Source: Pseudomonas sp. J452
GTDB taxonomy: Bacteria; Pseudomonadota; Gammaproteobacteria; Pseudomonadales; Pseudomonadaceae
Assembly (NCBI RefSeq): GCF_024666525.1
Contig: NZ_CP088294.1
Coordinates: 3,348,001-3,412,000, forward strand
Direction of reading: 5' to 3'
Length of the DNA stretch: 64,000 bases
Under the pieces are notes generated by a model that saw only the letters and a program-made list of their open reading frames with translations, did no database searches and was not told the origin of the DNA. The position numbers and the translations under genes are program-made. Of the stretch, positions 1 through 64,000 are shown in pieces (within the stretch, counting starts at the first letter, position 1; each line of letters begins with the position of its first letter).

Positions 1-645
1 CTGAGCTGGGTGCGGGCCACCGTGGAGTTGCTGGAAGCCTTCCAGCAGCATGGCGGCGAACAGGCTGTACTGGTGGGCAGTTGCGCGGAATACGACTGGT
101 CTGGTGAGGGGGTGTGTCGTGAATACGAAACGCCGACCAAGCCAGCAACCCCCTACGGGCGTAGCAAGAATGCTACCCGGGAGCTGGCCGAGTTGTTCGG
201 CGAGTTGCATGACATACCAGTGGCCTGGGCGCGTATCTTCCATGCCTATGGCCCGTATGAAGCGCCGGCGCGTTTGGTGCCTGCGGTAATCGGTGCGCTG
301 CTCAAAGGCGAGCCGGCGCGTTGCTCGCATGGCGAGCAACTGCGTGATCTGCTGCATGTGGCGGATGTGGCCGCAGCGTTGGTCCAGTTGCTGCGTGTCG
401 ATGCCCAGGGCGCATTTAATATCGGCAGCGGACAGCCGACACGCCTGCGCGAGGTCATCGAGTACCTGGCCAGGCAATTGGATGCCGAACACCTGCTGCA
501 ATTCGGGGTTGTGCCTGTAGCGGCCAACGACCCCCCGTTGCTGATCGCCGACAACCAGCGCCTGCTGGCGACCGGCTGGCAGCCGCGATTCGATCTACAC
601 AGTGGTTTGAATGATGCCCTGGCCTGGTGGCGTGGGCAGATTTAA
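1..645 (+). CDS. NAD-dependent sugar epimerase/dehydratase (5' truncated)
   Basis: The reading frame is open from base 1, so the gene begins outside the window and only the C-terminal 214 or so residues are seen. The visible part matches the extended SDR family of nucleotide-sugar epimerases and dehydratases: a YGRSK segment gives the catalytic YxxxK pair, a preceding SCAEY stretch gives the catalytic Ser region, and a DLLHVADVAAAL segment is the usual substrate-domain signature. The likely substrate is a nucleotide-activated sugar. It lies 20 bp upstream of a CmcI-like gene and just before fliC, where many pseudomonads carry flagellin-glycosylation or O-antigen genes. That role is inference. 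The exact reaction cannot be told, and the NAD-binding GxxGxxG motif is off the left edge. Confidence 0.85.
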   Translation: MSWVRATVELLEAFQQHGGEQAVLVGSCAEYDWSGEGVCREYETPTKPATPYGRSKNATRELAELFGELHDIPVAWARIFHAYGPYEAPARLVPAVIGALLKGEPARCSHGEQLRDLLHVADVAAALVQLLRVDAQGAFNIGSGQPTRLREVIEYLARQLDAEHLLQFGVVPVAANDPPLLIADNQRLLATGWQPRFDLHSGLNDALAWWRGQI

Positions 646-665
646 TACTCAGAAAGGAGCAGGAC

Positions 666-1430
666 GTGAAACTGACAGTCGATACCGATAACAACAAACT
701 GACCCTGAACGAGAGCGGAGTGGTTCGCGAGCTGGAACTCTACACCGACGAGGCCTTCGAGTTGCTATCCCAGCAATGGGTCAACCTCGGCTGGAACCAG
801 AAATACCCCTATACCTTCTCCTGGATGGGCCGCCCGGTAATCCAGCTGCCGGAAGACATGATCCGCATGCAGGAGGTGATCTATAAGGTCAAGCCGGACG
901 TGATAGTCGAGACCGGCGTGGCCCACGGCGGCTCCCTGATCTATTACGCCAGCCTGTTCCAGGCCATGGGCAAGGGCCGGGTGATCGGCATTGACATCGA
1001 GATCCGCCCGCACAATCGCAAGGCTATTGAAGAGCATGAGCTGTTCAGTTACCTGACGCTGATCGAAGGCAGCTCGGTTGCCGATGATGTAGTGGCGCAG
1101 GTCAAGTCGCTGATCAAGCCCGGGGAAACCGTGTTGGTCATCCTCGACTCGAATCACACCTATGCCCATGTGGCCGAAGAACTGCGCCTGTATTCGCCAC
1201 TGGTGACCAAGGGCTCCTACATCGTCTCTACCGATGGGGTGATGAAGGAGGTCAAGGATGTACCGCGTGCCGGCAAGGACTGGGGTACCGACAACCCGTC
1301 CAACGCGGCTATCGATTTCGCGGCGGGCAATCCGCAGTTTGTCATCGAGCAGCCGGCCTGGCCGTTCAATGAAAGCACCCTGAGCAAGAACATCACCCAC
1401 TGGCCGGATGCCTGGTTGAAGCGCGTCTAA
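666..1430 (+). CDS. CmcI-family (cephalosporin hydroxylase-like) methyltransferase
   Basis: This encodes 254 residues of the CmcI / rhamnosyl O-methyltransferase type, which has a Rossmann SAM-binding fold. The seen motifs are ETGVAHGGSLIYYAS (glycine-rich SAM loop, about residues 80-95), VIGIDIEIRPHN (acidic residue after beta-2) and ILDSNHTYAHV (metal/substrate loop). I chose the GTG at 666 because AAGGAG lies at 654-659, 6 nt upstream; an in-frame ATG at 627 would overlap the upstream gene. Family members methylate or hydroxylate sugars and small molecules. Next to fliC and behind a sugar epimerase, it most likely modifies a sugar of the flagellin glycan or the O-antigen, but the substrate is inferred only from context. 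Confidence 0.8.
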   Translation: MKLTVDTDNNKLTLNESGVVRELELYTDEAFELLSQQWVNLGWNQKYPYTFSWMGRPVIQLPEDMIRMQEVIYKVKPDVIVETGVAHGGSLIYYASLFQAMGKGRVIGIDIEIRPHNRKAIEEHELFSYLTLIEGSSVADDVVAQVKSLIKPGETVLVILDSNHTYAHVAEELRLYSPLVTKGSYIVSTDGVMKEVKDVPRAGKDWGTDNPSNAAIDFAAGNPQFVIEQPAWPFNESTLSKNITHWPDAWLKRV

Positions 1431-1448
1431 ATGATGGAAAGTGTTGGT

Positions 1449-1477
1449 GCGCCACTGCAATTAGCCTGCTGTGGCGC
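1449..1477 (+). terminator. Hairpin downstream of the CmcI-like gene
   Basis: GCGCCAC at 1449-1455 pairs with GTGGCGC at 1471-1477, and an inner GCA/TGC stem follows a single T-T mismatch. It starts 18 nt after the stop codon. No T-run follows directly, so it may be a weak or Rho-assisted terminator that separates the glycan genes from fliC. Confidence 0.4.
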
Positions 1478-1576
1478 GTCAAACTTCCAGTGAAAGCCCT
1501 TTTCCTGCTGGTTAAATACTCTAAATCGTTGTTTTGACTGAAATAAAAAAAATGGTTTTTCCTCGCTAAAGCCGCC

Positions 1577-1603
1577 TAAAGTTGCGCCGGGTAGCGCCGA
1601 TAC
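1577..1603 (+). promoter_or_regulatory. Sigma-28 (FliA) promoter of fliC
   Basis: TAAA at 1577-1580, a 15-nt spacer and GCCGATAC at 1596-1603 match the FliA consensus TAAA-N15-GCCGATAA with one mismatch. The site is about 100 nt upstream of the fliC start, as expected for class IV flagellin transcription. The same core, with the same spacer length, recurs at 6034-6060. Confidence 0.9.
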
Positions 1604-1704
1604 AAAGATCGAATGCGAACTTTATGGGGCGTCTGAGCAAAGCAGGCCCAAAGCTCGCAAGCTCAGGCAAACCCAGTTAGTACGGTCCTTTGGAGGCAAA
1701 CACC

Positions 1705-3318
1705 ATGGCCCTGACAGTCAACACCAACGTAGCGTCGCTGAACACTCAGCGTAACCTCAACACTTCTGCCAAAGGCCTGGACACTTCGCTTCAGCGCCTG
1801 TCCACCGGCTTCCGTATCAACAGCGCCAAAGATGACGCTGCTGGCCTGCAGATTTCCAACCGTCTGACCAGCCAGATCAACGGCCTGAACGTGGCCACTC
1901 GTAACGCCAACGACGGTATCTCCCTGTCGCAGACCGCTGAAGGCGCCCTGCAGCAGTCCACCGGCATTCTGCAGCGTATGCGTGACTTGGCCCTGCAATC
2001 GGCCAACGGTTCCAACGGCGCAACTGAACGTGCAGCCCTCCAGGGTGAAGTGTCCCAGCTGCAACAGGAACTGGACCGCATCGCCGAAACCACTACCTTC
2101 GGCGGTCGCAAGATCCTCGACGGTACCTTCGGTTCGCAGAGCTTCCAGGTCGGTGCCAACGCCTTCGAAACCATCAGCGTTTCCGTCGGTGCAGCTTCCG
2201 CCTCGCGTATCGGTGCCAGCCGCTTCAACAGCAGCGTATCCAGCGAAACTGCCGCCCAGAGTGGCCTCGCTGCCAGCCAGATCACCGGTTTTGCGGATCT
2301 GACTTCTACCGATATCGGCTACGCCTCTTCTCCGGCCAGTACCGATGGTCTGACCATCAAAGGCAAGCTGGGTACCGCTTCGATTTCTCTGGCGGATGGC
2401 AGCTCGGCACGTGAACTGTCCAATGCCGTGAATGGTGCTTCGGGTGCTACCGGTGTGACCTCCGCATCGCGCACAGTGGTCCGTCTGCAGCAGGATTCTG
2501 ACGGTGGTGGCTTCACCAACACAGAAACTACCGGCAACATCAGCTTCACCCTGTACGGCTCGAATAGTGCCGAGGAAGATGATGGTGTGGCGATTTCCGT
2601 AGCCATGACCGACTGGAAAGATATGTCCGGTGTGGCCGATGCCATCAACAAGGAAACTGGCCGTACTGGCATCAGTGCCCGTGTGACTAATAGCGGTGCC
2701 CTGGAAATGGTCAGTGAGCGCGGTGACAATATTGTCATCAACGAATTCACTGCCAGTGCCGATGGCGGTACCACGCCGATCACTGCCGAGCTACAGAGCA
2801 TGGCCTTCAATGGTGACAACGGTATCGCCGATACCGAGGATGCCAGCGATACGGTAGGTACTGCTCAGGCGCTGGCCGGTGACGGTACTGATGGTGCGGT
2901 GGCCGTAGGCCAGGTGCGCTTCGAGTCGGCGGATTCCTTCGAGGTCGAGAACTTCGACACCATCGATACGACTATCCAGTCCGCTAGCGTGTTCAGCACC
3001 CTGGAGTCGGTCGATGAAATCGATATCGGCACCGCCATCGGCGCGCAGAATGCTCTGGGTATCGTCAGTGCGGCGATCTCCAACATCGACAGCCAGCGTG
3101 CTCAGCTGGGTGCTGTGCAGAACCGCTTCGAGAACACCATCTCGAACCTGCAGAACATCTCTGAGAACGCCTCGGCTGCTCGTAGCCGGATTCGCGACAC
3201 TGACTACGCTGCGGAAACTTCGGAACTGACTAAAAACCAGATCCTGCAGCAGGCCGGTACCGCAATCCTGGCACAGGCCAACCAGCTGCCGCAGGCTGTT
3301 CTCAGCCTGCTGCAGTAA
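1705..3318 (+). CDS. fliC: Flagellin
   Basis: This 537-residue flagellin is the filament subunit, exported by the flagellar type III apparatus and polymerised under the FliD cap. The conserved D0/D1 N-terminus ([16 protein letters not shown], about residues 1-170) and the C-terminus (about 430-537, ending [12 protein letters not shown]) flank a variable centre. The centre is rich in Ser, Thr, Gly and Asp and holds two stretches like the flagellin hook IN motif (around [20 protein letters not shown] and [18 protein letters not shown]). The ATG at 1705 follows GGAGG at 1692-1696; an in-frame start at 1690 would lie upstream of that RBS. Transcription is from the FliA site at 1577-1603. The Ser/Thr-rich centre would suit O-glycosylation by the upstream island, but no glycosylation site can be assigned from sequence. 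Confidence 0.98.
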
Positions 3319-3337
3319 GGGCAAACGCGCTAGACTG

Positions 3338-3366
3338 CGGGGAGAAGGGCATAGCTCTTCTCCCCG
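3338..3366 (+). terminator. fliC terminator
   Basis: A 10-bp perfect stem (CGGGGAGAAG at 3338-3347 with CTTCTCCCCG at 3357-3366) encloses a 9-nt loop, 20 nt after the fliC stop. The tail is only TT-CCC-T, so termination may be partial, allowing read-through into flaG. Confidence 0.7.
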
Positions 3367-3390
3367 TTCCCTCATTGTGAGGAGAAATTT

Positions 3391-3768
3391 ATGGACGTTG
3401 GCTCAATCAAGAATTCGCTGAACCCGGCGCTTGCCACAGGGCGTTCCGCCTCCGTGGACGCTGCGCGCAAGCAGGTAGTAGGTGCTGAGCCGGCCGGCGA
3501 AGAGCGAGCGGCTCAGGCAGCACCAGGCGAAACCGCTAGCATCTCGCGCGAACAGGTTGAAACTGCTGTTTCAACCATCCAAGAGTTCGTGCAATCGGCG
3601 CGCCGCAATATCAACTTTTCCCTGGAAGATGGTTCCGGGCGGGTAGTGGTAAAAGTTACCGACGCTACCTCCGGCGATATCATCCGCCAGATCCCCTCGG
3701 AAGAGGCTCTGCAGCTTGCAGAGAGCTTGGAAGAGGTTCGCAGTTTGCTGTTCAAGGCCGAAGCCTGA
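3391..3768 (+). CDS. flaG: FlaG family protein
   Basis: This 125-residue protein has the C-terminal FlaG domain (about residues 55-122), with the conserved NINFSLEDGSGRVVVKVTDATSG and IRQIPSEEALQL stretches read in pieces here, and a disordered N-terminal half rich in Ala and Glu. FlaG proteins lie between fliC and fliD and affect filament length; their mechanism is poorly known. The ATG at 3391 is preceded by TGAGGAG at 3377-3383. The gene follows the partial fliC terminator and is followed by a strong hairpin before fliD, so it may be transcribed by read-through from fliC. Confidence 0.93.
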   Translation: MDVGSIKNSLNPALATGRSASVDAARKQVVGAEPAGEERAAQAAPGETASISREQVETAVSTIQEFVQSARRNINFSLEDGSGRVVVKVTDATSGDIIRQIPSEEALQLAESLEEVRSLLFKAEA

Positions 3769-3778
3769 CGTCAAGTTT

Positions 3779-3794
3779 TGGCATGGCTTTTGAC
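3779..3794 (+). promoter_or_regulatory. Probable sigma-54 promoter of fliD
   Basis: TGGCATG-GCTT-TTGAC at 3779-3794 has GG at 3780-3781 and GA at 3792-3793 with the correct 10-nt spacing. It deviates from the -24/-12 consensus at the -12 GC. In Pseudomonas fliD is known to be RpoN/FleQ dependent, which supports the call. Confidence 0.45.
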
Positions 3795-3829
3795 TATTAA
3801 ACGCTCACGAGGCGTTGATAGTCATATTT
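3791..3829 (+). terminator. Terminator-like hairpin just before fliD
   Basis: The 3791-3804 arm pairs with 3812-3824 (TGACTAT pairs with ATAGTCA; AACGC with GCGTT; one G-T pair and one bulged A), with a 7-nt loop and a TATTTTT tail. It ends 15 nt before the fliD start codon. It can terminate flaG transcripts. If fliD starts at the -24/-12 site just upstream, most of the hairpin would be in the fliD leader. Confidence 0.75.
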
Positions 3830-3844
3830 TTGGCGAGGTGTAAC

Positions 3845-5599
3845 ATGGCTGGAATTCTGGGTGTCGGATCGGGTATCGATATCGATAGCATCGTGACAGC
3901 GCTGGTGAATGCGGAGAAAGCTCCGAAGACCCTGCAGCTGGATCGACTGGAAAAGGTCACCACCTCGCGCTTCTCTGCGCTTGGCACCCTCAAGGGCTCG
4001 CTGAGCAGCCTGCAGGCAACCATCCAGGGCCTGAGCAAGGCTTCGGTCTTCGAGACGCGCACGGCTTCATCCAGCAGTAGCAGCGTACTCACCGCCAAAG
4101 CTGCCGCCTCGGCAGATGCCGGCAAGTACAGCATGCAGGTGCAGCAGCTCGCTTCCAGCAGCAAGGTCGCCTTGCAGTCCGTGTCCAGCACCTCAGGCAC
4201 CACGTTCAATAGTGGCAAGCTGACCATATCGGCCGGCTCGTCCAGTATCGAAGTCGATGTCACGGCAGCCAACAATACCCTCAGTGGGCTTCGCGACAGC
4301 ATCAACGAAGAAGGCAAGAGCGCAGGGATCAGTGCCACCATCGTCACCGATGCTTCTGGCTCTCGCCTGGTTTTGAGCTCCAATAAGACCGGGGCAGGAA
4401 ATGACATCACGGTAGCGGCAACGCAGGATGGTGTTACGACGGGCACTGTGGCGCTCACTACGCAGTCATTCCAACCATCAGCCAGTTTGCAGCTACCCAG
4501 CTTTGCCGCAGGGGCAACCTCGACGTTTAAGGCTGGTGCCCTGGAAATCACTGCCGGCTCGGTTAGTCTCAATGTGGCGGTTAATGATGGCGACTCCATG
4601 GAGGCCATTCGTGACGCCATAAACACCGCAGGCAGCGGCCAAGGTGTTTCTGCCACGATTGAAACCGACTCGTCTGGCGCCCGCCTGGTGCTGAGTTCCA
4701 CTAATGGAACCGCCTTGGAGGTCAGTGCATCATCGACTGGCGGTGCTACCGGAACCAATGAGCTGACTTCGCTCAATCCGGCCTCTGGTGTTGTCGCGAC
4801 CTCAAGTGGTCCTAACTCGACCACAGGGGCAGGCGGGGTAATCAGCAAGGCGCAGTCTGCCATTCTTTACGTCGACGGTCTGCAGGTCACCAGTGACAGC
4901 AATACGGTCACCACGGCGATCGATGGTCTGACCCTCAATCTGGTCAGCGCCCAAAGTAGCGCCGATCTTCTGGCCGGCAAAACCGTTGATGTCACGGTCG
5001 GTGTCGACAAGGGCACGGTGAAAAGCAATGTGCAGAAGTTTGTCGATGCCTATAACAGTCTGATCAGCACGGTCGGGCAACTGAGTGCGGTAGTGCCGGT
5101 AACCGACGGTACCCCGGTGACCGGGCCCCTGGTGGGCGATGTCACGGTGCGTGGCCTGATGTCTGGTATTCGTGGCGAACTGGTGAAAATGACCGGTCCT
5201 GATGGTGCGCGGGCTCTGGCTGAGCTGGGCATCACCACGCAGAAGGACGGTACGCTGAAGATCGATGACACGACATTGAGTGCTGCCCTGGATAGCAACT
5301 TCGAAGGGGTGGCCGAATACTTCAGCGGCAGCAATGGTTTGATGACGCGGCTTGAGAGCAATGTCAGCAACTATCTGAAGAGTGATGGCGTCCTCGATCA
5401 GCGCACCAAGTCGCTGTCCGGCACCCTGGCCAATATCGATGATCAGCGCGAAGCGCTGGATATGCGCATCGAGAAAGTTCAGGCGCGTCTGGTGGCGCAG
5501 TATTCCGCGATGGACAGCCTGGTTGCGCGCTTGCAGAAGACCAGCGAGAGTCTGACCAGTCAATTGGCGAGTCTGCCGGGCTTTGTGAAGAAGGATTGA
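3845..5599 (+). CDS. fliD: Flagellar filament cap protein
   Basis: FliD (HAP2), 584 residues, forms the distal cap that promotes flagellin polymerisation and in Pseudomonas also acts in adhesion to mucin. FliD_N is seen at the start (MAGILGVGSGIDIDSIVTAL) and FliD_C in the last third, with a coiled C-terminal helix (about 530-575). Between them are two copies of a flagellin hook IN module, recognisable as LSGLRDSINEEGKSAGISAT and MEAIRDAINTAGSGQGVSAT, each followed by SRLVLSS or ARLVLSS. The ATG at 3845 follows GAGG at 3835-3838; a 5' extension of the frame to 3815 would sit inside the hairpin. fliS starts 3 nt after its stop. Confidence 0.96.
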   Translation: MAGILGVGSGIDIDSIVTALVNAEKAPKTLQLDRLEKVTTSRFSALGTLKGSLSSLQATIQGLSKASVFETRTASSSSSSVLTAKAAASADAGKYSMQVQQLASSSKVALQSVSSTSGTTFNSGKLTISAGSSSIEVDVTAANNTLSGLRDSINEEGKSAGISATIVTDASGSRLVLSSNKTGAGNDITVAATQDGVTTGTVALTTQSFQPSASLQLPSFAAGATSTFKAGALEITAGSVSLNVAVNDGDSMEAIRDAINTAGSGQGVSATIETDSSGARLVLSSTNGTALEVSASSTGGATGTNELTSLNPASGVVATSSGPNSTTGAGGVISKAQSAILYVDGLQVTSDSNTVTTAIDGLTLNLVSAQSSADLLAGKTVDVTVGVDKGTVKSNVQKFVDAYNSLISTVGQLSAVVPVTDGTPVTGPLVGDVTVRGLMSGIRGELVKMTGPDGARALAELGITTQKDGTLKIDDTTLSAALDSNFEGVAEYFSGSNGLMTRLESNVSNYLKSDGVLDQRTKSLSGTLANIDDQREALDMRIEKVQARLVAQYSAMDSLVARLQKTSESLTSQLASLPGFVKKD

Positions 5600-5602
5600 T
5601 AG

Positions 5603-5998
5603 ATGAGCAAGAAACCCATCGATACTTACAAGCAGGTCAAGACCAGTCAGGAAGTATCGCCTTACCGTACCGTGCAGCTGTTGCTCGATGGTGCTCTTGA
5701 GCGTGTTCGTCTGGCGCGCCATGCCCAGGCGGAAGGGGATACCGAGATTCGTGGGCTGGCGGTAGGCAGCACCATCACCATCCTGGGTGTACTGCAGGCA
5801 GGGCTGGACAAGGATCTGGGCGGTGAAATCGCCGAGAACCTTGATGCCCTCTACGATTACATGACTCGCCAGCTGGCTGGCGTGGCGCTGGATAGCACTC
5901 CGCGCAGCCTCGATGAAGTGCATGCGCTGCTAACCCAGATCAAGACTGCCTGGGACGCTATCGGCCCCGAGGTAGAGCCTGCGGCGACCGCCGGCTAA
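5603..5998 (+). CDS. fliS: Flagellar export chaperone FliS, first copy
   Basis: This 131-residue protein is a FliS paralogue, a four-helix-bundle chaperone that holds flagellin unfolded in the cytoplasm. It keeps FliS landmarks: the Y-x-x-V start ([11 protein letters not shown]), [14 protein letters not shown], and [20 protein letters not shown]. It differs from the usual Pseudomonas FliS and from the second copy, with which it shares the core helices but not the N-terminus. It begins 3 nt after fliD and is probably cotranscribed with it. A sigma-28 promoter separates it from the second copy. The clients of each copy (FliC, FlaG or FliD) cannot be told. Confidence 0.9.
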
Positions 5999-6033
5999 TT
6001 TGCATTTTTCGTCCTTTCCTGCGTCTTTAGCGT

Positions 6034-6060
6034 TAAAGCTGTCCACCGGATTGCCGATAC
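6034..6060 (+). promoter_or_regulatory. Sigma-28 (FliA) promoter of the second fliS
   Basis: TAAA at 6034-6037, 15 nt, then GCCGATAC at 6053-6060. The core elements and spacing are identical to the fliC promoter. It lies 38 nt upstream of the second fliS start, so this copy and the fliT-like gene can be made together with flagellin. Confidence 0.88.
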
Positions 6061-6097
6061 ATTTGATGTATCCAAGGCAATGTTCAGTGGAGAGATC

Positions 6098-6478
6098 ATG
6101 AACGCGATGGCGGCCCTCAAGCAGTATCAAACCGTCAATACCCAAGCGCAGGTTGGCGATGCCAGCCCGCACCGACTGATCCAGATGTTGATGGAAGGTG
6201 GCATGTCGCGTCTGGCGCAGGCGCGTGGCGCCATGCAGCATGGTCAGGTGGCAATCAAGGGCGAGCTGATCAGCAAAGCTATTGGTATCATCGGCGGCCT
6301 GCGTGAAGGGCTGGATCTGCAGCAGGGTGGCGAAGTCGCCGCCAACCTTGATCGGCTCTACGAATACATGGTTTCTCGTCTGATCGAGGCTAACCTGAAC
6401 AATGATGTGGCCCTGGTCGATGAAGTGGCGGGGCTGCTGCGTAATGTGAAATCCGGTTGGGATGCCATCAGCCACTAA
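6098..6478 (+). CDS. fliS: Flagellar export chaperone FliS, second copy
   Basis: This 126-residue protein is the canonical Pseudomonas FliS: MNAMAALKQYQTVNTQAQ, SPHRLIQMLMEGGMSRLAQA and GLDLQQGGEVAANLDRLYEY. It binds the C-terminal D0 region of flagellin and prevents early polymerisation. The ATG at 6098 follows a GGAGAG at 6089-6094; an in-frame ATG at 6080 lies upstream of that site and lacks family support. It has its own FliA promoter at 6034-6060, which synchronises it with fliC. The next gene, a FliT/FleP-like chaperone, starts 27 nt after its stop. Confidence 0.95.
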   Translation: MNAMAALKQYQTVNTQAQVGDASPHRLIQMLMEGGMSRLAQARGAMQHGQVAIKGELISKAIGIIGGLREGLDLQQGGEVAANLDRLYEYMVSRLIEANLNNDVALVDEVAGLLRNVKSGWDAISH

Positions 6479-6505
6479 GGCTTTCCGTGACCGAGGAGAA
6501 ATCTC

Positions 6506-6802
6506 ATGAGTTCATCTGTGCAGCGTCTCGAAGCCACCGGCAGTGCCTTGCGTGACGCCTTGGCTCGCCAGGATTGGACCGCTATCGGTGAGCTGGATGC
6601 GCAATGCCGGCAAGCGGTTGACGAGGCCATGGTCGAGGCGGTGCACGATGAAGGTGTGCTGCGCGAGCGCATGCAAGAGTTGCTCGACCTCTATCGCGAA
6701 CTGGTGACGATGTGTCAGAGCGAGCAGCGTCGTCTAGCGGGCGAGCTGGTGCAACTCAACCAGTCCCAGCAAGGTGCCAAGGTTTACCAGCTATTCACCT
6801 GA
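6506..6802 (+). CDS. fliT: FliT/FleP-like flagellar chaperone
   Basis: A 98-residue, largely helical, acidic protein in the position where Pseudomonas encode fleP / FliT-type proteins after fliS. Its start (MSSSVQRLEATGSALRDALA) and the length fit FleP. FliT proteins are chaperones of FliD in enterics; FleP in P. aeruginosa has been linked to pilus-length control and motility, so the exact job is open. GAGGAG at 6493-6498 is the RBS. A GC-rich hairpin follows the stop. Confidence 0.75.
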   Translation: MSSSVQRLEATGSALRDALARQDWTAIGELDAQCRQAVDEAMVEAVHDEGVLRERMQELLDLYRELVTMCQSEQRRLAGELVQLNQSQQGAKVYQLFT

Positions 6803-6804
6803 CC

Positions 6805-6823
6805 CAGCCCGCTTTGCGGGCTG
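6805..6823 (+). terminator. Terminator of the fliS-fliT unit
   Basis: An 8-bp perfect stem (CAGCCCGC / GCGGGCTG) with a TTT loop, overlapping the end of the fliT-like gene by no bases. The tail is T-poor, so efficiency is uncertain. Confidence 0.6.
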
Positions 6824-6890
6824 CAGTGCCTCGTTATTTCCCGCGAATCGAACTTTTATCGCTAAAAAGCAGAAAATTCACGTCATAAAA

Positions 6891-6919
6891 TTGACTCACG
6901 CCTGATTTTTGACTTTACT
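6891..6919 (+). promoter_or_regulatory. fleQ: Candidate sigma-70 promoter of fleQ
   Basis: TTGACT at 6891-6896, a 17-nt spacer and TTTACT at 6914-6919 lie about 75 nt before fleQ. fleQ of P. aeruginosa is known to be sigma-70 dependent and repressed by Vfr. No convincing Vfr/CRP palindrome was seen here. Confidence 0.4.
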
Positions 6920-6995
6920 AGTGGCCAATTGCCGGTGTTGCCCACGACCTTAGTGAGCAACTTCATTTCCAGCTCGCGAGTCAGACCCTAATAAG

Positions 6996-8471
<1,476 letters not shown>

Positions 8472-8491
8472 CAAGGTCGCTTCACCCAGCC

Positions 8492-8535
8492 AATAAAGCC
8501 GGAGCTTTGACGCAGTCTCCGGCTTTATTTTTTAA
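8492..8535 (+). terminator. fleQ terminator
   Basis: A 13-bp perfect stem (8492-8504 with 8517-8529), 12-nt loop and a run of T after the stem. It is one of the strongest intrinsic terminators in the window and isolates fleQ from fleSR. Confidence 0.92.
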
Positions 8536-8562
8536 GCATTTGAAAATAAACAATATTTTTTT

Positions 8563-8578
8563 AGGCACGGCGATTGCT
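8563..8578 (+). promoter_or_regulatory. Sigma-54 promoter of fleSR
   Basis: AGGCACG-GCGA-TTGCT has the invariant GG (8564-8565) and GC (8576-8577) at the right spacing. It is about 50 nt before fleS. fleSR is a known class II, RpoN/FleQ-dependent operon. Confidence 0.88.
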
Positions 8579-8630
8579 ATGACTCTTCTGACTGACCGTC
8601 TTCTGACGGTTTGCCAAGCGAGAGAAGAGC

Positions 8631-9845
8631 ATGAGCCAAGCTGCCCAACCATCCCCGAATCCTCAAGCCGTCGTTGCCGCGCCGGTTGAACAGGCCAGTC
8701 GCGCCAGCCTGGAGCAGGCGTTCGAGCTGTTCAACCAGATGTCGACGCAGCTCACGGCCTCCTACAGCATGCTTGAGGCACGGGTTACCGAGCTCAAGGG
8801 GCAGTTGGCCTTGGTCAGTGCCCAGCGCATGCAGGAGCTGGCGGAAAAGGAGCGCTTGGCCCATCGCCTGCAAAGCCTACTCGACCTGCTCCCCGGTGGG
8901 GTGATCGTGATCGACGGCCAGGGCGTGGTCCGCGAGGCCAATCCGGTGGCGCGCACGCTGCTGGTGAAGCCGCTGGTTGGCATGCTCTGGCGTGAAGTCA
9001 TCAGCCGCAGTTTTGCCCCGCGTGAAGATGATGGTCATGAAATTTCCCTCAAGGATGGCCGCCGGCTGTCCATTGCCACCCGCTCGTTGCATGGCGAGCC
9101 GGGGCAGCTGGTGTTGCTTACCGACCTGACGGAAACCCGTCGCCTGCAGGATCAACTCTCCCGTCATGAGCGCCTCTCGGCCCTCGGCCGCATGGTTGCC
9201 TCGCTGGCCCACCAGATTCGTACGCCGCTGTCCGCAGCGCTGCTGTATGCCAGCCATCTGACCGAGCAGGCCTTGCCTCTGGAGCAGCAGCAGCGCTTCG
9301 CCGGGCGCCTCAAGGAGCGCCTGCATGAGTTGGAGCACCAGGTGCGCGACATGCTGGTGTTTGCCCGCGGCGAGCTGCCTTTACCCAACCGTATCGCACC
9401 GTCGGTATTGTTCGATGCCCTGCGCGCCGCTGCCGACGTGCATGTGCAGGGCATGAGCGTACGCTGGCAGTGCGATGCCCGCGCCGGCGAGTTGCTGTGC
9501 AACCGCGACACCTTGGTCGGCACCGTGCTCAATCTGATCCAGAACTCGATCCAGGCCGCGGGCCGCGAGGCGCGTTTGAAGATTCACCTGTACGCCCGTG
9601 GCAATACCTTGCGCCTGTGCGTCAGCGACAACGGCGACGGCATCGATCCGGCGACCCTGGCGCGCCTCGGCGAACCTTTCTTCACCACCAAGACCACCGG
9701 CACCGGCCTCGGCCTGGCCGTGGTTCAGGCCGTGGCACGTGCCCACCAGGGCGAGCTGCAACTGCGCTCACGAGTTGGGCGCGGCACTTGTGCCACCCTC
9801 GTTCTGCCGCTGCTGCCTGCAGCGCATCCGGTTTCTCAGGAGTAA
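8631..9845 (+). CDS. fleS: Flagellar sensor histidine kinase FleS
   Basis: A soluble 404-residue histidine kinase partner of FleR. A PAS domain is at about 75-175 (LLDLLPGGVIVIDGQGVV), the HisKA H-box at about 180-245 with the phospho-acceptor His194 in SLAHQIRTPL, and the HATPase_c domain at about 285-395 with an N-box (NLIQNSIQAA) and G-box (TTGTGLGLAVVQ). No membrane segment is seen, as in known FleS. It starts 160 nt after fleQ, behind the -24/-12 site, and fleR starts 4 nt after its stop. FleSR activates class III genes, including the hook and motor genes. Confidence 0.96.
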   Translation: MSQAAQPSPNPQAVVAAPVEQASRASLEQAFELFNQMSTQLTASYSMLEARVTELKGQLALVSAQRMQELAEKERLAHRLQSLLDLLPGGVIVIDGQGVVREANPVARTLLVKPLVGMLWREVISRSFAPREDDGHEISLKDGRRLSIATRSLHGEPGQLVLLTDLTETRRLQDQLSRHERLSALGRMVASLAHQIRTPLSAALLYASHLTEQALPLEQQQRFAGRLKERLHELEHQVRDMLVFARGELPLPNRIAPSVLFDALRAAADVHVQGMSVRWQCDARAGELLCNRDTLVGTVLNLIQNSIQAAGREARLKIHLYARGNTLRLCVSDNGDGIDPATLARLGEPFFTTKTTGTGLGLAVVQAVARAHQGELQLRSRVGRGTCATLVLPLLPAAHPVSQE

Positions 9846-9849
9846 TGCC

Positions 9850-11259
9850 ATGACTGCCAAAATTCTGCTGGTCGAAGACGACCGCGCGTTGCGCGAGGCG
9901 CTGGCCGACACCCTGTTGCTCGGTGGGCATGACCTGCGCGCCGTGGCGTGCGCCGAAGATGCGCTCATAGCGCTGACCGAGGAGGCCTTCAGCCTGGTGG
10001 TCAGCGACGTCAACATGCCCGGCATGGATGGCCATCAACTGCTGGGCCTGATCCGCAGTCGTTACCCGCAACTGCCGGTGCTGCTGATGACCGCTTATGG
10101 CGCCGTGGAGCGCGCGGTAGATGCGATCCGCCAGGGCGCCGCGGATTACCTGGTCAAACCCTTCGAGCCCAAGGCCCTGCTGGATCTGGTCGCTCGTCAC
10201 GCACTTGGCCGCCTCAGTGCCAGTGACTGCGATGGTCCGATTGCCTGCGAGCCGGCCAGCCTGCAACTGCTAGAGCTGGCCGCACGGGTGGCGCGCAGCG
10301 ATTCGACCGTGTTGATCTCCGGTGAGTCCGGTACCGGCAAGGAAGTGTTGGCGCGTTACATTCACCAGCAGTCGCCACGGGCCGGCAAGCCGTTTATCGC
10401 GATCAACTGTGCGGCGATTCCGGACAACATGCTCGAGGCCACCCTGTTCGGTCATGAGAAGGGCGCCTTCACCGGCGCCATCGCGGCTCAGCCGGGCAAG
10501 TTCGAGCTGGCCGAAGGGGGCACCATTCTGCTCGATGAAATTTCCGAGATGCCCATGGCGCTGCAGGCCAAGCTCCTGCGCGTACTGCAGGAGCGTGAGG
10601 TGGAGCGGGTGGGCGCGCGCAAGCCGATCAACCTGGATATCCGCGTGCTGGCCACCACCAACCGGGATCTGGCCGGCGAAGTCGCTGCCGGGCGTTTCCG
10701 TGAAGACCTCTACTATCGCCTGTCGGTATTTCCGCTGGCGTGGCGCGCCCTGCGCGAGCGTACCGCCGATATTCTGCCGCTGGCCGAGCGCCTGCTGGCC
10801 AAGCATGTCAAAAAAATGAATCACGGCGCCGTGCAGCTTTCCCCACAGGCGCGTGCCTGCCTGATTGCTCACCCCTGGCCGGGTAATGTGCGCGAACTGG
10901 ATAACGCCATTCAGCGTGCGCTGATCCTGCAGCAGGGCGGGCTGATCCAGCCCCATGACCTGTGTCTGACGGCGCCCATCGGCATGGCGCCGCTGCCGAT
11001 GACTGCGCCACCGCTGAGCCTGGTGATCAACAGCCCGGCGCCGCTGGAGCAGGAGTCGCCGGTAGAGGCATCCGGCGCCCTGGGTGACGACCTGCGTCGC
11101 CGTGAGTTCCAGATGATCATCGACACCCTGCGTTCCGAACGTGGCCGCCGCAAGGAGGCCGCCGAGCGCCTGGGCATCAGCCCGCGCACCCTGCGTTACA
11201 AGCTGGCGCAGATGCGTGATGCCGGCATGGATGTCGAGGCCTACCTGTTCGCCAGCTGA
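9850..11259 (+). CDS. fleR: Flagellar response regulator FleR
   Basis: This 469-residue NtrC-family activator has a receiver with Asp53 in VVSDVNMPGMDG, an AAA+ domain with GESGTGKE (158-165) and GAFTGA (205-210), and a C-terminal Fis HTH (KEAAERLGISPRTLRYKL, about 435-455). Phosphorylated by FleS, it drives sigma-54 class III flagellar promoters. I used the ATG at 9850, 4 nt after fleS; a longer open frame reaching back to 9598 lies wholly within fleS and encodes nothing recognisable. A REP doublet follows the gene. Confidence 0.96.
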   Translation: MTAKILLVEDDRALREALADTLLLGGHDLRAVACAEDALIALTEEAFSLVVSDVNMPGMDGHQLLGLIRSRYPQLPVLLMTAYGAVERAVDAIRQGAADYLVKPFEPKALLDLVARHALGRLSASDCDGPIACEPASLQLLELAARVARSDSTVLISGESGTGKEVLARYIHQQSPRAGKPFIAINCAAIPDNMLEATLFGHEKGAFTGAIAAQPGKFELAEGGTILLDEISEMPMALQAKLLRVLQEREVERVGARKPINLDIRVLATTNRDLAGEVAAGRFREDLYYRLSVFPLAWRALRERTADILPLAERLLAKHVKKMNHGAVQLSPQARACLIAHPWPGNVRELDNAIQRALILQQGGLIQPHDLCLTAPIGMAPLPMTAPPLSLVINSPAPLEQESPVEASGALGDDLRRREFQMIIDTLRSERGRRKEAAERLGISPRTLRYKLAQMRDAGMDVEAYLFAS

Positions 11260-11271
11260 GGGCGCCCTTGT

Positions 11272-11334
11272 GTAGGAGCCAGCTTGCTGGCGATCGGCCA
11301 CATCCCCATTGATCGCCAGCAAGCTGGCTCCTAC
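11272..11334. repeat. Inverted REP doublet between fleR and fliE
   Basis: Two 24-bp arms (11272-11295 and 11311-11334) are perfect reverse complements around a 15-nt spacer. Each arm contains GTAGGAGC and the inner palindrome GCCAGC-TT-GCTGGC. This is the structure of the Pseudomonas REP family, paired as a REPIN. It can also fold as a long hairpin in mRNA and may end the fleSR transcript. Confidence 0.85.
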
Positions 11335-11397
11335 GAATAGCGTGGAGCCGGGCTGGCGTGTGGTCCGTTGCTCTGGAAAATGAAGCTACTGATTTTC

Positions 11398-11413
11398 TGG
11401 CACCCTTGTTGCA
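11398..11413 (+). promoter_or_regulatory. Sigma-54 promoter of the fliE operon
   Basis: TGGCACC-CTTG-TTGCA matches the -24/-12 consensus almost fully (GG at 11399-11400, GC at 11411-11412). It lies 58 nt upstream of fliE and should drive fliEFGHIJ and perhaps the hsb genes. Confidence 0.93.
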
Positions 11414-11470
11414 GATACCTCTCTACAGAGCCGCGCAGCGTCAAAAAACCGCGGCCGCCGGAGAACGATC

Positions 11471-11803
11471 ATGAGTCAAGGTGTCGAGTTCAATCGCCTG
11501 ATGTTGGAAATGCGCTCCATGCAGATGGAGGCCATGGCCAAGCAGAAGCCGCCTGCTATCAGCGCGCCGGAGCCGGGTGCGCCGAGTTTCTCGGAAATGC
11601 TCGGTCAGGCGGTGGGCAAGGTGAGCGAGACCCAGCAGGCTTCGACGCAACTGGCCAATGCCTTCGAGATGGGCCAGGGCGGTGTCGACATCACCGACGT
11701 GATGATCGCCTCGCAGAAGGCCAGCGTTTCCTTCCAGGCCATGACCCAGGTGCGCAACAAGCTGGTCCAGGCCTACCAAGACATCATGCAGATGCCGGTT
11801 TAA
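11471..11803 (+). CDS. fliE: Flagellar hook-basal body protein FliE
   Basis: A 110-residue FliE, the junction protein between the MS-ring and the proximal rod and the first substrate of the export gate. The C-terminal half (about 55-110, [19 protein letters not shown]) is the conserved helix bundle; the first 50 residues are variable. The ATG at 11471 is just behind a -24/-12 promoter. fliF follows after 17 nt. Confidence 0.96.
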
Positions 11804-11820
11804 CAGAGCGGAATTGAGTC

Positions 11821-13605
11821 ATGGCTGAAGCAGTCGCTGCAAATATGCCCGCCACCACGGCGGCAGAACCGAAGAAACCCTTGCTCGGTTTGTCGTTCCT
11901 GGAAAACCTCTCCGACATGTCGATGCTGCGGCAGATCGGCCTGCTGGTCGGCCTGGCCGCCAGCGTGGCGATCGGTTTCGCCGTGGTGCTCTGGTCGCAA
12001 CAGCCGGATTATCGTCCGCTGTTCAGCAACCTGGCGGGGATGGACACCAACCAGGTCATCGAAACCCTCGCCTCTGCCGATATCGCCTACACCATCGAGC
12101 CGAACTCCGGCGCGCTGCTGGTCAAGTCCGAAGACTATGGTCGCGCGCAGCTGAAGCTGGCCGGTGCCGGCGTGGCACCGAGCGACGGCAACATCGGCTT
12201 CGAGATCCTCGATCAGGAGCAGGGCCTGGGCACCAGCCAGTTCATGGAGGCCACGCGTTACCGTCGTGGCCTGGAAGGCGAGCTGGCGCGTACCGTCTCC
12301 AGCCTGAACAACGTCAAGGGTGCCCGCGTGCACCTGGCCATTCCGAAGAGTTCGGTGTTCGTGCGCGATGAGCGCAAGCCGAGCGCCTCGGTGCTGGTCG
12401 AGCTGTACCCGGGTCGTACCCTGGAACCGAGCCAGGTCATGGCCATCGTCAACCTGGTCGCCACTAGCGTGCCGGAGTTGAGCAAATCGCAGATCACCGT
12501 GGTCGACCAGAAAGGCAACCTGCTCTCCGATCAGCAGGAAATGTCCGAGCTGACCATGGCCGGCAAGCAGTTCGACTACAGCCGGCGCATGGAAAGCCTG
12601 TTCACCCAGCGCGTACACAACATCCTGCAGCCGGTGCTCGGCACGGGTCGCTACAAGGCTGAAGTGTCGGCGGATGTCGACTTCAGTGCGGTCGAATCGA
12701 CCTCGGAAATGTTCAACCCGGACCAGCCGGCCCTGCGCAGCGAACAGCAGGTCAACGAACAGCGTTCCAGCAGCCTGCCGCCGCAAGGCGTGCCGGGCGC
12801 CCTGAGCAATCAGCCACCAGGTGCCGCTGCCGCTCCGGAGCAGGCCGCCGCAGCGCCGGCGCCGCCCGGTCCGATAGCCTCGGGCCAGCCGCTGCTGGAT
12901 GCCAATGGTCAACAGGTTATCGATCCGGCGACCGGTCTGCCGATGCTGGCACCTTATCCGGCGGACAAGCGCGAGCAGTCCACCCGCAACTTCGAGCTGG
13001 ACCGTTCGATCAGCTACACCAAGCAGCAGCAGGGTCGCCTCAAGCGTCTGTCGGTGGCGGTGGTGCTCGACGATCAGGTCAAGATCAACGCAGAAACCGG
13101 CGAAACCACGCGTGCGCCCTGGAGTGCCGAGGAGCTGGCACGCTTTACCCGCCTGGTGCAGGACGCCGTGGGCTTCGATGCCAGCCGTGGTGACAGCGTC
13201 AGCGTGATCAACACCTCGTTCACCACCGATCTGGCCGATGTCGTCGAGCTGCCCTGGTACCAGAACGAGCTGTTCCTGATGGCCATGGGCTCGCTGAGAC
13301 AGCTGGTGCCGGCGCTGCTGATCTTCATCCTGGTCTGGTTCGTCCTGCGCCCGGTGATGAAGAACATCGCCAACCCGAACAAAGGCGGGGCTGGCGCCGG
13401 CGGTGACGTCGAACTGGGTGATATGGGTGGCCTGGACGGTGAACTGTCGGCCGACCGTGTCAGCCTTGGTGGTCCGCAGAGCATCCTGCTGCCGAGCCCG
13501 TCCGAGGGGTATGATGCACAATTGAACGCCATCAAGAGCCTGGTGGCAGAAGATCCGGGTCGCGTGGCCCAGGTTGTGAAAGAGTGGATCAACGCCGATG
13601 AGTAA
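11821..13605 (+). CDS. fliF: Flagellar MS-ring protein FliF
   Basis: FliF, 594 residues, oligomerises in the inner membrane into the MS-ring that houses the export gate. A first membrane helix lies at about 38-60 (IGLLVGLAASVAIGFAVVLW) and a second at about 480-505 (LVPALLIFILVWFVLRPVM). The periplasmic part holds the YscJ/FliF ring-building motif and an Ala/Pro-rich insertion (about 320-350). The cytoplasmic tail ends in a FliG-binding helix (VAEDPGRVAQVVKEWI). fliG overlaps it by 8 nt. Confidence 0.97.
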   Translation: MAEAVAANMPATTAAEPKKPLLGLSFLENLSDMSMLRQIGLLVGLAASVAIGFAVVLWSQQPDYRPLFSNLAGMDTNQVIETLASADIAYTIEPNSGALLVKSEDYGRAQLKLAGAGVAPSDGNIGFEILDQEQGLGTSQFMEATRYRRGLEGELARTVSSLNNVKGARVHLAIPKSSVFVRDERKPSASVLVELYPGRTLEPSQVMAIVNLVATSVPELSKSQITVVDQKGNLLSDQQEMSELTMAGKQFDYSRRMESLFTQRVHNILQPVLGTGRYKAEVSADVDFSAVESTSEMFNPDQPALRSEQQVNEQRSSSLPPQGVPGALSNQPPGAAAAPEQAAAAPAPPGPIASGQPLLDANGQQVIDPATGLPMLAPYPADKREQSTRNFELDRSISYTKQQQGRLKRLSVAVVLDDQVKINAETGETTRAPWSAEELARFTRLVQDAVGFDASRGDSVSVINTSFTTDLADVVELPWYQNELFLMAMGSLRQLVPALLIFILVWFVLRPVMKNIANPNKGGAGAGGDVELGDMGGLDGELSADRVSLGGPQSILLPSPSEGYDAQLNAIKSLVAEDPGRVAQVVKEWINADE

Positions 13606-14617
13606 CGAAAACGCCCGCCTCACCAAGCTGAGCAAGGTCGACAAGGCCGCCATCCTCCTGCTGTCGCTCGGCGAGACCGATGCCGCGCAGGTGCTGCGCC
13701 ACCTCGGGCCAAAGGAAGTGCAGCGGGTCGGCGTGGCCATGGCCGGCATGCGCAATGTGCAGCGCGAACAGGTCGAGCAGGTGATGGGCGAGTTCGTCGA
13801 CATCGTCGGCGACCAGACCAGTCTGGGCGTGGGCTCCGATGCCTATATCCGCAAGATGCTCACCGCGGCCCTGGGCGAAGACAAGGCCGGCAACCTGATC
13901 GACCGTATTCTCCTCGGCGGCAGCACCAGTGGTCTGGACAGCCTGAAGTGGATGGAACCGCGCGCCGTGGCCGACGTGATCCGCTACGAACATCCACAGA
14001 TCCAGGCCATCGTGGTCGCCTACCTCGACCCGGATCAGGCCGGCGAAGTGCTTGGCCACTTCGATCACAAGGTGCGCCTGGACATCGTCCTGCGCGTGTC
14101 CTCGCTGAATACCGTGCAACCGGCGGCGCTCAAGGAACTCAACCTGATTCTAGAGAAGCAGTTCTCCGGCAGCTCCAACACCACCCGCGCCAACCTCGGC
14201 GGGGTCAAGCGCGCTGCGGACATCATGAACTTCCTCGACAGCTCGATCGAAGGCCAACTGATGGACTCGATCCGCGAAGTCGACGAAGACCTGTCGACCC
14301 AGATCGAAGACCTGATGTTCGTCTTCGACAACCTCGCCGATGTCGACGACAAGGGTATCCAGGCGCTGCTGCGCGAGGTGTCGTCCGATGTGCTGGTGCT
14401 GGCGCTTAAGGGCGCCGACGAGGCGATCAAGGAAAAAGTCTTCAAGAACATGTCCAAACGCGCCGCCGAGCTGCTGCGCGACGACCTGGACGCCAAGGGG
14501 CCGGTTCGCGTCAGCGACGTCGAGACCGCGCAGAAGGAAATCCTCACCATTGCCCGTCGCATGGCCGAGTCCGGCGAGATCGTTCTCGGCGGCGCGGGCG
14601 GCGAAGCGATGATCTAA
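13598..14617 (+). CDS. fliG: Flagellar motor switch protein FliG
   Basis: FliG (339 residues) forms the upper C-ring, couples to the MS-ring through its N-domain and contacts the stators through its C-domain. The C-domain shows the torque helix with conserved charges (IREVDEDLSTQIEDLMFVFD, about 225-250). The middle domain carries the EHPQ motif (RYEHPQIQAI). The start overlaps the fliF stop as ATGAGTAA. It must work with two stators in this lineage, MotAB (not in this window) and MotCD. Confidence 0.97.
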   Translation: MSNENARLTKLSKVDKAAILLLSLGETDAAQVLRHLGPKEVQRVGVAMAGMRNVQREQVEQVMGEFVDIVGDQTSLGVGSDAYIRKMLTAALGEDKAGNLIDRILLGGSTSGLDSLKWMEPRAVADVIRYEHPQIQAIVVAYLDPDQAGEVLGHFDHKVRLDIVLRVSSLNTVQPAALKELNLILEKQFSGSSNTTRANLGGVKRAADIMNFLDSSIEGQLMDSIREVDEDLSTQIEDLMFVFDNLADVDDKGIQALLREVSSDVLVLALKGADEAIKEKVFKNMSKRAAELLRDDLDAKGPVRVSDVETAQKEILTIARRMAESGEIVLGGAGGEAMI

Positions 14618-14632
14618 GCGGCGGACGCAGGC

Positions 14633-15409
14633 ATGGCCCCCAAGGAAGTCCCCAGCGAGCTGATTCGCGCCAAGGATGTCGGCGGCTTCGACCGCTGGGC
14701 CTTGCCCAGCTTCGATCCCGCCGTGGAAGTGCCGGCCGAGCCGGAGCCTGAACCGGTTGCCGAGGCGGAGTTACAGCCGCAGGTGGAAGAAGTTGCCATC
14801 GAGCAAGTCAAACCGCTGACGCTCGATGAGGTCGAGGCGATTCGCCAGGATGCCTACAACGAAGGTTTTTCCACTGGCGAGAAGGACGGCTTCCACGCCG
14901 GCCAGCTCAAGGCCAAACAGGAAGGCGACGCCGCCCTGGCGCTCAAGCTCAAGAGCCTGGAACAGCTGATGGAGCAACTGCTGGAGCCGATTGCCAACCA
15001 GGATCAGGAGCTGGAGCAGGCGCTGGTCAACCTGGTCAGCCAGATGACCCGTCAGGTGATCCAGCGCGAGCTGACGACCGACTCCAGTCAGATCCGCAGT
15101 GTGCTGCGCGAGGCGCTCGTCCTGCTGCCGATGGGCGCCAGCAATATCCGTATCCATATTCATCCGCAGGATTTCGAGCTGGTCAAAGCCCTGCGCGAGC
15201 GCCATGAAGAAAACTGGCGGATTGTCGAGGACGAATCCCTGCTGCCTGGCGGTTGCCGGGTAGAGAGCGAGCACAGTCGCATCGATGCGAGCATCGAGAC
15301 ACGCATGGCGCTGGCCCTCAAGCAGTTGTTCGAGCAGCAGCGCACGCAGGTGACCAGTCCGCCCGAGACGGATATCCATGTGGACCTGGACATGCCCGAT
15401 GCGCCTTGA
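14633..15409 (+). CDS. fliH: Flagellar export ATPase regulator FliH
   Basis: FliH (258 residues) is the peripheral stalk that binds the FliI ATPase and links it to FliN and the export gate. The N-terminal third is acidic and Pro/Glu rich; the C-terminal half (about 110-240) is the FliH/HrpE domain with a long coiled coil. Conserved GxxxG-like spacing is seen near [17 protein letters not shown]. The last 11 nt overlap fliI. Confidence 0.94.
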
Positions 15410-16757
15410 GCGGATCAGCTTCGCCAAGCGCCTGGCTGGCTACAGCGAGGCCGTCGAATTGCCCAGCCAGCCGGTGGTCGAGGGACGCCTGCTGCGCATG
15501 GTCGGTCTTACCCTGGAGGCCGAAGGCCTGCGTGCCGCGCTGGGCAGTCGTTGCCTGGTGATCAACGACGACAGCTACCACCCGGTACAGGTGGAGGCCG
15601 AAGTGATGGGCTTCTCCGCCGGCAAGATCTTCCTCATGCCGGTCGGCAGCCTGGCCGGGATTGCCCCGGGCGCACGGGTGGTGCCGCTGCCGGATGCCGG
15701 GCGCCTGCCGATGGGCATGTCGATGCTCGGTCGCGTACTCGACGGTGCCGGTCGCGCCCTGGATGGTAAGGGCGGGATGAAGGCCGAGGACTGGGTGCCG
15801 ATGGATGGCCCAGCGATCAACCCGCTCAATCGTCACCCGATCAGCGAGCCGCTGGATGTTGGTATTCGCTGCATCAACGGCCTGCTCACCGTCGGCCGCG
15901 GCCAGCGCCTGGGCCTGTTCGCCGGTACTGGCGTGGGTAAGTCGGTGCTGCTGGGCATGATGACCCGCTTCACCGAGGCGGACATCATCGTGGTCGGCCT
16001 GATCGGCGAACGCGGCCGCGAGGTCAAGGAATTCATCGACGAGATTCTTGGCGAGGAGGGCATCAAGCGCTCGGTGGTGGTGGCTTCGCCTGCCGATGAC
16101 GCGCCGTTGATGCGCCTGCGTGCGGCCATGTACTGCACGCGGATCGCCGAATATTTTCGCGACAAGGGCAAGAACGTCCTGCTGCTGATGGACTCGCTGA
16201 CCCGCTTCGCCCAGGCCCAGCGCGAGATCGCCCTGGCCATCGGTGAACCACCGGCGACCAAGGGCTATCCGCCTTCGGTCTTCGCCCGCCTGCCCAAGCT
16301 GGTGGAGCGTGCCGGCAATGCCGAGGCCGGCGGGGGTTCGATTACCGCGTTCTACACCGTGCTCAGCGAGGGCGACGACCAGCAGGACCCGATCGCCGAT
16401 GCCGCCCGTGGTGTGCTCGATGGCCACTTCGTGCTGTCGCGCCGGCTGGCCGAGGAGGGGCATTACCCGGCCATCGACATCGAAGCCTCGATCAGCCGGG
16501 TCATGCCGCAGGTGGTCAGCGCCGAGCATATGAAGCTGGCTCAGCGCTTCAAGCAGCTGTGGTCGCGTTATCAGCAAAGTCGCGATCTGATCAGCGTCGG
16601 CGCCTATGTGCCGGGCGGTGATGCCGATACTGATCTGGCCATCGCGCGCCAACCGGCCATGGCCCGCTACCTGCGCCAGGGCCTGCAGGAGAGCGAAGGG
16701 CTCGACGCCAGCGCCATGCAGTTGAGCCAGGTCTTCAACCCCACGGCGCAGGCCTGA
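15399..16757 (+). CDS. fliI: Flagellum-specific ATPase FliI
   Basis: This 452-residue F1-beta-like ATPase energises substrate unloading at the export gate. Walker A is GTGVGKS (176-182), Walker B lies in [18 protein letters not shown], and the type III ATPase signature [18 protein letters not shown] is present. The start ATG at 15399 lies inside the fliH end and gives [12 protein letters not shown]; an in-frame 15378 start lacks an RBS and homology. fliJ follows 3 nt after the stop. Confidence 0.97.
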
Positions 16758-16760
16758 TAA

Positions 16761-17210
16761 ATGGCCAACAGTCGTGCCGCGCGCCTGGCGCCGGTGATCG
16801 AGATGGCCGAGCGCGCCGAGCGCGAAGCCGCCCGCCAGCTGGGTCACTGCCAGGGCCTGCTGGGCAAGGCCGAGGCGCAACTCGGCGAACTCGAACGTTA
16901 CCGTGGCGACTACCAGCAGCAGTGGATCACCGAAGGCCGCCAGGGCGTGTCCGGGCAGTGGCTGATGAACTACCAGCGTTTCCTCTCGCAACTGGAGTCT
17001 GCCATCGGCCAGCAACATCAGAGTGTCAACTGGCATCGCGAAAATCTGGCCAAGGCGCGCAGCATCTGGCAACAGCGCTATGCTCGTTTGGAGGGCCTAC
17101 GCAAGCTGGTGCAACGTTACCTCGATGAGGCGCGCCTGGCTGAAGACAAACGCGAGCAAAAGCTGCTCGACGAACTGGCCCAACGCCTGCCTATGCGTGA
17201 TCAACGATGA
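16761..17210 (+). CDS. fliJ: Flagellar export protein FliJ
   Basis: A 149-residue, almost fully coiled-coil protein that sits in the FliI hexamer like the gamma subunit of F1 and interacts with FlhA. Heptad-like helices cover residues 10-145, rich in Arg, Gln and Glu. It lies directly after fliI and closes the fliEFGHIJ unit; 74 nt separate it from hsbA. Confidence 0.93.
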   Translation: MANSRAARLAPVIEMAERAEREAARQLGHCQGLLGKAEAQLGELERYRGDYQQQWITEGRQGVSGQWLMNYQRFLSQLESAIGQQHQSVNWHRENLAKARSIWQQRYARLEGLRKLVQRYLDEARLAEDKREQKLLDELAQRLPMRDQR

Positions 17211-17284
17211 TCGCGGTTGCTCGCTGTGACAGCCGGTGCTAAATCTGTCGCAGCACAGCACATACAAATAACAAGGAGTGCTTC

Positions 17285-17590
17285 ATGAGCATCAGCGCAC
17301 TGCCCTCGAATGACGGACAGGAACTGACCATTCAGATTCAGGGGCGCTTCGATTTTTCGGCGCACCAGGAATTCCGCGACGCTTACGAGCGCGTGAACAT
17401 GACTCCCAAACGCTATGTGGTGGATCTCAAAGCAGCCACCTACCTCGACAGCTCGGCACTGGGCATGCTCCTGCTGTTGCGTGACCATGCCGGTGGCGAC
17501 CATGCGCGCATCAGCCTGGTCAACTGCAACCCGGATGTGCGCAAGATTTTGTCCATCTCCAACTTCGAACAGCTGTTCCAGATCGGCTGA
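17285..17590 (+). CDS. hsbA: STAS anti-anti-sigma factor (HsbA-like)
   Basis: This 101-residue single STAS domain matches HsbA, the output of the HptB branch of the Gac/Rsm and motility network in P. aeruginosa. The phospho-acceptor is probably Ser56 in YLDSSALGML. When dephosphorylated, HsbA binds the anti-sigma factor FlgM and frees FliA; when phosphorylated it is reported to act with a diguanylate cyclase. AAGGAG at 17273-17278 sets the ATG at 17285. Its regulator HsbR starts 6 nt downstream. The placement between fliJ and fliK links the switch directly to flagellar assembly. Confidence 0.9.
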   Translation: MSISALPSNDGQELTIQIQGRFDFSAHQEFRDAYERVNMTPKRYVVDLKAATYLDSSALGMLLLLRDHAGGDHARISLVNCNPDVRKILSISNFEQLFQIG

Positions 17591-17596
17591 GCCAGC

Positions 17597-19291
17597 ATGC
17601 CGACGCGCTTGTCCATCCTGATCGCCGAGGACAACGCTGCGGATCGCATGCTGCTGTCCACCATCGTCAATCGCCAGGGGCATCGCGCGCTGACCGCCAG
17701 CAATGGTCTGGAGGCGGTCATGCTATTCGAGCAGGAGCGTCCGCAGCTGGTGCTGATGGATGCGCTGATGCCGGTGATGGACGGTTTCGAGGCGGCGCGG
17801 CGGATCAAGGCCTGCGCCGGCGAGTCTCTGGTGCCGATCATCTTCCTCACCTCGCTGACTGAGAGCGAAGCGCTGGTGCGTTGCCTGGAGGCGGGCGACG
17901 ACTTCCTCGCCAAGCCCTACAACCGGGTCATTCTGGAAGCCAAGATCCGCGCCATGGATCGCCTGCGTCGCTTGCAGGATACGGTGATGCAGCAGCGCGA
18001 TCTGATCGCCAAGCACAACGAGCACCTGCTCACCGAGCAGCGGGTGGCCAAGGCGGTATTCGACAAGGTGGCGCACTCGGGCTGCCTGAATGCGCCGAAC
18101 ATCCGCTACCTGCAGTCGCCCTTTGCCCTGTTCAACGGTGATCTGCTGCTGGCAGCCTTCAAGCCTTCGGGTGGCATGCATGTGCTGCTCGGCGATTTCA
18201 CCGGCCATGGCTTGCCGGCGGCCATCGGCGCCATGCCTCTGGCGGAAGTGTTCTACGGCATGACCGCCAAGGGTTTTTCCATGGCGGAAATCCTCCGTGA
18301 GATGAATGCCAAGCTCAAACGCATCCTGCCGGTGGGCGTGTTCTGCTGCGCGACCCTGCTCAACCTGAGCTTCCAGCGCCGGGTGGTGGAAGTGTGGAAT
18401 GGTGGCTTGCCCGATGGCTATCTGTACCACGCGGCGACCGGCGAGCGCACTGCGCTGGTCTCGCGCCACCTGCCGCTGGGCGTGCTGGAGTCTGCCAGCT
18501 TCAATGACCATTACGAGGTGCATCCGCTGGCCTTGGGCGATCGGCTGTTCCTGTTCTCCGATGGGGTGCTGGAAACCTGCGACAGCGACGGGCAACTGTT
18601 CGGCGAGCAGCGCCTGCAGGCGATTTTCGCGGGACAGCATCCAGCCGAGCGCCTGTTCGACGAGATCCAGCTGGCGCTGGCGGCGTTCCGCGGCGAGGCC
18701 CAGGACGATGTGAGCATGATCGAACTCGGCCTGATCGAGGAGGGCGGGCTGAGCCGACCACCCCTGGCGTTCTCCGATAGCGGCCTGAGCAGCCCGCTGG
18801 ACTGGTCGGCCAGTTTCGAGTTCCGCGCGCAAACCCTCAAACGCTTCAATCCGCTGCCTTTCCTGTTGCAGCTGCTGCTCGAAGTGCAGGGCCTGCGCAC
18901 CCAAGGCGGGGCGCTGTATACGGTGCTGGCCGAGCTGTACTCCAATGCCCTTGAGCATGGTGTGCTGGGCCTGGACTCGGCGCTCAAGTGCAATGCCGAT
19001 GGCTTTGCCCATTACTACCAGCAACGCGCCACGCGCCTGGGCGAACTGCAGGACGGTTATGTGCGCTTTCATCTGGAGCTCTTGCCGCAGGCCGATGGCG
19101 GGCGTTTGCGCGTGCGGGTCGAGGACAGTGGCTGTGGTTTCGATGTTGCCGGTGCTATGGATTGCACGCAGATGAGCGCCGGGCTCAGTGGCCGTGGCTT
19201 GCGCCTGGTGCGCCAGCTGGCCCAGCACTGCGAGTGGTCGGCGGACGGTCGCGGGGTAAGCGTGGAGTTCTGCTGGTCGGCTCAGGCATAA
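17597..19291 (+). CDS. hsbR: Response regulator with PP2C phosphatase and kinase domains (HsbR-like)
   Basis: This 564-residue protein has a receiver (1-120, Asp55 in LVLMDALMPVMDG), a short coiled linker, a SpoIIE/PP2C phosphatase domain (about 190-385, with LLGDFTGHGLPAA and FLFSDGVLE metal-site motifs) and a C-terminal HATPase-like anti-sigma kinase domain (about 420-560, AELYSNALEHGVLG and GLSGRGLRLVRQL). HsbR controls the phosphorylation state of HsbA in response to phosphotransfer from HptB. The operon order hsbA-hsbR-hptB is intact. Confidence 0.92.
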   Translation: MPTRLSILIAEDNAADRMLLSTIVNRQGHRALTASNGLEAVMLFEQERPQLVLMDALMPVMDGFEAARRIKACAGESLVPIIFLTSLTESEALVRCLEAGDDFLAKPYNRVILEAKIRAMDRLRRLQDTVMQQRDLIAKHNEHLLTEQRVAKAVFDKVAHSGCLNAPNIRYLQSPFALFNGDLLLAAFKPSGGMHVLLGDFTGHGLPAAIGAMPLAEVFYGMTAKGFSMAEILREMNAKLKRILPVGVFCCATLLNLSFQRRVVEVWNGGLPDGYLYHAATGERTALVSRHLPLGVLESASFNDHYEVHPLALGDRLFLFSDGVLETCDSDGQLFGEQRLQAIFAGQHPAERLFDEIQLALAAFRGEAQDDVSMIELGLIEEGGLSRPPLAFSDSGLSSPLDWSASFEFRAQTLKRFNPLPFLLQLLLEVQGLRTQGGALYTVLAELYSNALEHGVLGLDSALKCNADGFAHYYQQRATRLGELQDGYVRFHLELLPQADGGRLRVRVEDSGCGFDVAGAMDCTQMSAGLSGRGLRLVRQLAQHCEWSADGRGVSVEFCWSAQA

Positions 19292-19319
19292 TCGCCGCTC
19301 GTGATCAAGGAGTGAGCAG

Positions 19320-19670
19320 GTGTCCGACCTCCACCTCGACAACAATGTGCTGGCCGCGCTGCAGGATGTCATGGAAGACGAGTATCCGGTGCTACTGGAT
19401 ACTTTTCTGGCCGACTCCGATGAGCGCCTGCGTAGTCTGCAGCATGCCCTGCAGGCTGCCGATGCTCAGGCCTTGCGTCTGGCTGCGCACAGCTTTAAAG
19501 GCAGCTGCAGTAACATGGGCGCGCCGCTACTGGCGGGCCTGTGCAAGCAGCTGGAAGAGGCTGCCCGTCGTGAACAGCTGGATGTGGCGCCTGGGCTGAT
19601 CGAGCAGGTCGAACGCGAGTTCGCCATTGTGCGCATCCTGTTTCGCGCCGAGCGCCAGCGTTACCGCTAG
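19320..19670 (+). CDS. hptB: Histidine phosphotransfer protein HptB
   Basis: A 116-residue Hpt domain. The phospho-acceptor His57 lies in LAAHSFKGSCSNMGA. In P. aeruginosa HptB receives phosphate from hybrid kinases such as PA1611, ErcS' and SagS and passes it to HsbR. The start is a GTG at 19320, placed by AAGGAG at 19307-19312 with a 7-nt spacer. The hsbR stop is 28 nt upstream, and a sigma-54 site for fliK follows its end. Confidence 0.9.
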   Translation: MSDLHLDNNVLAALQDVMEDEYPVLLDTFLADSDERLRSLQHALQAADAQALRLAAHSFKGSCSNMGAPLLAGLCKQLEEAARREQLDVAPGLIEQVEREFAIVRILFRAERQRYR

Positions 19671-19725
19671 TTTCCGCCCTCTATTGCCCTCTCTCTGGCA
19701 TGTTCTTGGTCGCGCATCAGGAATC

Positions 19726-19741
19726 TGGCCCACTGCTTGCT
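19726..19741 (+). promoter_or_regulatory. Sigma-54 promoter of fliK
   Basis: TGGCCCA-CTGC-TTGCT has GG at 19727-19728 and GC at 19739-19740 with correct spacing. It is 39 nt before the fliK start. Confidence 0.75.
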
Positions 19742-19779
19742 ATATCCCGGTACGACCCAACCAAAAACGGAGAGTACCC

Positions 19780-21117
19780 ATGTCCGTTGCACCGGATTTC
19801 CTGTTACAGACCGCACCCGATGTGCGGCCCAAGGCCGCCGTGGCAAAGCCTCCTTCTAGTGCGCCGGAGCCCGTCAAAAACGAGGCTTCCAGCTTTGCCG
19901 AGGTGTACGCCAAGGAACGTCAGAGTAAGGTGGCCGAGCGCAAGGAGGCGGCTGCCAAGTCCAGCTCTGAGCCTGCTGATGAGGGCAAATCGGCAGAGCC
20001 AGCGAGCGGCGAAACTGCCACGGAGCAGCCAGTCGTTGCCGATAGCGGCAAGGCCTTGCCGGAGGAGGGTGTGGCAGAGGAAGCGTCGACCCTCGACCCT
20101 CTGCTGTTGATGGCCATGACAGGCCAGTTGCCCGTCGACGAGGCCTCGGTAGCCGTGGTTGATGGTGAGATTTTGCCCGTGGTTGAGGGCGAGGTCGTCA
20201 CCGCTACTGCTACCGATACCGCTCTGCCAACCCTGCTGCCCACCACCCCGCTGGTGAACAGTGCCGCACCGGCGACACTCACCGAAGCCAGCCATGATCC
20301 CGAGCTGGATATGCTCAACACTCTGCCAGGCGTGCGTATGGCGCTGGAGATAGGGGCGCAAAACCAGGCGGCGGCTCAGCAGCAGTTGAGTCCAGGCGCT
20401 CTGGCGGCGCAGCAGGCGGTCAACCCGAGTGAGGGCTTTGCCAATGCTCTGGCGGCAATGGCAGGTGATGCCGTACCCGCCGAAGAGGGTGAAAGCAGCG
20501 AGCTGGATGTGGCCGAACTGCTTGGCGAGAGCGTGGAAAGCAGCCTGCCGGGTGTGCGTGAGGGGCAGACGGACGCACGCGCCGATGCCCTGGCCAGCAA
20601 GCTCAGCGCGCTGAGCCAGGCGATTGCTCAGCAGACCACTCAGGCGCAGCGTTTGCCGCTGGTGCCAGGGCAGGCCGTCGCCATGCAGCAGGGCGCGTGG
20701 AGTGAGGCAGTGGTCGACCGTGTCATGTGGCTGTCCAGCCAGAACCTCAAGTCGGCGGAGATCCAGCTCGACCCGGCCGAGCTGGGGCGCCTGGAAGTGC
20801 GCATCGAGATGAACAAGGATCAGGCCGCCCAGGTGACCTTCATCAGTGCCAACGCCAACGTGCGTGACCAGCTGGAAGGGCAGATGCAGCGCCTGCGTGA
20901 CATGTTCACCCAGCAGGGCATGGGGCAGCTCGATGTCAACGTCTCCGATCAGTCGCTGGCTCGCGGCTGGCAGGGTGGGGGTGAGGATTCCCAGCGTCAG
21001 TCCGGCCGCTCCGGTGGTTCCGGTATGGAGGGCGAGGATGAATTGCTCAGTGGCATCAGCGAGGTTCGCAGCCCCACCAGCAGCGCTCCGCGTGGTTTGG
21101 TGGACTACTACGCCTGA
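19780..21117 (+). CDS. fliK: Flagellar hook-length control protein FliK
   Basis: FliK (445 residues) measures the hook and switches FlhB specificity from rod/hook to filament substrates. The N-terminal two thirds are low-complexity (Ala, Glu, Pro, Ser). The conserved C-terminal Flg_hook domain lies at about 300-395, recognised by LKSAEIQLDPAELGRLEVRI and VTFISANANVRDQLE. The start at 19780 follows GGAGAG at 19769-19774 and the -24/-12 site; a longer frame from 19627 would overlap hptB. A strong terminator follows. A second FliK-like gene is at 43198-44763. Confidence 0.94.
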   Translation: MSVAPDFLLQTAPDVRPKAAVAKPPSSAPEPVKNEASSFAEVYAKERQSKVAERKEAAAKSSSEPADEGKSAEPASGETATEQPVVADSGKALPEEGVAEEASTLDPLLLMAMTGQLPVDEASVAVVDGEILPVVEGEVVTATATDTALPTLLPTTPLVNSAAPATLTEASHDPELDMLNTLPGVRMALEIGAQNQAAAQQQLSPGALAAQQAVNPSEGFANALAAMAGDAVPAEEGESSELDVAELLGESVESSLPGVREGQTDARADALASKLSALSQAIAQQTTQAQRLPLVPGQAVAMQQGAWSEAVVDRVMWLSSQNLKSAEIQLDPAELGRLEVRIEMNKDQAAQVTFISANANVRDQLEGQMQRLRDMFTQQGMGQLDVNVSDQSLARGWQGGGEDSQRQSGRSGGSGMEGEDELLSGISEVRSPTSSAPRGLVDYYA

Positions 21118-21146
21118 CCTGTTGCACCTCGCTTCAAGGTAAAAAA

Positions 21147-21187
21147 ACTGCGCCCGGTGCCGAGAAAAGCACCGGGCGCAGTCGTTT
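21147..21187. terminator. fliK terminator
   Basis: A perfect 14-bp stem (21147-21160 / 21169-21182) with an 8-nt loop CGAGAAAA, preceded by seven A and followed by CGTTTT. It can act in both directions and separates fliK from fliL. Confidence 0.92.
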
Positions 21188-21267
21188 TCGGGTGACAGGC
21201 GGTCTGTGCCTTGGTATATCGGCAGGCTGTGTCGGCGGGCGCTTGAGCAGCTATTTTGTTTACAAGG

Positions 21268-21283
21268 TGGCATAACACTTGCT
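21268..21283 (+). promoter_or_regulatory. Sigma-54 promoter of fliLMNOPQR-flhB
   Basis: TGGCATA-ACAC-TTGCT has the GG (21269-21270) and GC (21281-21282) at the right distance. It is 51 nt before fliL. Confidence 0.88.
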
Positions 21284-21333
21284 CCTAAGCCTTTGACCGC
21301 AGACAAAACCCTGATCAGCGACGGATTTTTGGC

Positions 21334-21870
21334 ATGGCAAAGAAACAAGCGCCGCAACCTCCAGCAGATGGCGACAAACCGGCTGGCAAGAGCAAGTTGA
21401 AGCTCATCATCCTGATCGGGGTGGCGTTGCTGTTGGCTATTGGCCTGTCCGTGGGGGCCACGCTGTTCCTGCTGGGCAAGGGTGATAGCAAGGAGCAAGA
21501 GGATGTGGCTGCCGAAGAGGGCGCTGCCGAGTCTGCTGCTCCCGTCAAGAAGCTGGCTATCTACGAGCAGATAGCACCGGCCTTCATCGTCGATTTCAAT
21601 CACCAGGGCCGAAAGCGCTACATGCAGGTCAGTGTGGCCCTGATGGCCCGTGATCAGGCCGAACTGGATGCGCTGAAGGTGCATATGCCGGTATTGCGCA
21701 ACCGTCTGGTGATGATGTTCTCCGGGCAGGACTTCGCTACCTTGCTCACCCCGCTGGGCAAGGAAATGCTGCGTCAGCAGGCCACCACCACGGTGCAGGA
21801 GCTGGCGCAGAAAGAAACCGGCAAAATGGTGGTCGAACAGGTGTTGTTCACCAATCTAGTGTTGCAGTAG
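21334..21870 (+). CDS. fliL: Flagellar basal body-associated protein FliL
   Basis: FliL (178 residues) is a bitopic inner-membrane protein that surrounds and stabilises stator units. It has a Lys-rich cytoplasmic start, a membrane helix at about 24-46 (LKLIILIGVALLLAIGLSVG), an acidic linker and a stomatin-like periplasmic domain (about 75-178). The ATG at 21334 has only a weak RBS. It is the first gene of the unit driven from 21268; fliM follows after 13 nt. Confidence 0.94.
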   Translation: MAKKQAPQPPADGDKPAGKSKLKLIILIGVALLLAIGLSVGATLFLLGKGDSKEQEDVAAEEGAAESAAPVKKLAIYEQIAPAFIVDFNHQGRKRYMQVSVALMARDQAELDALKVHMPVLRNRLVMMFSGQDFATLLTPLGKEMLRQQATTTVQELAQKETGKMVVEQVLFTNLVLQ

Positions 21871-21883
21871 GCGGGAGTTACAC

Positions 21884-22855
21884 ATGGCCGTACAAGACCT
21901 GCTGTCACAGGACGAAATCGATGCGCTGCTGCATGGCGTCGACGATGGCCTGGTCGAGACCGAAGACGAAGCTGAGCCCGGCAGCGTCAAAAGCTATGAC
22001 CTGACCAGCCAGGACCGCATCGTCCGTGGGCGCATGCCGACCCTGGAGATGATCAACGAACGTTTCGCCCGCTACACCCGCATCAGCATGTTCAACCTGC
22101 TGCGCCGCTCGGCCGATGTGGCCGTGGGTGGCGTGCAGGTGATGAAGTTCGGCGAGTACGTGCACTCGTTGTACGTGCCGACCAGCCTCAACCTGGTGAA
22201 GATGAAGCCGCTGCGCGGCACCGGTCTGTTCATTCTCGACGCCAAGCTGGTGTTCAAGCTGGTCGACAACTTTTTCGGCGGCGATGGCCGTCACGCCAAG
22301 ATCGAAGGCCGCGAATTCACCCCGACCGAGCTGCGGGTGGTGCGCATGGTGCTGGATCAGGCCTTTGTCGACATGAAGGAAGCCTGGCACGCAGTGATGG
22401 ACGTTAACTTCGAGTACATCAACTCGGAAGTGAACCCGGCACTGGCCAACATCGTCAGCCCCAGCGAAGTGGTCGTCGTGTCGACCTTCCACATCGAGCT
22501 GGACGGCGGCGGCGGCGACCTGCACATCACCATGCCCTATTCGATGATCGAGCCGATCCGCGAGATGCTCGACGCCGGCTTCCAGTCCGATGTCGACGAT
22601 CAGGATGAACGCTGGATCAAGGCCCTGCGCGAGGACATCCTCGACGTCAACGTACCGCTGGGCGCTACCCTGGCCCGCCGCGAGCTCAGGCTGCGTGACA
22701 TCCTGCACATGCAGCCGGGCGACGTGATTCCGGTGGAGTTGCCAGAAAGCATCATCATGCGCGCCAACGGCGTGCCGGCGTTCAAGGTCAAGCTGGGTGC
22801 GCACAAGGGCAACCTGGCCATGCAGGTAATCGAACCTATCGAGCGTCTGCGCTAA
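21884..22855 (+). CDS. fliM: Flagellar motor switch protein FliM
   Basis: FliM (323 residues) forms the C-ring wall. The N-terminal CheY-P-binding peptide is present (LLSQDEIDALLHG, residues 6-18). The CheC-like middle domain follows at about 45-230 with the GGXG-like turn (ELDGGGGDLHI) and the C-terminal SpoA domain at about 245-320. The N-terminal peptide resembles repeats found in CheA of this window (see findings). The next gene fliN is 62 nt away. Confidence 0.97.
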   Translation: MAVQDLLSQDEIDALLHGVDDGLVETEDEAEPGSVKSYDLTSQDRIVRGRMPTLEMINERFARYTRISMFNLLRRSADVAVGGVQVMKFGEYVHSLYVPTSLNLVKMKPLRGTGLFILDAKLVFKLVDNFFGGDGRHAKIEGREFTPTELRVVRMVLDQAFVDMKEAWHAVMDVNFEYINSEVNPALANIVSPSEVVVVSTFHIELDGGGGDLHITMPYSMIEPIREMLDAGFQSDVDDQDERWIKALREDILDVNVPLGATLARRELRLRDILHMQPGDVIPVELPESIIMRANGVPAFKVKLGAHKGNLAMQVIEPIERLR

Positions 22856-22917
22856 GCAGGCGCCAGGGCCTGGCATGACCAGGCCTGTCCAAATAATTAG
22901 CCCGCCGAGGAATAGCG

Positions 22918-23397
22918 ATGGCAGACGAAGAAGAAGGCACCTCTCCCGAGGAGCAGGCACTGGCCGATGAGTGGGCTGCAGCATTGGCCGAAGCCGGCGA
23001 TGACGCCGCGCAGGACGATATCGATGCGCTGATGGCCCAGGGCGGTGGTGGCGCGGCAGCGCCGGCGGCACCGCGGGTGGCGATGGAAGAGTTCGATGCC
23101 GGGCCCAAGCTCGGCAATGGCCCGGTCAGCCTGGACGGGCCGAACCTGGACGTGATCCTGGACATCCCGGTGTCGATCTCCATGGAAGTCGGCAGCACCG
23201 ATATTTCCATTCGCAACCTGCTGCAGCTCAACCAGGGCTCGGTGGTGGAACTCGATCGCCTGGCCGGCGAGCCGCTGGATGTTCTGGTCAACGGCACGCT
23301 GATCGCCCATGGCGAGGTGGTGGTGGTCAACGAGAAGTTCGGCATCCGCCTGACCGACGTGATCAGCCCCAGCGAGCGCATCAAGAAGCTGCGCTGA
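22918..23397 (+). CDS. fliN: Flagellar motor switch protein FliN
   Basis: FliN (159 residues) forms the base of the C-ring with FliM and docks FliH. The SpoA domain occupies about 75-155 (LDVILDIPVSISMEVG, LAGEPLDVLVNGTLIAHGEV). The acidic N-terminal extension contains AQDDIDALMAQGG (residues 31-43), close to the FliM EIDALL peptide. The ATG at 22918 is preceded by GAGGAAT. fliO follows after 7 nt. Confidence 0.96.
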   Translation: MADEEEGTSPEEQALADEWAAALAEAGDDAAQDDIDALMAQGGGGAAAPAAPRVAMEEFDAGPKLGNGPVSLDGPNLDVILDIPVSISMEVGSTDISIRNLLQLNQGSVVELDRLAGEPLDVLVNGTLIAHGEVVVVNEKFGIRLTDVISPSERIKKLR

Positions 23398-23404
23398 GGC
23401 GACC

Positions 23405-23860
23405 ATGCACAGACTCTGCGGTTTGCTGCTGGCCCTGCCACTGATGGCCCTGGCCGAAGCACCGGCGACACCCGTTGCACCGGCGGTGACGCCGATGGCT
23501 GCAGCCGGCATCGGTGGCCAACTGGTGCAGCTGCTGCTTGGCCTGCTGCTGGTGATCGGTCTGATCTTCGCTTTGGCCTGGGTCATGCGCCGGGTGCAGC
23601 AGTTCGGCCCGCGTGGCGGCCAGGCGATCAAACTGGTGGCCAGTCAGGCGCTCGGGCCGCGTGACCGTCTGCTGCTGGTGCAGGTGGGCGGCGAACAGAT
23701 CCTTCTCGGTCTCAGCGCCGGGCGCATCACCCCGTTGCACGTGCTCAAGGAGCCGGTGCTGCTCAGTGATGCCGAGCCGGCCACCCCGGAATTTGCCCAG
23801 CGCCTGATGGAGCTGCTCGGCAAGGATCAGCAGGGCCCCAAGGACAAGGACAAGACATGA
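23405..23860 (+). CDS. fliO: Flagellar biosynthesis protein FliO
   Basis: FliO (151 residues) assists FliP ring assembly of the export gate. A cleavable-looking hydrophobic start ([16 protein letters not shown]), a membrane helix at about 39-62 and a cytoplasmic beta-rich domain with [22 protein letters not shown] read in two parts are typical. It overlaps fliP by 4 nt (ATGA). Confidence 0.92.
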
Positions 23861-24612
23861 GCGTCTGGCGCATTCTGCTGACTCTACTGTTGGCACTGGC
23901 GGCACCACTGGCGTTCGGCGCCGATGATCCTTTGTCGCTCAAGGCGATTACCCTGAGCACCAACGCCGAAGGGCAGCAGGAGTATTCGGTCAGCCTGCAG
24001 ATCCTGCTGATCATGACGGCGCTGAGCTTTATCCCGGCGTTCGTCATGCTGATGACCAGCTTCACCCGGATCATCATCGTGTTTTCCATTCTGCGTCAGG
24101 CCCTGGGCCTGCAGCAGACACCGTCGAACCAGATCCTCATCGGCCTGGCCCTGTTCCTGACCATGTTCATCATGGCCCCGGTGTTCGACAAGATTAACCA
24201 GGATGCCCTTCAGCCCTATCTCAACGAGCAGTTGCCGGCGCAGCAGGCGATTGCCAAGGCCGAGGTGCCGATCAAGGAGTTCATGCTGGCGCAGACCCGT
24301 GCCTCCGACCTGGAACTGTTCGTGCGCCTGTCCAAGCGTACCGACATCGCCTCGCCGGAGCAGGCGCCGTTGACCATCCTGATCCCGGCGTTCGTCACCT
24401 CCGAGCTGAAGACTGCGTTCCAGATCGGTTTCATGATCTTCATCCCGTTCCTGATCATCGACATGGTGGTGGCCAGTATCCTCATGGCGATGGGTATGAT
24501 GATGCTCTCGCCGCTGATCATCTCCTTGCCGTTCAAGATCATGCTGTTCGTCCTGATCGATGGCTGGGCACTGATCATGGGTACTCTGGCCGGCAGTTTC
24601 GGCACCCTATAG
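23857..24612 (+). CDS. fliP: Flagellar export gate protein FliP
   Basis: FliP (251 residues) makes the pentameric core of the FliPQR export gate. A signal peptide (about 1-22) is followed by four membrane helices. The FliP signatures [19 protein letters not shown] and the C-terminal [17 protein letters not shown] are visible in sequence. It overlaps fliO by 4 nt and precedes fliQ by 10 nt. Confidence 0.97.
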
Positions 24613-24622
24613 CGAGGCTGAC

Positions 24623-24892
24623 ATGACTCCGGAAATCGCCGTCGACCTGTTCCGCGAAGCGCTCTGGCTGACTGCCGTGATCGTCGGCCTGCTGGTCATG
24701 CCCAGCCTGCTGGTGGGCCTGCTGGTGGCCATGTTCCAGGCCGCCACGCAGATCAACGAACAGACCCTGAGCTTCGTCCCGCGCCTGCTGGTGATGCTGC
24801 TCACCCTGATCTGGGCCGGACCCTGGCTGGTGCGCCAGCTGATGGAGTACACCCAGAACCTGATTCAGAACATTCCGCTGTTGATCGGCTGA
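24623..24892 (+). CDS. fliQ: Flagellar export gate protein FliQ
   Basis: FliQ (89 residues) has two membrane hairpin helices (about 14-38 and 52-75) and the typical start MTPEIAVDLFREALW. Four copies join the FliP5R1 gate. Its stop codon shares one base with the fliR start (TGATG). Confidence 0.96.
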   Translation: MTPEIAVDLFREALWLTAVIVGLLVMPSLLVGLLVAMFQAATQINEQTLSFVPRLLVMLLTLIWAGPWLVRQLMEYTQNLIQNIPLLIG

Positions 24893-25668
24893 TGCTCGAG
24901 CTGACCAACGCACAGATCGGCGGCTGGCTGGGGCAGTTCCTCTTGCCGCTGTTCCGTATCGCCTCGATGCTGATGGTCATGCCGGTGATCGGTACCCAGC
25001 TGGTGCCGGCGCGGGTGCGCCTGTACCTGGCGCTGGCGATCTGCCTGGTGCTGGCACCGACCCTGCCGCCGATGCCGCAGGTCGACTCGGTGAGCCTGCA
25101 GTCGATGCTGCTGATTGGCGAGCAGGTGCTGATCGGGGTGATGTTCGGTTTTGTCCTGCAGTTGTACTTCCACCTGTTCGCCGTAGCCGGGCAGATCATT
25201 GCCATCCAGATGGGCCTGGGCTTCGCCTCCATGGTCGACCCGGCCAATGGCGTGTCGGTGCCGGTGCTCGGCCAGTTCCTGCTGATGCTGGTGACCTTGC
25301 TGTTCCTCGCCATGAATGGCCACCTGGTGGTGTTCGAGGTGCTCGCCGAGAGCTTTGTCACCCTGCCGGTGGGGCAGGGGCTGCTGGTCGATCACTACTG
25401 GGAGCTGGCCGGCAAGCTCAGTTGGGTGCTTGCCGCGGGCCTGCTGCTGTCGCTGCCGGTGGTGATCGCCTTGCTGGTGGTCAACCTGGCCTTCGGTGTG
25501 ATGACCCGTGCGGCGCCGCAGCTGAACATCTTTTCCATCGGTTTTCCGCTGACCCTGGTACTGGGCCTGGCCATCTTCTGGCTGGGCATCGCCGATTTTC
25601 TTGCGCATTTCCAGGTGCTGACCAGCGAAGCCCTGGACCTGCTGCGCGAACTGGCGCGTACGCGCTAA
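24892..25668 (+). CDS. fliR: Flagellar export gate protein FliR
   Basis: FliR (258 residues) is the single-copy subunit of the export gate, with about six hydrophobic segments. The conserved central loop GFASMVDPANGVSVPVLGQF is present. It shares one base with fliQ and ends 9 nt before flhB. Confidence 0.96.
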   Translation: MLELTNAQIGGWLGQFLLPLFRIASMLMVMPVIGTQLVPARVRLYLALAICLVLAPTLPPMPQVDSVSLQSMLLIGEQVLIGVMFGFVLQLYFHLFAVAGQIIAIQMGLGFASMVDPANGVSVPVLGQFLLMLVTLLFLAMNGHLVVFEVLAESFVTLPVGQGLLVDHYWELAGKLSWVLAAGLLLSLPVVIALLVVNLAFGVMTRAAPQLNIFSIGFPLTLVLGLAIFWLGIADFLAHFQVLTSEALDLLRELARTR

Positions 25669-25677
25669 GGAGGCTGC

Positions 25678-26814
25678 GTGGCGGAAAGCGAAAGCGGTGC
25701 CGACAAGAGCGAGGAACCCACTAGTAAGCGCCTGGAAGAGGCGCGCAAGAAGGGCCAGATCGCCCGTTCCCGAGAGCTCAACACCCTCGCGGTGACCCTC
25801 GCCGGTGCCGTGGCGTTGTTGATGTACGGCGGGCAGATGGGCGATGCCTTGCTCGACATCATGCGCGCCAACTTCGCCTTGCCGCGCGAGGTACTGCTGG
25901 ATGACCGCAGCATGGCGCTGTACCTGCTGGCGGCGGGCAAGGCGGCGCTGGAGATGATGCAGCCGTTCCTGATCGTGCTGCTGATTGCCTCCATCGTCGG
26001 CCCGATTGCTCTGGGGGGCTGGCTGTTCTCCGCCGAGGCGCTGCAACCCAAGGCCAGCCGGATGAATCCCTGGGAAGGGCTCAAACGCATGTTCTCGACC
26101 AAGGCCCTGGTCGAGCTGCTCAAGGCCCTGGCCAAGTTCGTGATCATCCTGATGGTGGGGCTGGCCGTGCTCTCGGCGGATCAGGACGACCTGATGGCGC
26201 TGGCCAATGAGCCGGTCGAGTCGGCCATCCTGCACGGCGCGCTGATCGTCGGGCAGAGCACCCTGTGGCTGGCCTGTGGCCTGATTCTGATTGCCGCGGT
26301 GGATGTGCCGTTCCAGCTCTGGGATGCCAAGCAGAAGCTGATGATGACCAAGCAGGAAGTGCGCGACGAGTACAAGGACAGCGAGGGCAAGCCCGAGGTC
26401 AAGTCAAAGATCCGCCAGTTGCAGCGGCAGATGGCCGAGCGGCGGATGATGCAACAGGTGCCGGAGGCCGACGTGGTGATCACCAACCCGACGCACTTCG
26501 CCGTGGCCCTCAAGTACGACCCGGCCAAGGGCAATGCGCCGGTGTTGCTGGCCAAGGGTGGCGACTTCCTGGCGCTGAAGATTCGCGAGATTGCCCAGGA
26601 ACACAAGGTCACCCTGCTCGAATCGCCCGCCCTGGCGCGAGCGGTGTACTTCTCCACCGAAATCGATCATGAAATTCCCGCGGGCCTCTACCTGGCCGTG
26701 GCCCAGGTGCTGGCCTACGTCTACCAGCTCAAGCAGTTCCGCGCCGGCAAGGGCAAGCGCCCGGGGCCGCTGCCGGATCTGCCGATTCCGCCGGACCTGC
26801 GCCGCGACGAGTAG
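25678..26814 (+). CDS. flhB: Flagellar export switch protein FlhB
   Basis: FlhB (378 residues) has four membrane helices (about 30-215) and a cytoplasmic autocleaving domain. The cleavage motif is N270-P-T-H273; cutting after Asn270 followed by FliK contact changes substrate class. A Pro/Arg-rich tail (GKRPGPLPDLPIPPDLRR) follows residue 350. The GTG start at 25678 is set by AAGGAGG at 25667-25673. A stand-alone mimic of its C-terminal domain is encoded at 42875-43201. Confidence 0.97.
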   Translation: MAESESGADKSEEPTSKRLEEARKKGQIARSRELNTLAVTLAGAVALLMYGGQMGDALLDIMRANFALPREVLLDDRSMALYLLAAGKAALEMMQPFLIVLLIASIVGPIALGGWLFSAEALQPKASRMNPWEGLKRMFSTKALVELLKALAKFVIILMVGLAVLSADQDDLMALANEPVESAILHGALIVGQSTLWLACGLILIAAVDVPFQLWDAKQKLMMTKQEVRDEYKDSEGKPEVKSKIRQLQRQMAERRMMQQVPEADVVITNPTHFAVALKYDPAKGNAPVLLAKGGDFLALKIREIAQEHKVTLLESPALARAVYFSTEIDHEIPAGLYLAVAQVLAYVYQLKQFRAGKGKRPGPLPDLPIPPDLRRDE

Positions 26815-26945
26815 CGCGCTGTACGTTCGTCGCCTGCCGTTGACAGCTCTGTCGTGCGACCTACACCTGCTAGTAGGTCGGTGGCCTTGCCGTTGCCGTG
26901 GTACTGAACCTGAACGGAGTCAGATCACTCGCTACGGAGCATCCC

Positions 26946-27752
26946 ATGGCCAGAATTGCCCTCACCAGCGCCCTGCGCGGCGAATACGAACACCTCTTCA
27001 ACAGCTGTCAGATTCGCCCGGCCAAGGCCGGCGAGGTCGAAGCCCTGATCGATAAACTGAATGGCAACCGTCCGCGCTACCAGCGTGTAGGCCAGGCGCT
27101 GGGCATTCCCTGGGGTTTCATCGCGGTGGTGCACAACATGGAAAGCAGCCAAAGCTTCACCGGCCACCTGCACAACGGCGATCCGCTGACGGCGCGTACC
27201 GTGCAGGTACCCGCCGGGCGGCCGAAGAGCGGAAATCCGCCCTTTACCTGGGAGGAGAGCGCCGAAGATGCCCTGCTGCTGAAGAAGCTGGGCGCGATGA
27301 CCGACTGGAGTCTGGCCGGTACGCTCTACCAGTTGGAGTTGTACAACGGCTTCGGCTACCGCCTGCACCACCCGCATGTGCTGAGCCCTTACCTGTGGGG
27401 CTATTGCAACCACTACAGCAGTGGCAAGTACGTGCAGGACGGCACCTGGTCAGATAGCGCGATTACCAAGCAGTGTGGCGCCGCTGTGTTGCTGCGGCGC
27501 ATGGCCGAGCGCGGCCTGGTCGAGTTTGCCGATCAGCCTAAACCGGTGGTGGTGGCCTACTCGATGAGTGCGTCCGCCGATCCACTCGAGATGCAGCGGG
27601 TCGAGGCCCTGCAGGGTTGGCTGAATACCTACCCTGGAATCTTCGTCAAGGTCGACGGCATTCCCGGCAAACGCACCTCCGAGGCTTACCAGTTGGTGAC
27701 GGGCGACTACCTGCCGGGCGATCCACGGGCGCGTCAGCGCATTGCCGCCTAG
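26946..27752 (+). CDS. Lysozyme-like protein with C-terminal peptidoglycan-binding-like domain
   Basis: This 268-residue protein is of a conserved family whose N-terminal 200 residues look lysozyme-like. A glutamate in IPWGFIAVVHNMESS (about residue 67) is the likely catalytic acid, followed by HLHNGDPLTARTVQVPAGRP and the PPFTWEESAEDAL stretch. The C-terminal 60 residues resemble a PG_binding_1 repeat (LQGWLN and VDGIPGKRTSEAY). No signal peptide or membrane helix is seen. I chose the ATG at 26946; a start at 26898 gives no family match. It lies between flhB and flhA, where other pseudomonads also have small hypothetical genes. Cutting of peptidoglycan during rod or stator assembly is a plausible but unproven role. 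Confidence 0.7.
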   Translation: MARIALTSALRGEYEHLFNSCQIRPAKAGEVEALIDKLNGNRPRYQRVGQALGIPWGFIAVVHNMESSQSFTGHLHNGDPLTARTVQVPAGRPKSGNPPFTWEESAEDALLLKKLGAMTDWSLAGTLYQLELYNGFGYRLHHPHVLSPYLWGYCNHYSSGKYVQDGTWSDSAITKQCGAAVLLRRMAERGLVEFADQPKPVVVAYSMSASADPLEMQRVEALQGWLNTYPGIFVKVDGIPGKRTSEAYQLVTGDYLPGDPRARQRIAA

Positions 27753-27760
27753 CCGCTGAA

Positions 27761-27790
27761 CCGCCCTGCAGTCCGCAGGGCGGCCCTTGT
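27761..27790 (+). terminator. Terminator after the lysozyme-like gene
   Basis: A 9-bp perfect stem (CCGCCCTGC / GCAGGGCGG) with loop AGTCC, followed by CCCTTGTTT. It starts 9 nt after the stop codon. Confidence 0.8.
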
Positions 27791-27821
27791 TTCGCGGGCG
27801 CTGCAGGCTCGTCGAGCAAAT

Positions 27822-27837
27822 TGGAATGCTTCTTGCC
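27822..27837 (+). promoter_or_regulatory. Sigma-54 promoter of flhA-flhF-fleN-fliA
   Basis: TGGAATG-CTTC-TTGCC has GG at 27823-27824 and GC at 27835-27836 at the right spacing, 58 nt before flhA. flhA is a known FleQ/RpoN target in Pseudomonas. Confidence 0.75.
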
Positions 27838-27894
27838 ATAACTCCAGCACGGCGCGCTTTCGCGTCAAAAGATTGAATAGGCTGGGGAAAACAA

Positions 27895-30024
27895 GTGGCA
27901 GTGGATCGCGCGCAAATCATCGGTGACGTACGCACCAACCTGTCGGGGTTACGCCACGGCAATCTGGGCATCCCGCTGATGCTGCTGGTCATGCTTGCCA
28001 TGGTCATGCTGCCGATCCCGCCGTTCCTGCTCGACGTGCTGTTTACCTTCAGTATTGCGCTGTCCATCGTGGTCCTGCTGGTGGCGATCTATTCCTTGCG
28101 CCCGCTGGATTTTGCCGTGTTCCCAACCGTGCTGCTGGCCGCGACGCTGCTGCGCCTGGCGCTCAACGTCGCCTCCACGCGGGTGGTGCTGCTGCACGGC
28201 CAGGACGGTCACGATGCCGCCGGTAAGGTGATCCAGGCCTTTGGTGAGGTGGTGATCGGCGGTAACTACGTGGTCGGTGCGGTGGTGTTCGCCATCCTCA
28301 TGATCATCAACTTCGTGGTGGTCACCAAGGGTGCCGGGCGTATTTCCGAAGTGAGCGCACGCTTCACCCTGGATGCCATGCCCGGCAAGCAGATGGCCAT
28401 CGACGCCGACCTCAACTCCGGCCTGATCGACCAGCCGGAAGCCAAGCGCCGGCGCACCGAGGTGTCCCAGGAAGCCGATTTCTATGGCTCGATGGACGGT
28501 GCCAGCAAGTTCGTCCGCGGCGACGCCATTGCCGGTCTGCTGATTCTGTTCATCAACCTGATCGGCGGTATCGCCATCGGCATGTTCCAGCACGACCTGG
28601 CCTTCGGCGAGGCGGGGCGCATCTACACCCTGCTGACCATCGGTGACGGCCTGGTGGCGCAGATTCCGTCGCTGCTGCTGTCCACCGCGGCGGCGATCAT
28701 GGTTACCCGCGTGTCGACCTCGGAGGACATGGGCGCCCAGGTAAGCCGGCAGATGTTCGCCTCACCGCGCGCGCTGGCGGTTGCCGCGGCCATCATGATC
28801 GCCATGGGCCTGGTGCCGGGCATGCCGCATTTCTCCTTCATCAGCCTCGGCCTGATCGCTGCCGGCGCTGCCTACTGGATCGCCAACAAGCAGCGCAAGG
28901 GCAAGGAAGAAGAGGTCAAGGAAGTCCAGCGTCAGCAGGAACTGCTGCCGGCGCAGCGCTCCCAGGAAGTCAAGGAGCTAGGTTGGGATGACGTTACCCC
29001 GGTTGACATGGTCGGCCTGGAGGTAGGCTATCGCCTGATCCCGCTGGTCGATCGGGCCCAGGGTGGGCAATTGCTGGCGCGGATCAAGGGGGTGCGCAAG
29101 AAGCTCTCCCAGGAAATGGGCTTCCTGATGCCCTCGGTGCATATCCGCGACAACCTTGATCTGCTGCCCAATGCCTACCGCCTGACCCTGATGGGCGTCA
29201 GCGTGGCCGAAGCCGAGGTGTACCCGGAGCGCGAGTTGGCGATCAACCCGGGGCAGGTGTTCGGCACCCTCAATGGGATTGCCGCCAAGGACCCGGCATT
29301 CGGCCTGGAGGCGGTGTGGATCGACCCGACCCAGCGCGACCAGGCGCAATCGCTTGGCTACACGGTGGTCGACGCCAGCACCGTGGTTGCCACCCACCTT
29401 AACCAGGTGCTGCACAAGCACGCCCACGAACTGCTCGGTCATGAGGAAGTGCAGCAGCTGCTGCAGTTGCTGGCCAAGAGCTCGCCGAAGCTGGCCGAAG
29501 AGCTGGTGCCGGGCCTGGTGTCGCTGTCGACCCTGCTCAAGGTGCTGCAGGCTTTGCTGCAGGAACAGGTGCCGGTGCGCGACATCCGCACCATCGCCGA
29601 AGCCATCGCCAACGTGGCGCCAAAGAGTCAAGATCCCGCCGCGATGGTCGCCGCGGTGCGTGTCGCGCTGGCCCGCGCAATCGTGCAAAGCGTTGTGGGA
29701 CTAGAGCCGGAGCTGCCTGTGATCACCCTGGAGCCCAGGTTGGAACAGATATTGCTCAATAGCCTGCAGAAGGCCGGTCAGGGCTCCGAGGATGGCATCC
29801 TCCTCGAACCTGGCATGGCTGAAAAGCTGCAACGCTCCCTGGTGGAAGCGGCGCAGCGCCAGGAAATGCTCGGCAAACCGGTGATCCTGCTGGTAGCCGG
29901 CCCGGTTCGGGCGATGCTCTCGCGGTTTGCGCGGCTCGCAGTACCCAGCATGCATGTCCTGGCTTATCAGGAAATACCGGATAACAAGCAGGTCACGATC
30001 GTTGCCACGGTCGGCCAGAACTGA
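27895..30024 (+). CDS. flhA: Flagellar export gate protein FlhA
   Basis: FlhA (709 residues) forms the nonameric ring of the export gate and uses the proton gradient. Eight hydrophobic helices lie in the first 340 residues, with the FHIPEP-family signature region RISEVSARFTLDAMPGKQMA. A large cytoplasmic domain (about 370-709) binds chaperones and FliH/FliI/FliJ. The GTG start at 27895 (VAVDRAQIIGDV) follows GGGGAAAAC and is the only start with family support. flhF begins 12 nt after the stop. Confidence 0.97.
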   Translation: MAVDRAQIIGDVRTNLSGLRHGNLGIPLMLLVMLAMVMLPIPPFLLDVLFTFSIALSIVVLLVAIYSLRPLDFAVFPTVLLAATLLRLALNVASTRVVLLHGQDGHDAAGKVIQAFGEVVIGGNYVVGAVVFAILMIINFVVVTKGAGRISEVSARFTLDAMPGKQMAIDADLNSGLIDQPEAKRRRTEVSQEADFYGSMDGASKFVRGDAIAGLLILFINLIGGIAIGMFQHDLAFGEAGRIYTLLTIGDGLVAQIPSLLLSTAAAIMVTRVSTSEDMGAQVSRQMFASPRALAVAAAIMIAMGLVPGMPHFSFISLGLIAAGAAYWIANKQRKGKEEEVKEVQRQQELLPAQRSQEVKELGWDDVTPVDMVGLEVGYRLIPLVDRAQGGQLLARIKGVRKKLSQEMGFLMPSVHIRDNLDLLPNAYRLTLMGVSVAEAEVYPERELAINPGQVFGTLNGIAAKDPAFGLEAVWIDPTQRDQAQSLGYTVVDASTVVATHLNQVLHKHAHELLGHEEVQQLLQLLAKSSPKLAEELVPGLVSLSTLLKVLQALLQEQVPVRDIRTIAEAIANVAPKSQDPAAMVAAVRVALARAIVQSVVGLEPELPVITLEPRLEQILLNSLQKAGQGSEDGILLEPGMAEKLQRSLVEAAQRQEMLGKPVILLVAGPVRAMLSRFARLAVPSMHVLAYQEIPDNKQVTIVATVGQN

Positions 30025-30036
30025 GGGTTCTAAGCC

Positions 30037-31362
30037 ATGCAAGTCAAACGCTTCTTCGCCGCCGATATGCGTCAAGCCATGAAACTGGTGCGCGATGAGC
30101 TGGGCGCCGACGCTGCCATCATCGGCAATCGTCGGGTGGCCGGCGGTGTCGAGCTGACTGCCGCGCTGGACTATCAGCTGCCGGCCGAGCCGGTGCGCCA
30201 GCCCAACGCGGCGTTGGAAGCCGAGCTGCGCAAGACCCAGGCGAAGATCGCCAATGCCCAGGCCGACCTGACCAGCCGGGCGGTTGCCGACGGACGCAAG
30301 GATCGCCAGCTGTTCGCCAACGAATCGATCATCGCCCCGGAGCTGCCGGCCTCGCTGGTCAAACCGCAGCGTCCGGCAACCCCGCAAGCTGCTCCGGTTG
30401 CCGTTCGCCCGACAGCCGACCAGGGCGCCATCGATGCCATGCGCTTCGAGCTGCATGGTCTGCGTGAACTGATCGAAGTACAGCTGGGCTCGATTGCCTG
30501 GGGCCAGTTGCAGACCCGTAAGCCGCAGCAGGCCAACCTGTGGCGTCGCTTGCAGCGCATGGGCCTGTCCGCAGAAATTTCCAAGGCGCTGCTGGAACGT
30601 GTCGGCAAAGTGGCTGAGCCGCGCCAGGCCTGGCGCATGCTGTTGGCGCACCTGGCTCACGCGATCAAGACGCCGAAAGTCGAGCCGTTGGAGGAGGGTG
30701 GGGTGATCGCCCTGGTCGGTCCGGCCGGCATGGGCAAGACCACCACCCTGGCCAAGCTGGCGGCGCGTTATGTACTCAAGTACGGCTCGCAGAGCATCGC
30801 CCTGGTGAGCATGGACAGCTTCCGCATCGGTGCCCAGGAGCAGCTGAAGACCCTCGGGCGTATCCTCGATGTTTCGGTGACTCTGGTCGATCCGGGCCAG
30901 TCGCTGGTCCAGGCCCTGGCACCGCTGGCGCGCAAGCGCGTGGTGCTGATCGATACCGCCGGCCTGCCAGCCAACGACCCGGCCCTGCGCATGCAGCTGG
31001 AAAGCCTCGCCGGGCGCGGCGTGAATGCCAAGAATTACCTGGTGTTGGCCGCCACCAGCCAGAGCCAGGTGCTCAAGGCGGCCTACCATAGTTACAAGCG
31101 CTGCGGCCTGGCCGGTTGCATCCTGAGCAAACTGGATGAAGCCACCAGCCTCGGCGAAGTTTTAGGGCTGGCTATCAGCCAGCATCTACCGGTAGCCTAT
31201 CTGACTGATGGGCCGAAGATTCCGGACGATGTGCAGGTGCCGCGCAGCCACCAGTTGGTGAGCCGGGCGGTCAGCCTGCAAACCGCGGAAGATCCGAGCG
31301 AAGAGGCCATGGCCGATGTATTTACCAGTCTGTACCACAATCCGGCCAGGCGGGCGGGTTAG
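30037..31362 (+). CDS. flhF: Polar flagellum placement GTPase FlhF
   Basis: FlhF (441 residues) is an SRP-family GTPase that marks the pole for flagellar assembly. The N-terminal basic B domain is variable; the NG domain begins near 140, with the P-loop G228-P-A-G-M-G-K-T-T and the later motifs VLIDTAGLP and SKLDEATSLG. The start MQVKRFFAADMRQAM is typical. It works with FleN, encoded next, to keep one polar flagellum. Confidence 0.96.
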   Translation: MQVKRFFAADMRQAMKLVRDELGADAAIIGNRRVAGGVELTAALDYQLPAEPVRQPNAALEAELRKTQAKIANAQADLTSRAVADGRKDRQLFANESIIAPELPASLVKPQRPATPQAAPVAVRPTADQGAIDAMRFELHGLRELIEVQLGSIAWGQLQTRKPQQANLWRRLQRMGLSAEISKALLERVGKVAEPRQAWRMLLAHLAHAIKTPKVEPLEEGGVIALVGPAGMGKTTTLAKLAARYVLKYGSQSIALVSMDSFRIGAQEQLKTLGRILDVSVTLVDPGQSLVQALAPLARKRVVLIDTAGLPANDPALRMQLESLAGRGVNAKNYLVLAATSQSQVLKAAYHSYKRCGLAGCILSKLDEATSLGEVLGLAISQHLPVAYLTDGPKIPDDVQVPRSHQLVSRAVSLQTAEDPSEEAMADVFTSLYHNPARRAG

Positions 31363-31458
31363 GGCAGGCGGTAGCGGCCAAGGCGATCTAGTGTTGAGGA
31401 AAGGTCGGTGTAGTTGCCCGATCAGCCCAGTCCAGGCAAGACAAGGTGTGTAGAAAAC

Positions 31459-32292
31459 ATGGGTAGTTTGCATCCCGTACAGGTGATTGCAGTGACCGGC
31501 GGCAAAGGTGGCGTCGGCAAGACCAACGTGTCGGTGAATCTGTCACTGGCGCTGGCCGATCTCGGTCGCCGGGTCATGCTGATGGACGCCGACCTCGGCC
31601 TGGCCAACGTCGACGTGCTGCTCGGCCTGACGGCCAAGCGCACCCTGGCCGACGTGATATCCGGCGAGTGCGACCTCAAGGACGTGCTGATCCAGGGCCC
31701 CGGCGGTGTTCGTATCGTGCCGGCGGCTTCCGGCACGCAGAGCATGGTGCAACTGACACCCATGCAGCATGCCGGCCTGATCCAGGCCTTCAGCGACATC
31801 AGCGACAACCTCGACGTGCTGGTGATCGATACCGCCGCCGGCATTGGCGATGGCGTGGTCAGCTTCGTTCGCGCGGCCCAGGAAGTGATAGTCGTGGTCT
31901 GCGATGAGCCGACTTCGATCACCGACGCCTATGCCCTGATCAAGCTGCTCAACCGTGATTACGGCATGAGTCGTTTCCGTGTTCTGGCCAATATGGCCCA
32001 CAGCCCGCAGGAAGGTCGCAACCTCTTTGCTAAGCTGACTAAAGTGACTGACCGTTTCCTCGATGTGGCCCTGCAATACGTGGGCGCCGTGCCGTACGAC
32101 GAGTCAGTCCGCAAGGCCGTGCAGAAGCAGCGCGCGGTCTATGAAGCTTTCCCGCGCTCGAAGTGCGCACTGGCGTTCAAGGCGATCGCCCAGAAAGTCG
32201 ACACGTGGCCCTTACCGGCCAACCCGCGCGGCCATCTGGAGTTTTTCGTCGAGCGTTTGGTGCAGCAACCGATCGCGGGAACGGCGGTATGA
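31459..32292 (+). CDS. fleN: Flagellar number regulator FleN (FlhG)
   Basis: FleN (277 residues) is a MinD/ParA-like ATPase that binds FleQ and limits flagella to one. The deviant Walker A is GGKGGVGKT (14-22), and the switch region DADLGLANVDVLLG follows. I chose the ATG at 31459 (MGSLHPVQVIAVTGG) from family alignment and AAGGTG at 31443-31448. In-frame sequence back to 31414 has no RBS. It ends in a 4-nt ATGA overlap with fliA. Confidence 0.95.
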   Translation: MGSLHPVQVIAVTGGKGGVGKTNVSVNLSLALADLGRRVMLMDADLGLANVDVLLGLTAKRTLADVISGECDLKDVLIQGPGGVRIVPAASGTQSMVQLTPMQHAGLIQAFSDISDNLDVLVIDTAAGIGDGVVSFVRAAQEVIVVVCDEPTSITDAYALIKLLNRDYGMSRFRVLANMAHSPQEGRNLFAKLTKVTDRFLDVALQYVGAVPYDESVRKAVQKQRAVYEAFPRSKCALAFKAIAQKVDTWPLPANPRGHLEFFVERLVQQPIAGTAV

Positions 32293-33038
32293 CAGCAGCA
32301 GCCAGTGGACTCCGTATGTACAACAAGGCGCAGGCGCAGGATTCCCAGCACCAGCTGATTGAGCGCTACGGGCCGCTGGTCAAGCGCATTGCCTACCACC
32401 TGCTGGCGCGGCTGCCGGCCAGCGTGCAGGTGGATGATCTGATCCAGGCCGGCATGATCGGCCTGCTCGAAGCCTCGAAGAAATATGACGGAGGCAAGGG
32501 CGCCAGTTTCGAAACCTACGCCGGTATCCGCATCCGTGGCGCCATGCTCGATGAGGTGCGCAAGGGTGACTGGGCGCCGCGCTCGGTACACCGCAACACC
32601 CGCATGGTCAGCGACGCCATCAGAAAGATTGAGGCCCGCACGGGTCGAGACGCTAAAGATCAAGAGGTTGCGGCCGAACTCCAATTGAGTCTCGAGGATT
32701 ACTACGGCATTCTTGGCGACACTTTGGGCAGCCGCCTGTTCAGCTTCGACGACCTGATGCAGGACGGTGAACATGGCGGCATGCATGAAGACACCGGGAG
32801 CACCCAGACCGAACCTCTGCATGAACTGGAAGACGAGCGCTTCCAGTCGGCGCTGGCTGAAGCCATCGCCAACCTGCCAGAGCGCGAACGCCTGGTTTTG
32901 GCGCTGTACTACGACGAAGAACTGAATCTCAAGGAAATCGGTGAGGTCCTGGGAGTCAGTGAGTCCCGTGTCAGCCAGCTGCACAGCCAGTGCGCCGCAC
33001 GTTTGCGTGCGCGTCTGGGTGAGTGGCGGGCCAGCTGA
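32289..33038 (+). CDS. fliA: Flagellar sigma factor FliA (sigma-28)
   Basis: FliA (249 residues) transcribes late flagellar and chemotaxis genes and is held by FlgM. Region 2 is seen in LIQAGMIGLLEASKKYDGG and RIRGAMLDEVR, region 4 in LNLKEIGEVLGVSESRVSQL. The start at 32289 gives MTAAASGLRMYNKAQ, matching Pseudomonas FliA; longer in-frame sequence lies inside fleN. Its targets in this window are the promoters at 1577 and 6034. Confidence 0.97.
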   Translation: MTAAASGLRMYNKAQAQDSQHQLIERYGPLVKRIAYHLLARLPASVQVDDLIQAGMIGLLEASKKYDGGKGASFETYAGIRIRGAMLDEVRKGDWAPRSVHRNTRMVSDAIRKIEARTGRDAKDQEVAAELQLSLEDYYGILGDTLGSRLFSFDDLMQDGEHGGMHEDTGSTQTEPLHELEDERFQSALAEAIANLPERERLVLALYYDEELNLKEIGEVLGVSESRVSQLHSQCAARLRARLGEWRAS

Positions 33039-33107
33039 AGGGCTACCGGTTTCACGATTGCGGCGTCCCCGGGGGCCGGTGACGTTTAAGACTGTACGGA
33101 GGTCGAC

Positions 33108-33494
33108 TTGGACAAGAACATGAAAATCCTCATCGTTGATGACTTCTCGACGATGCGACGGATCATCAAGAACCTCTTGCGTGATTTGGGATTTACCAAT
33201 ACCGCCGAGGCGGATGACGGTGTGACCGCATTGCCGATGCTGCAGAGTGGCAGCTTCGACTTTCTGGTGACCGACTGGAACATGCCCGGTATGACCGGCA
33301 TCGACCTGTTGCGCGCGGTGCGTGCCGACGATCGCCTGAAAACCCTGCCGGTGCTGATGGTGACGGCCGAGGCCAAGCGTGACCAGATCATCGAGGCCGC
33401 GCAGGCTGGGGTGAATGGCTACGTGGTCAAGCCGTTCACGGCTCAGGTGCTGAAGGAGAAGATCGAAAAGATCTTCGAGCGGGTTAATGGCTGA
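33108..33494 (+). CDS. cheY: Chemotaxis response regulator CheY
   Basis: CheY (128 residues as called) binds the motor switch when phosphorylated. Acidic pocket residues are in [11 protein letters not shown], the phospho-acceptor in [11 protein letters not shown], and the conserved Thr and Lys in MVTAEAK and VVKPFT. The start is uncertain. GGAGG at 33098-33102 is 5 nt from a TTG at 33108 but 17 nt from the ATG at 33120, which most annotations use (MKILIVDD). I report the TTG on RBS spacing. cheZ starts 19 nt after the stop. Confidence 0.95.
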
Positions 33495-33513
33495 TGTTCG
33501 CCACGAGGGCGCT

Positions 33514-34299
33514 ATGGCACACGATGACTCCCTGGGCGAGCTTGAATCGACCCTGAAGCTGCATGCAACGCAACTCGTCGACAGCCTGGAAAAAGGCCGT
33601 TTTGGCGAAGCCGTACAACTGATTCACGAACTCAACCAGACCCGCGACCGCGGTCTGTACCAGGAAGTTGGCCGGCTGACGCGCGAGTTGCACAACGCCA
33701 TCGTCAATTTCCAGATTGATCCCGGTAATCCCCACGCCCAGGAAATCTCGCAGATCAGCGACGCTACCGAGCGTCTGTCCTACGTGGTGCAGATGACCGA
33801 GAAAGCGGCCAATCGCACCATGGACCTGGTCGAACAGAGCGCGCCGCTGGTCAATGATCTGGGTGACGAGGCGCAGAGCCTCAGCGCCGACTGGGGCAAG
33901 TTCATGCGCCGCGAGCTGGGCGCCGAGGCCTTCCGTGAGCTGGCCAAACGTATCGAACTGTTCCTCGCCCACAGCGAGCGCGACAGTCATAAGCTCTCCG
34001 GTTACCTGAACGACATTTTGCTGGCGCAGGACTATCAGGACCTGACCGGCCAGGTGATCAAGCGCGTGACGCAACTGGTCACCGAGGTTGAAGGAAATCT
34101 GCTGAAGCTGGTGTTGATGGCCAGCCATGTCGATCGGTTTGCTGGTATCCAGCATGACCACGAGGCGCTACGCGCCGAGCAAGAACAACAAAAAGAGCCT
34201 TCCCGGGGTGAAGGTCCGCAGATTCATGCCGATAAGCGTGAGGACGTCGCATCCAATCAGGACGATGTCGATGATCTGCTGTCCAGCCTGGGATTTTAA
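33514..34299 (+). CDS. cheZ: CheY phosphatase CheZ
   Basis: CheZ (261 residues) dephosphorylates CheY. The catalytic region is LLAQDYQDLTGQVI, with the Asp and Gln of the DxxxQ active site, in a long helical hairpin. The extreme C-terminus is NQDDVDDLLSSLGF, the known CheY-docking helix. The start at 33514 has GAGG at 33505-33508; an alternative ATG at 33487 overlaps the cheY stop. Confidence 0.95.
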   Translation: MAHDDSLGELESTLKLHATQLVDSLEKGRFGEAVQLIHELNQTRDRGLYQEVGRLTRELHNAIVNFQIDPGNPHAQEISQISDATERLSYVVQMTEKAANRTMDLVEQSAPLVNDLGDEAQSLSADWGKFMRRELGAEAFRELAKRIELFLAHSERDSHKLSGYLNDILLAQDYQDLTGQVIKRVTQLVTEVEGNLLKLVLMASHVDRFAGIQHDHEALRAEQEQQKEPSRGEGPQIHADKREDVASNQDDVDDLLSSLGF

Positions 34300-34328
34300 G
34301 GCTCTAACAGAGCCTTTGGAGCGCACCG

Positions 34329-36533
34329 ATGAGCTTCGACGCCGATGAAGAAATCCTCCAGGACTTCCTGGTAGAGGCCGGCGAAATTCTTGAGTTGCTG
34401 TCCGAACAACTGGTCGAGCTGGAAAGTCGACCGGATGATACGGACCTGCTCAATGCTATTTTCCGCGGTTTTCACACGGTCAAAGGGGGCGCGGGTTTCC
34501 TCCAGCTGAACGAGCTGGTGGAGTGCTGCCATATCGCGGAAAACGTCTTCGACATCCTGCGCAAGGGTGAACGGCGAGTCACTGCCGAGCTGATGGACGT
34601 GGTGCTGCAGGCTCTGGATGCGGTCAACGAGATGTTCAGCCAGGTGCGCGAGCGTTCAGCTGTCACTCCGGCTTCGCCCGAGTTGCTGGCGGCGCTGGCG
34701 CGCTTGGCCGACCCGGAAAGCGCGGATGAAGTGGCCGAGCCCGAAGCGGAACTGGAAGCCGAAGAGGCGCCCGCCGAGGTTGCCTCCGGTGACATCACCG
34801 ATAGCGAGTTCGAGCAGTTGCTCGAAGCGATCAGTGAGCCGGATGAGCAGGGCGCGGCTCCCGCGGCAGCTTCCGGTGATGAAATCACCGATGACGAATT
34901 CGAATCGTTGCTCGATCAGCTACACGGCAAGGGCAAGTTCGCCGAGCCAGTCGTAGCTGCGCCAACTGCGGCCGCGGCTGCCCCGGCCAAGGCCGGTGAC
35001 GAGATCACCGATGACGAGTTCGAGGCGCTGCTTGACCAGTTGCATGGCAAGGGCAAGTTTGTAGCCGCTGAGGAAGAGCCGGCTCCCGTTGTTGCTAAAG
35101 CGCCGGCTAGCGCGGCAGCGGGCGACGACATCACCGATGACGAGTTCGAAGCACTGCTCGATCAGTTGCACGGCAAAGGCAAGTTCGACGAAACCGCCGT
35201 GCTGCCGGCTGCCGCTCCTGTAGCGGCGGTGAAAGCCGCTCCGCCGGCCAAACCTGCTGTCGCCAAGCCGGCCGCCAAACCTGCGGCTAAGGCCGAGCCG
35301 GTCAAGGCTGCCGCGCCACCACCTCCAGCCGCAGCAGCAGACAAAGCTCCAGCAGCAGCCAGCGAAGCCGAGACCACGGTACGGGTGGATACCGCGCGCC
35401 TGGACGAGATCATGAACATGGTCGGTGAGCTGGTGCTGGTGCGTAACCGTCTGGTGCGCCTGGGCCTGAACAGCGGCGACGAAGCCATGTCCAAGGCCGT
35501 TTCCAACCTCGATGTGGTGACTGCGGATCTGCAGACCTCGGTCATGAAGACCCGCATGCAGCCGATCAAGAAGGTCTTCGGCCGTTTCCCGCGGCTGGTT
35601 CGCGATCTGGCGCGCCAACTGAAGAAAGAGATCAACCTGGAACTGGTCGGTGAAGAAACCGACCTCGACAAGAACCTGGTCGAGGCGCTGGCCGATCCAC
35701 TGGTGCACTTGGTACGCAACGCAGTCGACCACGGTATCGAAATGCCGGAAGAGCGCGAGGCCTCGGGCAAGGCACGTGGTGGTCGAGTGGTGCTGTCGGC
35801 CGAGCAGGAGGGCGACCACATCCTGCTGTCGATCTCCGACGACGGCAAAGGCATGGATCCGGAAATCCTGCGTGCCAAGGCCGTGGAAAAGGGCCTGATG
35901 GACAAGGATGCGGCCGATCGCCTGAGCGAGACCGAGTGCTTCAATCTGATCTTCGCCCCGGGCTTCTCGACCAAAACCGAGATTTCCGACGTGTCCGGGC
36001 GTGGCGTTGGCATGGACGTGGTGAAAACCAAGATTTCCCAGCTCAACGGCATCATCAACGTGCACTCGGTCAAGGACCAGGGTTCGAAGATCATCATCAA
36101 GGTGCCGCTGACCCTGGCGATCATGCCGACCCTGATGGTCATGCTCGGCAATCAGGCTTTTGCCTTCCCGCTGGTCAACGTCAACGAGATCTTCCACCTC
36201 GACCTGTCACGCACCAACGTGGTGGACGGTCAGGAAGTGGTGATCGTGCGCGACAAGGCGTTGCCGCTGTTCTATCTCAAGCGCTGGCTGGTGCGTGGCG
36301 CCAGCTACGAAGAGCAGCGTGAAGGTCATGTGGTGATTCTTACCGTTGGCAGCCAGCGCATCGGCTTCGTGGTCGATCAACTGGTCGGTCAGGAGGAAGT
36401 GGTGATCAAACCACTGGGCAAGATGTTGCAGGGCACTCCGGGCATGTCCGGCGCGACCATTACCGGCGACGGGCGCATAGCCCTGATCCTCGACGTGCCG
36501 AGTATGCTCAAGCGCTACGCACGTCGCATCTGA
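34329..36533 (+). CDS. cheA: Chemotaxis histidine kinase CheA with repeated linker motif
   Basis: CheA (734 residues) is the kinase of the polar chemoreceptor array. P1 (Hpt) holds the phospho-acceptor His49 in RGFHTVKGGAGF. P3 dimerisation begins near 349 (TTVRVDTARLDEIMN), P4 ATPase near 410-590 (N-box NAVDHGIEMPEERE) and P5 CheW-like near 595-734. No globular P2 is obvious. Instead the linker (about 130-345) is Ala/Pro/Glu rich and carries four related peptides: ITDSEFEQLLEAI (156-168) and three copies of ITDDEFExLLDQLHGKGKF starting at residues 186, 226 and 268. They resemble CheY-binding peptides. The ATG at 34329 follows GGAG. Confidence 0.97.
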   Translation: MSFDADEEILQDFLVEAGEILELLSEQLVELESRPDDTDLLNAIFRGFHTVKGGAGFLQLNELVECCHIAENVFDILRKGERRVTAELMDVVLQALDAVNEMFSQVRERSAVTPASPELLAALARLADPESADEVAEPEAELEAEEAPAEVASGDITDSEFEQLLEAISEPDEQGAAPAAASGDEITDDEFESLLDQLHGKGKFAEPVVAAPTAAAAAPAKAGDEITDDEFEALLDQLHGKGKFVAAEEEPAPVVAKAPASAAAGDDITDDEFEALLDQLHGKGKFDETAVLPAAAPVAAVKAAPPAKPAVAKPAAKPAAKAEPVKAAAPPPPAAAADKAPAAASEAETTVRVDTARLDEIMNMVGELVLVRNRLVRLGLNSGDEAMSKAVSNLDVVTADLQTSVMKTRMQPIKKVFGRFPRLVRDLARQLKKEINLELVGEETDLDKNLVEALADPLVHLVRNAVDHGIEMPEEREASGKARGGRVVLSAEQEGDHILLSISDDGKGMDPEILRAKAVEKGLMDKDAADRLSETECFNLIFAPGFSTKTEISDVSGRGVGMDVVKTKISQLNGIINVHSVKDQGSKIIIKVPLTLAIMPTLMVMLGNQAFAFPLVNVNEIFHLDLSRTNVVDGQEVVIVRDKALPLFYLKRWLVRGASYEEQREGHVVILTVGSQRIGFVVDQLVGQEEVVIKPLGKMLQGTPGMSGATITGDGRIALILDVPSMLKRYARRI
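34875..35187 (+). repeat. In-frame tandem repeats within cheA
   Basis: Three copies of a conserved 66-nt unit begin at 34875, 34995 and 35121 (periods 120 and 126 nt, both multiples of 3), separated by variable Ala/Pro-coding spacers. A more diverged fourth copy lies upstream at about 34788-34835. The encoded peptide is far better conserved than the spacers. Confidence 0.9.
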
Positions 36534-36573
36534 TTGATTGCGGTCTGGCAACGCCAACCGCTCAGGAGTGTTT

Positions 36574-37698
36574 ATGGCTGTCAAGGTCCTGGTGGTGGAC
36601 GATTCCGGCTTCTTCCGTCGCCGGGTATCGGAAATTCTCTCCGCCGACCCGAATATCCAGGTGGTCGGTACCGCGACCAATGGCCGCGAGGCGATCGATC
36701 AGGCGCTGGCATTGAAGCCGGACGTGATCACCATGGACTACGAGATGCCGATGATGGACGGCATCACGGCGGTACGGAACATCATGCAGCGCTGCCCGAC
36801 GCCGGTATTGATGTTCTCCTCGCTGACCCACGAAGGCGCCCGGGTCACCCTGGATGCGCTGGATGCCGGCGCGGTGGATTTTCTGCCGAAGAACTTCGAA
36901 GACATCTCGCGTAACCCGGAGAAGGTTAAGGCGCTGCTGTGTGAGAAGGTTCATTCGATTGCCCGCAGTAACCGCCGTAATAGCGGCTACAGTTCGGCGC
37001 CCGCAGCGGCTCCGGTTACGCCTGCCGCGACCGCCCGAAGTGCCGCGCCCGCAGCAGCTCCGGCTGCACGGGTGGCGACTGCAGCGGCCGGCACCACGGC
37101 GTCTGCCGGGGGAAGCTCGCCCGCCCCAAAGCGTAAATCCTACAAGCTGGTGGCCATCGGTACGTCTACCGGTGGCCCGGTGGCCCTGCAGCGGGTGTTG
37201 ACTCAGCTGCCGGCCAATTTTCCGTCGCCCATTGTGCTGATCCAGCACATGCCGGCTGCTTTCACCAAGGCATTCGCCGAACGGCTGGACAAGCTGTGCC
37301 GGATTTCCGTCAAGGAAGCCGAGGATGGTGACGTGCTGCGCCCCGGTCTGGCTCTGCTGGCGCCCGGTGGCAAGCAGATGATGGTCGATCCGCGCGGCAC
37401 TGTGCGCATCCTGCCGGGCGATGAGCGTCTGAACTACAAACCCTGTGTCGACATTACCTTCGGCTCGGCCGCCAAGTCGTACAACGACAAGGTGCTGGCC
37501 GTGGTTCTTACCGGCATGGGTGCCGATGGCCGCGAAGGTGCTCGTCTGCTCAAGCAGAGTGGCAGCCAGGTGTGGGCACAGGACGAGGCCAGCTGTGTGA
37601 TCTATGGCATGCCGATGGCCATCGTCAAAGCTGACCTGGCGGATGCGGTATACGGTCTCGAAGATATTGGCCGGCATCTGGCTGAGGCCTGTATCTGA
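36574..37698 (+). CDS. cheB: Chemoreceptor methylesterase CheB
   Basis: CheB (374 residues) removes methyl groups from, and deamidates, MCPs when its receiver is phosphorylated by CheA. The receiver (1-120) has [13 protein letters not shown] and [14 protein letters not shown] long Ala/Pro/Ser linker (about 140-190) leads to the esterase domain with catalytic Ser in [11 protein letters not shown], His in LIQHMPAAF and Asp in LTGMGADG. The ATG at 36574 follows AGGAG at 36564-36568. Its stop shares one base with motC. Confidence 0.96.
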
Positions 37699-38437
37699 TG
37701 GATGTACTGAGTCTTGTTGGGATCATCCTGGCATTTGTCGCCATCATCGGTGGCAATTACCTCGAGGGAGGCCACCTTGGGGCTCTGGTCAATGGCCCTG
37801 CCGCGCTGATCGTGATTGGTGGCACCCTGGGTGCGGCGTTTCTGCAGGCGCCGGTCAGTGTGTTCAAGCGCGCGCTGGTCATCTTGCGCTGGATTTTTTT
37901 CCCCCGCGGATCGATCTGGCCGGTGGTATCAGCAAGGTTGTCGGCTGGAGCATGACCGCGCGCAAGGAAGGGTTGCTCGGGTTGGAGCCGATTGCCGACA
38001 CCGAGGATGATCCCTACGCACGCAAGGGGCTGCAGCTGCTGGTCGATGGCGCCGAGCCTGAGGCCATCCGCAGCATTCTCGAAGTCGACCTGTACACCCA
38101 GGAAGGCCGCGATATCCAGGCCGCCAAGATCTACGAAAGCATGGGCGGCTACTCGCCGACCATCGGCATCATCGGTGCGGTGATGGGCCTGATCCATGTG
38201 ATGGGCAACCTGGCCGACCCGAGCAAGCTGGGTAGCGGTATTGCCGTGGCTTTCGTCGCCACCATCTATGGCGTGGCCTTCGCCAACCTGTTGCTGTTGC
38301 CGGTGGGCAACAAGCTCAAGGCCATTGCCGGCCGCCAGTCGTGCTATCGCGAGATGCTGCTGGAAGGCATTCTGTCCATTGCCGAGGGCGAGAACCCGCG
38401 CTCCATCGAGCTGAAGCTGCAAGGCTTCATGGACTGA
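37698..38437 (+). pseudogene. motC: Flagellar stator protein MotC, split by a -1 frameshift
   Basis: MotC is the MotA-type proton-channel subunit of the second Pseudomonas stator, used for swarming and high load. The gene starts at 37698 ([19 protein letters not shown]) and reads correctly to about codon 68, then runs out of frame to a stop at 37955. The rest of MotC (PPRIDLAGGISKVVGWSMTA onward, to 38437) continues in the -1 frame. The total of 740 nt is one base short of a 246-codon gene. The break is at T7C5 (37894-37905). It may be a sequencing error, a real mutation, phase variation or -1 programmed frameshifting, because T_TTT_TTC sits exactly in frame. Downstream motD looks intact. Confidence 0.9.
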
Positions 38438-38455
38438 CAGGGGCAGGGGACCGAC

Positions 38456-39334
38456 ATGGCCCGGCGACGCAACCACGAAGAACATGAGAATCACGAGCGC
38501 TGGCTGGTGTCCTACGCGGACTTCATCACCCTGCTGTTCGCCTTCTTTGTGGTGATGTACTCGATTTCTTCGATTAACGAAGGTAAGTACAAGGTGCTTT
38601 CGCAGAGCCTGGTCGGGGTGTTCAGCGAGCCGGAACGGGCGATCAAGCCAATTCCCATCGGCGAAGAGAAACCGCGCACCACGGAGCCCGATCACACGAT
38701 GGTCGAGGACAACCCGAACAGTTCATCGCCGCAGGCGAAAGATCCGCTGCAAGAGATTGCCAGCAACGTGCGTGAAGCCTTCGGTGACCTGATCAATGCC
38801 GAGCAGCTGACCGTGCGCGGCAACGAGCTATGGATCGAGATCGAGCTGAACTCCAGCCTGCTGTTCCCTAGCGGCGATGCGGTGCCGAACGAGCTGGCCT
38901 TCACCTTGATCGACAAGGTGGCGAAGATCCTCGCGCCTTACGAGAACCCGATCCATGTCGAAGGCTTTACCGACAATCTGCCGATCAGTACGGCTGAGTA
39001 CCCCAGCAACTGGGAACTGTCGACAGCGCGTGCGGCCAGCATCGTGCGCATGCTGGCGATGGATGGGGTTGATCCGGGGCGCCTGGCTGCGGTGGGGTAT
39101 GGGGAATTCCAGCCGGTGGCGGACAACGCCACCGCGGACGGGCGCGCGCGTAACCGCCGTGTGGTGCTGGTGATCTCGCGTAATCTGGAGGTAAGGCGCA
39201 GTATCAGTGGAACAGGCAGTGCCAATGCCAAGCCCGATGCGGCGCTGCAACGGGCTGGCACGCAACCTGCACCGGTGACACCGCTAGCGGTCCCTGCTGG
39301 GGATTCCGCCAATATTCCGACGCCTGCGCCATGA
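38456..39334 (+). CDS. motD: Flagellar stator protein MotD
   Basis: MotD (292 residues) is the MotB-type partner of MotC. The proton-accepting Asp22 lies in SYADFITLLFAFFVVMY, the single membrane helix (about 20-42) followed by a plug-like segment. The OmpA-type peptidoglycan-binding domain is at about 130-245 (HVEGFTDNLPIS, NWELSTARA, GRARNRRVVLVI). A Pro/Ala tail ends the protein. It is 18 nt downstream of the motC stop. MotD is of little use as a stator without MotC. Confidence 0.95.
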   Translation: MARRRNHEEHENHERWLVSYADFITLLFAFFVVMYSISSINEGKYKVLSQSLVGVFSEPERAIKPIPIGEEKPRTTEPDHTMVEDNPNSSSPQAKDPLQEIASNVREAFGDLINAEQLTVRGNELWIEIELNSSLLFPSGDAVPNELAFTLIDKVAKILAPYENPIHVEGFTDNLPISTAEYPSNWELSTARAASIVRMLAMDGVDPGRLAAVGYGEFQPVADNATADGRARNRRVVLVISRNLEVRRSISGTGSANAKPDAALQRAGTQPAPVTPLAVPAGDSANIPTPAP

Positions 39335-39386
39335 GGCGACAATCAGTTCTCGGTAAGGTAATGGCCGTGCCGGGAGGACGATGAAG

Positions 39387-40175
39387 ATGAAAGTCTGGGC
39401 AGTAGCCAATCAAAAAGGTGGGGTCGGCAAGACCACCACATCCATCGCTCTGGCCGGCCTGCTGGCCGATGCCGGCAAGCGCGTGGTGATAGTCGACCTC
39501 GATCCGCATGGTTCGATGACCAGCTATTTCGGGCATGACCCGGACAGCCTGGAGCACAGCTGTTTCGACCTGTTCCAGCACCAGGGCGCTGTGCCTGAAG
39601 GCTTGCCGGCGCGCCTGTTGCTGCCGACCAGCAATGAGCGTATTTCACTGCTGCCCTCCAGTACCGCGCTGGCCACGCTCGAGCGCCAATCGCCGGGGCA
39701 GAGTGGCCTGGGTCTGGTGATTGCCAAGAGCCTGGCGCAGTTATGGAACCAGTTCGACCACGCGATCATCGACAGCCCGCCGTTGCTCGGCGTGCTGATG
39801 GTCAACGCGCTGGCAGCCAGCCAGCAGCTGGTGATTCCGGTACAGACCGAATTCCTCGCGGTAAAAGGCCTGGAGCGCATGGTCAGTACCCTGGCCATGA
39901 TCAACCGCTCGCGCAAGCAGGCCTTGCCCTACACCATCGTGCCGACTCTGTTCGACCGTCGTACCCAGGCCTCGCTGAATACCCTGCGGGTGCTGCGCAA
40001 TTCCTATCCGGAGCATCTGTGGCAGGCTTACGTGCCGGTTGATACGCGCTTGCGCGACGCCAGCCGTGCCGGGCAGACCCCTTCACAGTTCGATGGCAAC
40101 AGCCGTGGCGTGATTGCCTACCGGGCCTTGCTCAAGCATCTGCTGGCGGCATCACCAGCAACCCAGGTAGCCTGA
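39387..40175 (+). CDS. parC: ParA-like ATPase ParC for chemotaxis array placement
   Basis: This 262-residue ParA-family ATPase has Walker A QKGGVGKTTT (Lys10-Gly-Gly-Val-Gly-Lys15) and an Asp-rich Walker A' loop (VDLDPHGSMTSYF). In Vibrio, ParC with ParP brings the chemoreceptor array to the pole; the same parC-parP-cheW order is seen here, so that role is likely. Two ATGs are possible (39381 and 39387). GGAGG at 39373-39377 is 9 nt from 39387 and only 3 nt from 39381, which favours 39387. Confidence 0.88.
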   Translation: MKVWAVANQKGGVGKTTTSIALAGLLADAGKRVVIVDLDPHGSMTSYFGHDPDSLEHSCFDLFQHQGAVPEGLPARLLLPTSNERISLLPSSTALATLERQSPGQSGLGLVIAKSLAQLWNQFDHAIIDSPPLLGVLMVNALAASQQLVIPVQTEFLAVKGLERMVSTLAMINRSRKQALPYTIVPTLFDRRTQASLNTLRVLRNSYPEHLWQAYVPVDTRLRDASRAGQTPSQFDGNSRGVIAYRALLKHLLAASPATQVA

Positions 40176-40203
40176 AATGCTGGCCTATGCTGAGGGTATC
40201 GGT

Positions 40204-40231
40204 TCAAGTGATGCAGTAGGCCGGCCGATAG
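40204..40231 (+). promoter_or_regulatory. Candidate sigma-28 site before parP
   Basis: TCAA at 40204-40207 and GCCGATAG at 40224-40231 resemble the Pseudomonas FliA consensus, but the spacer is 16 nt rather than 15. It lies 32 nt before parP. Confidence 0.4.
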
Positions 40232-40262
40232 GTTGTAGAACCCTTTTTTGTGGAAGTCCGTC

Positions 40263-41099
40263 ATGAGTCGTACTGTTGCCACCGCCACCCGCCCTCAGCA
40301 GGCCTTGCAGTCCTATCTGGATGCCTTGCTGCAGGAAGCGGCTGCCGAGCTGGAACAGAGCATCACTCTGGACGAATTCGAAGCGGCGGTTATCGAGGAA
40401 CAGGTGCGTGATGCGCGCCTGACGCCGCATCCAGTGCTTGCCGCTGCCATCGAGCGGCCGCTGGCGCTGGCGGAAGCGCGGCCCCTGGTCCTGCCTACGA
40501 TCGAGTTGCCGCCTACCGTCAGCGTGCCGGTAATTGAACCTGTTGCGCCGGTGGTCGAGGCGCGGGTCGAGCAGCAGGAACTGCAACCTCCGGTCGAGCC
40601 GGCCAAGTTCAGCGTCGATGGCCGGCCAAGCTGGGCCGAGGACTCTTTCGAGTGCCTGCTGTTCGATGTCGCCGGCCTCACCCTGGCTGTGCCGCTGGTG
40701 TGCCTGGGGACCATCTACCCGCTGGCCAATGCCGAGCTGACTCCCTTGTTCGGCCAGCCCGACTGGTTTCTCGGCATATTGCCCAGCCAGGCTGGCAATC
40801 TGAAGGTGCTGGATACGGCGCGCTGGGTCATGCCCGAACGCTACCGTGACGACTTCCGCGATGGCCTGCAGTACGTGATTTCGGTCGAAGGCTATGAGTG
40901 GGGGTTGGCGGTGCATCAGGTCAGCCGTTCCATCCGCCTGGTGCCGGACGAAATCAAGTGGCGCAGCCACCGCAGCCAGCGACCCTGGTTGGCCGGTACG
41001 GTGATCGAACACATGTGCGCGCTGCTGGATGTGTCCGCCCTGGCCGAGTTGATCGCCAGTGGTGCGACGCGCAAGCAGGCAGCCACCAAGCGCCATTAA
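40263..41099 (+). CDS. parP: ParP-like CheW-domain protein
   Basis: This 278-residue protein has a C-terminal CheW-like domain (about 125-270, ECLLFDVAGLTLAVPLVCLG and FLGILPSQAGNLKVLDTARW), matching ParP, which couples the array to ParC and the pole through an array-integration domain. The N-terminal half is Pro/Glu rich and contains ITLDEFEAAV (34-43), a weak match to the CheA linker repeats. The ATG at 40263 is favoured over the in-frame start at 40248 by its conserved MSRTVATA start. cheW follows after a small hairpin. Confidence 0.85.
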   Translation: MSRTVATATRPQQALQSYLDALLQEAAAELEQSITLDEFEAAVIEEQVRDARLTPHPVLAAAIERPLALAEARPLVLPTIELPPTVSVPVIEPVAPVVEARVEQQELQPPVEPAKFSVDGRPSWAEDSFECLLFDVAGLTLAVPLVCLGTIYPLANAELTPLFGQPDWFLGILPSQAGNLKVLDTARWVMPERYRDDFRDGLQYVISVEGYEWGLAVHQVSRSIRLVPDEIKWRSHRSQRPWLAGTVIEHMCALLDVSALAELIASGATRKQAATKRH

Positions 41100-41107
41100 T
41101 TTGCTCG

Positions 41108-41126
41108 GCCCCGCCTGGCGCGGGGC
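41108..41126 (+). terminator. Hairpin between parP and cheW
   Basis: GCCCCGC at 41108-41114 pairs with GCGGGGC at 41120-41126 around a 5-nt loop, 9 nt after the parP stop. There is no T-run, so it may be a weak terminator or an mRNA-stability element. Confidence 0.45.
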
Positions 41127-41194
41127 TCTATAGTAATGACAGCGGGGTGCACCCGCGTATGCCGCCCAATGCGGTTCTAGACGAGGCTAGGGAA

Positions 41195-41674
41195 ATGAAG
41201 AAAACGTCTGCGCAAGGTACTGAAGATCCCATCCTGCAGTGGGTAACCTTCCGCCTGGATAACGAGACCTACGGCATCAACGTGATGCAGGTCCAGGAAG
41301 TGTTGCGCTACACCGAAATCGCCCCGGTTCCGGGTGCTCCTGCCTATGTGCTGGGCATCATCAACCTGCGTGGCAATGTGGTGACAGTCATCGACACCCG
41401 CCAGCGCTTTGGCCTCGACTCGGCGGAAGTTACCGATAACACCCGCATCGTGATTATCGAGGCGGACAAACAAGTGGTTGGCATCCTCGTCGACAGCGTG
41501 GCGGAAGTGGTCTACCTGCGTCAGTCCGAGGTCGAGACCGCGCCGAACGTGGGCAACGACGAGTCCGCCAAGTTCATCCAGGGCGTCTGCAACAAGAACG
41601 GCGAGCTGCTGATCCTGGTCGAACTGGACAAGATGATGTCCGAAGAAGAATGGTCCGAGCTGGAGAGTTTCTGA
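41195..41674 (+). CDS. cheW: Chemotaxis adaptor CheW
   Basis: CheW (159 residues) bridges MCPs and CheA. Two SH3-like halves are seen with LQWVTFRLDNETYGINV and VLGIINLRGNVVTVIDTRQR. I chose the ATG at 41195 (MKKTSAQGTEDPI), preceded by AGGGAA; upstream in-frame sequence overlaps parP and encodes nothing known. A DUF2802 gene follows after 3 nt. Confidence 0.96.
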   Translation: MKKTSAQGTEDPILQWVTFRLDNETYGINVMQVQEVLRYTEIAPVPGAPAYVLGIINLRGNVVTVIDTRQRFGLDSAEVTDNTRIVIIEADKQVVGILVDSVAEVVYLRQSEVETAPNVGNDESAKFIQGVCNKNGELLILVELDKMMSEEEWSELESF

Positions 41675-41677
41675 CCC

Positions 41678-42082
41678 ATGCTGGAGATCGCGGTGGCCGT
41701 GCTTGGCCTGTTCTGTGTACTGCTCGCAGGTACCTGCCTTTGGCTGGTGATGACCCTGCGCCAGCAGGCACAGCTGCAGAGTGAGCGCGACACCGTGCGT
41801 GACCAGCGCCTGCGCGAGCTGAGCCGGCGCCTCGATACCTACCTGACCGGTAGTATCCGCATGGGCGAAGAGCTGCATGAACTGCGCCGGGTGGTGGCGC
41901 CGCTGCCGGACAAGCTCAACCAGATGGAGCAGCGCGATCCTTCCAGCCTGTCCTTCACCCAGGCTGCACGCCTGGCCGGCATGGGCGCCAGTGTCGATGA
42001 CCTGACCCATTCCTGCGGCCTGACCAAGGCCGAAGCCGAGCTGGTCAGCAAGCTGCAGCTGGCGCAGAAACAGCGCTCCTGA
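41678..42082 (+). CDS. DUF2802 membrane-anchored protein
   Basis: A 134-residue protein with an N-terminal membrane helix (about 3-27), a coiled-coil segment (30-85) and a C-terminal DUF2802 domain with the helix-turn-helix-like VDDLTHSCGLTKAEAELVSKL read in two pieces. It is a standard neighbour of cheW in pseudomonads, of unknown function. The start is 3 nt after cheW, so the two are cotranslated. A MITE-like element starts 4 nt after the stop. Confidence 0.8.
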   Translation: MLEIAVAVLGLFCVLLAGTCLWLVMTLRQQAQLQSERDTVRDQRLRELSRRLDTYLTGSIRMGEELHELRRVVAPLPDKLNQMEQRDPSSLSFTQAARLAGMGASVDDLTHSCGLTKAEAELVSKLQLAQKQRS

Positions 42083-42086
42083 ATTC

Positions 42087-42345
42087 TTAGAACCTGTTTA
42101 CGATCTCCTGGCTGTCGGCCATCCTGCGTTAAAAATGACCTCGGAAAGCGGCTTGCCGCTAACGCGCTTTAGCGCGACCCGAAGGGCGAGTGAAACGAGT
42201 CATGCTCATTTACAACTCGTAAACTCCGCTTCCTCGGCCATTTGATTCGCTGACGCTCACCCTTCGGGCCAGCCTGCGGCTGTTACTCCCTCTGGTCGTT
42301 GCGCCTTGTCTGGCTCTAATCCAGAAGCTCGTAAACAGGTTCTTA
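42087..42345. mobile_element. MITE-like element with terminal inverted repeats
   Basis: GAACCTGTTTACGA at 42090-42103 and its exact reverse complement at 42329-42342 bound a 253-bp segment, flanked by TTA at 42087-42089 and TTA at 42343-42345, which would be a 3-bp target duplication. The inside has smaller palindromes (AGCGGCTTGCCGCT, CGCGCTTTAGCGCG) and no reading frame. TNA duplication is typical of some IS5-group elements; that link is inference. This element fills most of the 371-nt gap between the DUF2802 gene and the rhodanese gene. Confidence 0.7.
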
Positions 42346-42453
42346 CTCCCTCCTGCTCTTAACCCTTCGCCAGCCTGCGCGAATGGTTCCAAGCCGCCGA
42401 CGGCCGTCCACCTAAGCTGAAACTCAGGTCTTGCCTTCCCGTGGAGGTCTGCC

Positions 42454-42894
42454 ATGCGTTGCAGTCTGCTGTTGTTATGTCTGTTGCTGGTCTGGCGCGT
42501 GGAAGCCGCCGAGGCGCCGCTGGAGGTCAAGGGAGCGACCACGGTGAATGCCATCCAGGCCCGCCAGCTGTATGAATTCGGTGTGCTGTTCATCGATGTG
42601 CGACCCGCGCGCGAGTGGGCGTGGGGGCATGTGCACGGCGCCTTGCATCTGGATCTGAATGGCCGTTTCGCCGATCTGGCCGAGCCGGCCTGGCCGCGCA
42701 GCATGCCGATCGTGCTGTACTGCGACAGCGAGGTCTGCCCGCACAGCGCGGAAGCGGCCCAGCGCGCCGTAGGCTGGGGCTTCCAGCAGGTGTACTACTT
42801 CCGCTCCGGCTATTTTGCCTGGCAGTTGCTGGACTTCCCGCTGGGCAAGGGCAGTGAGAACGAGATGCTCGCGCTTATTCTTGAGGGGCGCTGA
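42454..42894 (+). CDS. Secreted rhodanese-like protein
   Basis: A 146-residue single rhodanese domain with a cleavable signal peptide (about 1-19, LLLLCLLLVWRVEA), so it is probably periplasmic. The active-site loop is YCDSEVCPHSAEAA, with the expected Cys near residue 90 and an unusual second Cys. Secreted rhodanese proteins carry sulfur or affect redox state; substrate unknown. GGAGG at 42444-42448 supports the ATG. Its 3' end overlaps the convergent FlhB-like gene by 20 nt. Confidence 0.85.
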   Translation: MRCSLLLLCLLLVWRVEAAEAPLEVKGATTVNAIQARQLYEFGVLFIDVRPAREWAWGHVHGALHLDLNGRFADLAEPAWPRSMPIVLYCDSEVCPHSAEAAQRAVGWGFQQVYYFRSGYFAWQLLDFPLGKGSENEMLALILEGR

Positions 42895-43201
42895 GCAGCG
42901 GTAGTGGCGGGGTGACGTCGCGTTCCTCGTCGAAACCGGGCGGGCACTTGCCCTTGAGATACCAGGCGAAGGCGATGATTTCGGCGATGCTGCGATAGAG
43001 CGGCTCGGGAATCGCGTCGCCCAGCTCCATGCGCGCCAGCAGGCGTACCAGTTCGGCATTCTCGTAGATCGGCACTTCGTACTCGCGGGCGATGGCCAGG
43101 ATGGCTTCGGCCAGCTCGTCGTCACCCTTGGCGGTCAGGCTGGGCGCGCTGCTGCCGTCATAGGAAAGGGCTATGGCCTGGCGCGGGGCTTTCTGCTTCA
43201 T
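42875..43201 (-). CDS. Stand-alone FlhB C-terminal-domain protein (FlhX/YlqH-like)
   Basis: A 108-residue homologue of the part of FlhB that follows its autocleavage site. RQAIALSYDGSSAPSLTAKG aligns with HFAVALKYDPAKGNAPVLLAKG of FlhB here, and the rest (EYEVPIYENAELVRLLARME, IPEPLYRSIAEIIAFAWYLK) follows the same pattern. There is no NPTH motif and no membrane part. Such proteins can replace FlhB-CC or act in export specificity in other bacteria. It overlaps the upstream FliK-like gene by 4 nt (ATGA), like the ylqG-ylqH pair. Confidence 0.85.
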   Translation of the reverse strand: MKQKAPRQAIALSYDGSSAPSLTAKGDDELAEAILAIAREYEVPIYENAELVRLLARMELGDAIPEPLYRSIAEIIAFAWYLKGKCPPGFDEERDVTPPLPLLSAPQE

Positions 43202-44763
43202 GCGGTTTCATCCACCCAGCGTTGTTCCACATGGGTCTTCGGCCCTTGCGGTGGCATGCCCTGGCGACAGGCCAGTTCGCCGACCTCCAGACCTGCGGCG
43301 AGCAGGCGCTCGCGCAGATGGCCCAGCTCGTGGTCGATCAGCTCGGCGGTATTCGAGCGCTCGGCCCAGAGCTGGCTCGACAGGCTGCCGCGGATCAACT
43401 GCGCCTGGACCTGCAGCGGCCCCAGTGGCGCCAGGTCGAAGGCCAGGTCGACCCGCCAGAGCACCTCCTTCTGCTCCTTCTTGCTGGCGTTGTTCTGCTC
43501 TTCACGCTGCAGCTTGATCTGCAGCGGCACGATCTCCTGCTGATTGCGCATCGGCAGCTCCAGCTGCCAGGTGGTCAGCAGGTTGCCTTCGGCCGTTACC
43601 TGGCTCTGCGCCAGGCTCGACAGTTGATGGGTCTGCAGGCGTGATACAGCGGCGGCGGCCAGCTTCAGCAGGGCTTCTAGGTCGGCCTCGCCTTCCATCG
43701 ACTGCAGCAGGCGCGAGGGCAGGGGGAAGCTCAGCCCTTGCTGGCGCAAATTGGCCTGGCCGAGGCTGCCCAGGGCGTTGCGCACCAACGCCGGCAGTGC
43801 CTGAGCCAATGCCGTAGCGGTGCTGATGGCGCCGAGCGTGCCTGGCAGTGCCGGGGCCGTTGGCAGATTGGGCAGCAGTTGCGCGACCAGGCGCAGCAGG
43901 TTGGCCTTGAGGTCCTGCGGCAGGTTGCTGGTTTGGCCGCCCAGTAGTTTCGCTTCGAGGAACACACCGCTGTTTTCCAGGGCCTGGGCCAAGCCCTTGG
44001 GCGTGCTCAGCTGGCCGGCCTCTGGCAGCTGGCCGAGCAGCTTGTCGACGCTGGCACGCAGGTTTTCCGGCAGGGCGCTTTGCTGGCTCAGGCCCTGCAA
44101 GCCCTGCAGGCCTTTGAATAGGCCCTCTAAGGAGCCCTGGCGCCCCTGCTGGGTGGCCAGTTGTTGACCCAGTACCAACTGATCGAGGCGACCGCTCAGC
44201 GGCAGGAAATTGAGTGCCTGGCTGCCCTGGACCTGGGCCGTCAGCAGGCTGCCGATGGGCAGGGGAAGCGGGGTTTCTATACTGAGTTTGCTGCCGGCCA
44301 GCGGTGTGTTGAGCAAACTGACCAGTATCTTGTAGACGACCTGCTGGGCCTTGGCCTGCACCAGCTGTTCGCGGGCTTCGACCTTGCCTTGCAGCAGGGT
44401 GCCGATGGGCAGTTCCTGCAGATCCAGGCTGGTCAGCACCTTGCTGTTGCCGGTTTGCAGGGCCAGCAGCAGGCGAGTATCCGACAGGGCGGTGACTGCC
44501 AAAGCCGTGCCTTGGCTCAAGGGGCGCGAGCTGCTGGCTTCCACCGTGGTCTGCTTGCCGTTGTCCAGGGTCAGCTTGAGCACCAGTTGAAAGCTTTGCG
44601 TGACTTCCTTGAGCGCCACCACCTCGGCTTTGGCCGTCTGCCCGGCTGCCAGCAGGCCTTCCAGGGGCTGCAGCAGCTTGACTGCCAGGTCGGCAGCAGG
44701 CTGCGCCGGGCGCGTTGGCGGCGGTGTTGGCGGAAGTGGGCGAGGGCTGGTGATTTCTGCCAT
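43198..44763 (-). CDS. Second FliK-like protein, partner of the FlhB-CC mimic
   Basis: A 521-residue, Leu/Gln-rich protein annotated in this position as a FliK-like hook-length or flagellar hook-associated protein. The first 45 residues are Pro-rich. The C-terminal part (about 400-515, TTWQLELPMRNQQEIVPLQI and GPLQVQAQLIRGSLSSQLWA) resembles the Flg_hook fold, with the order beta-beta-alpha seen in FliK. It differs strongly from fliK at 19780. Cotranscription with an FlhB-CC mimic suggests they work as a pair, possibly as a second specificity switch; this is inference. Confidence 0.7.
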   Translation of the reverse strand: MAEITSPRPLPPTPPPTRPAQPAADLAVKLLQPLEGLLAAGQTAKAEVVALKEVTQSFQLVLKLTLDNGKQTTVEASSSRPLSQGTALAVTALSDTRLLLALQTGNSKVLTSLDLQELPIGTLLQGKVEAREQLVQAKAQQVVYKILVSLLNTPLAGSKLSIETPLPLPIGSLLTAQVQGSQALNFLPLSGRLDQLVLGQQLATQQGRQGSLEGLFKGLQGLQGLSQQSALPENLRASVDKLLGQLPEAGQLSTPKGLAQALENSGVFLEAKLLGGQTSNLPQDLKANLLRLVAQLLPNLPTAPALPGTLGAISTATALAQALPALVRNALGSLGQANLRQQGLSFPLPSRLLQSMEGEADLEALLKLAAAAVSRLQTHQLSSLAQSQVTAEGNLLTTWQLELPMRNQQEIVPLQIKLQREEQNNASKKEQKEVLWRVDLAFDLAPLGPLQVQAQLIRGSLSSQLWAERSNTAELIDHELGHLRERLLAAGLEVGELACRQGMPPQGPKTHVEQRWVDETA

Positions 44764-44816
44764 TGCCGGGTTACACCCTGTCGAAAAAGCCGGCTTCGAG
44801 GGCGGAGCCCGGCATG

Positions 44817-44822
44817 TATAAT
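44817..44822 (+). promoter_or_regulatory. Candidate -10 element of the ccm operon
   Basis: A perfect TATAAT lies 77 nt before ccmA, in the 135-nt gap between the divergent FliK-like gene and ccmA. No good -35 hexamer is seen at 16-18 nt upstream. Confidence 0.4.
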
Positions 44823-44898
44823 GCCGCCCCGTTCGGGCCGGCTGTGCAGTTATCTTGCGTCAGTATAGCGGCCTGAATATTGCCGACTTGAACCCCTG

Positions 44899-45549
44899 AT
44901 GGGTAGCCATGCCTTGACCAGCCTGCATCTAGAAGCCCAAGCCCTTGCCTGCGAGCGGGATTGGCGCCTGCTCTTCGAGGGGTTGGACCTGCACCTGTCC
45001 GGCGGCACCCTGCTGCAGGTCAGCGGGCCCAATGGTAGCGGCAAGACCAGCCTGCTGCGTTTGCTGGCCGGTCTGATGCAGCCCACGGCGGGCGTGGTGC
45101 TGCTCAATGGCAAAGCCCTGGCGCGGCAACACGGTGAACTGGGCCGCAGCCTGGTGTGGATCGGCCACGCGGCGGGGATCAAAGGCCTACTGACTGCCGA
45201 AGAAAACCTGGCCTGGCTGTGCGCCCTGCATTGCCCGGCCGAGCGCGAGGCGATCTGGCAGGCGCTGGCCGCGGTCGGCCTGCGCGGCTTCGAAGACGTA
45301 CCCTGTCACACGCTATCGGCCGGCCAGCAGCGCCGCGTGGCCCTGGCCCGCCTGTACCTCGATGCACCGCCGCTGTGGATTCTCGATGAACCCTTCACCG
45401 CCCTCGACAAACAGGGTGTGGCCCAGTTGGAGAGCCATCTGGCCCGGCACTGCGAGCAGGGCGGCATCGTCGTGCTGACCACTCACCACACGCTCGTCGA
45501 GAAGCCCTCCGGCTACCGCGAACTTGAGCTTGGGAGGCCGGCCGCATGA
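44899..45549 (+). CDS. ccmA: Heme exporter ATP-binding protein CcmA
   Basis: CcmA (216 residues) is the ABC ATPase of CcmABCD, which frees holo-CcmE from CcmC for heme delivery. Walker A is GPNGSGKTS, the signature [14 protein letters not shown], and Walker B LWILDEPF. It opens the nine-gene ccm operon and overlaps ccmB by 4 nt. Confidence 0.96.
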
Positions 45550-46217
45550 GCAGTGTGTTCCTGCAGTTGGTCGCCCGCGAGGCGCGCCTGCTGTTCCGTC
45601 GTCCGGCGGAGCTGGCTAATCCTTTGGTGTTTTTCGCCATCGTCATCGCCCTGTTTCCGTTGGCCGTAGGGCCGGAGTCCAAGCTGCTGCAGACGCTGTC
45701 GCCGGGGCTGGTCTGGGTCGCGGCGCTGCTGGCCGTGCTGCTCTCGCTGGATGGTCTGTTTCGCAGCGATTTCGAAGATGGTTCTTTGGAACAGTGGGTC
45801 CTTTCGTCGCACCCCCTGCCTCTTCTGGTGTTGGCCAAGGTGCTGGCACACTGGGCTTTCTCTGGATTAGCGCTGGTCATCCTGTCGCCGCTGCTGGCGC
45901 TGATGCTGGGCTTGCCGTCGCGCTGCGTGCCGGTGCTGCTGCTGGCGTTGTTGCTCGGTACGCCGGTGCTCAGCCTGCTCGGCGCGGTGGGTGCGGCGCT
46001 GACCGTTGGTCTCAAGCGCGGCGGTCTGCTCCTGGCGCTGTTGATTCTGCCGCTGTACATCCCGGTGCTGATTCTCGGCAGCGGGGCGTTGCAGGCGGCC
46101 CTGCAAGGATTGCCGGCAGCCGGTCACCTGTTGTGGCTGGCCAGCCTGACTGCCCTGGCGGTCACCCTGACACCCTTTGCAATTGCCGCCGGCCTGAAGA
46201 TCAGCGTTGGCGAATAA
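45546..46217 (+). CDS. ccmB: Heme exporter membrane protein CcmB
   Basis: CcmB (223 residues) has six hydrophobic helices and is the membrane subunit paired with CcmA. The start [19 protein letters not shown] is typical. It starts in a 4-nt overlap with ccmA. Confidence 0.96.
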
Positions 46218-46236
46218 CTACAGAGTTGCCGTGAAG

Positions 46237-46992
46237 ATGAACTGGACCTGGTTTCACAAATGGGGCTCGCCCAAGTGGTTCTACGAGATGAGCGGGCGCT
46301 GGCTGCCTTGGCTGGCCGCTGCCGCTGTGGTTCTGCTAGTGGTTGGCCTGCTCTGGGGGCTGGCTTTTGCGCCACCGGAGAAGTACCAGGGCAATAGCTA
46401 CCGAATCATTTATATCCATGTGCCGGCGGCTTTCCTCGCCCAGTCCTGCTACCTGCTGATGGCGGTGGCCGGTGCCGTGGGCCTGATCTGGAAGATGAAG
46501 CTGGCCGATGTAGCCTTGCAGCAGGCCGCGCCGATCGGTGCCTGGCTCTGTTTCATCGCCCTGGTGACCGGCGCCATCTGGGGCAAGCCGACCTGGGGTA
46601 CTTACTGGATCTGGGATGCACGCCTGACCTCGATGCTGATCCTGCTTTTCCTCTACTTCGGCGTGATCGCCCTGGGTAGCGCGATCAGCAACCGTGACAG
46701 CGCGGCCAAGGCCTGCGCGGTGCTGGCGCTGGTCGGTGCGGTGAATATCCCGATCATCCAGAAGTCGGTGGAGTGGTGGAACACCCTGCACCAGCCGGCC
46801 ACCTTCAAGGTCACCGGCAAGGCCAGCATGAATGCGGAAATGTGGCTGCCGCTGCTGATCTCGGTATTGGGTTTCTACTGCTTCTTCGGTGCGGTGCTGT
46901 TGCTGCGCATGCGCCTGGAAGTGCTCAAGCGTGAGAGCCGCAGCAGTTGGGTCAAGGCTGAAGTGACCCGTCTGGTGGAGGGGCGAGCATGA
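46237..46992 (+). CDS. ccmC: Heme transporter CcmC
   Basis: CcmC (251 residues) attaches heme to CcmE. Six membrane helices and the WWD-type heme motif [13 protein letters not shown] are seen. The ATG at 46237 ([14 protein letters not shown]) matches the family; the open frame reaches back to 46207 only with a non-ATG start. It overlaps ccmD by 4 nt. Confidence 0.95.
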
Positions 46993-47165
46993 GTTTTTCT
47001 TCCTTCGCCGAGTTCATCGCCATGGGTATCCATGGCCCCTATGTATGGTCGGCCTATGGCATCAGCCTGGCCGTGCTGGCTCTCAATGTCGCTCTGCCGA
47101 TTCTGGCCCGGCGCCGTTACCTGCAAGACGAGGCGCGCCGTTTGCGCCGGGAGAACCAACAGTGA
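46989..47165 (+). CDS. ccmD: Heme exporter protein CcmD
   Basis: A 58-residue gene with one membrane helix (about 17-40, [20 protein letters not shown]) and a basic tail [15 protein letters not shown]. It starts with ATG at 46989 in a 4-nt overlap with ccmC and its TGA overlaps the ccmE GTG. CcmD aids release of holo-CcmE from CcmABC. The start [20 protein letters not shown] fits the family. Confidence 0.93.
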
Positions 47166-47614
47166 ACGCGGTCCGCAAGAAACGCCTGTATATCGTCCTC
47201 GCCATCCTGGTCGGTGTGTCCATCGCCGTGGCGCTGGCCCTGTCGGCGCTCAAGGAGAACATCAACCTGTTCTATACGCCGACGCAGATCGCCAATGGCG
47301 AGGCCCCGGCCGATACCCGTATCCGTGCCGGCGGCATGGTGGCCGAGGGTTCGCTGAAGCGCAGCGGCGATTCGCTGGATGTCGAGTTCGTGGTTACCGA
47401 CTTCGCCAAGAACGTCACCATCCGCTATCGCGGCATCCTCCCGGACCTGTTCCGCGAAGGGCAGGGCATTGTCGCCCTGGGCAAGCTGAATACCGACGGC
47501 GTTTTGATTGCCGATGAAGTGCTGGCCAAGCACGACGAGAACTACATGCCGCCGGAAGTGACCAAGGCGCTGCAAGACAGCGGTCAGCTGCAACCTGGCA
47601 AGAGCGAGGGCTGA
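47162..47614 (+). CDS. ccmE: Heme chaperone CcmE
   Basis: CcmE (150 residues) is a membrane-anchored periplasmic chaperone that binds heme covalently through His124 in [11 protein letters not shown] membrane helix lies at about 8-28, followed by the OB-fold beta barrel. The start is a GTG at 47162 ([14 protein letters not shown]) that overlaps the ccmD stop. Confidence 0.95.
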
Positions 47615-47616
47615 GC

Positions 47617-49605
47617 ATGAACCTGAATCTGATGGTGCCCGAACTTGGCCATCTGGCGCTGATCCTCGCCCTGTGCCTGACCCTGGTGCAGGCCAGCCTG
47701 CCGCTGATCGGCGCCTGGCGCGGTGATCGCCAGTGGATGAGCCTGGCGCAGCCGGCCGCCTGGGGGCAGTTCGCCTTCCTGCTGTTTGCCTTTGCCTGTC
47801 TGACCTGGTCGTTCATGGTCGACGACTTCTCCGTCGCCTACGTGGCCAGCAACTCCAACAGCGCCTTGCCCTGGTACTACAAGTTCAGTGCCGTGTGGGG
47901 TGCCCACGAAGGTTCACTGCTGCTGTGGGCGCTGATCCTCGGCGGCTGGACCTTCGCCGTGTCGATCTTCTCCCGCCAACTGCCTGAGGTGATGCTGGCC
48001 CGCGTGCTGGCGGTGATGGGCATGATCAGCATCGGTTTCCTGCTGTTCCTGATCCTCACCTCCAACCCCTTCGAGCGCCTGCTGCCGGATATGCCGCAGG
48101 ACGGCCGCGACCTCAACCCGCTGTTGCAGGACATCGGTCTGATCGTCCATCCGCCGATGCTGTACATGGGCTATGTCGGCTTCTCCGTGGCCTTCGCCTT
48201 CGCCATCGCTGCGCTGCTGGGCGGCAAGTTGGATGCGGCCTGGGCGCGCTGGTCGCGGCCGTGGACCATCATCGCCTGGGCCTTCCTCGGCATCGGTATC
48301 GCCCTGGGCTCCTGGTGGGCCTATTACGAACTCGGCTGGGGCGGCTGGTGGTTCTGGGACCCGGTGGAGAATGCCTCCTTCATGCCCTGGCTGGTCGGCA
48401 CGGCGCTGATCCACTCCCTCGCAGTGACCGAGAAGCGCGGCGTGTTCAAGAGCTGGACCGTGCTGCTGGCCATTGCCGCCTTCTCCCTGAGCCTGCTCGG
48501 CACCTTCCTCGTACGCTCCGGTGTGCTGACCTCGGTGCACGCCTTCGCCACCGATCCGGAGCGCGGCGTGTTCATCTTGGCGTTCCTGCTGATCGTCATC
48601 GGCGGTTCGCTGACCCTGTTCGCCGTGCGTGCGCCGGTGGTCAAGAGCCAGGTCGGCTTTGCCCTGTGGTCACGCGAGACCCTGCTGTTGGCCAATAACC
48701 TGGTGCTGGTGGTGGCCGCGTCGATGATCCTGCTCGGCACTCTCTACCCGTTGGTGCTGGATGCTCTGAGCGGCGCCAAGCTGTCGGTCGGCCCGCCTTA
48801 CTTCAACGCGCTGTTCGTGCCGCTGATGGCCCTGCTGATGCTGGTGATGGCGATCGGTGTGCTGGTGCGCTGGAAGGACACGCCGGTGCGCTGGCTACTC
48901 GGCATGCTTGCGCCGGTGCTGCTCGGTAGCGCTGCGCTGGGTGGCCTGGCCACCTGGCTGTTCGGTGACTTCAGCTGGGCCGTGCTGGCGGTGTTCATGC
49001 TGGCGGCCTGGGTGCTGCTGGCCGGCGTGCGCGATCTGCTCGACAAGACCCGGCACAAGGGCCTGTTCAAGGGCATCCTGAGTCTCAACAGCAGCTATTG
49101 GGGCATGCAGCTGGCGCATCTGGGTATCGCCGTGTGCGCCATCGGCGTGGTGCTGGTCAGCCAGGGTAGCGCCGAGCGCGACCTGCGCCTGGCGCCTGGT
49201 GAGTCGCTGGAACTGGGCGGCTACCGTTTCGTCTTCGAGGGCGCGCAGCACTTCGAAGGCCCCAACTTCAGCTCGGACAAAGGCACCATTCGCGTGCTGG
49301 AAGACGGCGAGGAAGTTGCCCTGTTGCACCCGGAAAAGCGTCTGTACACCGTACAGAACATGCCGATGACCGAGGCCGGTATCGACGCCGGCTTCACCCG
49401 CGATCTCTATGTGGCGCTCGGTGAACCGCTGGAAGACGGTGCCTGGGCGGTGCGCGTGCACATCAAGCCCTACGTGCGCTGGATCTGGTTCGGTGGCCTG
49501 ATGATGGGCCTGGGCGGCCTGCTGGCGGCCTTCGATCCGCGCTACCGGGTCAAGGTCAAAACCCGCGTGCGCGATGCCCTCGGCCTGAATGGAGTAGCAG
49601 CATGA
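47617..49605 (+). CDS. ccmF: Cytochrome c heme lyase subunit CcmF
   Basis: CcmF (662 residues) has about 15 membrane helices and ligates heme to apocytochrome c with CcmH. The WWD motif is GGWWFWDPVENASFMPW. The large periplasmic loop is at about 510-615. It starts 2 nt after ccmE and overlaps ccmG by 4 nt. Confidence 0.97.
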   Translation: MNLNLMVPELGHLALILALCLTLVQASLPLIGAWRGDRQWMSLAQPAAWGQFAFLLFAFACLTWSFMVDDFSVAYVASNSNSALPWYYKFSAVWGAHEGSLLLWALILGGWTFAVSIFSRQLPEVMLARVLAVMGMISIGFLLFLILTSNPFERLLPDMPQDGRDLNPLLQDIGLIVHPPMLYMGYVGFSVAFAFAIAALLGGKLDAAWARWSRPWTIIAWAFLGIGIALGSWWAYYELGWGGWWFWDPVENASFMPWLVGTALIHSLAVTEKRGVFKSWTVLLAIAAFSLSLLGTFLVRSGVLTSVHAFATDPERGVFILAFLLIVIGGSLTLFAVRAPVVKSQVGFALWSRETLLLANNLVLVVAASMILLGTLYPLVLDALSGAKLSVGPPYFNALFVPLMALLMLVMAIGVLVRWKDTPVRWLLGMLAPVLLGSAALGGLATWLFGDFSWAVLAVFMLAAWVLLAGVRDLLDKTRHKGLFKGILSLNSSYWGMQLAHLGIAVCAIGVVLVSQGSAERDLRLAPGESLELGGYRFVFEGAQHFEGPNFSSDKGTIRVLEDGEEVALLHPEKRLYTVQNMPMTEAGIDAGFTRDLYVALGEPLEDGAWAVRVHIKPYVRWIWFGGLMMGLGGLLAAFDPRYRVKVKTRVRDALGLNGVAA

Positions 49606-50135
49606 AGCGGTTGATCCTGCTGTTGCCGCTGCTGTTGTTCCTCGGTGTTTCGGTCTTTCTCTACCGCGGCCTGTTCCTCAATCCGCAGGAGCTGCCTTCG
49701 GCGCTGATCGACAAACCGCTGCCGGCTTTCAGCCTGCCGGACCTGAAGAACGAGCAGCGCCTGATCAGCGAGAAGGACCTCAAGGGTCCGGCACTGGTCA
49801 ACGTCTGGGCCACCTGGTGCCCGACCTGCAAGGCCGAACACCAGATGCTCAATCGCCTGGCCAAGGCTGGTGTGGTGATCCACGGGGTCAACTACAAGGA
49901 TGACGGTGCGGCCGCGCGCCAGTGGCTGCAGGATTACCTCGACCCCTATCAGGTCAACGTGGCCGACCCGCAGGGATCGCTGGGCATCAACCTGGGTGTT
50001 TACGGCGCTCCGGAAACCTTCCTGATCGACGCCCAGGGCATCATCCGCCACAAGTACGTCGGCGCAATCGACGAGAAAGTCTGGCGCGAGGAGCTGGCGC
50101 CGCGCTACCAGGCCCTGCTGGAGGAGAAGCCGTGA
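49602..50135 (+). CDS. ccmG: Thiol:disulfide oxidoreductase CcmG (DsbE)
   Basis: CcmG (177 residues) keeps apocytochrome c thiols reduced. It has an N-terminal membrane anchor (about 4-24) and a thioredoxin fold with WATWCPTCK (Cys73 and Cys76). The cis-Pro segment is GVYGAPETFLID. It overlaps both neighbours by 4 nt. Confidence 0.96.
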   Translation: MKRLILLLPLLLFLGVSVFLYRGLFLNPQELPSALIDKPLPAFSLPDLKNEQRLISEKDLKGPALVNVWATWCPTCKAEHQMLNRLAKAGVVIHGVNYKDDGAAARQWLQDYLDPYQVNVADPQGSLGINLGVYGAPETFLIDAQGIIRHKYVGAIDEKVWREELAPRYQALLEEKP

Positions 50136-50614
50136 AGCGTCTGCTGATTGCCTGTCTGCTCGGCCTGAGCCTGGTTGGCATGAGCCGGGCTGCCATCGAC
50201 ACCTACCAGTTCAAGGACGAAGCCGAACGTGAGCGTTTCCGTACGCTCACCGCGGAGCTGCGCTGCCCCAAGTGCCAGAACCAGAACATCGCCGACTCCA
50301 ATGCGCCGATTGCCACCGACCTGCGCCGGGAAATCTTCCGCATGCTGGAGGAGGGCAAGAGCAACGCCGAGATCGTCGACTTCCTGGTGCTGCGCTACGG
50401 CGACTTCGTGCTCTACAAGCCGCCGGTAGATACCCGCACCTATCTGCTCTGGTACGGCCCGTTCGCCTTGCTCGGCCTCGGCGCCCTGGGGCTCGGCGTG
50501 CTGGTGCTGCGCCGGCGCAAGGTGGAGAACAATCCGGCACAGGTTGCCCTGTCGGCCAGTGAAAACCAGCGCCTGAGTGCGCTGCTCAAGCAAAACTCCC
50601 AGGACCCCAAATGA
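50132..50614 (+). CDS. ccmH: Cytochrome c maturation protein CcmH
   Basis: CcmH (160 residues) is a membrane-tethered thiol oxidoreductase with LRCPKCQNQ (Cys45 and Cys48), a signal peptide (1-19) and a C-terminal membrane helix (about 105-127). The start is a GTG at 50132 overlapping the ccmG stop. It is the short CcmH form; the TPR part is the separate ccmI. Confidence 0.95.
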
Positions 50615-51816
50615 TCGAATTCTGGCTCGCTGCCGGCCTGCTGTTGCTGGTCGCCCTGGCTTTTCTGCTGATTCCCGTACTGCGTGGGCGCAAGGCGCAG
50701 ACCGAAGAAGACCGTACCGCGCTGAACGTCGCTCTGTATCAGGAGCGCCTGGCCGAGCTGCAAGGCCAGCAGGCCGCTGGCGTGCTGACTGCCGAGCAGT
50801 TGCAAGCCGGCCAGGCCGAGGCCGCCCGCGAGCTGCTGGCCGATACCGAAGACACGGCTGGCGAACGCGTCTCCCGCCTGGGCAAGGCGCTGCCGCTGAT
50901 TGCCGCCCTGCTGGTGCCCTTCGCCGGCTTGGGCCTGTACATGCACTGGGGCGCCAGCCAGCAGCTGGCCGAGCTGGAAAACCCAAGCCAGCCGGGCATC
51001 GGCGTGATGACCGCCAAGCTGGAGCGCGCGGTGCAGGACGATCCCAAATCGGCCGAATCCTGGTATTTCCTCGGTCGCATCTACATGGCCCAGGAGCGTG
51101 CCGGCGAAGCTGCTGCCGCCTACGAGCAGGCGGTCGGCATTGCCGGGCGCGCGCCGGAACTGCTCGGGCAGTGGGCCCAGGCCCTGTACTTCGCCAATCA
51201 GAAACAGTGGTCGCAGCAGATCCAGGCGCTGACCGACGAAGCGCTCAAGGCGGATCCGCAGGAAGCGACCAGCCTCGGCCTGCTGGGGATTGCGGCGTTC
51301 GAGGATGAGCGCTTCGCCGAAGCCATCGACTACTGGCAGCGCCTGGTGGCGCTGATGCCGGCGGAAGACCCTTCCCGCCAGTCGATCCAGGGCGGCATCG
51401 AGCGGGCTCGCGAGCGCTTGCAGGCGGCGGGGCAGCCCGCGCCGGCGGGCGATACCCTGACCAAGTCGATGCCGCTGCTCAAGGTGCGCGTCGAACTGGC
51501 TCCGGCGCTGCAGGCCAAGGTGCAGCCGGGTGACACGGTGTTTGTCTTCGCCCGTGCGGTGTCCGGCCCGCCGATGCCGCTGGCCGTCAAGCGCCTGACG
51601 GTGGCCGAGCTGCCGGCGGACGTCGAGCTGAGCGACCGCGATGCGATGATGGAACAGCTGAAGATCTCCAGCTTCGCCCAAGTGCAGCTGGTGGCGCGGA
51701 TTTCGCGGGCCGGCAATGCCACGGCCGGCGAGTGGATCGGCAACAGTCAGCCGATTGCCAGTAGCAGTCGCGATCCTCAGCAGTTGCTGATCGATAGTGC
51801 GGACCAGCGCAAATGA
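50611..51816 (+). CDS. ccmI: Cytochrome c maturation protein CcmI (CycH)
   Basis: CcmI (401 residues) presents apocytochrome c to the heme lyase. Two membrane helices (about 4-22 and 93-112) are followed by TPR repeats (about 140-260, [20 protein letters not shown]) and a C-terminal beta domain. It overlaps ccmH and the next lipoprotein gene by 4 nt each. Confidence 0.93.
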
Positions 51817-52142
51817 GCCATCTGGGGCGCCATTTACCGTTGGCGTTGCTGATCCTGCTCGGCGGTTGCAGTCTCGGCGGCATCGCGCCGTCTGTGCCCA
51901 AGAGCGCTCCGCAGCAGGCGCAGAACCATCCCCGTTTCGCCCCGCCGCCGGGTGGCAACAGCTACTGGGATGGTGCCCTGGGCGTGTACGTGCTCAAGGG
52001 CAGTCGCGATCTCTATTACCGCGAGCGCACCTACTATCGCTGGGCCGATGGCTGGAGTTGGGCGAGCAATCCCCATGGCCCTTGGCAGCCAACCGACAGC
52101 AGCGCTGTGCCAGCGGGCCTTGGGCGTCAGTACGCGCAATAA
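51813..52142 (+). CDS. Small lipoprotein
   Basis: A 109-residue protein with a lipobox (LILLGGC, Cys about residue 19). The mature part is rich in Tyr, Trp and Pro ([17 protein letters not shown]). No known function. It is translationally coupled to ccmI by a 4-nt overlap and ends 3 nt before the convergent HD-domain gene. Confidence 0.75.
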
Positions 52143-52145
52143 ACA

Positions 52146-52763
52146 TCAGACCTGTTGCAGCGCCAGCAGGGCCTCTTGCAGATTGTTGCGGGCGCGTCCT
52201 TCCCACTGCTCGGCCAGTTCCCTGTGCTGGTACAGCGCTGGCATTGCCAGCAGATGCCGCAGTAGCTGGCTGCGTCCTGTGCGGAACAGCGGTTCCGGAA
52301 CCCATACATATTCCCGGCGCACGGCCTGTTCATAGTCGGCATAGACGCTGGCCGGCGCCGCCAGAATGGCCAGGTCGATATCCACTACCAGTGCGGCGTC
52401 GATCGTTTCGGCGGGCTGCTGGTGGCGGGTGGCGAGGATCAGTTCGCGCAGGGTGTCGGCATGTTGGGGCAGCCCGGCCTGGCTCAGCCACTGACCGGCA
52501 CGCTCGGCGCTGGCTGCTTCATTGTCCTGGCGCCGGGTGTCGTAAATCAGGTCGTGGCTCCATAGCGCCAGTTCGATCAGCAGTGGCTGCTCGCCCAGGT
52601 GCTGCCAGTTGTCGAAGTGTTGCAGGCAGGCCGCAATATGCGCGCTGCTGTGGTAGTGGCGATGGGGCTCGCTGTAGGCCTGCTGCAGTTCGCTAAAACT
52701 GCCGTCCGGCGCTGCTGCTCCGAGCTTGCGCCAGAGTGTCTGCCAGCGGTCTTCACTGAGCAT
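52146..52763 (-). CDS. HD-superfamily phosphohydrolase-like protein
   Basis: A 205-residue predicted metal-dependent HD-domain hydrolase. Metal ligands are seen as HYHSSAHI, LWSHDLIYD and DIDLAIL, with the family NEAASAERA segment between. Its substrate is unknown; relatives are called N-methyl-D-aspartate receptor NMDAR2C-like in some databases, which says nothing of function. The frame stays open far upstream on the minus strand through smc, but the family match begins at the ATG at 52763. Confidence 0.85.
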   Translation of the reverse strand: MLSEDRWQTLWRKLGAAAPDGSFSELQQAYSEPHRHYHSSAHIAACLQHFDNWQHLGEQPLLIELALWSHDLIYDTRRQDNEAASAERAGQWLSQAGLPQHADTLRELILATRHQQPAETIDAALVVDIDLAILAAPASVYADYEQAVRREYVWVPEPLFRTGRSQLLRHLLAMPALYQHRELAEQWEGRARNNLQEALLALQQV

Positions 52764-52878
52764 GTGTGGGTGGCTCCTTGGCGATGGTCGTGGATTGCCG
52801 CTACAGCGCAGCCTAGGGAGTTTGCCGCTGGTGCTGCAAGCCCCAGGTGCTGAGCCAAATAGCCGGCAAACGGCAGTC

Positions 52879-52906
52879 TTGGTCGGAGAAAACCCTGTGG
52901 TAAACT
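52879..52906 (+). promoter_or_regulatory. Candidate smc promoter
   Basis: TTGGTC at 52879-52884 and TAAACT at 52901-52906 with a 16-nt spacer, 110 nt upstream of smc. The GGTAAACT form is common in pseudomonad promoters. Evidence is modest. Confidence 0.35.
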
Positions 52907-52947
52907 CCGCCGATCTTGCGCGCAACCCCCGAAATCCAAGGAAAAAC

Positions 52948-53025
52948 ATGACCTTCACGGCAGCGGACAGCCTCGCTCTGCAGTCTCCCGGTTTTGCTCC
53001 GGTGGAGGTCATGGCATGCGCCTGA
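52948..53025 (+). CDS. Possible 25-residue leader reading frame overlapping smc
   Basis: An ATG at 52948 is preceded by AAGGA at 52938-52942 and opens a 25-codon frame (MTFTAADSLALQSPGFAPVE then VMACA) that stops at 53025, ten bases past the smc start. It includes the smc Shine-Dalgarno. It could be a translated leader that couples to smc, or a chance frame in GC-rich DNA. No homologue can be named. Confidence 0.3.
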   Translation: MTFTAADSLALQSPGFAPVEVMACA

Positions 53026-56000
53026 AGTGCATCAAGCTGGCCGGCTTCAAGTCCTTCGTCGATCCGACTACGGTGACTTTCCCGAGCAACATGGCGGCGG
53101 TGGTCGGCCCCAACGGTTGCGGCAAGTCCAATATTATTGACGCCGTACGCTGGGTGATGGGCGAGAGTTCGGCGAAGAACCTTCGCGGCGAGTCGATGAC
53201 CGACGTCATCTTCAACGGCTCCAATACGCGCAAGCCGGTGAGCCAGGCCAGCATCGAGCTGATCTTCGACAACTCCGACGGCGGCTTGGGCGGCGAGTAT
53301 GCGGCCTGGGCCGAGATTTCCATCCGTCGCCGGGTGACCCGCGATTCGCAGAACACCTATTTCCTCAACGGCGTGAAGTGTCGCCGCCGCGATATCACCG
53401 ATATCTTCCTCGGCACCGGCCTGGGCCCGCGCAGCTACTCGATCATCGAACAGGGCATGATCTCCAAGCTGATCGAGGCCAAGCCCGAGGACCTGCGCAA
53501 TTTCATCGAGGAAGCCGCCGGCATCTCCAAGTACAAGGAGCGCCGCCGCGAGACCGAGAGCCGCATCCGCCGCACCCACGAGAACCTGGCGCGCCTGACC
53601 GACCTGCGGGATGAGCTGGAGCGCCAGCTGGAACGCCTGCACCGCCAGGCCCAGGCCGCCGAGAAATACCAGGAATACAAGGCCGAGGAGCGCCAGCTCA
53701 AGGCCCAGCTGTCGGCCCTGCGCTGGCAGGCGCTGAATGAACAGGTCGGCAACCGCGAGCGAGTGATCGGCGATCAGGAAGTGGCGTTCGAAGCGCTGGT
53801 GGCCGAGCAGCGCAATGCCGACGCCAGCATCGAGCGCCTGCGTGACGGCCACCACGAGCTGTCCGAGCGTTTCAACCAGGTGCAGGGGCGCTTCTACTCG
53901 GTGGGTGGCGATATCGCCCGCGTCGAGCAGAGCATCCAGCATGGCCAGCAGCGTTTGCGCCAGTTGCAGGACGACCTCAACGAGGCCGAACGCGCACGCC
54001 TGGAAACCGAATCGCACCTGGGCCACGACCGCACCCTGCTGGCCACTCTGGGTGAAGAGCTGGCCATGCTCGAACCCGAGCAGGAGCTGACCGCCGCTGC
54101 CGCCGAAGAATCCGCCGCCAGTCTGGAAGAGGCGGAAAGCGCCATGCACGGCTGGCAGGAGCAGTGGGAAGGCTTCAACCAGCGCAGTGCCGAGCCGCAG
54201 CGCCAGGCCGAAGTGCAGCAGTCGCGCCTGCAACAGCTGGAGCAGAGCTTGGAGCGCCTGAGCGAACGCCAGCGCCGGCTGGCCGAGGAGCTGGCGCAGC
54301 TGGCCGCCGACCCGGAAGACGCGGCGATTCTCGAACTCTCCGAGCAGCTGGCCGCCAGCGAGCTGAACCTGGAAGAGCTGCATGCCGCCGAAGACAGCCT
54401 GGTCGAGCGCCTCGAACAGCTGCGCGGCGAGCTGCAACAAGCCAGCCAGGCCCAGCAGCAGGCCCAGGGCGAACTGCAGCGCCTGAATGGCCGCATCGTG
54501 TCGCTGGAAGCCCTGCAGCAGGCTGCGCTGAATCCGGGCAAGGGCGCCGCCGAATGGCTGCGCGAGCAGCAGCTGAACAATCGCCCCCGTCTGGCCGAAG
54601 GCCTGCGCGTGGAGGCCGGCTGGGAGCTGGCAGTGGAAACTGTGCTCGGTTCCGACCTGCAGGCGGTACTGCTGGATGATTTCACTGGCCTCGACCTGGC
54701 CGGCTTCGACCAGGGCGAGCTGCGCCTGGTTAACCCGCAAGCTGGCGGCGCGCGCGTGGCCGGCAGCCTGCTGGACAAGGTCGAGGCCGGCTTCGACCTG
54801 GCGCCCTGGCTGGGTCAGGTCCGCCCGGTCGAGACCCTCGACGAGGCTCTGGCCCGGCGCAGTCAGCTGGGCGAAGGCGAAAGCCTGATCAGTCGCGACG
54901 GTTACTGGGTCGGTCGGCACTTCCTGCGTGTGCGCCGCGCCAGTGCCGCCGAGAGTGGTGTGCTGGCCCGTGGTCAGGAGCTGGAGCGCCTCGGCCTGGA
55001 GCGCGAAGAGCGGGAAGCGGCGCTGGCCGATCTGGAAGAGCGCCTGCAGCAGCTGCAGGCCAGTCAGCGCCAGCAGGAAGAAGCGCGTGAGCAACAGCGC
55101 CGTCTGGTGCAGGAGCAGGCCCGCCGTCAGGGCGAGCTGAAGGCACAGCTGTCCGCCGGTCAGGCCAAGGCCGAACAGCTGACCCTACGCCGTCGTCGTC
55201 TGGACGGCGAGCTGGCGGAGCTGGCCGAGCAGCGCGAGCTGGAGCAGGAGCAACTGGGCGAGTCACGCCTGATTCTGCAGGACGCCCTAGATGCCATGGC
55301 CGTCGACACCGAGCAGCGCGAGCAACTGCTGGCCAGGCGCGACCAGTTGCGCGAGCGCCTCGACCGGGTGCGTCAGGAAGCCCGCCAGCACAAGGATCAC
55401 GCCCATCAATTGGCCGTGCGCCTGGGCTCAATCAAGGCCCAGCACGAGTCCACTCGTCAGGCCCTGGAGCGCCTGGAGCTGCAATTCGAGCGCGCCATCG
55501 AGCGCCGTGAGCAGCTCAGCCTCAATCTGGAGGAGGGCGAGGCGCCCCTGGAAGAGCTGCGTATCAAGCTGGAAGAGCTGCTCGACAAGCGCATGGGCGT
55601 GGAAGACGAACTCAAGCTGGCGCGTCTGGCCCTGGAAGACGCCGATCGCGAACTGCGTGACGCCGAGAAGCGCCGCACCCAGGCCGAGCAGCAGGCGCAA
55701 TTGCTGCGCAGCCAGCTGGAGCAGCAGCGCATGGGCTGGCAGGAGCTCAGTGTGCGGCGCAAAGCGTTGCACGATCAGTTACTGGAAGACGGCTACGACC
55801 TGCACGGCGTGCTGGCCACTTTGCCGAGCGAGGCCAGCGAGAAGGCCTGGGAAGAGGAGCTGGAGCGCCTGGCTGCGCGGATCCAGCGCCTGGGGCCGAT
55901 CAACCTGGCGGCCATCGACGAATACCAGCAGCAGTCCGAGCGCAAACGTTACCTGGATGCGCAGAACGCCGACCTGGTCGAGGCCCTGGATACCCTGGAA

Positions 56001-56504
56001 AACGTCATCCGCAAGATCGACAAGGAAACCCGCAACCGCTTCAAGGAAACCTTCGACCAGATCAACTCCGGCCTGCAGGCGCTGTTCCCCAAGGTGTTCG
56101 GCGGTGGTCACGCTTATTTGGAGCTGACCGGCGAAGATCTGCTGGATACCGGCGTGGCGATCATGGCGCGCCCGCCCGGAAAGAAGAACAGCACCATCCA
56201 CCTGCTTTCCGGCGGGGAGAAGGCGCTGACCGCGCTGGCCTTGGTGTTTGCCATCTTCAAGCTCAACCCGGCGCCGTTCTGCATGCTCGACGAAGTGGAT
56301 GCGCCGCTGGACGATGCCAACGTCGGCCGCTATGCACGGCTGGTCAAGGAAATGTCGGCAACGGTGCAATTCATCTATATCACCCACAACAAGATCGCCA
56401 TGGAAATGGCCGATCAACTGATGGGGGTTACCATGCACGAGCCGGGATGCTCGCGCCTGGTGGCGGTGGACGTGGAGGAGGCGCTGTCGCTGGTGGAAGC
56501 CTAG
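53016..56504 (+). CDS. smc: Chromosome segregation protein SMC
   Basis: SMC (1162 residues) is the condensin ATPase. The N-terminal head has Walker A GPNGCGKSNIIDAVRW (about 32-39), then a first coiled coil (about 165-500), a hinge (about 520-640, LGSDLQAVLLDDF) and a second coil. The C-terminal head has the signature LLSGGEKALTALAL and Walker B PAPFCMLDEVDAPLDDANV. GGAGG at 53004-53008 supports the ATG at 53016 with 7-nt spacing; the nearer ATG at 53011 is out of frame. A zipA gene follows. Confidence 0.97.
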   Translation: MRLKCIKLAGFKSFVDPTTVTFPSNMAAVVGPNGCGKSNIIDAVRWVMGESSAKNLRGESMTDVIFNGSNTRKPVSQASIELIFDNSDGGLGGEYAAWAEISIRRRVTRDSQNTYFLNGVKCRRRDITDIFLGTGLGPRSYSIIEQGMISKLIEAKPEDLRNFIEEAAGISKYKERRRETESRIRRTHENLARLTDLRDELERQLERLHRQAQAAEKYQEYKAEERQLKAQLSALRWQALNEQVGNRERVIGDQEVAFEALVAEQRNADASIERLRDGHHELSERFNQVQGRFYSVGGDIARVEQSIQHGQQRLRQLQDDLNEAERARLETESHLGHDRTLLATLGEELAMLEPEQELTAAAAEESAASLEEAESAMHGWQEQWEGFNQRSAEPQRQAEVQQSRLQQLEQSLERLSERQRRLAEELAQLAADPEDAAILELSEQLAASELNLEELHAAEDSLVERLEQLRGELQQASQAQQQAQGELQRLNGRIVSLEALQQAALNPGKGAAEWLREQQLNNRPRLAEGLRVEAGWELAVETVLGSDLQAVLLDDFTGLDLAGFDQGELRLVNPQAGGARVAGSLLDKVEAGFDLAPWLGQVRPVETLDEALARRSQLGEGESLISRDGYWVGRHFLRVRRASAAESGVLARGQELERLGLEREEREAALADLEERLQQLQASQRQQEEAREQQRRLVQEQARRQGELKAQLSAGQAKAEQLTLRRRRLDGELAELAEQRELEQEQLGESRLILQDALDAMAVDTEQREQLLARRDQLRERLDRVRQEARQHKDHAHQLAVRLGSIKAQHESTRQALERLELQFERAIERREQLSLNLEEGEAPLEELRIKLEELLDKRMGVEDELKLARLALEDADRELRDAEKRRTQAEQQAQLLRSQLEQQRMGWQELSVRRKALHDQLLEDGYDLHGVLATLPSEASEKAWEEELERLAARIQRLGPINLAAIDEYQQQSERKRYLDAQNADLVEALDTLENVIRKIDKETRNRFKETFDQINSGLQALFPKVFGGGHAYLELTGEDLLDTGVAIMARPPGKKNSTIHLLSGGEKALTALALVFAIFKLNPAPFCMLDEVDAPLDDANVGRYARLVKEMSATVQFIYITHNKIAMEMADQLMGVTMHEPGCSRLVAVDVEEALSLVEA

Positions 56505-56686
56505 GGGTGATATGGTCAAGATTGCCTGCTAACGGTGCACATTTACCGTTCGTCGTGCTAGCTTAGGCCTCAATTTTGTTACACGCGGAAAATACCTGTA
56601 AGAACATACAGTTGTCTGCGTTTTTCAGGGGGCAGGAAGCCCTTTCTTCATCATCATAATTACTGGTTCAGGGGCTCGAAAACTTC

Positions 56687-57499
56687 ATGGAAATCGGTCT
56701 GCGCGAATGGCTGATCGTCATCGGCATCATCGTCATTGCCGGCATTCTCTTCGACGGCTGGCGCCGCATGCGTGGCGGCAAGGGCAAACTGAAGTTCAAG
56801 CTCGACCACAGTTTCAGCAATCTGCCGGACGATGACTCCGATCCGGATCTGCTCAGCCCGCCGCGCATCCTCGATCGCAAGCGCGAGCCGGGCCTCAGCG
56901 AAGAAGACATGCCGTCGATGAGCGCCACCGAGCTGAATCGCCGGCGCAATATCGAACCGCAACAGGGCGACCTCAACCTCGACACCGAAGAGCCGGTGCC
57001 GACCCTGCTCAATCCAGTCGATGACGGCCCTGAGCCGGTACTGGGTACGCCGAAGGAGGCTCTGCCGGTCGAGGAAGTGCTGGTGATCAACGTGGTGGCC
57101 CGCGAAGGCGAAGTCTTCAATGGCCCGGCGCTGCTGCAGAACATCCTGGAAAGCGGCCTGCGTTTCGGCGAGATGGACATCTTCCACCGTCACGAAAGCA
57201 TGGCCGGCAATGGCGAAGTGCTGTTCTCCATGGCCAACGCGGTCAAGCCGGGCACCTTCGACCTGGACGATATCGAGCTGTTCAGCACCCGTGGCGTTAG
57301 CTTCTTCCTCGGCTTGCCGGGGCCGCGTCATCCGAAGCAGGCCTTCGACGTGATGGTGGCTGCCGCACGCAAGCTGTCCCATGAGCTGAACGGCGAGCTG
57401 AAGGATGACCAGCGTAGTGTGATGACCGCGCAGACCATCGAGCATTACCGTCAGCGCATCGCCGAGTTCGAGCGCAAGAAGCTGACCCACAAGCGTTAA
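56687..57499 (+). CDS. zipA: Cell division protein ZipA
   Basis: ZipA (270 residues) anchors FtsZ to the membrane. An N-terminal membrane helix (about 8-26, [18 protein letters not shown]) is followed by a charged linker and the ZipA_C domain at about 130-265 ([40 protein letters not shown]). The gene order smc-zipA-ligA is usual in pseudomonads. Confidence 0.95.
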
Positions 57500-57516
57500 T
57501 CGCCGCCGTTACAGAG

Positions 57517-57546
57517 AAAGAGCAGCCCCGGCTGCTCTTTTCGTTT
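57517..57546 (+). terminator. Terminator between zipA and ligA
   Basis: A 10-bp perfect stem (AAAGAGCAGC / GCTGCTCTTT) with a CCCG tetraloop and a TTTTCGTTT tail, 17 nt after zipA and just before ligA. It is likely an intrinsic terminator that leaks into ligA. Confidence 0.85.
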
Positions 57547-57548
57547 GA

Positions 57549-59939
<2,391 letters not shown>

Positions 59940-59944
59940 AGTCG

Positions 59945-59962
59945 GCGGGGCCAGGGCCCCGC
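59945..59962. terminator. Bidirectional terminator between ligA and the HU gene
   Basis: A 7-bp GC stem (GCGGGGC / GCCCCGC) with loop CAGG, followed by TTCCTTCTGTTCTT. It sits between the convergent ligA and HU genes. Confidence 0.7.
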
Positions 59963-59974
59963 TTCCTTCTGTTC

Positions 59975-60253
59975 TTAGTTGAGTGCGTCGGTCAGGGCCT
60001 TGGCCGGCACCAGCTTGACCACCTTCTTGGCCGCGATTTCGATCGCCTTGCCAGTCTGCGGATTGCGTCCGGTACGTGCCGGGCGCTCGCTGGCCTTGAG
60101 TTTGCCGATGCCTGGCAGGGTAATTTCGCCGTCATTTTCCAGAGCGTCGGCGACGATCTCCCCGAGTTGTTCGAGCAGGGCGCGTACATCGCTTTTCTGC
60201 AGGTCGATGGCTTCGGCGAGGTCGGAAATCAGCTGGTCTTTGGTGATGGCCAT
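59975..60253 (-). CDS. HU-family DNA-binding protein
   Basis: A 92-residue HU homologue: MAITKDQLISDLAEAIDLQK, the beta-arm LKASERPARTGRNPQTGKAI and a basic C-terminal helix. HU proteins bend DNA as dimers in the nucleoid. The start at 60253 is set by GGAGCG 6-7 nt upstream on the minus strand. It differs from HupB by its longer N-terminal helix; the paralogue cannot be named with certainty. Confidence 0.9.
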   Translation of the reverse strand: MAITKDQLISDLAEAIDLQKSDVRALLEQLGEIVADALENDGEITLPGIGKLKASERPARTGRNPQTGKAIEIAAKKVVKLVPAKALTDALN

Positions 60254-60349
60254 GAGGCGCTCCATGCAGCAGGGGGAAGGTGCCCGCAGGGCGGGCGATT
60301 CGGCAGGCACGCTACCACAAAGTACAGCTGCGTCGGCGCTTTGGCGCAG

Positions 60350-60949
60350 CTAGTCGATCAGTACGTGCGGCTCATCATGCAGGCAGATGGTCAGCTGTTG
60401 GCCACTCTGCCTGTCGAAGGCGCAGTTGGGCAGGTTGTGCATTTGAGCCTGCTGCAACATCAGCAGCAGAGCGTACAGGCAGAGCAATGAGAAGACGCTT
60501 GCCAACAGCCAACGTAACCAGCCTCGGCTTCGCGGCCGGCGTTTGGGCAGCAGCAGAGGCAGCAGGGCGATGGCGCAGAGTAGGGCGTAGCTGCTCAGCT
60601 CCTCAGGCGTCGGCGAATAGAGCAGATTGCCGTTGGGGTTGCTGGGAAATGTCGCCCACTGATACAGCGCCGTACCGCCAAGCAACAGAAAGGTCAGGGT
60701 CCAGGCAGTGCGTGCGCCGCTCATGCCGAGCAGCCAGCCCGAGCCCAATGCCAGCAGTGCCGGCAACAACAGCAGCAATGCGCTCGCGCTGCCCAGGCCG
60801 CCGAGCAGGGTGCCACTGGTTTCACGGATCTGTAGCAGATAAAGGCCGCTGGCGAGCGCCAGGGTGGCACTGCTTAGCAGGCAGAACAGGCTGATGCCGA
60901 GCCAGAGTGTGGTGCCGGTAGTGACTGAAAAACGGGGCGAGATAGGCAT
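60350..60949 (-). CDS. Hypothetical multi-pass membrane protein
   Basis: A 199-residue protein with four or five hydrophobic helices and a short soluble C-terminus containing NCAFDRQSGQQLTICLHDEP, with two Cys that may be periplasmic. I do not recognise the family. The ATG at 60949 is favoured by AAAGGA 6 nt upstream on the minus strand; the frame extends to 61012 without a start signal. It is divergent from the MCP gene. Confidence 0.65.
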   Translation of the reverse strand: MPISPRFSVTTGTTLWLGISLFCLLSSATLALASGLYLLQIRETSGTLLGGLGSASALLLLLPALLALGSGWLLGMSGARTAWTLTFLLLGGTALYQWATFPSNPNGNLLYSPTPEELSSYALLCAIALLPLLLPKRRPRSRGWLRWLLASVFSLLCLYALLLMLQQAQMHNLPNCAFDRQSGQQLTICLHDEPHVLID

Positions 60950-61101
60950 ACAAGTCCTTTTGCGTGCTGCTGTGGTCCAGTCTGACAGACTGGGGAAAAA
61001 AGTCTCACCCATGGGCTGCCGCTCGCTCCCGGCGCGGGCGGCAAGAAACTGACTATGCTCAATAAATAACTACAAGCCTGCCCAAGCCGTGGAGCCCTGC
61101 C

Positions 61102-62736
61102 ATGTTCCGTCTATTCGCCGATCTAGGATTCCGCTGGAAGATTGCCCTGCCGATTTTTCTGCTCGCCGTACTGCTGGTACTCATGGGGATTCTGGGTATG
61201 CAGGGCATCAGCCAGGTGACCGACTCCAGTACCCGTCTGACCAACCGCTACCTGCCTGCCATCAGTCTATTGTTGAATGCTGATCGTGACCTGTACCAGG
61301 CCTTCGTCGCCGAGCGCAGCCTGCTCGACGAGGGTGCCAGCGCCCATGCCGAGGCGCTCAAGGCCGCGCATGCCGAGAATGCGCAGCAGGCCTACGACCG
61401 CGTACACAAGTTTGCCGAGATGCAGCCGAGCGCCGAGGCGCTCAAGTTGGTGGCCGATTTCGACCGCGGTTTCGCCCAGTGGAAGGCCACCTCCAGTCGC
61501 GTGCTGGAGTTGGCGGGCAGTGATCCTGCCGCCGCCTCTCTGCTGAGTTATGGCGACAGCGAAGCGCAGTTCGAAGCTATCCGCGACCCGATCGACAAGC
61601 TGGGTGAGCTGGAAGACACCGCCGCCAATGCCGAAGGCACCGCCGCTATTGCCCTGGGTGAGAAGCGCAGCTGGCAGCAAGGCGGGATCATCGCCATCGG
61701 CTTGCTGATCTGTGCCGTACTGGTGGTGGGCTTCCCGATCCTGGTGACCCGTCCGCTGCACAACCTGCTGCACCGCATTGAGCAGATCGCCGATGGTGAC
61801 GGTGACCTGCGCGTGCGTCTGGATGTGCTGTCACGCGATGAACTGGGCAAGCTCAGTCATGCCTTCAACCGCTTCCTCGACAAGCTGCAGCCGCTGATCA
61901 AGGAAGTCGGGCGGGTTACCGGTGAGGTGGCCGACTCGGCGGAGTCCCTGGCTGGCATGGCGGCAGCCAATGATCGCCTGATCAGCAGCGAACATGCCGC
62001 GGTGGATCAGGTCAGCACTGCGGCAACCGAAATGAGCAGCGCCGTACACGAGGTGGCGCGCAATGCGCAGAATGCCGCCGATGCCGCGCGCAGTGCCGAG
62101 ACCCAGTCGCGTGATGGTGCGCAGGTAGTGGGTGCGACCATCCATGCCATCCGCCAGCTGGCCCATGAGGTGGAAAGCGCCTCGGCGACCATCCAGACCC
62201 TCGAGCAGGAAACCGCCAACATCGGCGCCGTACTCGCGGTGATCAAGGGCATCGCCGAGCAGACCAACCTGCTGGCGCTGAATGCCGCCATCGAGGCCGC
62301 ACGTGCCGGTGAGCAGGGCCGTGGCTTCGCCGTGGTGGCTGATGAGGTGCGGGCTCTGGCGGCACGCACCCAGGACTCGACCAAGGACATCCAGCAGATG
62401 ATCGAGCGCCTGCAAGTCGGCGTGCAGAATGCGGTCAAGGCCATGCACTCGGGCAGCGAGAAGGCCCGCGACAGTGTCGAGCGTGCGGCGGGGGTGGATG
62501 GCGCGTTGTCCGCCACCGGTGACTCGGTGGCGCGGATCAACGACATGGCGGCACAGATCGCCACCGCCTGCGAGGAGCAGAGTGCGGTGACCGAAGAGAT
62601 CGCACGCAATATCAGCGATATCCGCGACCTGTCCAACGAGGCGGCACAAACGTCCGAGCAGAGCACCCAGGCCAGCGCCCGACTGTCCGAACTGTCCCAC
62701 GGACTGGAGCAGCTGGTGGGGCGCTTCCGCGTCTGA
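61102..62736 (+). CDS. Methyl-accepting chemotaxis protein
   Basis: An MCP of 544 residues. Membrane helices lie at about 12-32 and 190-212, a helical sensing domain between them (about 35-188), then a HAMP domain (about 213-265) and the cytoplasmic signalling hairpin with [17 protein letters not shown] and [15 protein letters not shown] (about 390-425). The protein ends [15 protein letters not shown] without a CheR-docking pentapeptide. The ligand is unknown. It should feed the CheA/CheW array encoded in this window. Confidence 0.95.
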
Positions 62737-62785
62737 CCAGGCGTACGGGTATGTGCTTGTTCTCTGAGCTAAGTGCTTGAAGCGG

Positions 62786-62813
62786 TTGTAAGTTCGCTTC
62801 CAATCAGTACAAT
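62786..62813 (+). promoter_or_regulatory. Promoter of the 4.5S RNA gene
   Basis: TTGTAA at 62786-62791, a 16-nt spacer and TACAAT at 62808-62813 are a reasonable sigma-70 promoter, about 30 nt before the mature 5' end. Confidence 0.6.
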
Positions 62814-62819
62814 GGCGCG

Positions 62820-62837
62820 GCCCGTCTTCTGACGGGC
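62820..62837 (+). terminator. Hairpin between promoter and 4.5S RNA
   Basis: GCCCGTC / GACGGGC with a TTCT tetraloop and CTTCGTT downstream. It would end MCP transcripts, or form part of the 4.5S precursor leader that RNase P removes. Confidence 0.5.
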
Positions 62838-62845
62838 TTCGTTAT

Positions 62846-62959
62846 GGTGGTCCCATCGGTCCCCTCGCAACGATTACCCGTTAACCTGGTCAGGTCCGGA
62901 AGGAAGCAGCCACAGCGGGAACATCGTGTGCCGGGGTGTGGCTGGTGGGGCCGCCTCCA
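62846..62959 (+). ncRNA. ffs: 4.5S signal recognition particle RNA
   Basis: The conserved Ffh-binding core GGTCAGGTCCGGAAGGAAGC is present, followed by CAGCCACAGCGGG and the symmetric arm TGTGCCGGGGTGTGGCTGG. GTTATGG at 62841-62847 pairs with CCATAAC at 62957-62963 and closes the long stem; mature ends are set by comparison with E. coli 4.5S RNA, with an error of a few bases. It binds Ffh and targets nascent membrane proteins to FtsY. Confidence 0.97.
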
Positions 62960-62965
62960 TAACGT

Positions 62966-62989
62966 AAGTCCTTGAATTCTCAAGGATTT
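62966..62989 (+). terminator. Likely terminator of ffs
   Basis: A 10-bp stem (62966-62975 / 62980-62989, one G-T pair) with loop ATTC, ending in TTT, 7 nt after the 4.5S RNA. It also marks the boundary where base composition falls, so an attachment-site role is possible. Confidence 0.65.
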
Positions 62990-63106
62990 CTAAGTCAAAA
63001 ATCTCGAAGTGTGACAGCCGTGTAGAACACAAAAGTGTTCCAAGGCGGTAGCCTACATCTGCTTGATTCTGCTCGACAAGCTCTCAATTGCCCCCATTGC
63101 TGCCTG
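62990..63106. other. Gene-free stretch at the base-composition boundary
   Basis: No gene is seen here. A small palindrome (GAACAC-AAAA-GTGTTC, 63025-63040) is present. The DNA is clearly less GC-rich than the flagellar region. Confidence 0.6.
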
Positions 63107-63658
63107 CTAGCTAATCGAGTTGGGGCGGGTTTGGAAATCTCTACATCCCCCCACAGAGCAAGCGGTACGGCTCAACGATACAGGGAGTTTTCCTCGGATT
63201 TTTCGTGAGTCTTTGAAGATCAGGTTGACGAGCTTGGGTACGACGCAGCAGTACTCTGGTGAGTAAACGGTGTTCAGTGGGTCAATGATGTCCTTGTCTA
63301 GCTCTGCATCAGGCATTCCGGCATAGGGCTGCGAGACATACCACGCAGCAAATTCCTGATAGTCATGCCACTTCAGGCAGACACGCCCGCTCTGATACGC
63401 AGGGGCGTTAGAGCAGTAGTTTCGACGCATCATGTTGTGCCAAGTCTTATTAGGTGTGCCTTTCCCCGTTTTGAAGTAGGGCATGCCCATGGCTTTACGC
63501 CGGCTACCAGAGTTGTAGCCAACACCATAGGTAAGAGGCTTATCTGCAGTAGGTCCAAAGAGTGGAAGCTCTTCACCGAGACTGTAGTCAAGGTGGATTC
63601 CGGCTACGCAAGGCGCTACGTAAATGGTTCGAGGGGTGGTGCTGCTGTGTTGGTGCAT
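63107..63658 (-). CDS. Phage-like HNH/AP2-type protein, possibly truncated
   Basis: A 183-residue protein resembling small phage proteins related to homing-type HNH/AP2 DNA-binding proteins. Seen features are KTWHNMMRRNYCSNAPAYQS, CLKWHDYQEFAAWY and LDKDIIDPLNTVYSPEYCCV; conserved His and Cys may bind metal. The last 25 residues do not continue the family pattern, so the C-terminus may be lost or replaced. GGAGGT lies 7 nt before the ATG at 63658 on the minus strand. Base composition is lower than upstream. The biochemical function is not known. Confidence 0.6.
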   Translation of the reverse strand: MHQHSSTTPRTIYVAPCVAGIHLDYSLGEELPLFGPTADKPLTYGVGYNSGSRRKAMGMPYFKTGKGTPNKTWHNMMRRNYCSNAPAYQSGRVCLKWHDYQEFAAWYVSQPYAGMPDAELDKDIIDPLNTVYSPEYCCVVPKLVNLIFKDSRKIRGKLPVSLSRTACSVGGCRDFQTRPNSIS

Positions 63659-63691
63659 TGTTGTTACCTCCGTGCTGTTGAAAAAAAGGCG

Positions 63692-63714
63692 AAAAAAACC
63701 GACACAGGGGTCGG
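63692..63714 (-). terminator. Minus-strand terminator upstream of the phage-like gene
   Basis: CCGAC at 63699-63703 and GTCGG at 63710-63714 flank a 6-nt loop. Read on the minus strand the hairpin is followed by seven T (63692-63698). It would end a leftward transcript coming from beyond the right edge. Confidence 0.75.
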
Positions 63715-64000
63715 CATCGGGCTCGTCATTCTTCTCGCTGCGGAGGAGGGGACTTAGCTATTCGATGTTGTTGACCTCAGTGTTGGTGTTGCTTCGATTG
63801 CGTATGTCATGTGATTTCTCATGATCTGCGTTGACCGTCAGGTGGTGGTCAGCCAAAAGGTAGGCACTAAAAAGCCTCCTGCGATTTTGGGTCGATTTTG
63901 TCGAACCGTAGTCGCGTAGAGGCTTCCAAGTTGTATGTCTGCTTACTGGGCAGATTCGTATATTCTCATAATGGCTGACCGGCTGTCAAGTACTTGTTGA
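63715..64000. other. Gene-free right end
   Basis: I found no reading frame with a believable start and RBS on either strand. AAGCCTC at 63872-63878 and GAGGCTT at 63919-63925 are inverted around a 40-nt loop and, on the minus strand, followed by TTTTTAG; this may be another weak terminator. Confidence 0.5.

Follow-up and report, generated by a model that had tools for sequence, protein, structure and literature searches.

The CheA histidine kinase encoded in the window, that is, in the whole 64,000-nucleotide stretch of Pseudomonas sp. J452 DNA analysed here, carries a series of short peptides in the linker between its P1 and P3 domains. These peptides are conserved, they match the CheY-binding N-terminus of FliM at the core CheY-contact positions, and no folded P2 domain is predicted in the linker that holds them. 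The best-supported reading of this arrangement, to which we give a probability of roughly 0.6, is a multivalent, disordered CheY-docking arm of CheA in place of P2, whose peptides probably catch CheY.

The CheA linker and its four units

Translation, Pfam searches and an AlphaFold2 model gave the following layout of the cheA gene.

34329..36533, forward strand: cheA, 734 aa, with the order P1-linker-P3-P4-P5 (translation, Pfam)
34350..34628, forward strand: P1 (Hpt), residues 8-100 (Pfam PF01627)
34734..35381, forward strand: disordered linker where a folded P2 would sit, residues 136-351 (AlphaFold2 pLDDT mostly <50; no P2 or CheY-binding Pfam match)
34794..34832, forward strand: motif copy 1, ITDSEFEQLLEAI, short and without the LHGKG tail, residues 156-168 (AlphaFold2 helix 159-168)
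34884..34940, forward strand: motif copy 2, ITDDEFESLLDQLHGKGKF, residues 186-204 (AlphaFold2 helix 188-198)
35004..35060, forward strand: motif copy 3, ITDDEFEALLDQLHGKGKF, residues 226-244 (AlphaFold2 helix 228-238)
35130..35186, forward strand: motif copy 4, ITDDEFEALLDQLHGKGKF, residues 268-286 (AlphaFold2 helix 270-281)
35373..35552, forward strand: P3 dimerization domain, residues 349-408 (Pfam PF02895)

The presence of Hpt, H-kinase_dim, HATPase_c and CheW domains in this order (Pfam) identifies the product as the histidine kinase CheA. The protein is 96% identical to the CheA of Aquipseudomonas guryensis, a close relative of the genome. An earlier, sequence-only reading of this DNA had placed four FliM-like units in the P1-P3 linker, and the translation bears this out, with units beginning at residues 156, 186, 226 and 268. 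The three long units, at residues 186, 226 and 268, read ITDDEFE(S/A)LLDQLHGKGKF in the translation of 34329-36530. Successive units are spaced by 90, 120 and 126 nt, and the two periods given earlier, 120 and 126 nt, are both correct.

The same reading had found no recognisable P2 in the linker and had named a folded P2 domain there as one observation that would speak against its proposal. In the window CheA, neither P2 (PF09078) nor the CheY-binding domain (PF07194) was matched by Pfam at E values up to 1, with models that are reported to be insensitive (PMC10782961, excerpts). In the AlphaFold2 model of this protein (44 sequences), P1 was confident, P3-P5 were mostly confident, and residues ~136-351 were of low confidence. 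The only helices predicted within the linker were the four short ones at the motif units, their confidence being low to medium and the pTM of the model 0.49. No compact folded domain was predicted between P1 and P3, either in the window CheA or in the CheA of Vibrio amylolyticus, and the earlier statement agrees with both lines of analysis.

Conservation, specificity and distribution of the motif

Mean identity to the window over 43 other CheAs was 0.77 for the three long copies (45 residues), compared with 0.73 for P1, 0.75 for P3-P5 and 0.25 for the remaining linker, which upholds the proposal that the peptide is conserved while the spacers vary. For short copy 1 the mean identity over the same 43 CheAs was 0.22, and its conservation is limited to close relatives. 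Pairwise comparison of the three long copies (22 codons) gave pS values of 0.62-0.85 and pN values of 0.02-0.04. The copies therefore look like old units under purifying selection, not recent duplicates, and the suggestion of selection on the peptide is supported by this difference. The F and the second L were invariant in 219 of 219 distinct copies (230 copies from 97 linkers of the class sample), in a search that would also have accepted I or L in place of the F and I in place of the second L. An alignment made independently of the motif had, at copy 226, the F, the second L and the D after it in 44 of 44 cases each. A phmmer search with the 22-residue peptide gave no match in the PDB.

The occurrence of the motif in CheA lies well above chance expectation. 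A 10-column motif profile scored CheA at 32.8 bits and the remaining genes of the same genome at no more than 17.4, in a set of 344 genes drawn from the window and 20 stretches of 20 kb. Outside recognisable CheAs, the strict motif was present in 4 ORFs among 11,838 (at least 90 aa, 281 sequences): two are N-terminal pieces of CheA genes that are split, another is a FliM and the last is an unrelated ORF. Ordinary gammaproteobacterial FliM misses the strict motif because it has H where D, N, E or Q is demanded.

The array is not a peculiarity of Pseudomonas. The class sample comprised 276 genomes, with a close CheA (E ≤1e-120) in 109 and none at this E value in the other 167; 30 of the 109 loci came from the class search itself and 79 were added. 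By the set criteria, 98 of the 109 CheAs have an intact linker. The 11 left out of the main count either contain motif copies (L069, L080, L085, L097, L130) or have a CheA ORF that is cut short (L107, L109, L116, L125, L135, L147), the motif of L107 and L135 being located in a separate N-terminal ORF. At least one motif copy was found in 97 of the 98 intact linkers: two copies in 49, three in 36, one in 8 and four in 4, the sole linker with none (L146) having degenerate copies. Adjacent copies are separated by 29-83 residues, with a mean of 43. The Pseudomonas/Stutzerimonas loci (L172-L180, L204, L210) carry four copies in 9 of 11 cases and three in 2 of 11 (L179, L180).

Of 594 named candidates the best 80 were also analysed, and 48 of these have a strict copy, the bearers belonging to Vibrio, Photobacterium, Aeromonas, Shewanella, Alteromonas, Marinobacter, Dyella, Acidithiobacillus and others. 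These 48 are gammaproteobacterial by title, with reservations for Acidithiobacillus, which some taxonomies place in a separate class, for L186, titled only Proteobacteria, and for L202, titled as a Klebsiella pneumoniae MAG and looking mis-binned. The other 32 of the best 80, from Betaproteobacteria, Campylobacterota, Nitrospirae, Bacteroidetes and others and including one Marinobacter MAG (L241) with a different CheA, have no motif.

Pfam P2-type domains are scarce in the 276 class genomes, with the CheY-binding domain in 2 and P2 in 1. The three CheAs concerned contain no motif, and Pfam found no P2 in six motif-bearing CheAs (those of the window, L185, L214, L115, L105 and L137). P2 and the motif would accordingly seem mutually exclusive, which is suggested and not proved because the P2 cases are few and the P2 models are reported to be insensitive (PMC10782961, excerpts). 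A compact segment in the second CheAs of L143, L144 and L146 was considered as P2-like and rejected; it has no Pfam name, and when its profile was compared with those of two true CheY-binding domains the probability reached only 16.5%. Berry et al. (2023; PMC10782961, excerpts) report that P2 is missing in more than half of CheAs, which have an extended unstructured region there. The accessible portions of that paper name no replacement for P2, and the terms 'repeat' and 'FliM' are absent from its main text.

Likeness to FliM and the candidate partners

The window also encodes the proposed ligand and two proteins with peptides of a known CheY-binding type.

33108..33494, forward strand: cheY, the motif's proposed ligand; searches used a translation beginning at 33120 (Pfam Response_reg; closest solved chains, the CheY entries 3to5 and 4hns)
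34252..34296, forward strand: C-terminal tail of CheZ, SNQDDVDDLLSSLGF (CheZ Pfam)
21902..21931, forward strand: N-terminal CheY-binding peptide of FliM, LSQDEIDALL, in fliM (21884-22855)

The C-terminal tail of CheZ is a known type of CheY-binding peptide. FliM and CheZ use the alpha4-beta5-alpha5 face of CheY, which in E. coli is overlapped by the CheA-binding surface. The 3to5 and 4hns chains are presumably V. cholerae CheY3. The likeness between FliM and CheA spans 10 residues forming a simple amphipathic helix, in which I is changed to F and Q to D/E.

Six core FliM residues, L6, Q8, I11, D12, L14 and L15, are listed as CheY contacts in a model for V. cholerae, in the complex from E. coli or in both (PMC3774744, excerpts). 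Their CheA counterparts are, without gaps, I, D/E, F, E/D, L and L, and the core hydrophobic and acidic contact positions that define a FliM-type peptide are present in fixed register. The FliM contacts at positions 3, 4 and 16 of the table in that paper have no clear CheA equivalent. At all eleven CheY residues of the same table, in a numbering deduced from the mutants that the paper names, the window CheY is identical to the 3to5 and 4hns chains.

Profile searches in the 344-gene set bear on the same likeness. With the 10-column CheA profile, FliM ranked second of the 343 non-CheA genes, behind ParP, and 101 genes outscored the CheZ tail. With a 13-column profile FliM fell behind 10 genes, or 8 when the counts were weaker, one of these being CheA. 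Conversely, the rank of CheA under a FliM profile depended on the weighting: CheA came 4th of 344 when counts were weak but fell below the top 8 when they were strong, and the CheZ tail came 7th or 8th. Taken at the level of sequence profiles, the likeness to FliM has real support in its core and moderate support as a whole. The top non-CheA match of the 10-column profile, ITLDEFEAAV in ParP, was considered as a shared motif and discarded, since among the ParP candidates listed a partial match was found only in the close relative L040.

We infer from these observations that the peptides bind CheY, that they use its alpha4-beta5-alpha5 face and that they replace P2. The P1-P3 linker would be a flexible arm on which four helical docking peptides mimic the N-terminus of FliM, and each of these peptides would bind the alpha4-beta5-alpha5 face of CheY. 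A CheA dimer could then hold up to eight CheY molecules close to the P1 histidine, and CheY held there would receive the phosphoryl group faster, which is the job that P2 does elsewhere. Among CheY, CheW and receptors as possible ligands, CheY is favoured because it alone explains the FliM register.

The main rival partner, absent from the sequence-only reading, is ParP, whose gene is present in the window together with parC.

39381..40175, forward strand: parC (ParA-like ATPase), with matches in Vibrio loci; NCBIfam gave only ParA-type models, below cut-offs
40248..41099, forward strand: parP (CheW-like C-terminal domain), with a CheW-domain match and profile matches in Vibrio loci of 179 and 192 bits; no NCBIfam name

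Both gene names are tentative and follow gene order. In V. cholerae, ParP is reported to bind, through its AIF domain, a CheA segment termed LID, which is described only in species with ParC/ParP (PMC5706961, excerpts) and is placed between P2 and P3 (PMC7534058, excerpts); for P. putida, prepublished work on ParC/ParP orthologs and what they do is mentioned (PMC12918733, excerpts). The peptides could accordingly be the LID, that is, docking sites for the ParP AIF domain through which CheA is retained in the array and the array is anchored at the pole, with no CheY docking. The model of the Vibrio amylolyticus CheA linker (AlphaFold2, 36 sequences) fits such a role, as it contains three helices that each fall on a motif copy, the third being directly followed by a helix of 4 residues; because of this coincidence, the LID probably includes the motif copies. 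Partner genes also accompany the motif in many loci: in a check covering 52 of the best 80 of 594 named loci, the motif-bearing ones had a ParC match in 39 of 48 cases and a ParP match above 100 bits in 34 of 48 (fetched DNA, in which some contigs are short).

Against ParP as the sole partner stand ten genomes without detectable ParC and ParP (G001, G008, G020, G152, G023, G024, G137, G154, G172, G261). Nine of them keep the motif, with the copy of G154 located on a split N-terminal ORF and those of G172 and G261 having another sequence in place of the LHGKG tail, and the tenth, G023, has degenerate copies only. The best ParC match in these ten was 1e-41 or weaker, as against 3e-58 or stronger for the ParC cluster, and the ParP profile gave at most 35 bits or no match, compared with 27-29 bits for CheW in controls and 229-293 bits for three ParP controls. 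The genomes behind this exclusion have an estimated completeness of 91-100%, and the profiles may overlook divergent genes. For ParP such oversight is suggested by seven genomes with a ParC match (G010, G052, G139, G147, G173, G237, G243), which gave ParP scores at CheW level or none. One further genome, G161, had no ParC match at cluster strength but a ParP match at 96 bits. The motif was also found in Acidithiobacillus, two Dyella and Allochromatium palmeri, whose fetched flanks, as distinct from their whole genomes, contain no parC. FliM was present in 30 of 30 genomes searched, five of the ten ParC/ParP-less ones included, with the peptide LSQ[DE]E[IV]DALL in 29 and a sequence outside this pattern in the 30th, and cheY adjoins cheA in 9 of the ten, the contig of G137 ending first. 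Because nine ParC/ParP-less genomes keep the motif, ParP as sole partner is disfavoured, and a LID-only role would also leave the FliM-like register unexplained; we regard it as unlikely. The array may perhaps be shared by CheY and ParP, and such sharing is likely in Vibrio-type systems.

Other roles would leave both CheY docking for phosphotransfer and ParP aside. The peptides might serve as a scaffold that binds CheW, the tips of receptors, P5 or some other CheA region, or that clusters CheA through many weak contacts. Many short helices on a disordered arm would suit this, and in 16 of the 21 neighbourhoods listed a cheW gene is found close to cheA, but a scaffold has no link to the FliM-like register, and the low to medium confidence of the AlphaFold2 helices (pTM 0.49) also counts against it, so that we hold it to be quite improbable. 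A similarly small chance is given to the peptides acting as a FliM decoy that would hold CheY-P at the array, in competition with the motor or as a supply for CheZ, with no help to phosphotransfer. The imitation of FliM, which in V. cholerae binds activated CheY3 in a pull-down (PMC3774744, excerpts), and the sizeable sink that one to four copies per chain would offer speak for it; the systematic I-to-F and Q-to-acid changes with respect to FliM, however, may mean a different state preference. CheZ, moreover, is not required, because G020 and G152, with no CheZ match among the 21 genomes searched, keep the motif in one copy each. In the CheB search, which covered 21 genomes as well, no methylesterase match was found in G137 and G261, both of which keep the motif, and CheB for this reason looks less likely than CheY as the partner. 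Finally, Pfam matched SHOCT (PF09851) on the window CheA at 31.4 bits, over a cut-off of 27, and SHOCT is recorded for most of the 120 close homologs listed, which would make the motif a short domain of SHOCT type with no connection to docking in chemotaxis. The best stretch, however, covers only positions 11-26 of the 28 in the model, leaving its first third unmatched, and in five motif-bearing CheAs of other genera SHOCT was below the cut-off (19.6 bits in two) or absent (three); we consider this origin extremely improbable.

CheY docking in place of P2 remains the reading that we prefer. A wider proposal can be offered only tentatively, and we doubt that it holds in full: P2 would be replaced by a multivalent FliM-mimic array in gammaproteobacterial CheAs of this type, the same peptides would constitute the LID, the linker thereby becoming a shared hub for CheY traffic and polar tethering of the array, and the copy number (1-4) would tune signalling speed.

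Relation to known systems

The array provides a concrete candidate replacement for P2 across a large group, with Pseudomonas, Vibrio, Shewanella and Aeromonas among its members, and it offers a new reading of the ParP-binding LID. If the proposal is true, the kinase and the motor would bind CheY with two versions of a single peptide and would be expected to compete for it. A 2025 study of P. putida, in its accessible part, treats CheA as possessing a CheY-binding (P2) domain (PMC11978298, excerpts), and work that names this stretch of the Pseudomonas CheA 'CheY-binding (P2) domain' by analogy with E. coli would then need rereading. The titles and abstract openings of the papers listed in a search of open-licence literature, which left subscription papers and preprints largely outside, describe no such array.

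Like the array, the P2 and CheY-binding domains (PF09078, PF07194) sit between P1 and P3, and CheY docking is the proposed common task. P2 is, however, one folded domain, whereas the linker of the window CheA holds several short helical peptides with no fold predicted. The LID of Vibrio CheA occupies the same linker as the motif, and in Vibrio-type CheA the predicted helices coincide with the motif copies; the LID is reported only together with ParC/ParP, whereas the motif occurs also in the nine genomes in which neither was detected. The C-terminal peptide of CheZ, QDDVDDLL, follows the register of the CheA motif, acid-hydrophobic-acid-x-LL, but it is present as a single C-terminal copy and is not singled out by the CheA profile. 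The closest counterpart in register is the FliM N-terminus, which aligns with the CheA motif without gaps (LSQDEIDALL / ITDDEFEALL) and keeps the core hydrophobic and acidic contact positions. FliM carries this peptide as a single N-terminal copy, whereas the copies in CheA are internal, number one to four, have F in place of I and D/E in place of Q, and usually continue into an additional DxLHGKG tail.

A peptide resembling the CheA motif in ParP

When the 10-column profile of the core of the FliM-like CheA motif (ITDDEFExLLDQLHGKGKF type) was scored over the sampled genes of the same genome, the best match outside CheA was located in the N-terminus of the CheW-like-domain protein ParP:

Window 40362-40391: ITLDEFEAAV, a peptide resembling the CheA motif, ParP residues 39-48

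No counterpart of this peptide was found in the other ParP candidates listed, except for a partial match in a close relative (locus L040).

Annotation and genomic context of the motif

The Pfam SHOCT model (PF09851) matches the motif above its cut-off in the window CheA and in many Pseudomonas CheAs, and the resulting SHOCT annotation in databases is probably misleading. In two draft genomes (L107 and L135), cheA is broken into two ORFs, with the motif in the N-terminal piece, reflecting either a real frameshift or an assembly error. A motif-bearing CheA was also observed near a match to the ParA-like ATPase ParC on a contig labelled as a Klebsiella pneumoniae MAG (L202), which was probably mis-binned.

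Other linker architectures

In three genomes (L143, L144 and L146) there is an additional CheA whose P1-P3 region contains a compact, conserved stretch; Pfam gives it no name, and any relation to the folded CheY-docking domain P2 is tentative. The linkers of four betaproteobacterial CheAs (L231, L236, L246 and L249) lack the motif and have in common another short sequence, built around DW-x-x-L-(H/Y), that may be a docking peptide of a different kind.

In the CheA linkers of L081 and L137, which belong to one family, the repeated unit is longer and reads LPE-x-x-DPD-x-(D/E)ITD(D/E)EFE, with the LHGKG tail replaced and the FliM-like core retained; neither ParC nor ParP was detected in these two genomes. 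Three Vibrionaceae CheAs (L185, L214 and L195) share an extension after the third motif copy, GKGPS-x-(E/D)EL(E/D)-x-AT(K/R)P, and the predicted structure of the L214 protein places a four-residue helix directly after that copy. This extension may be specific to the binding of ParP, which in V. cholerae is reported to bind a segment of the CheA linker (LID).
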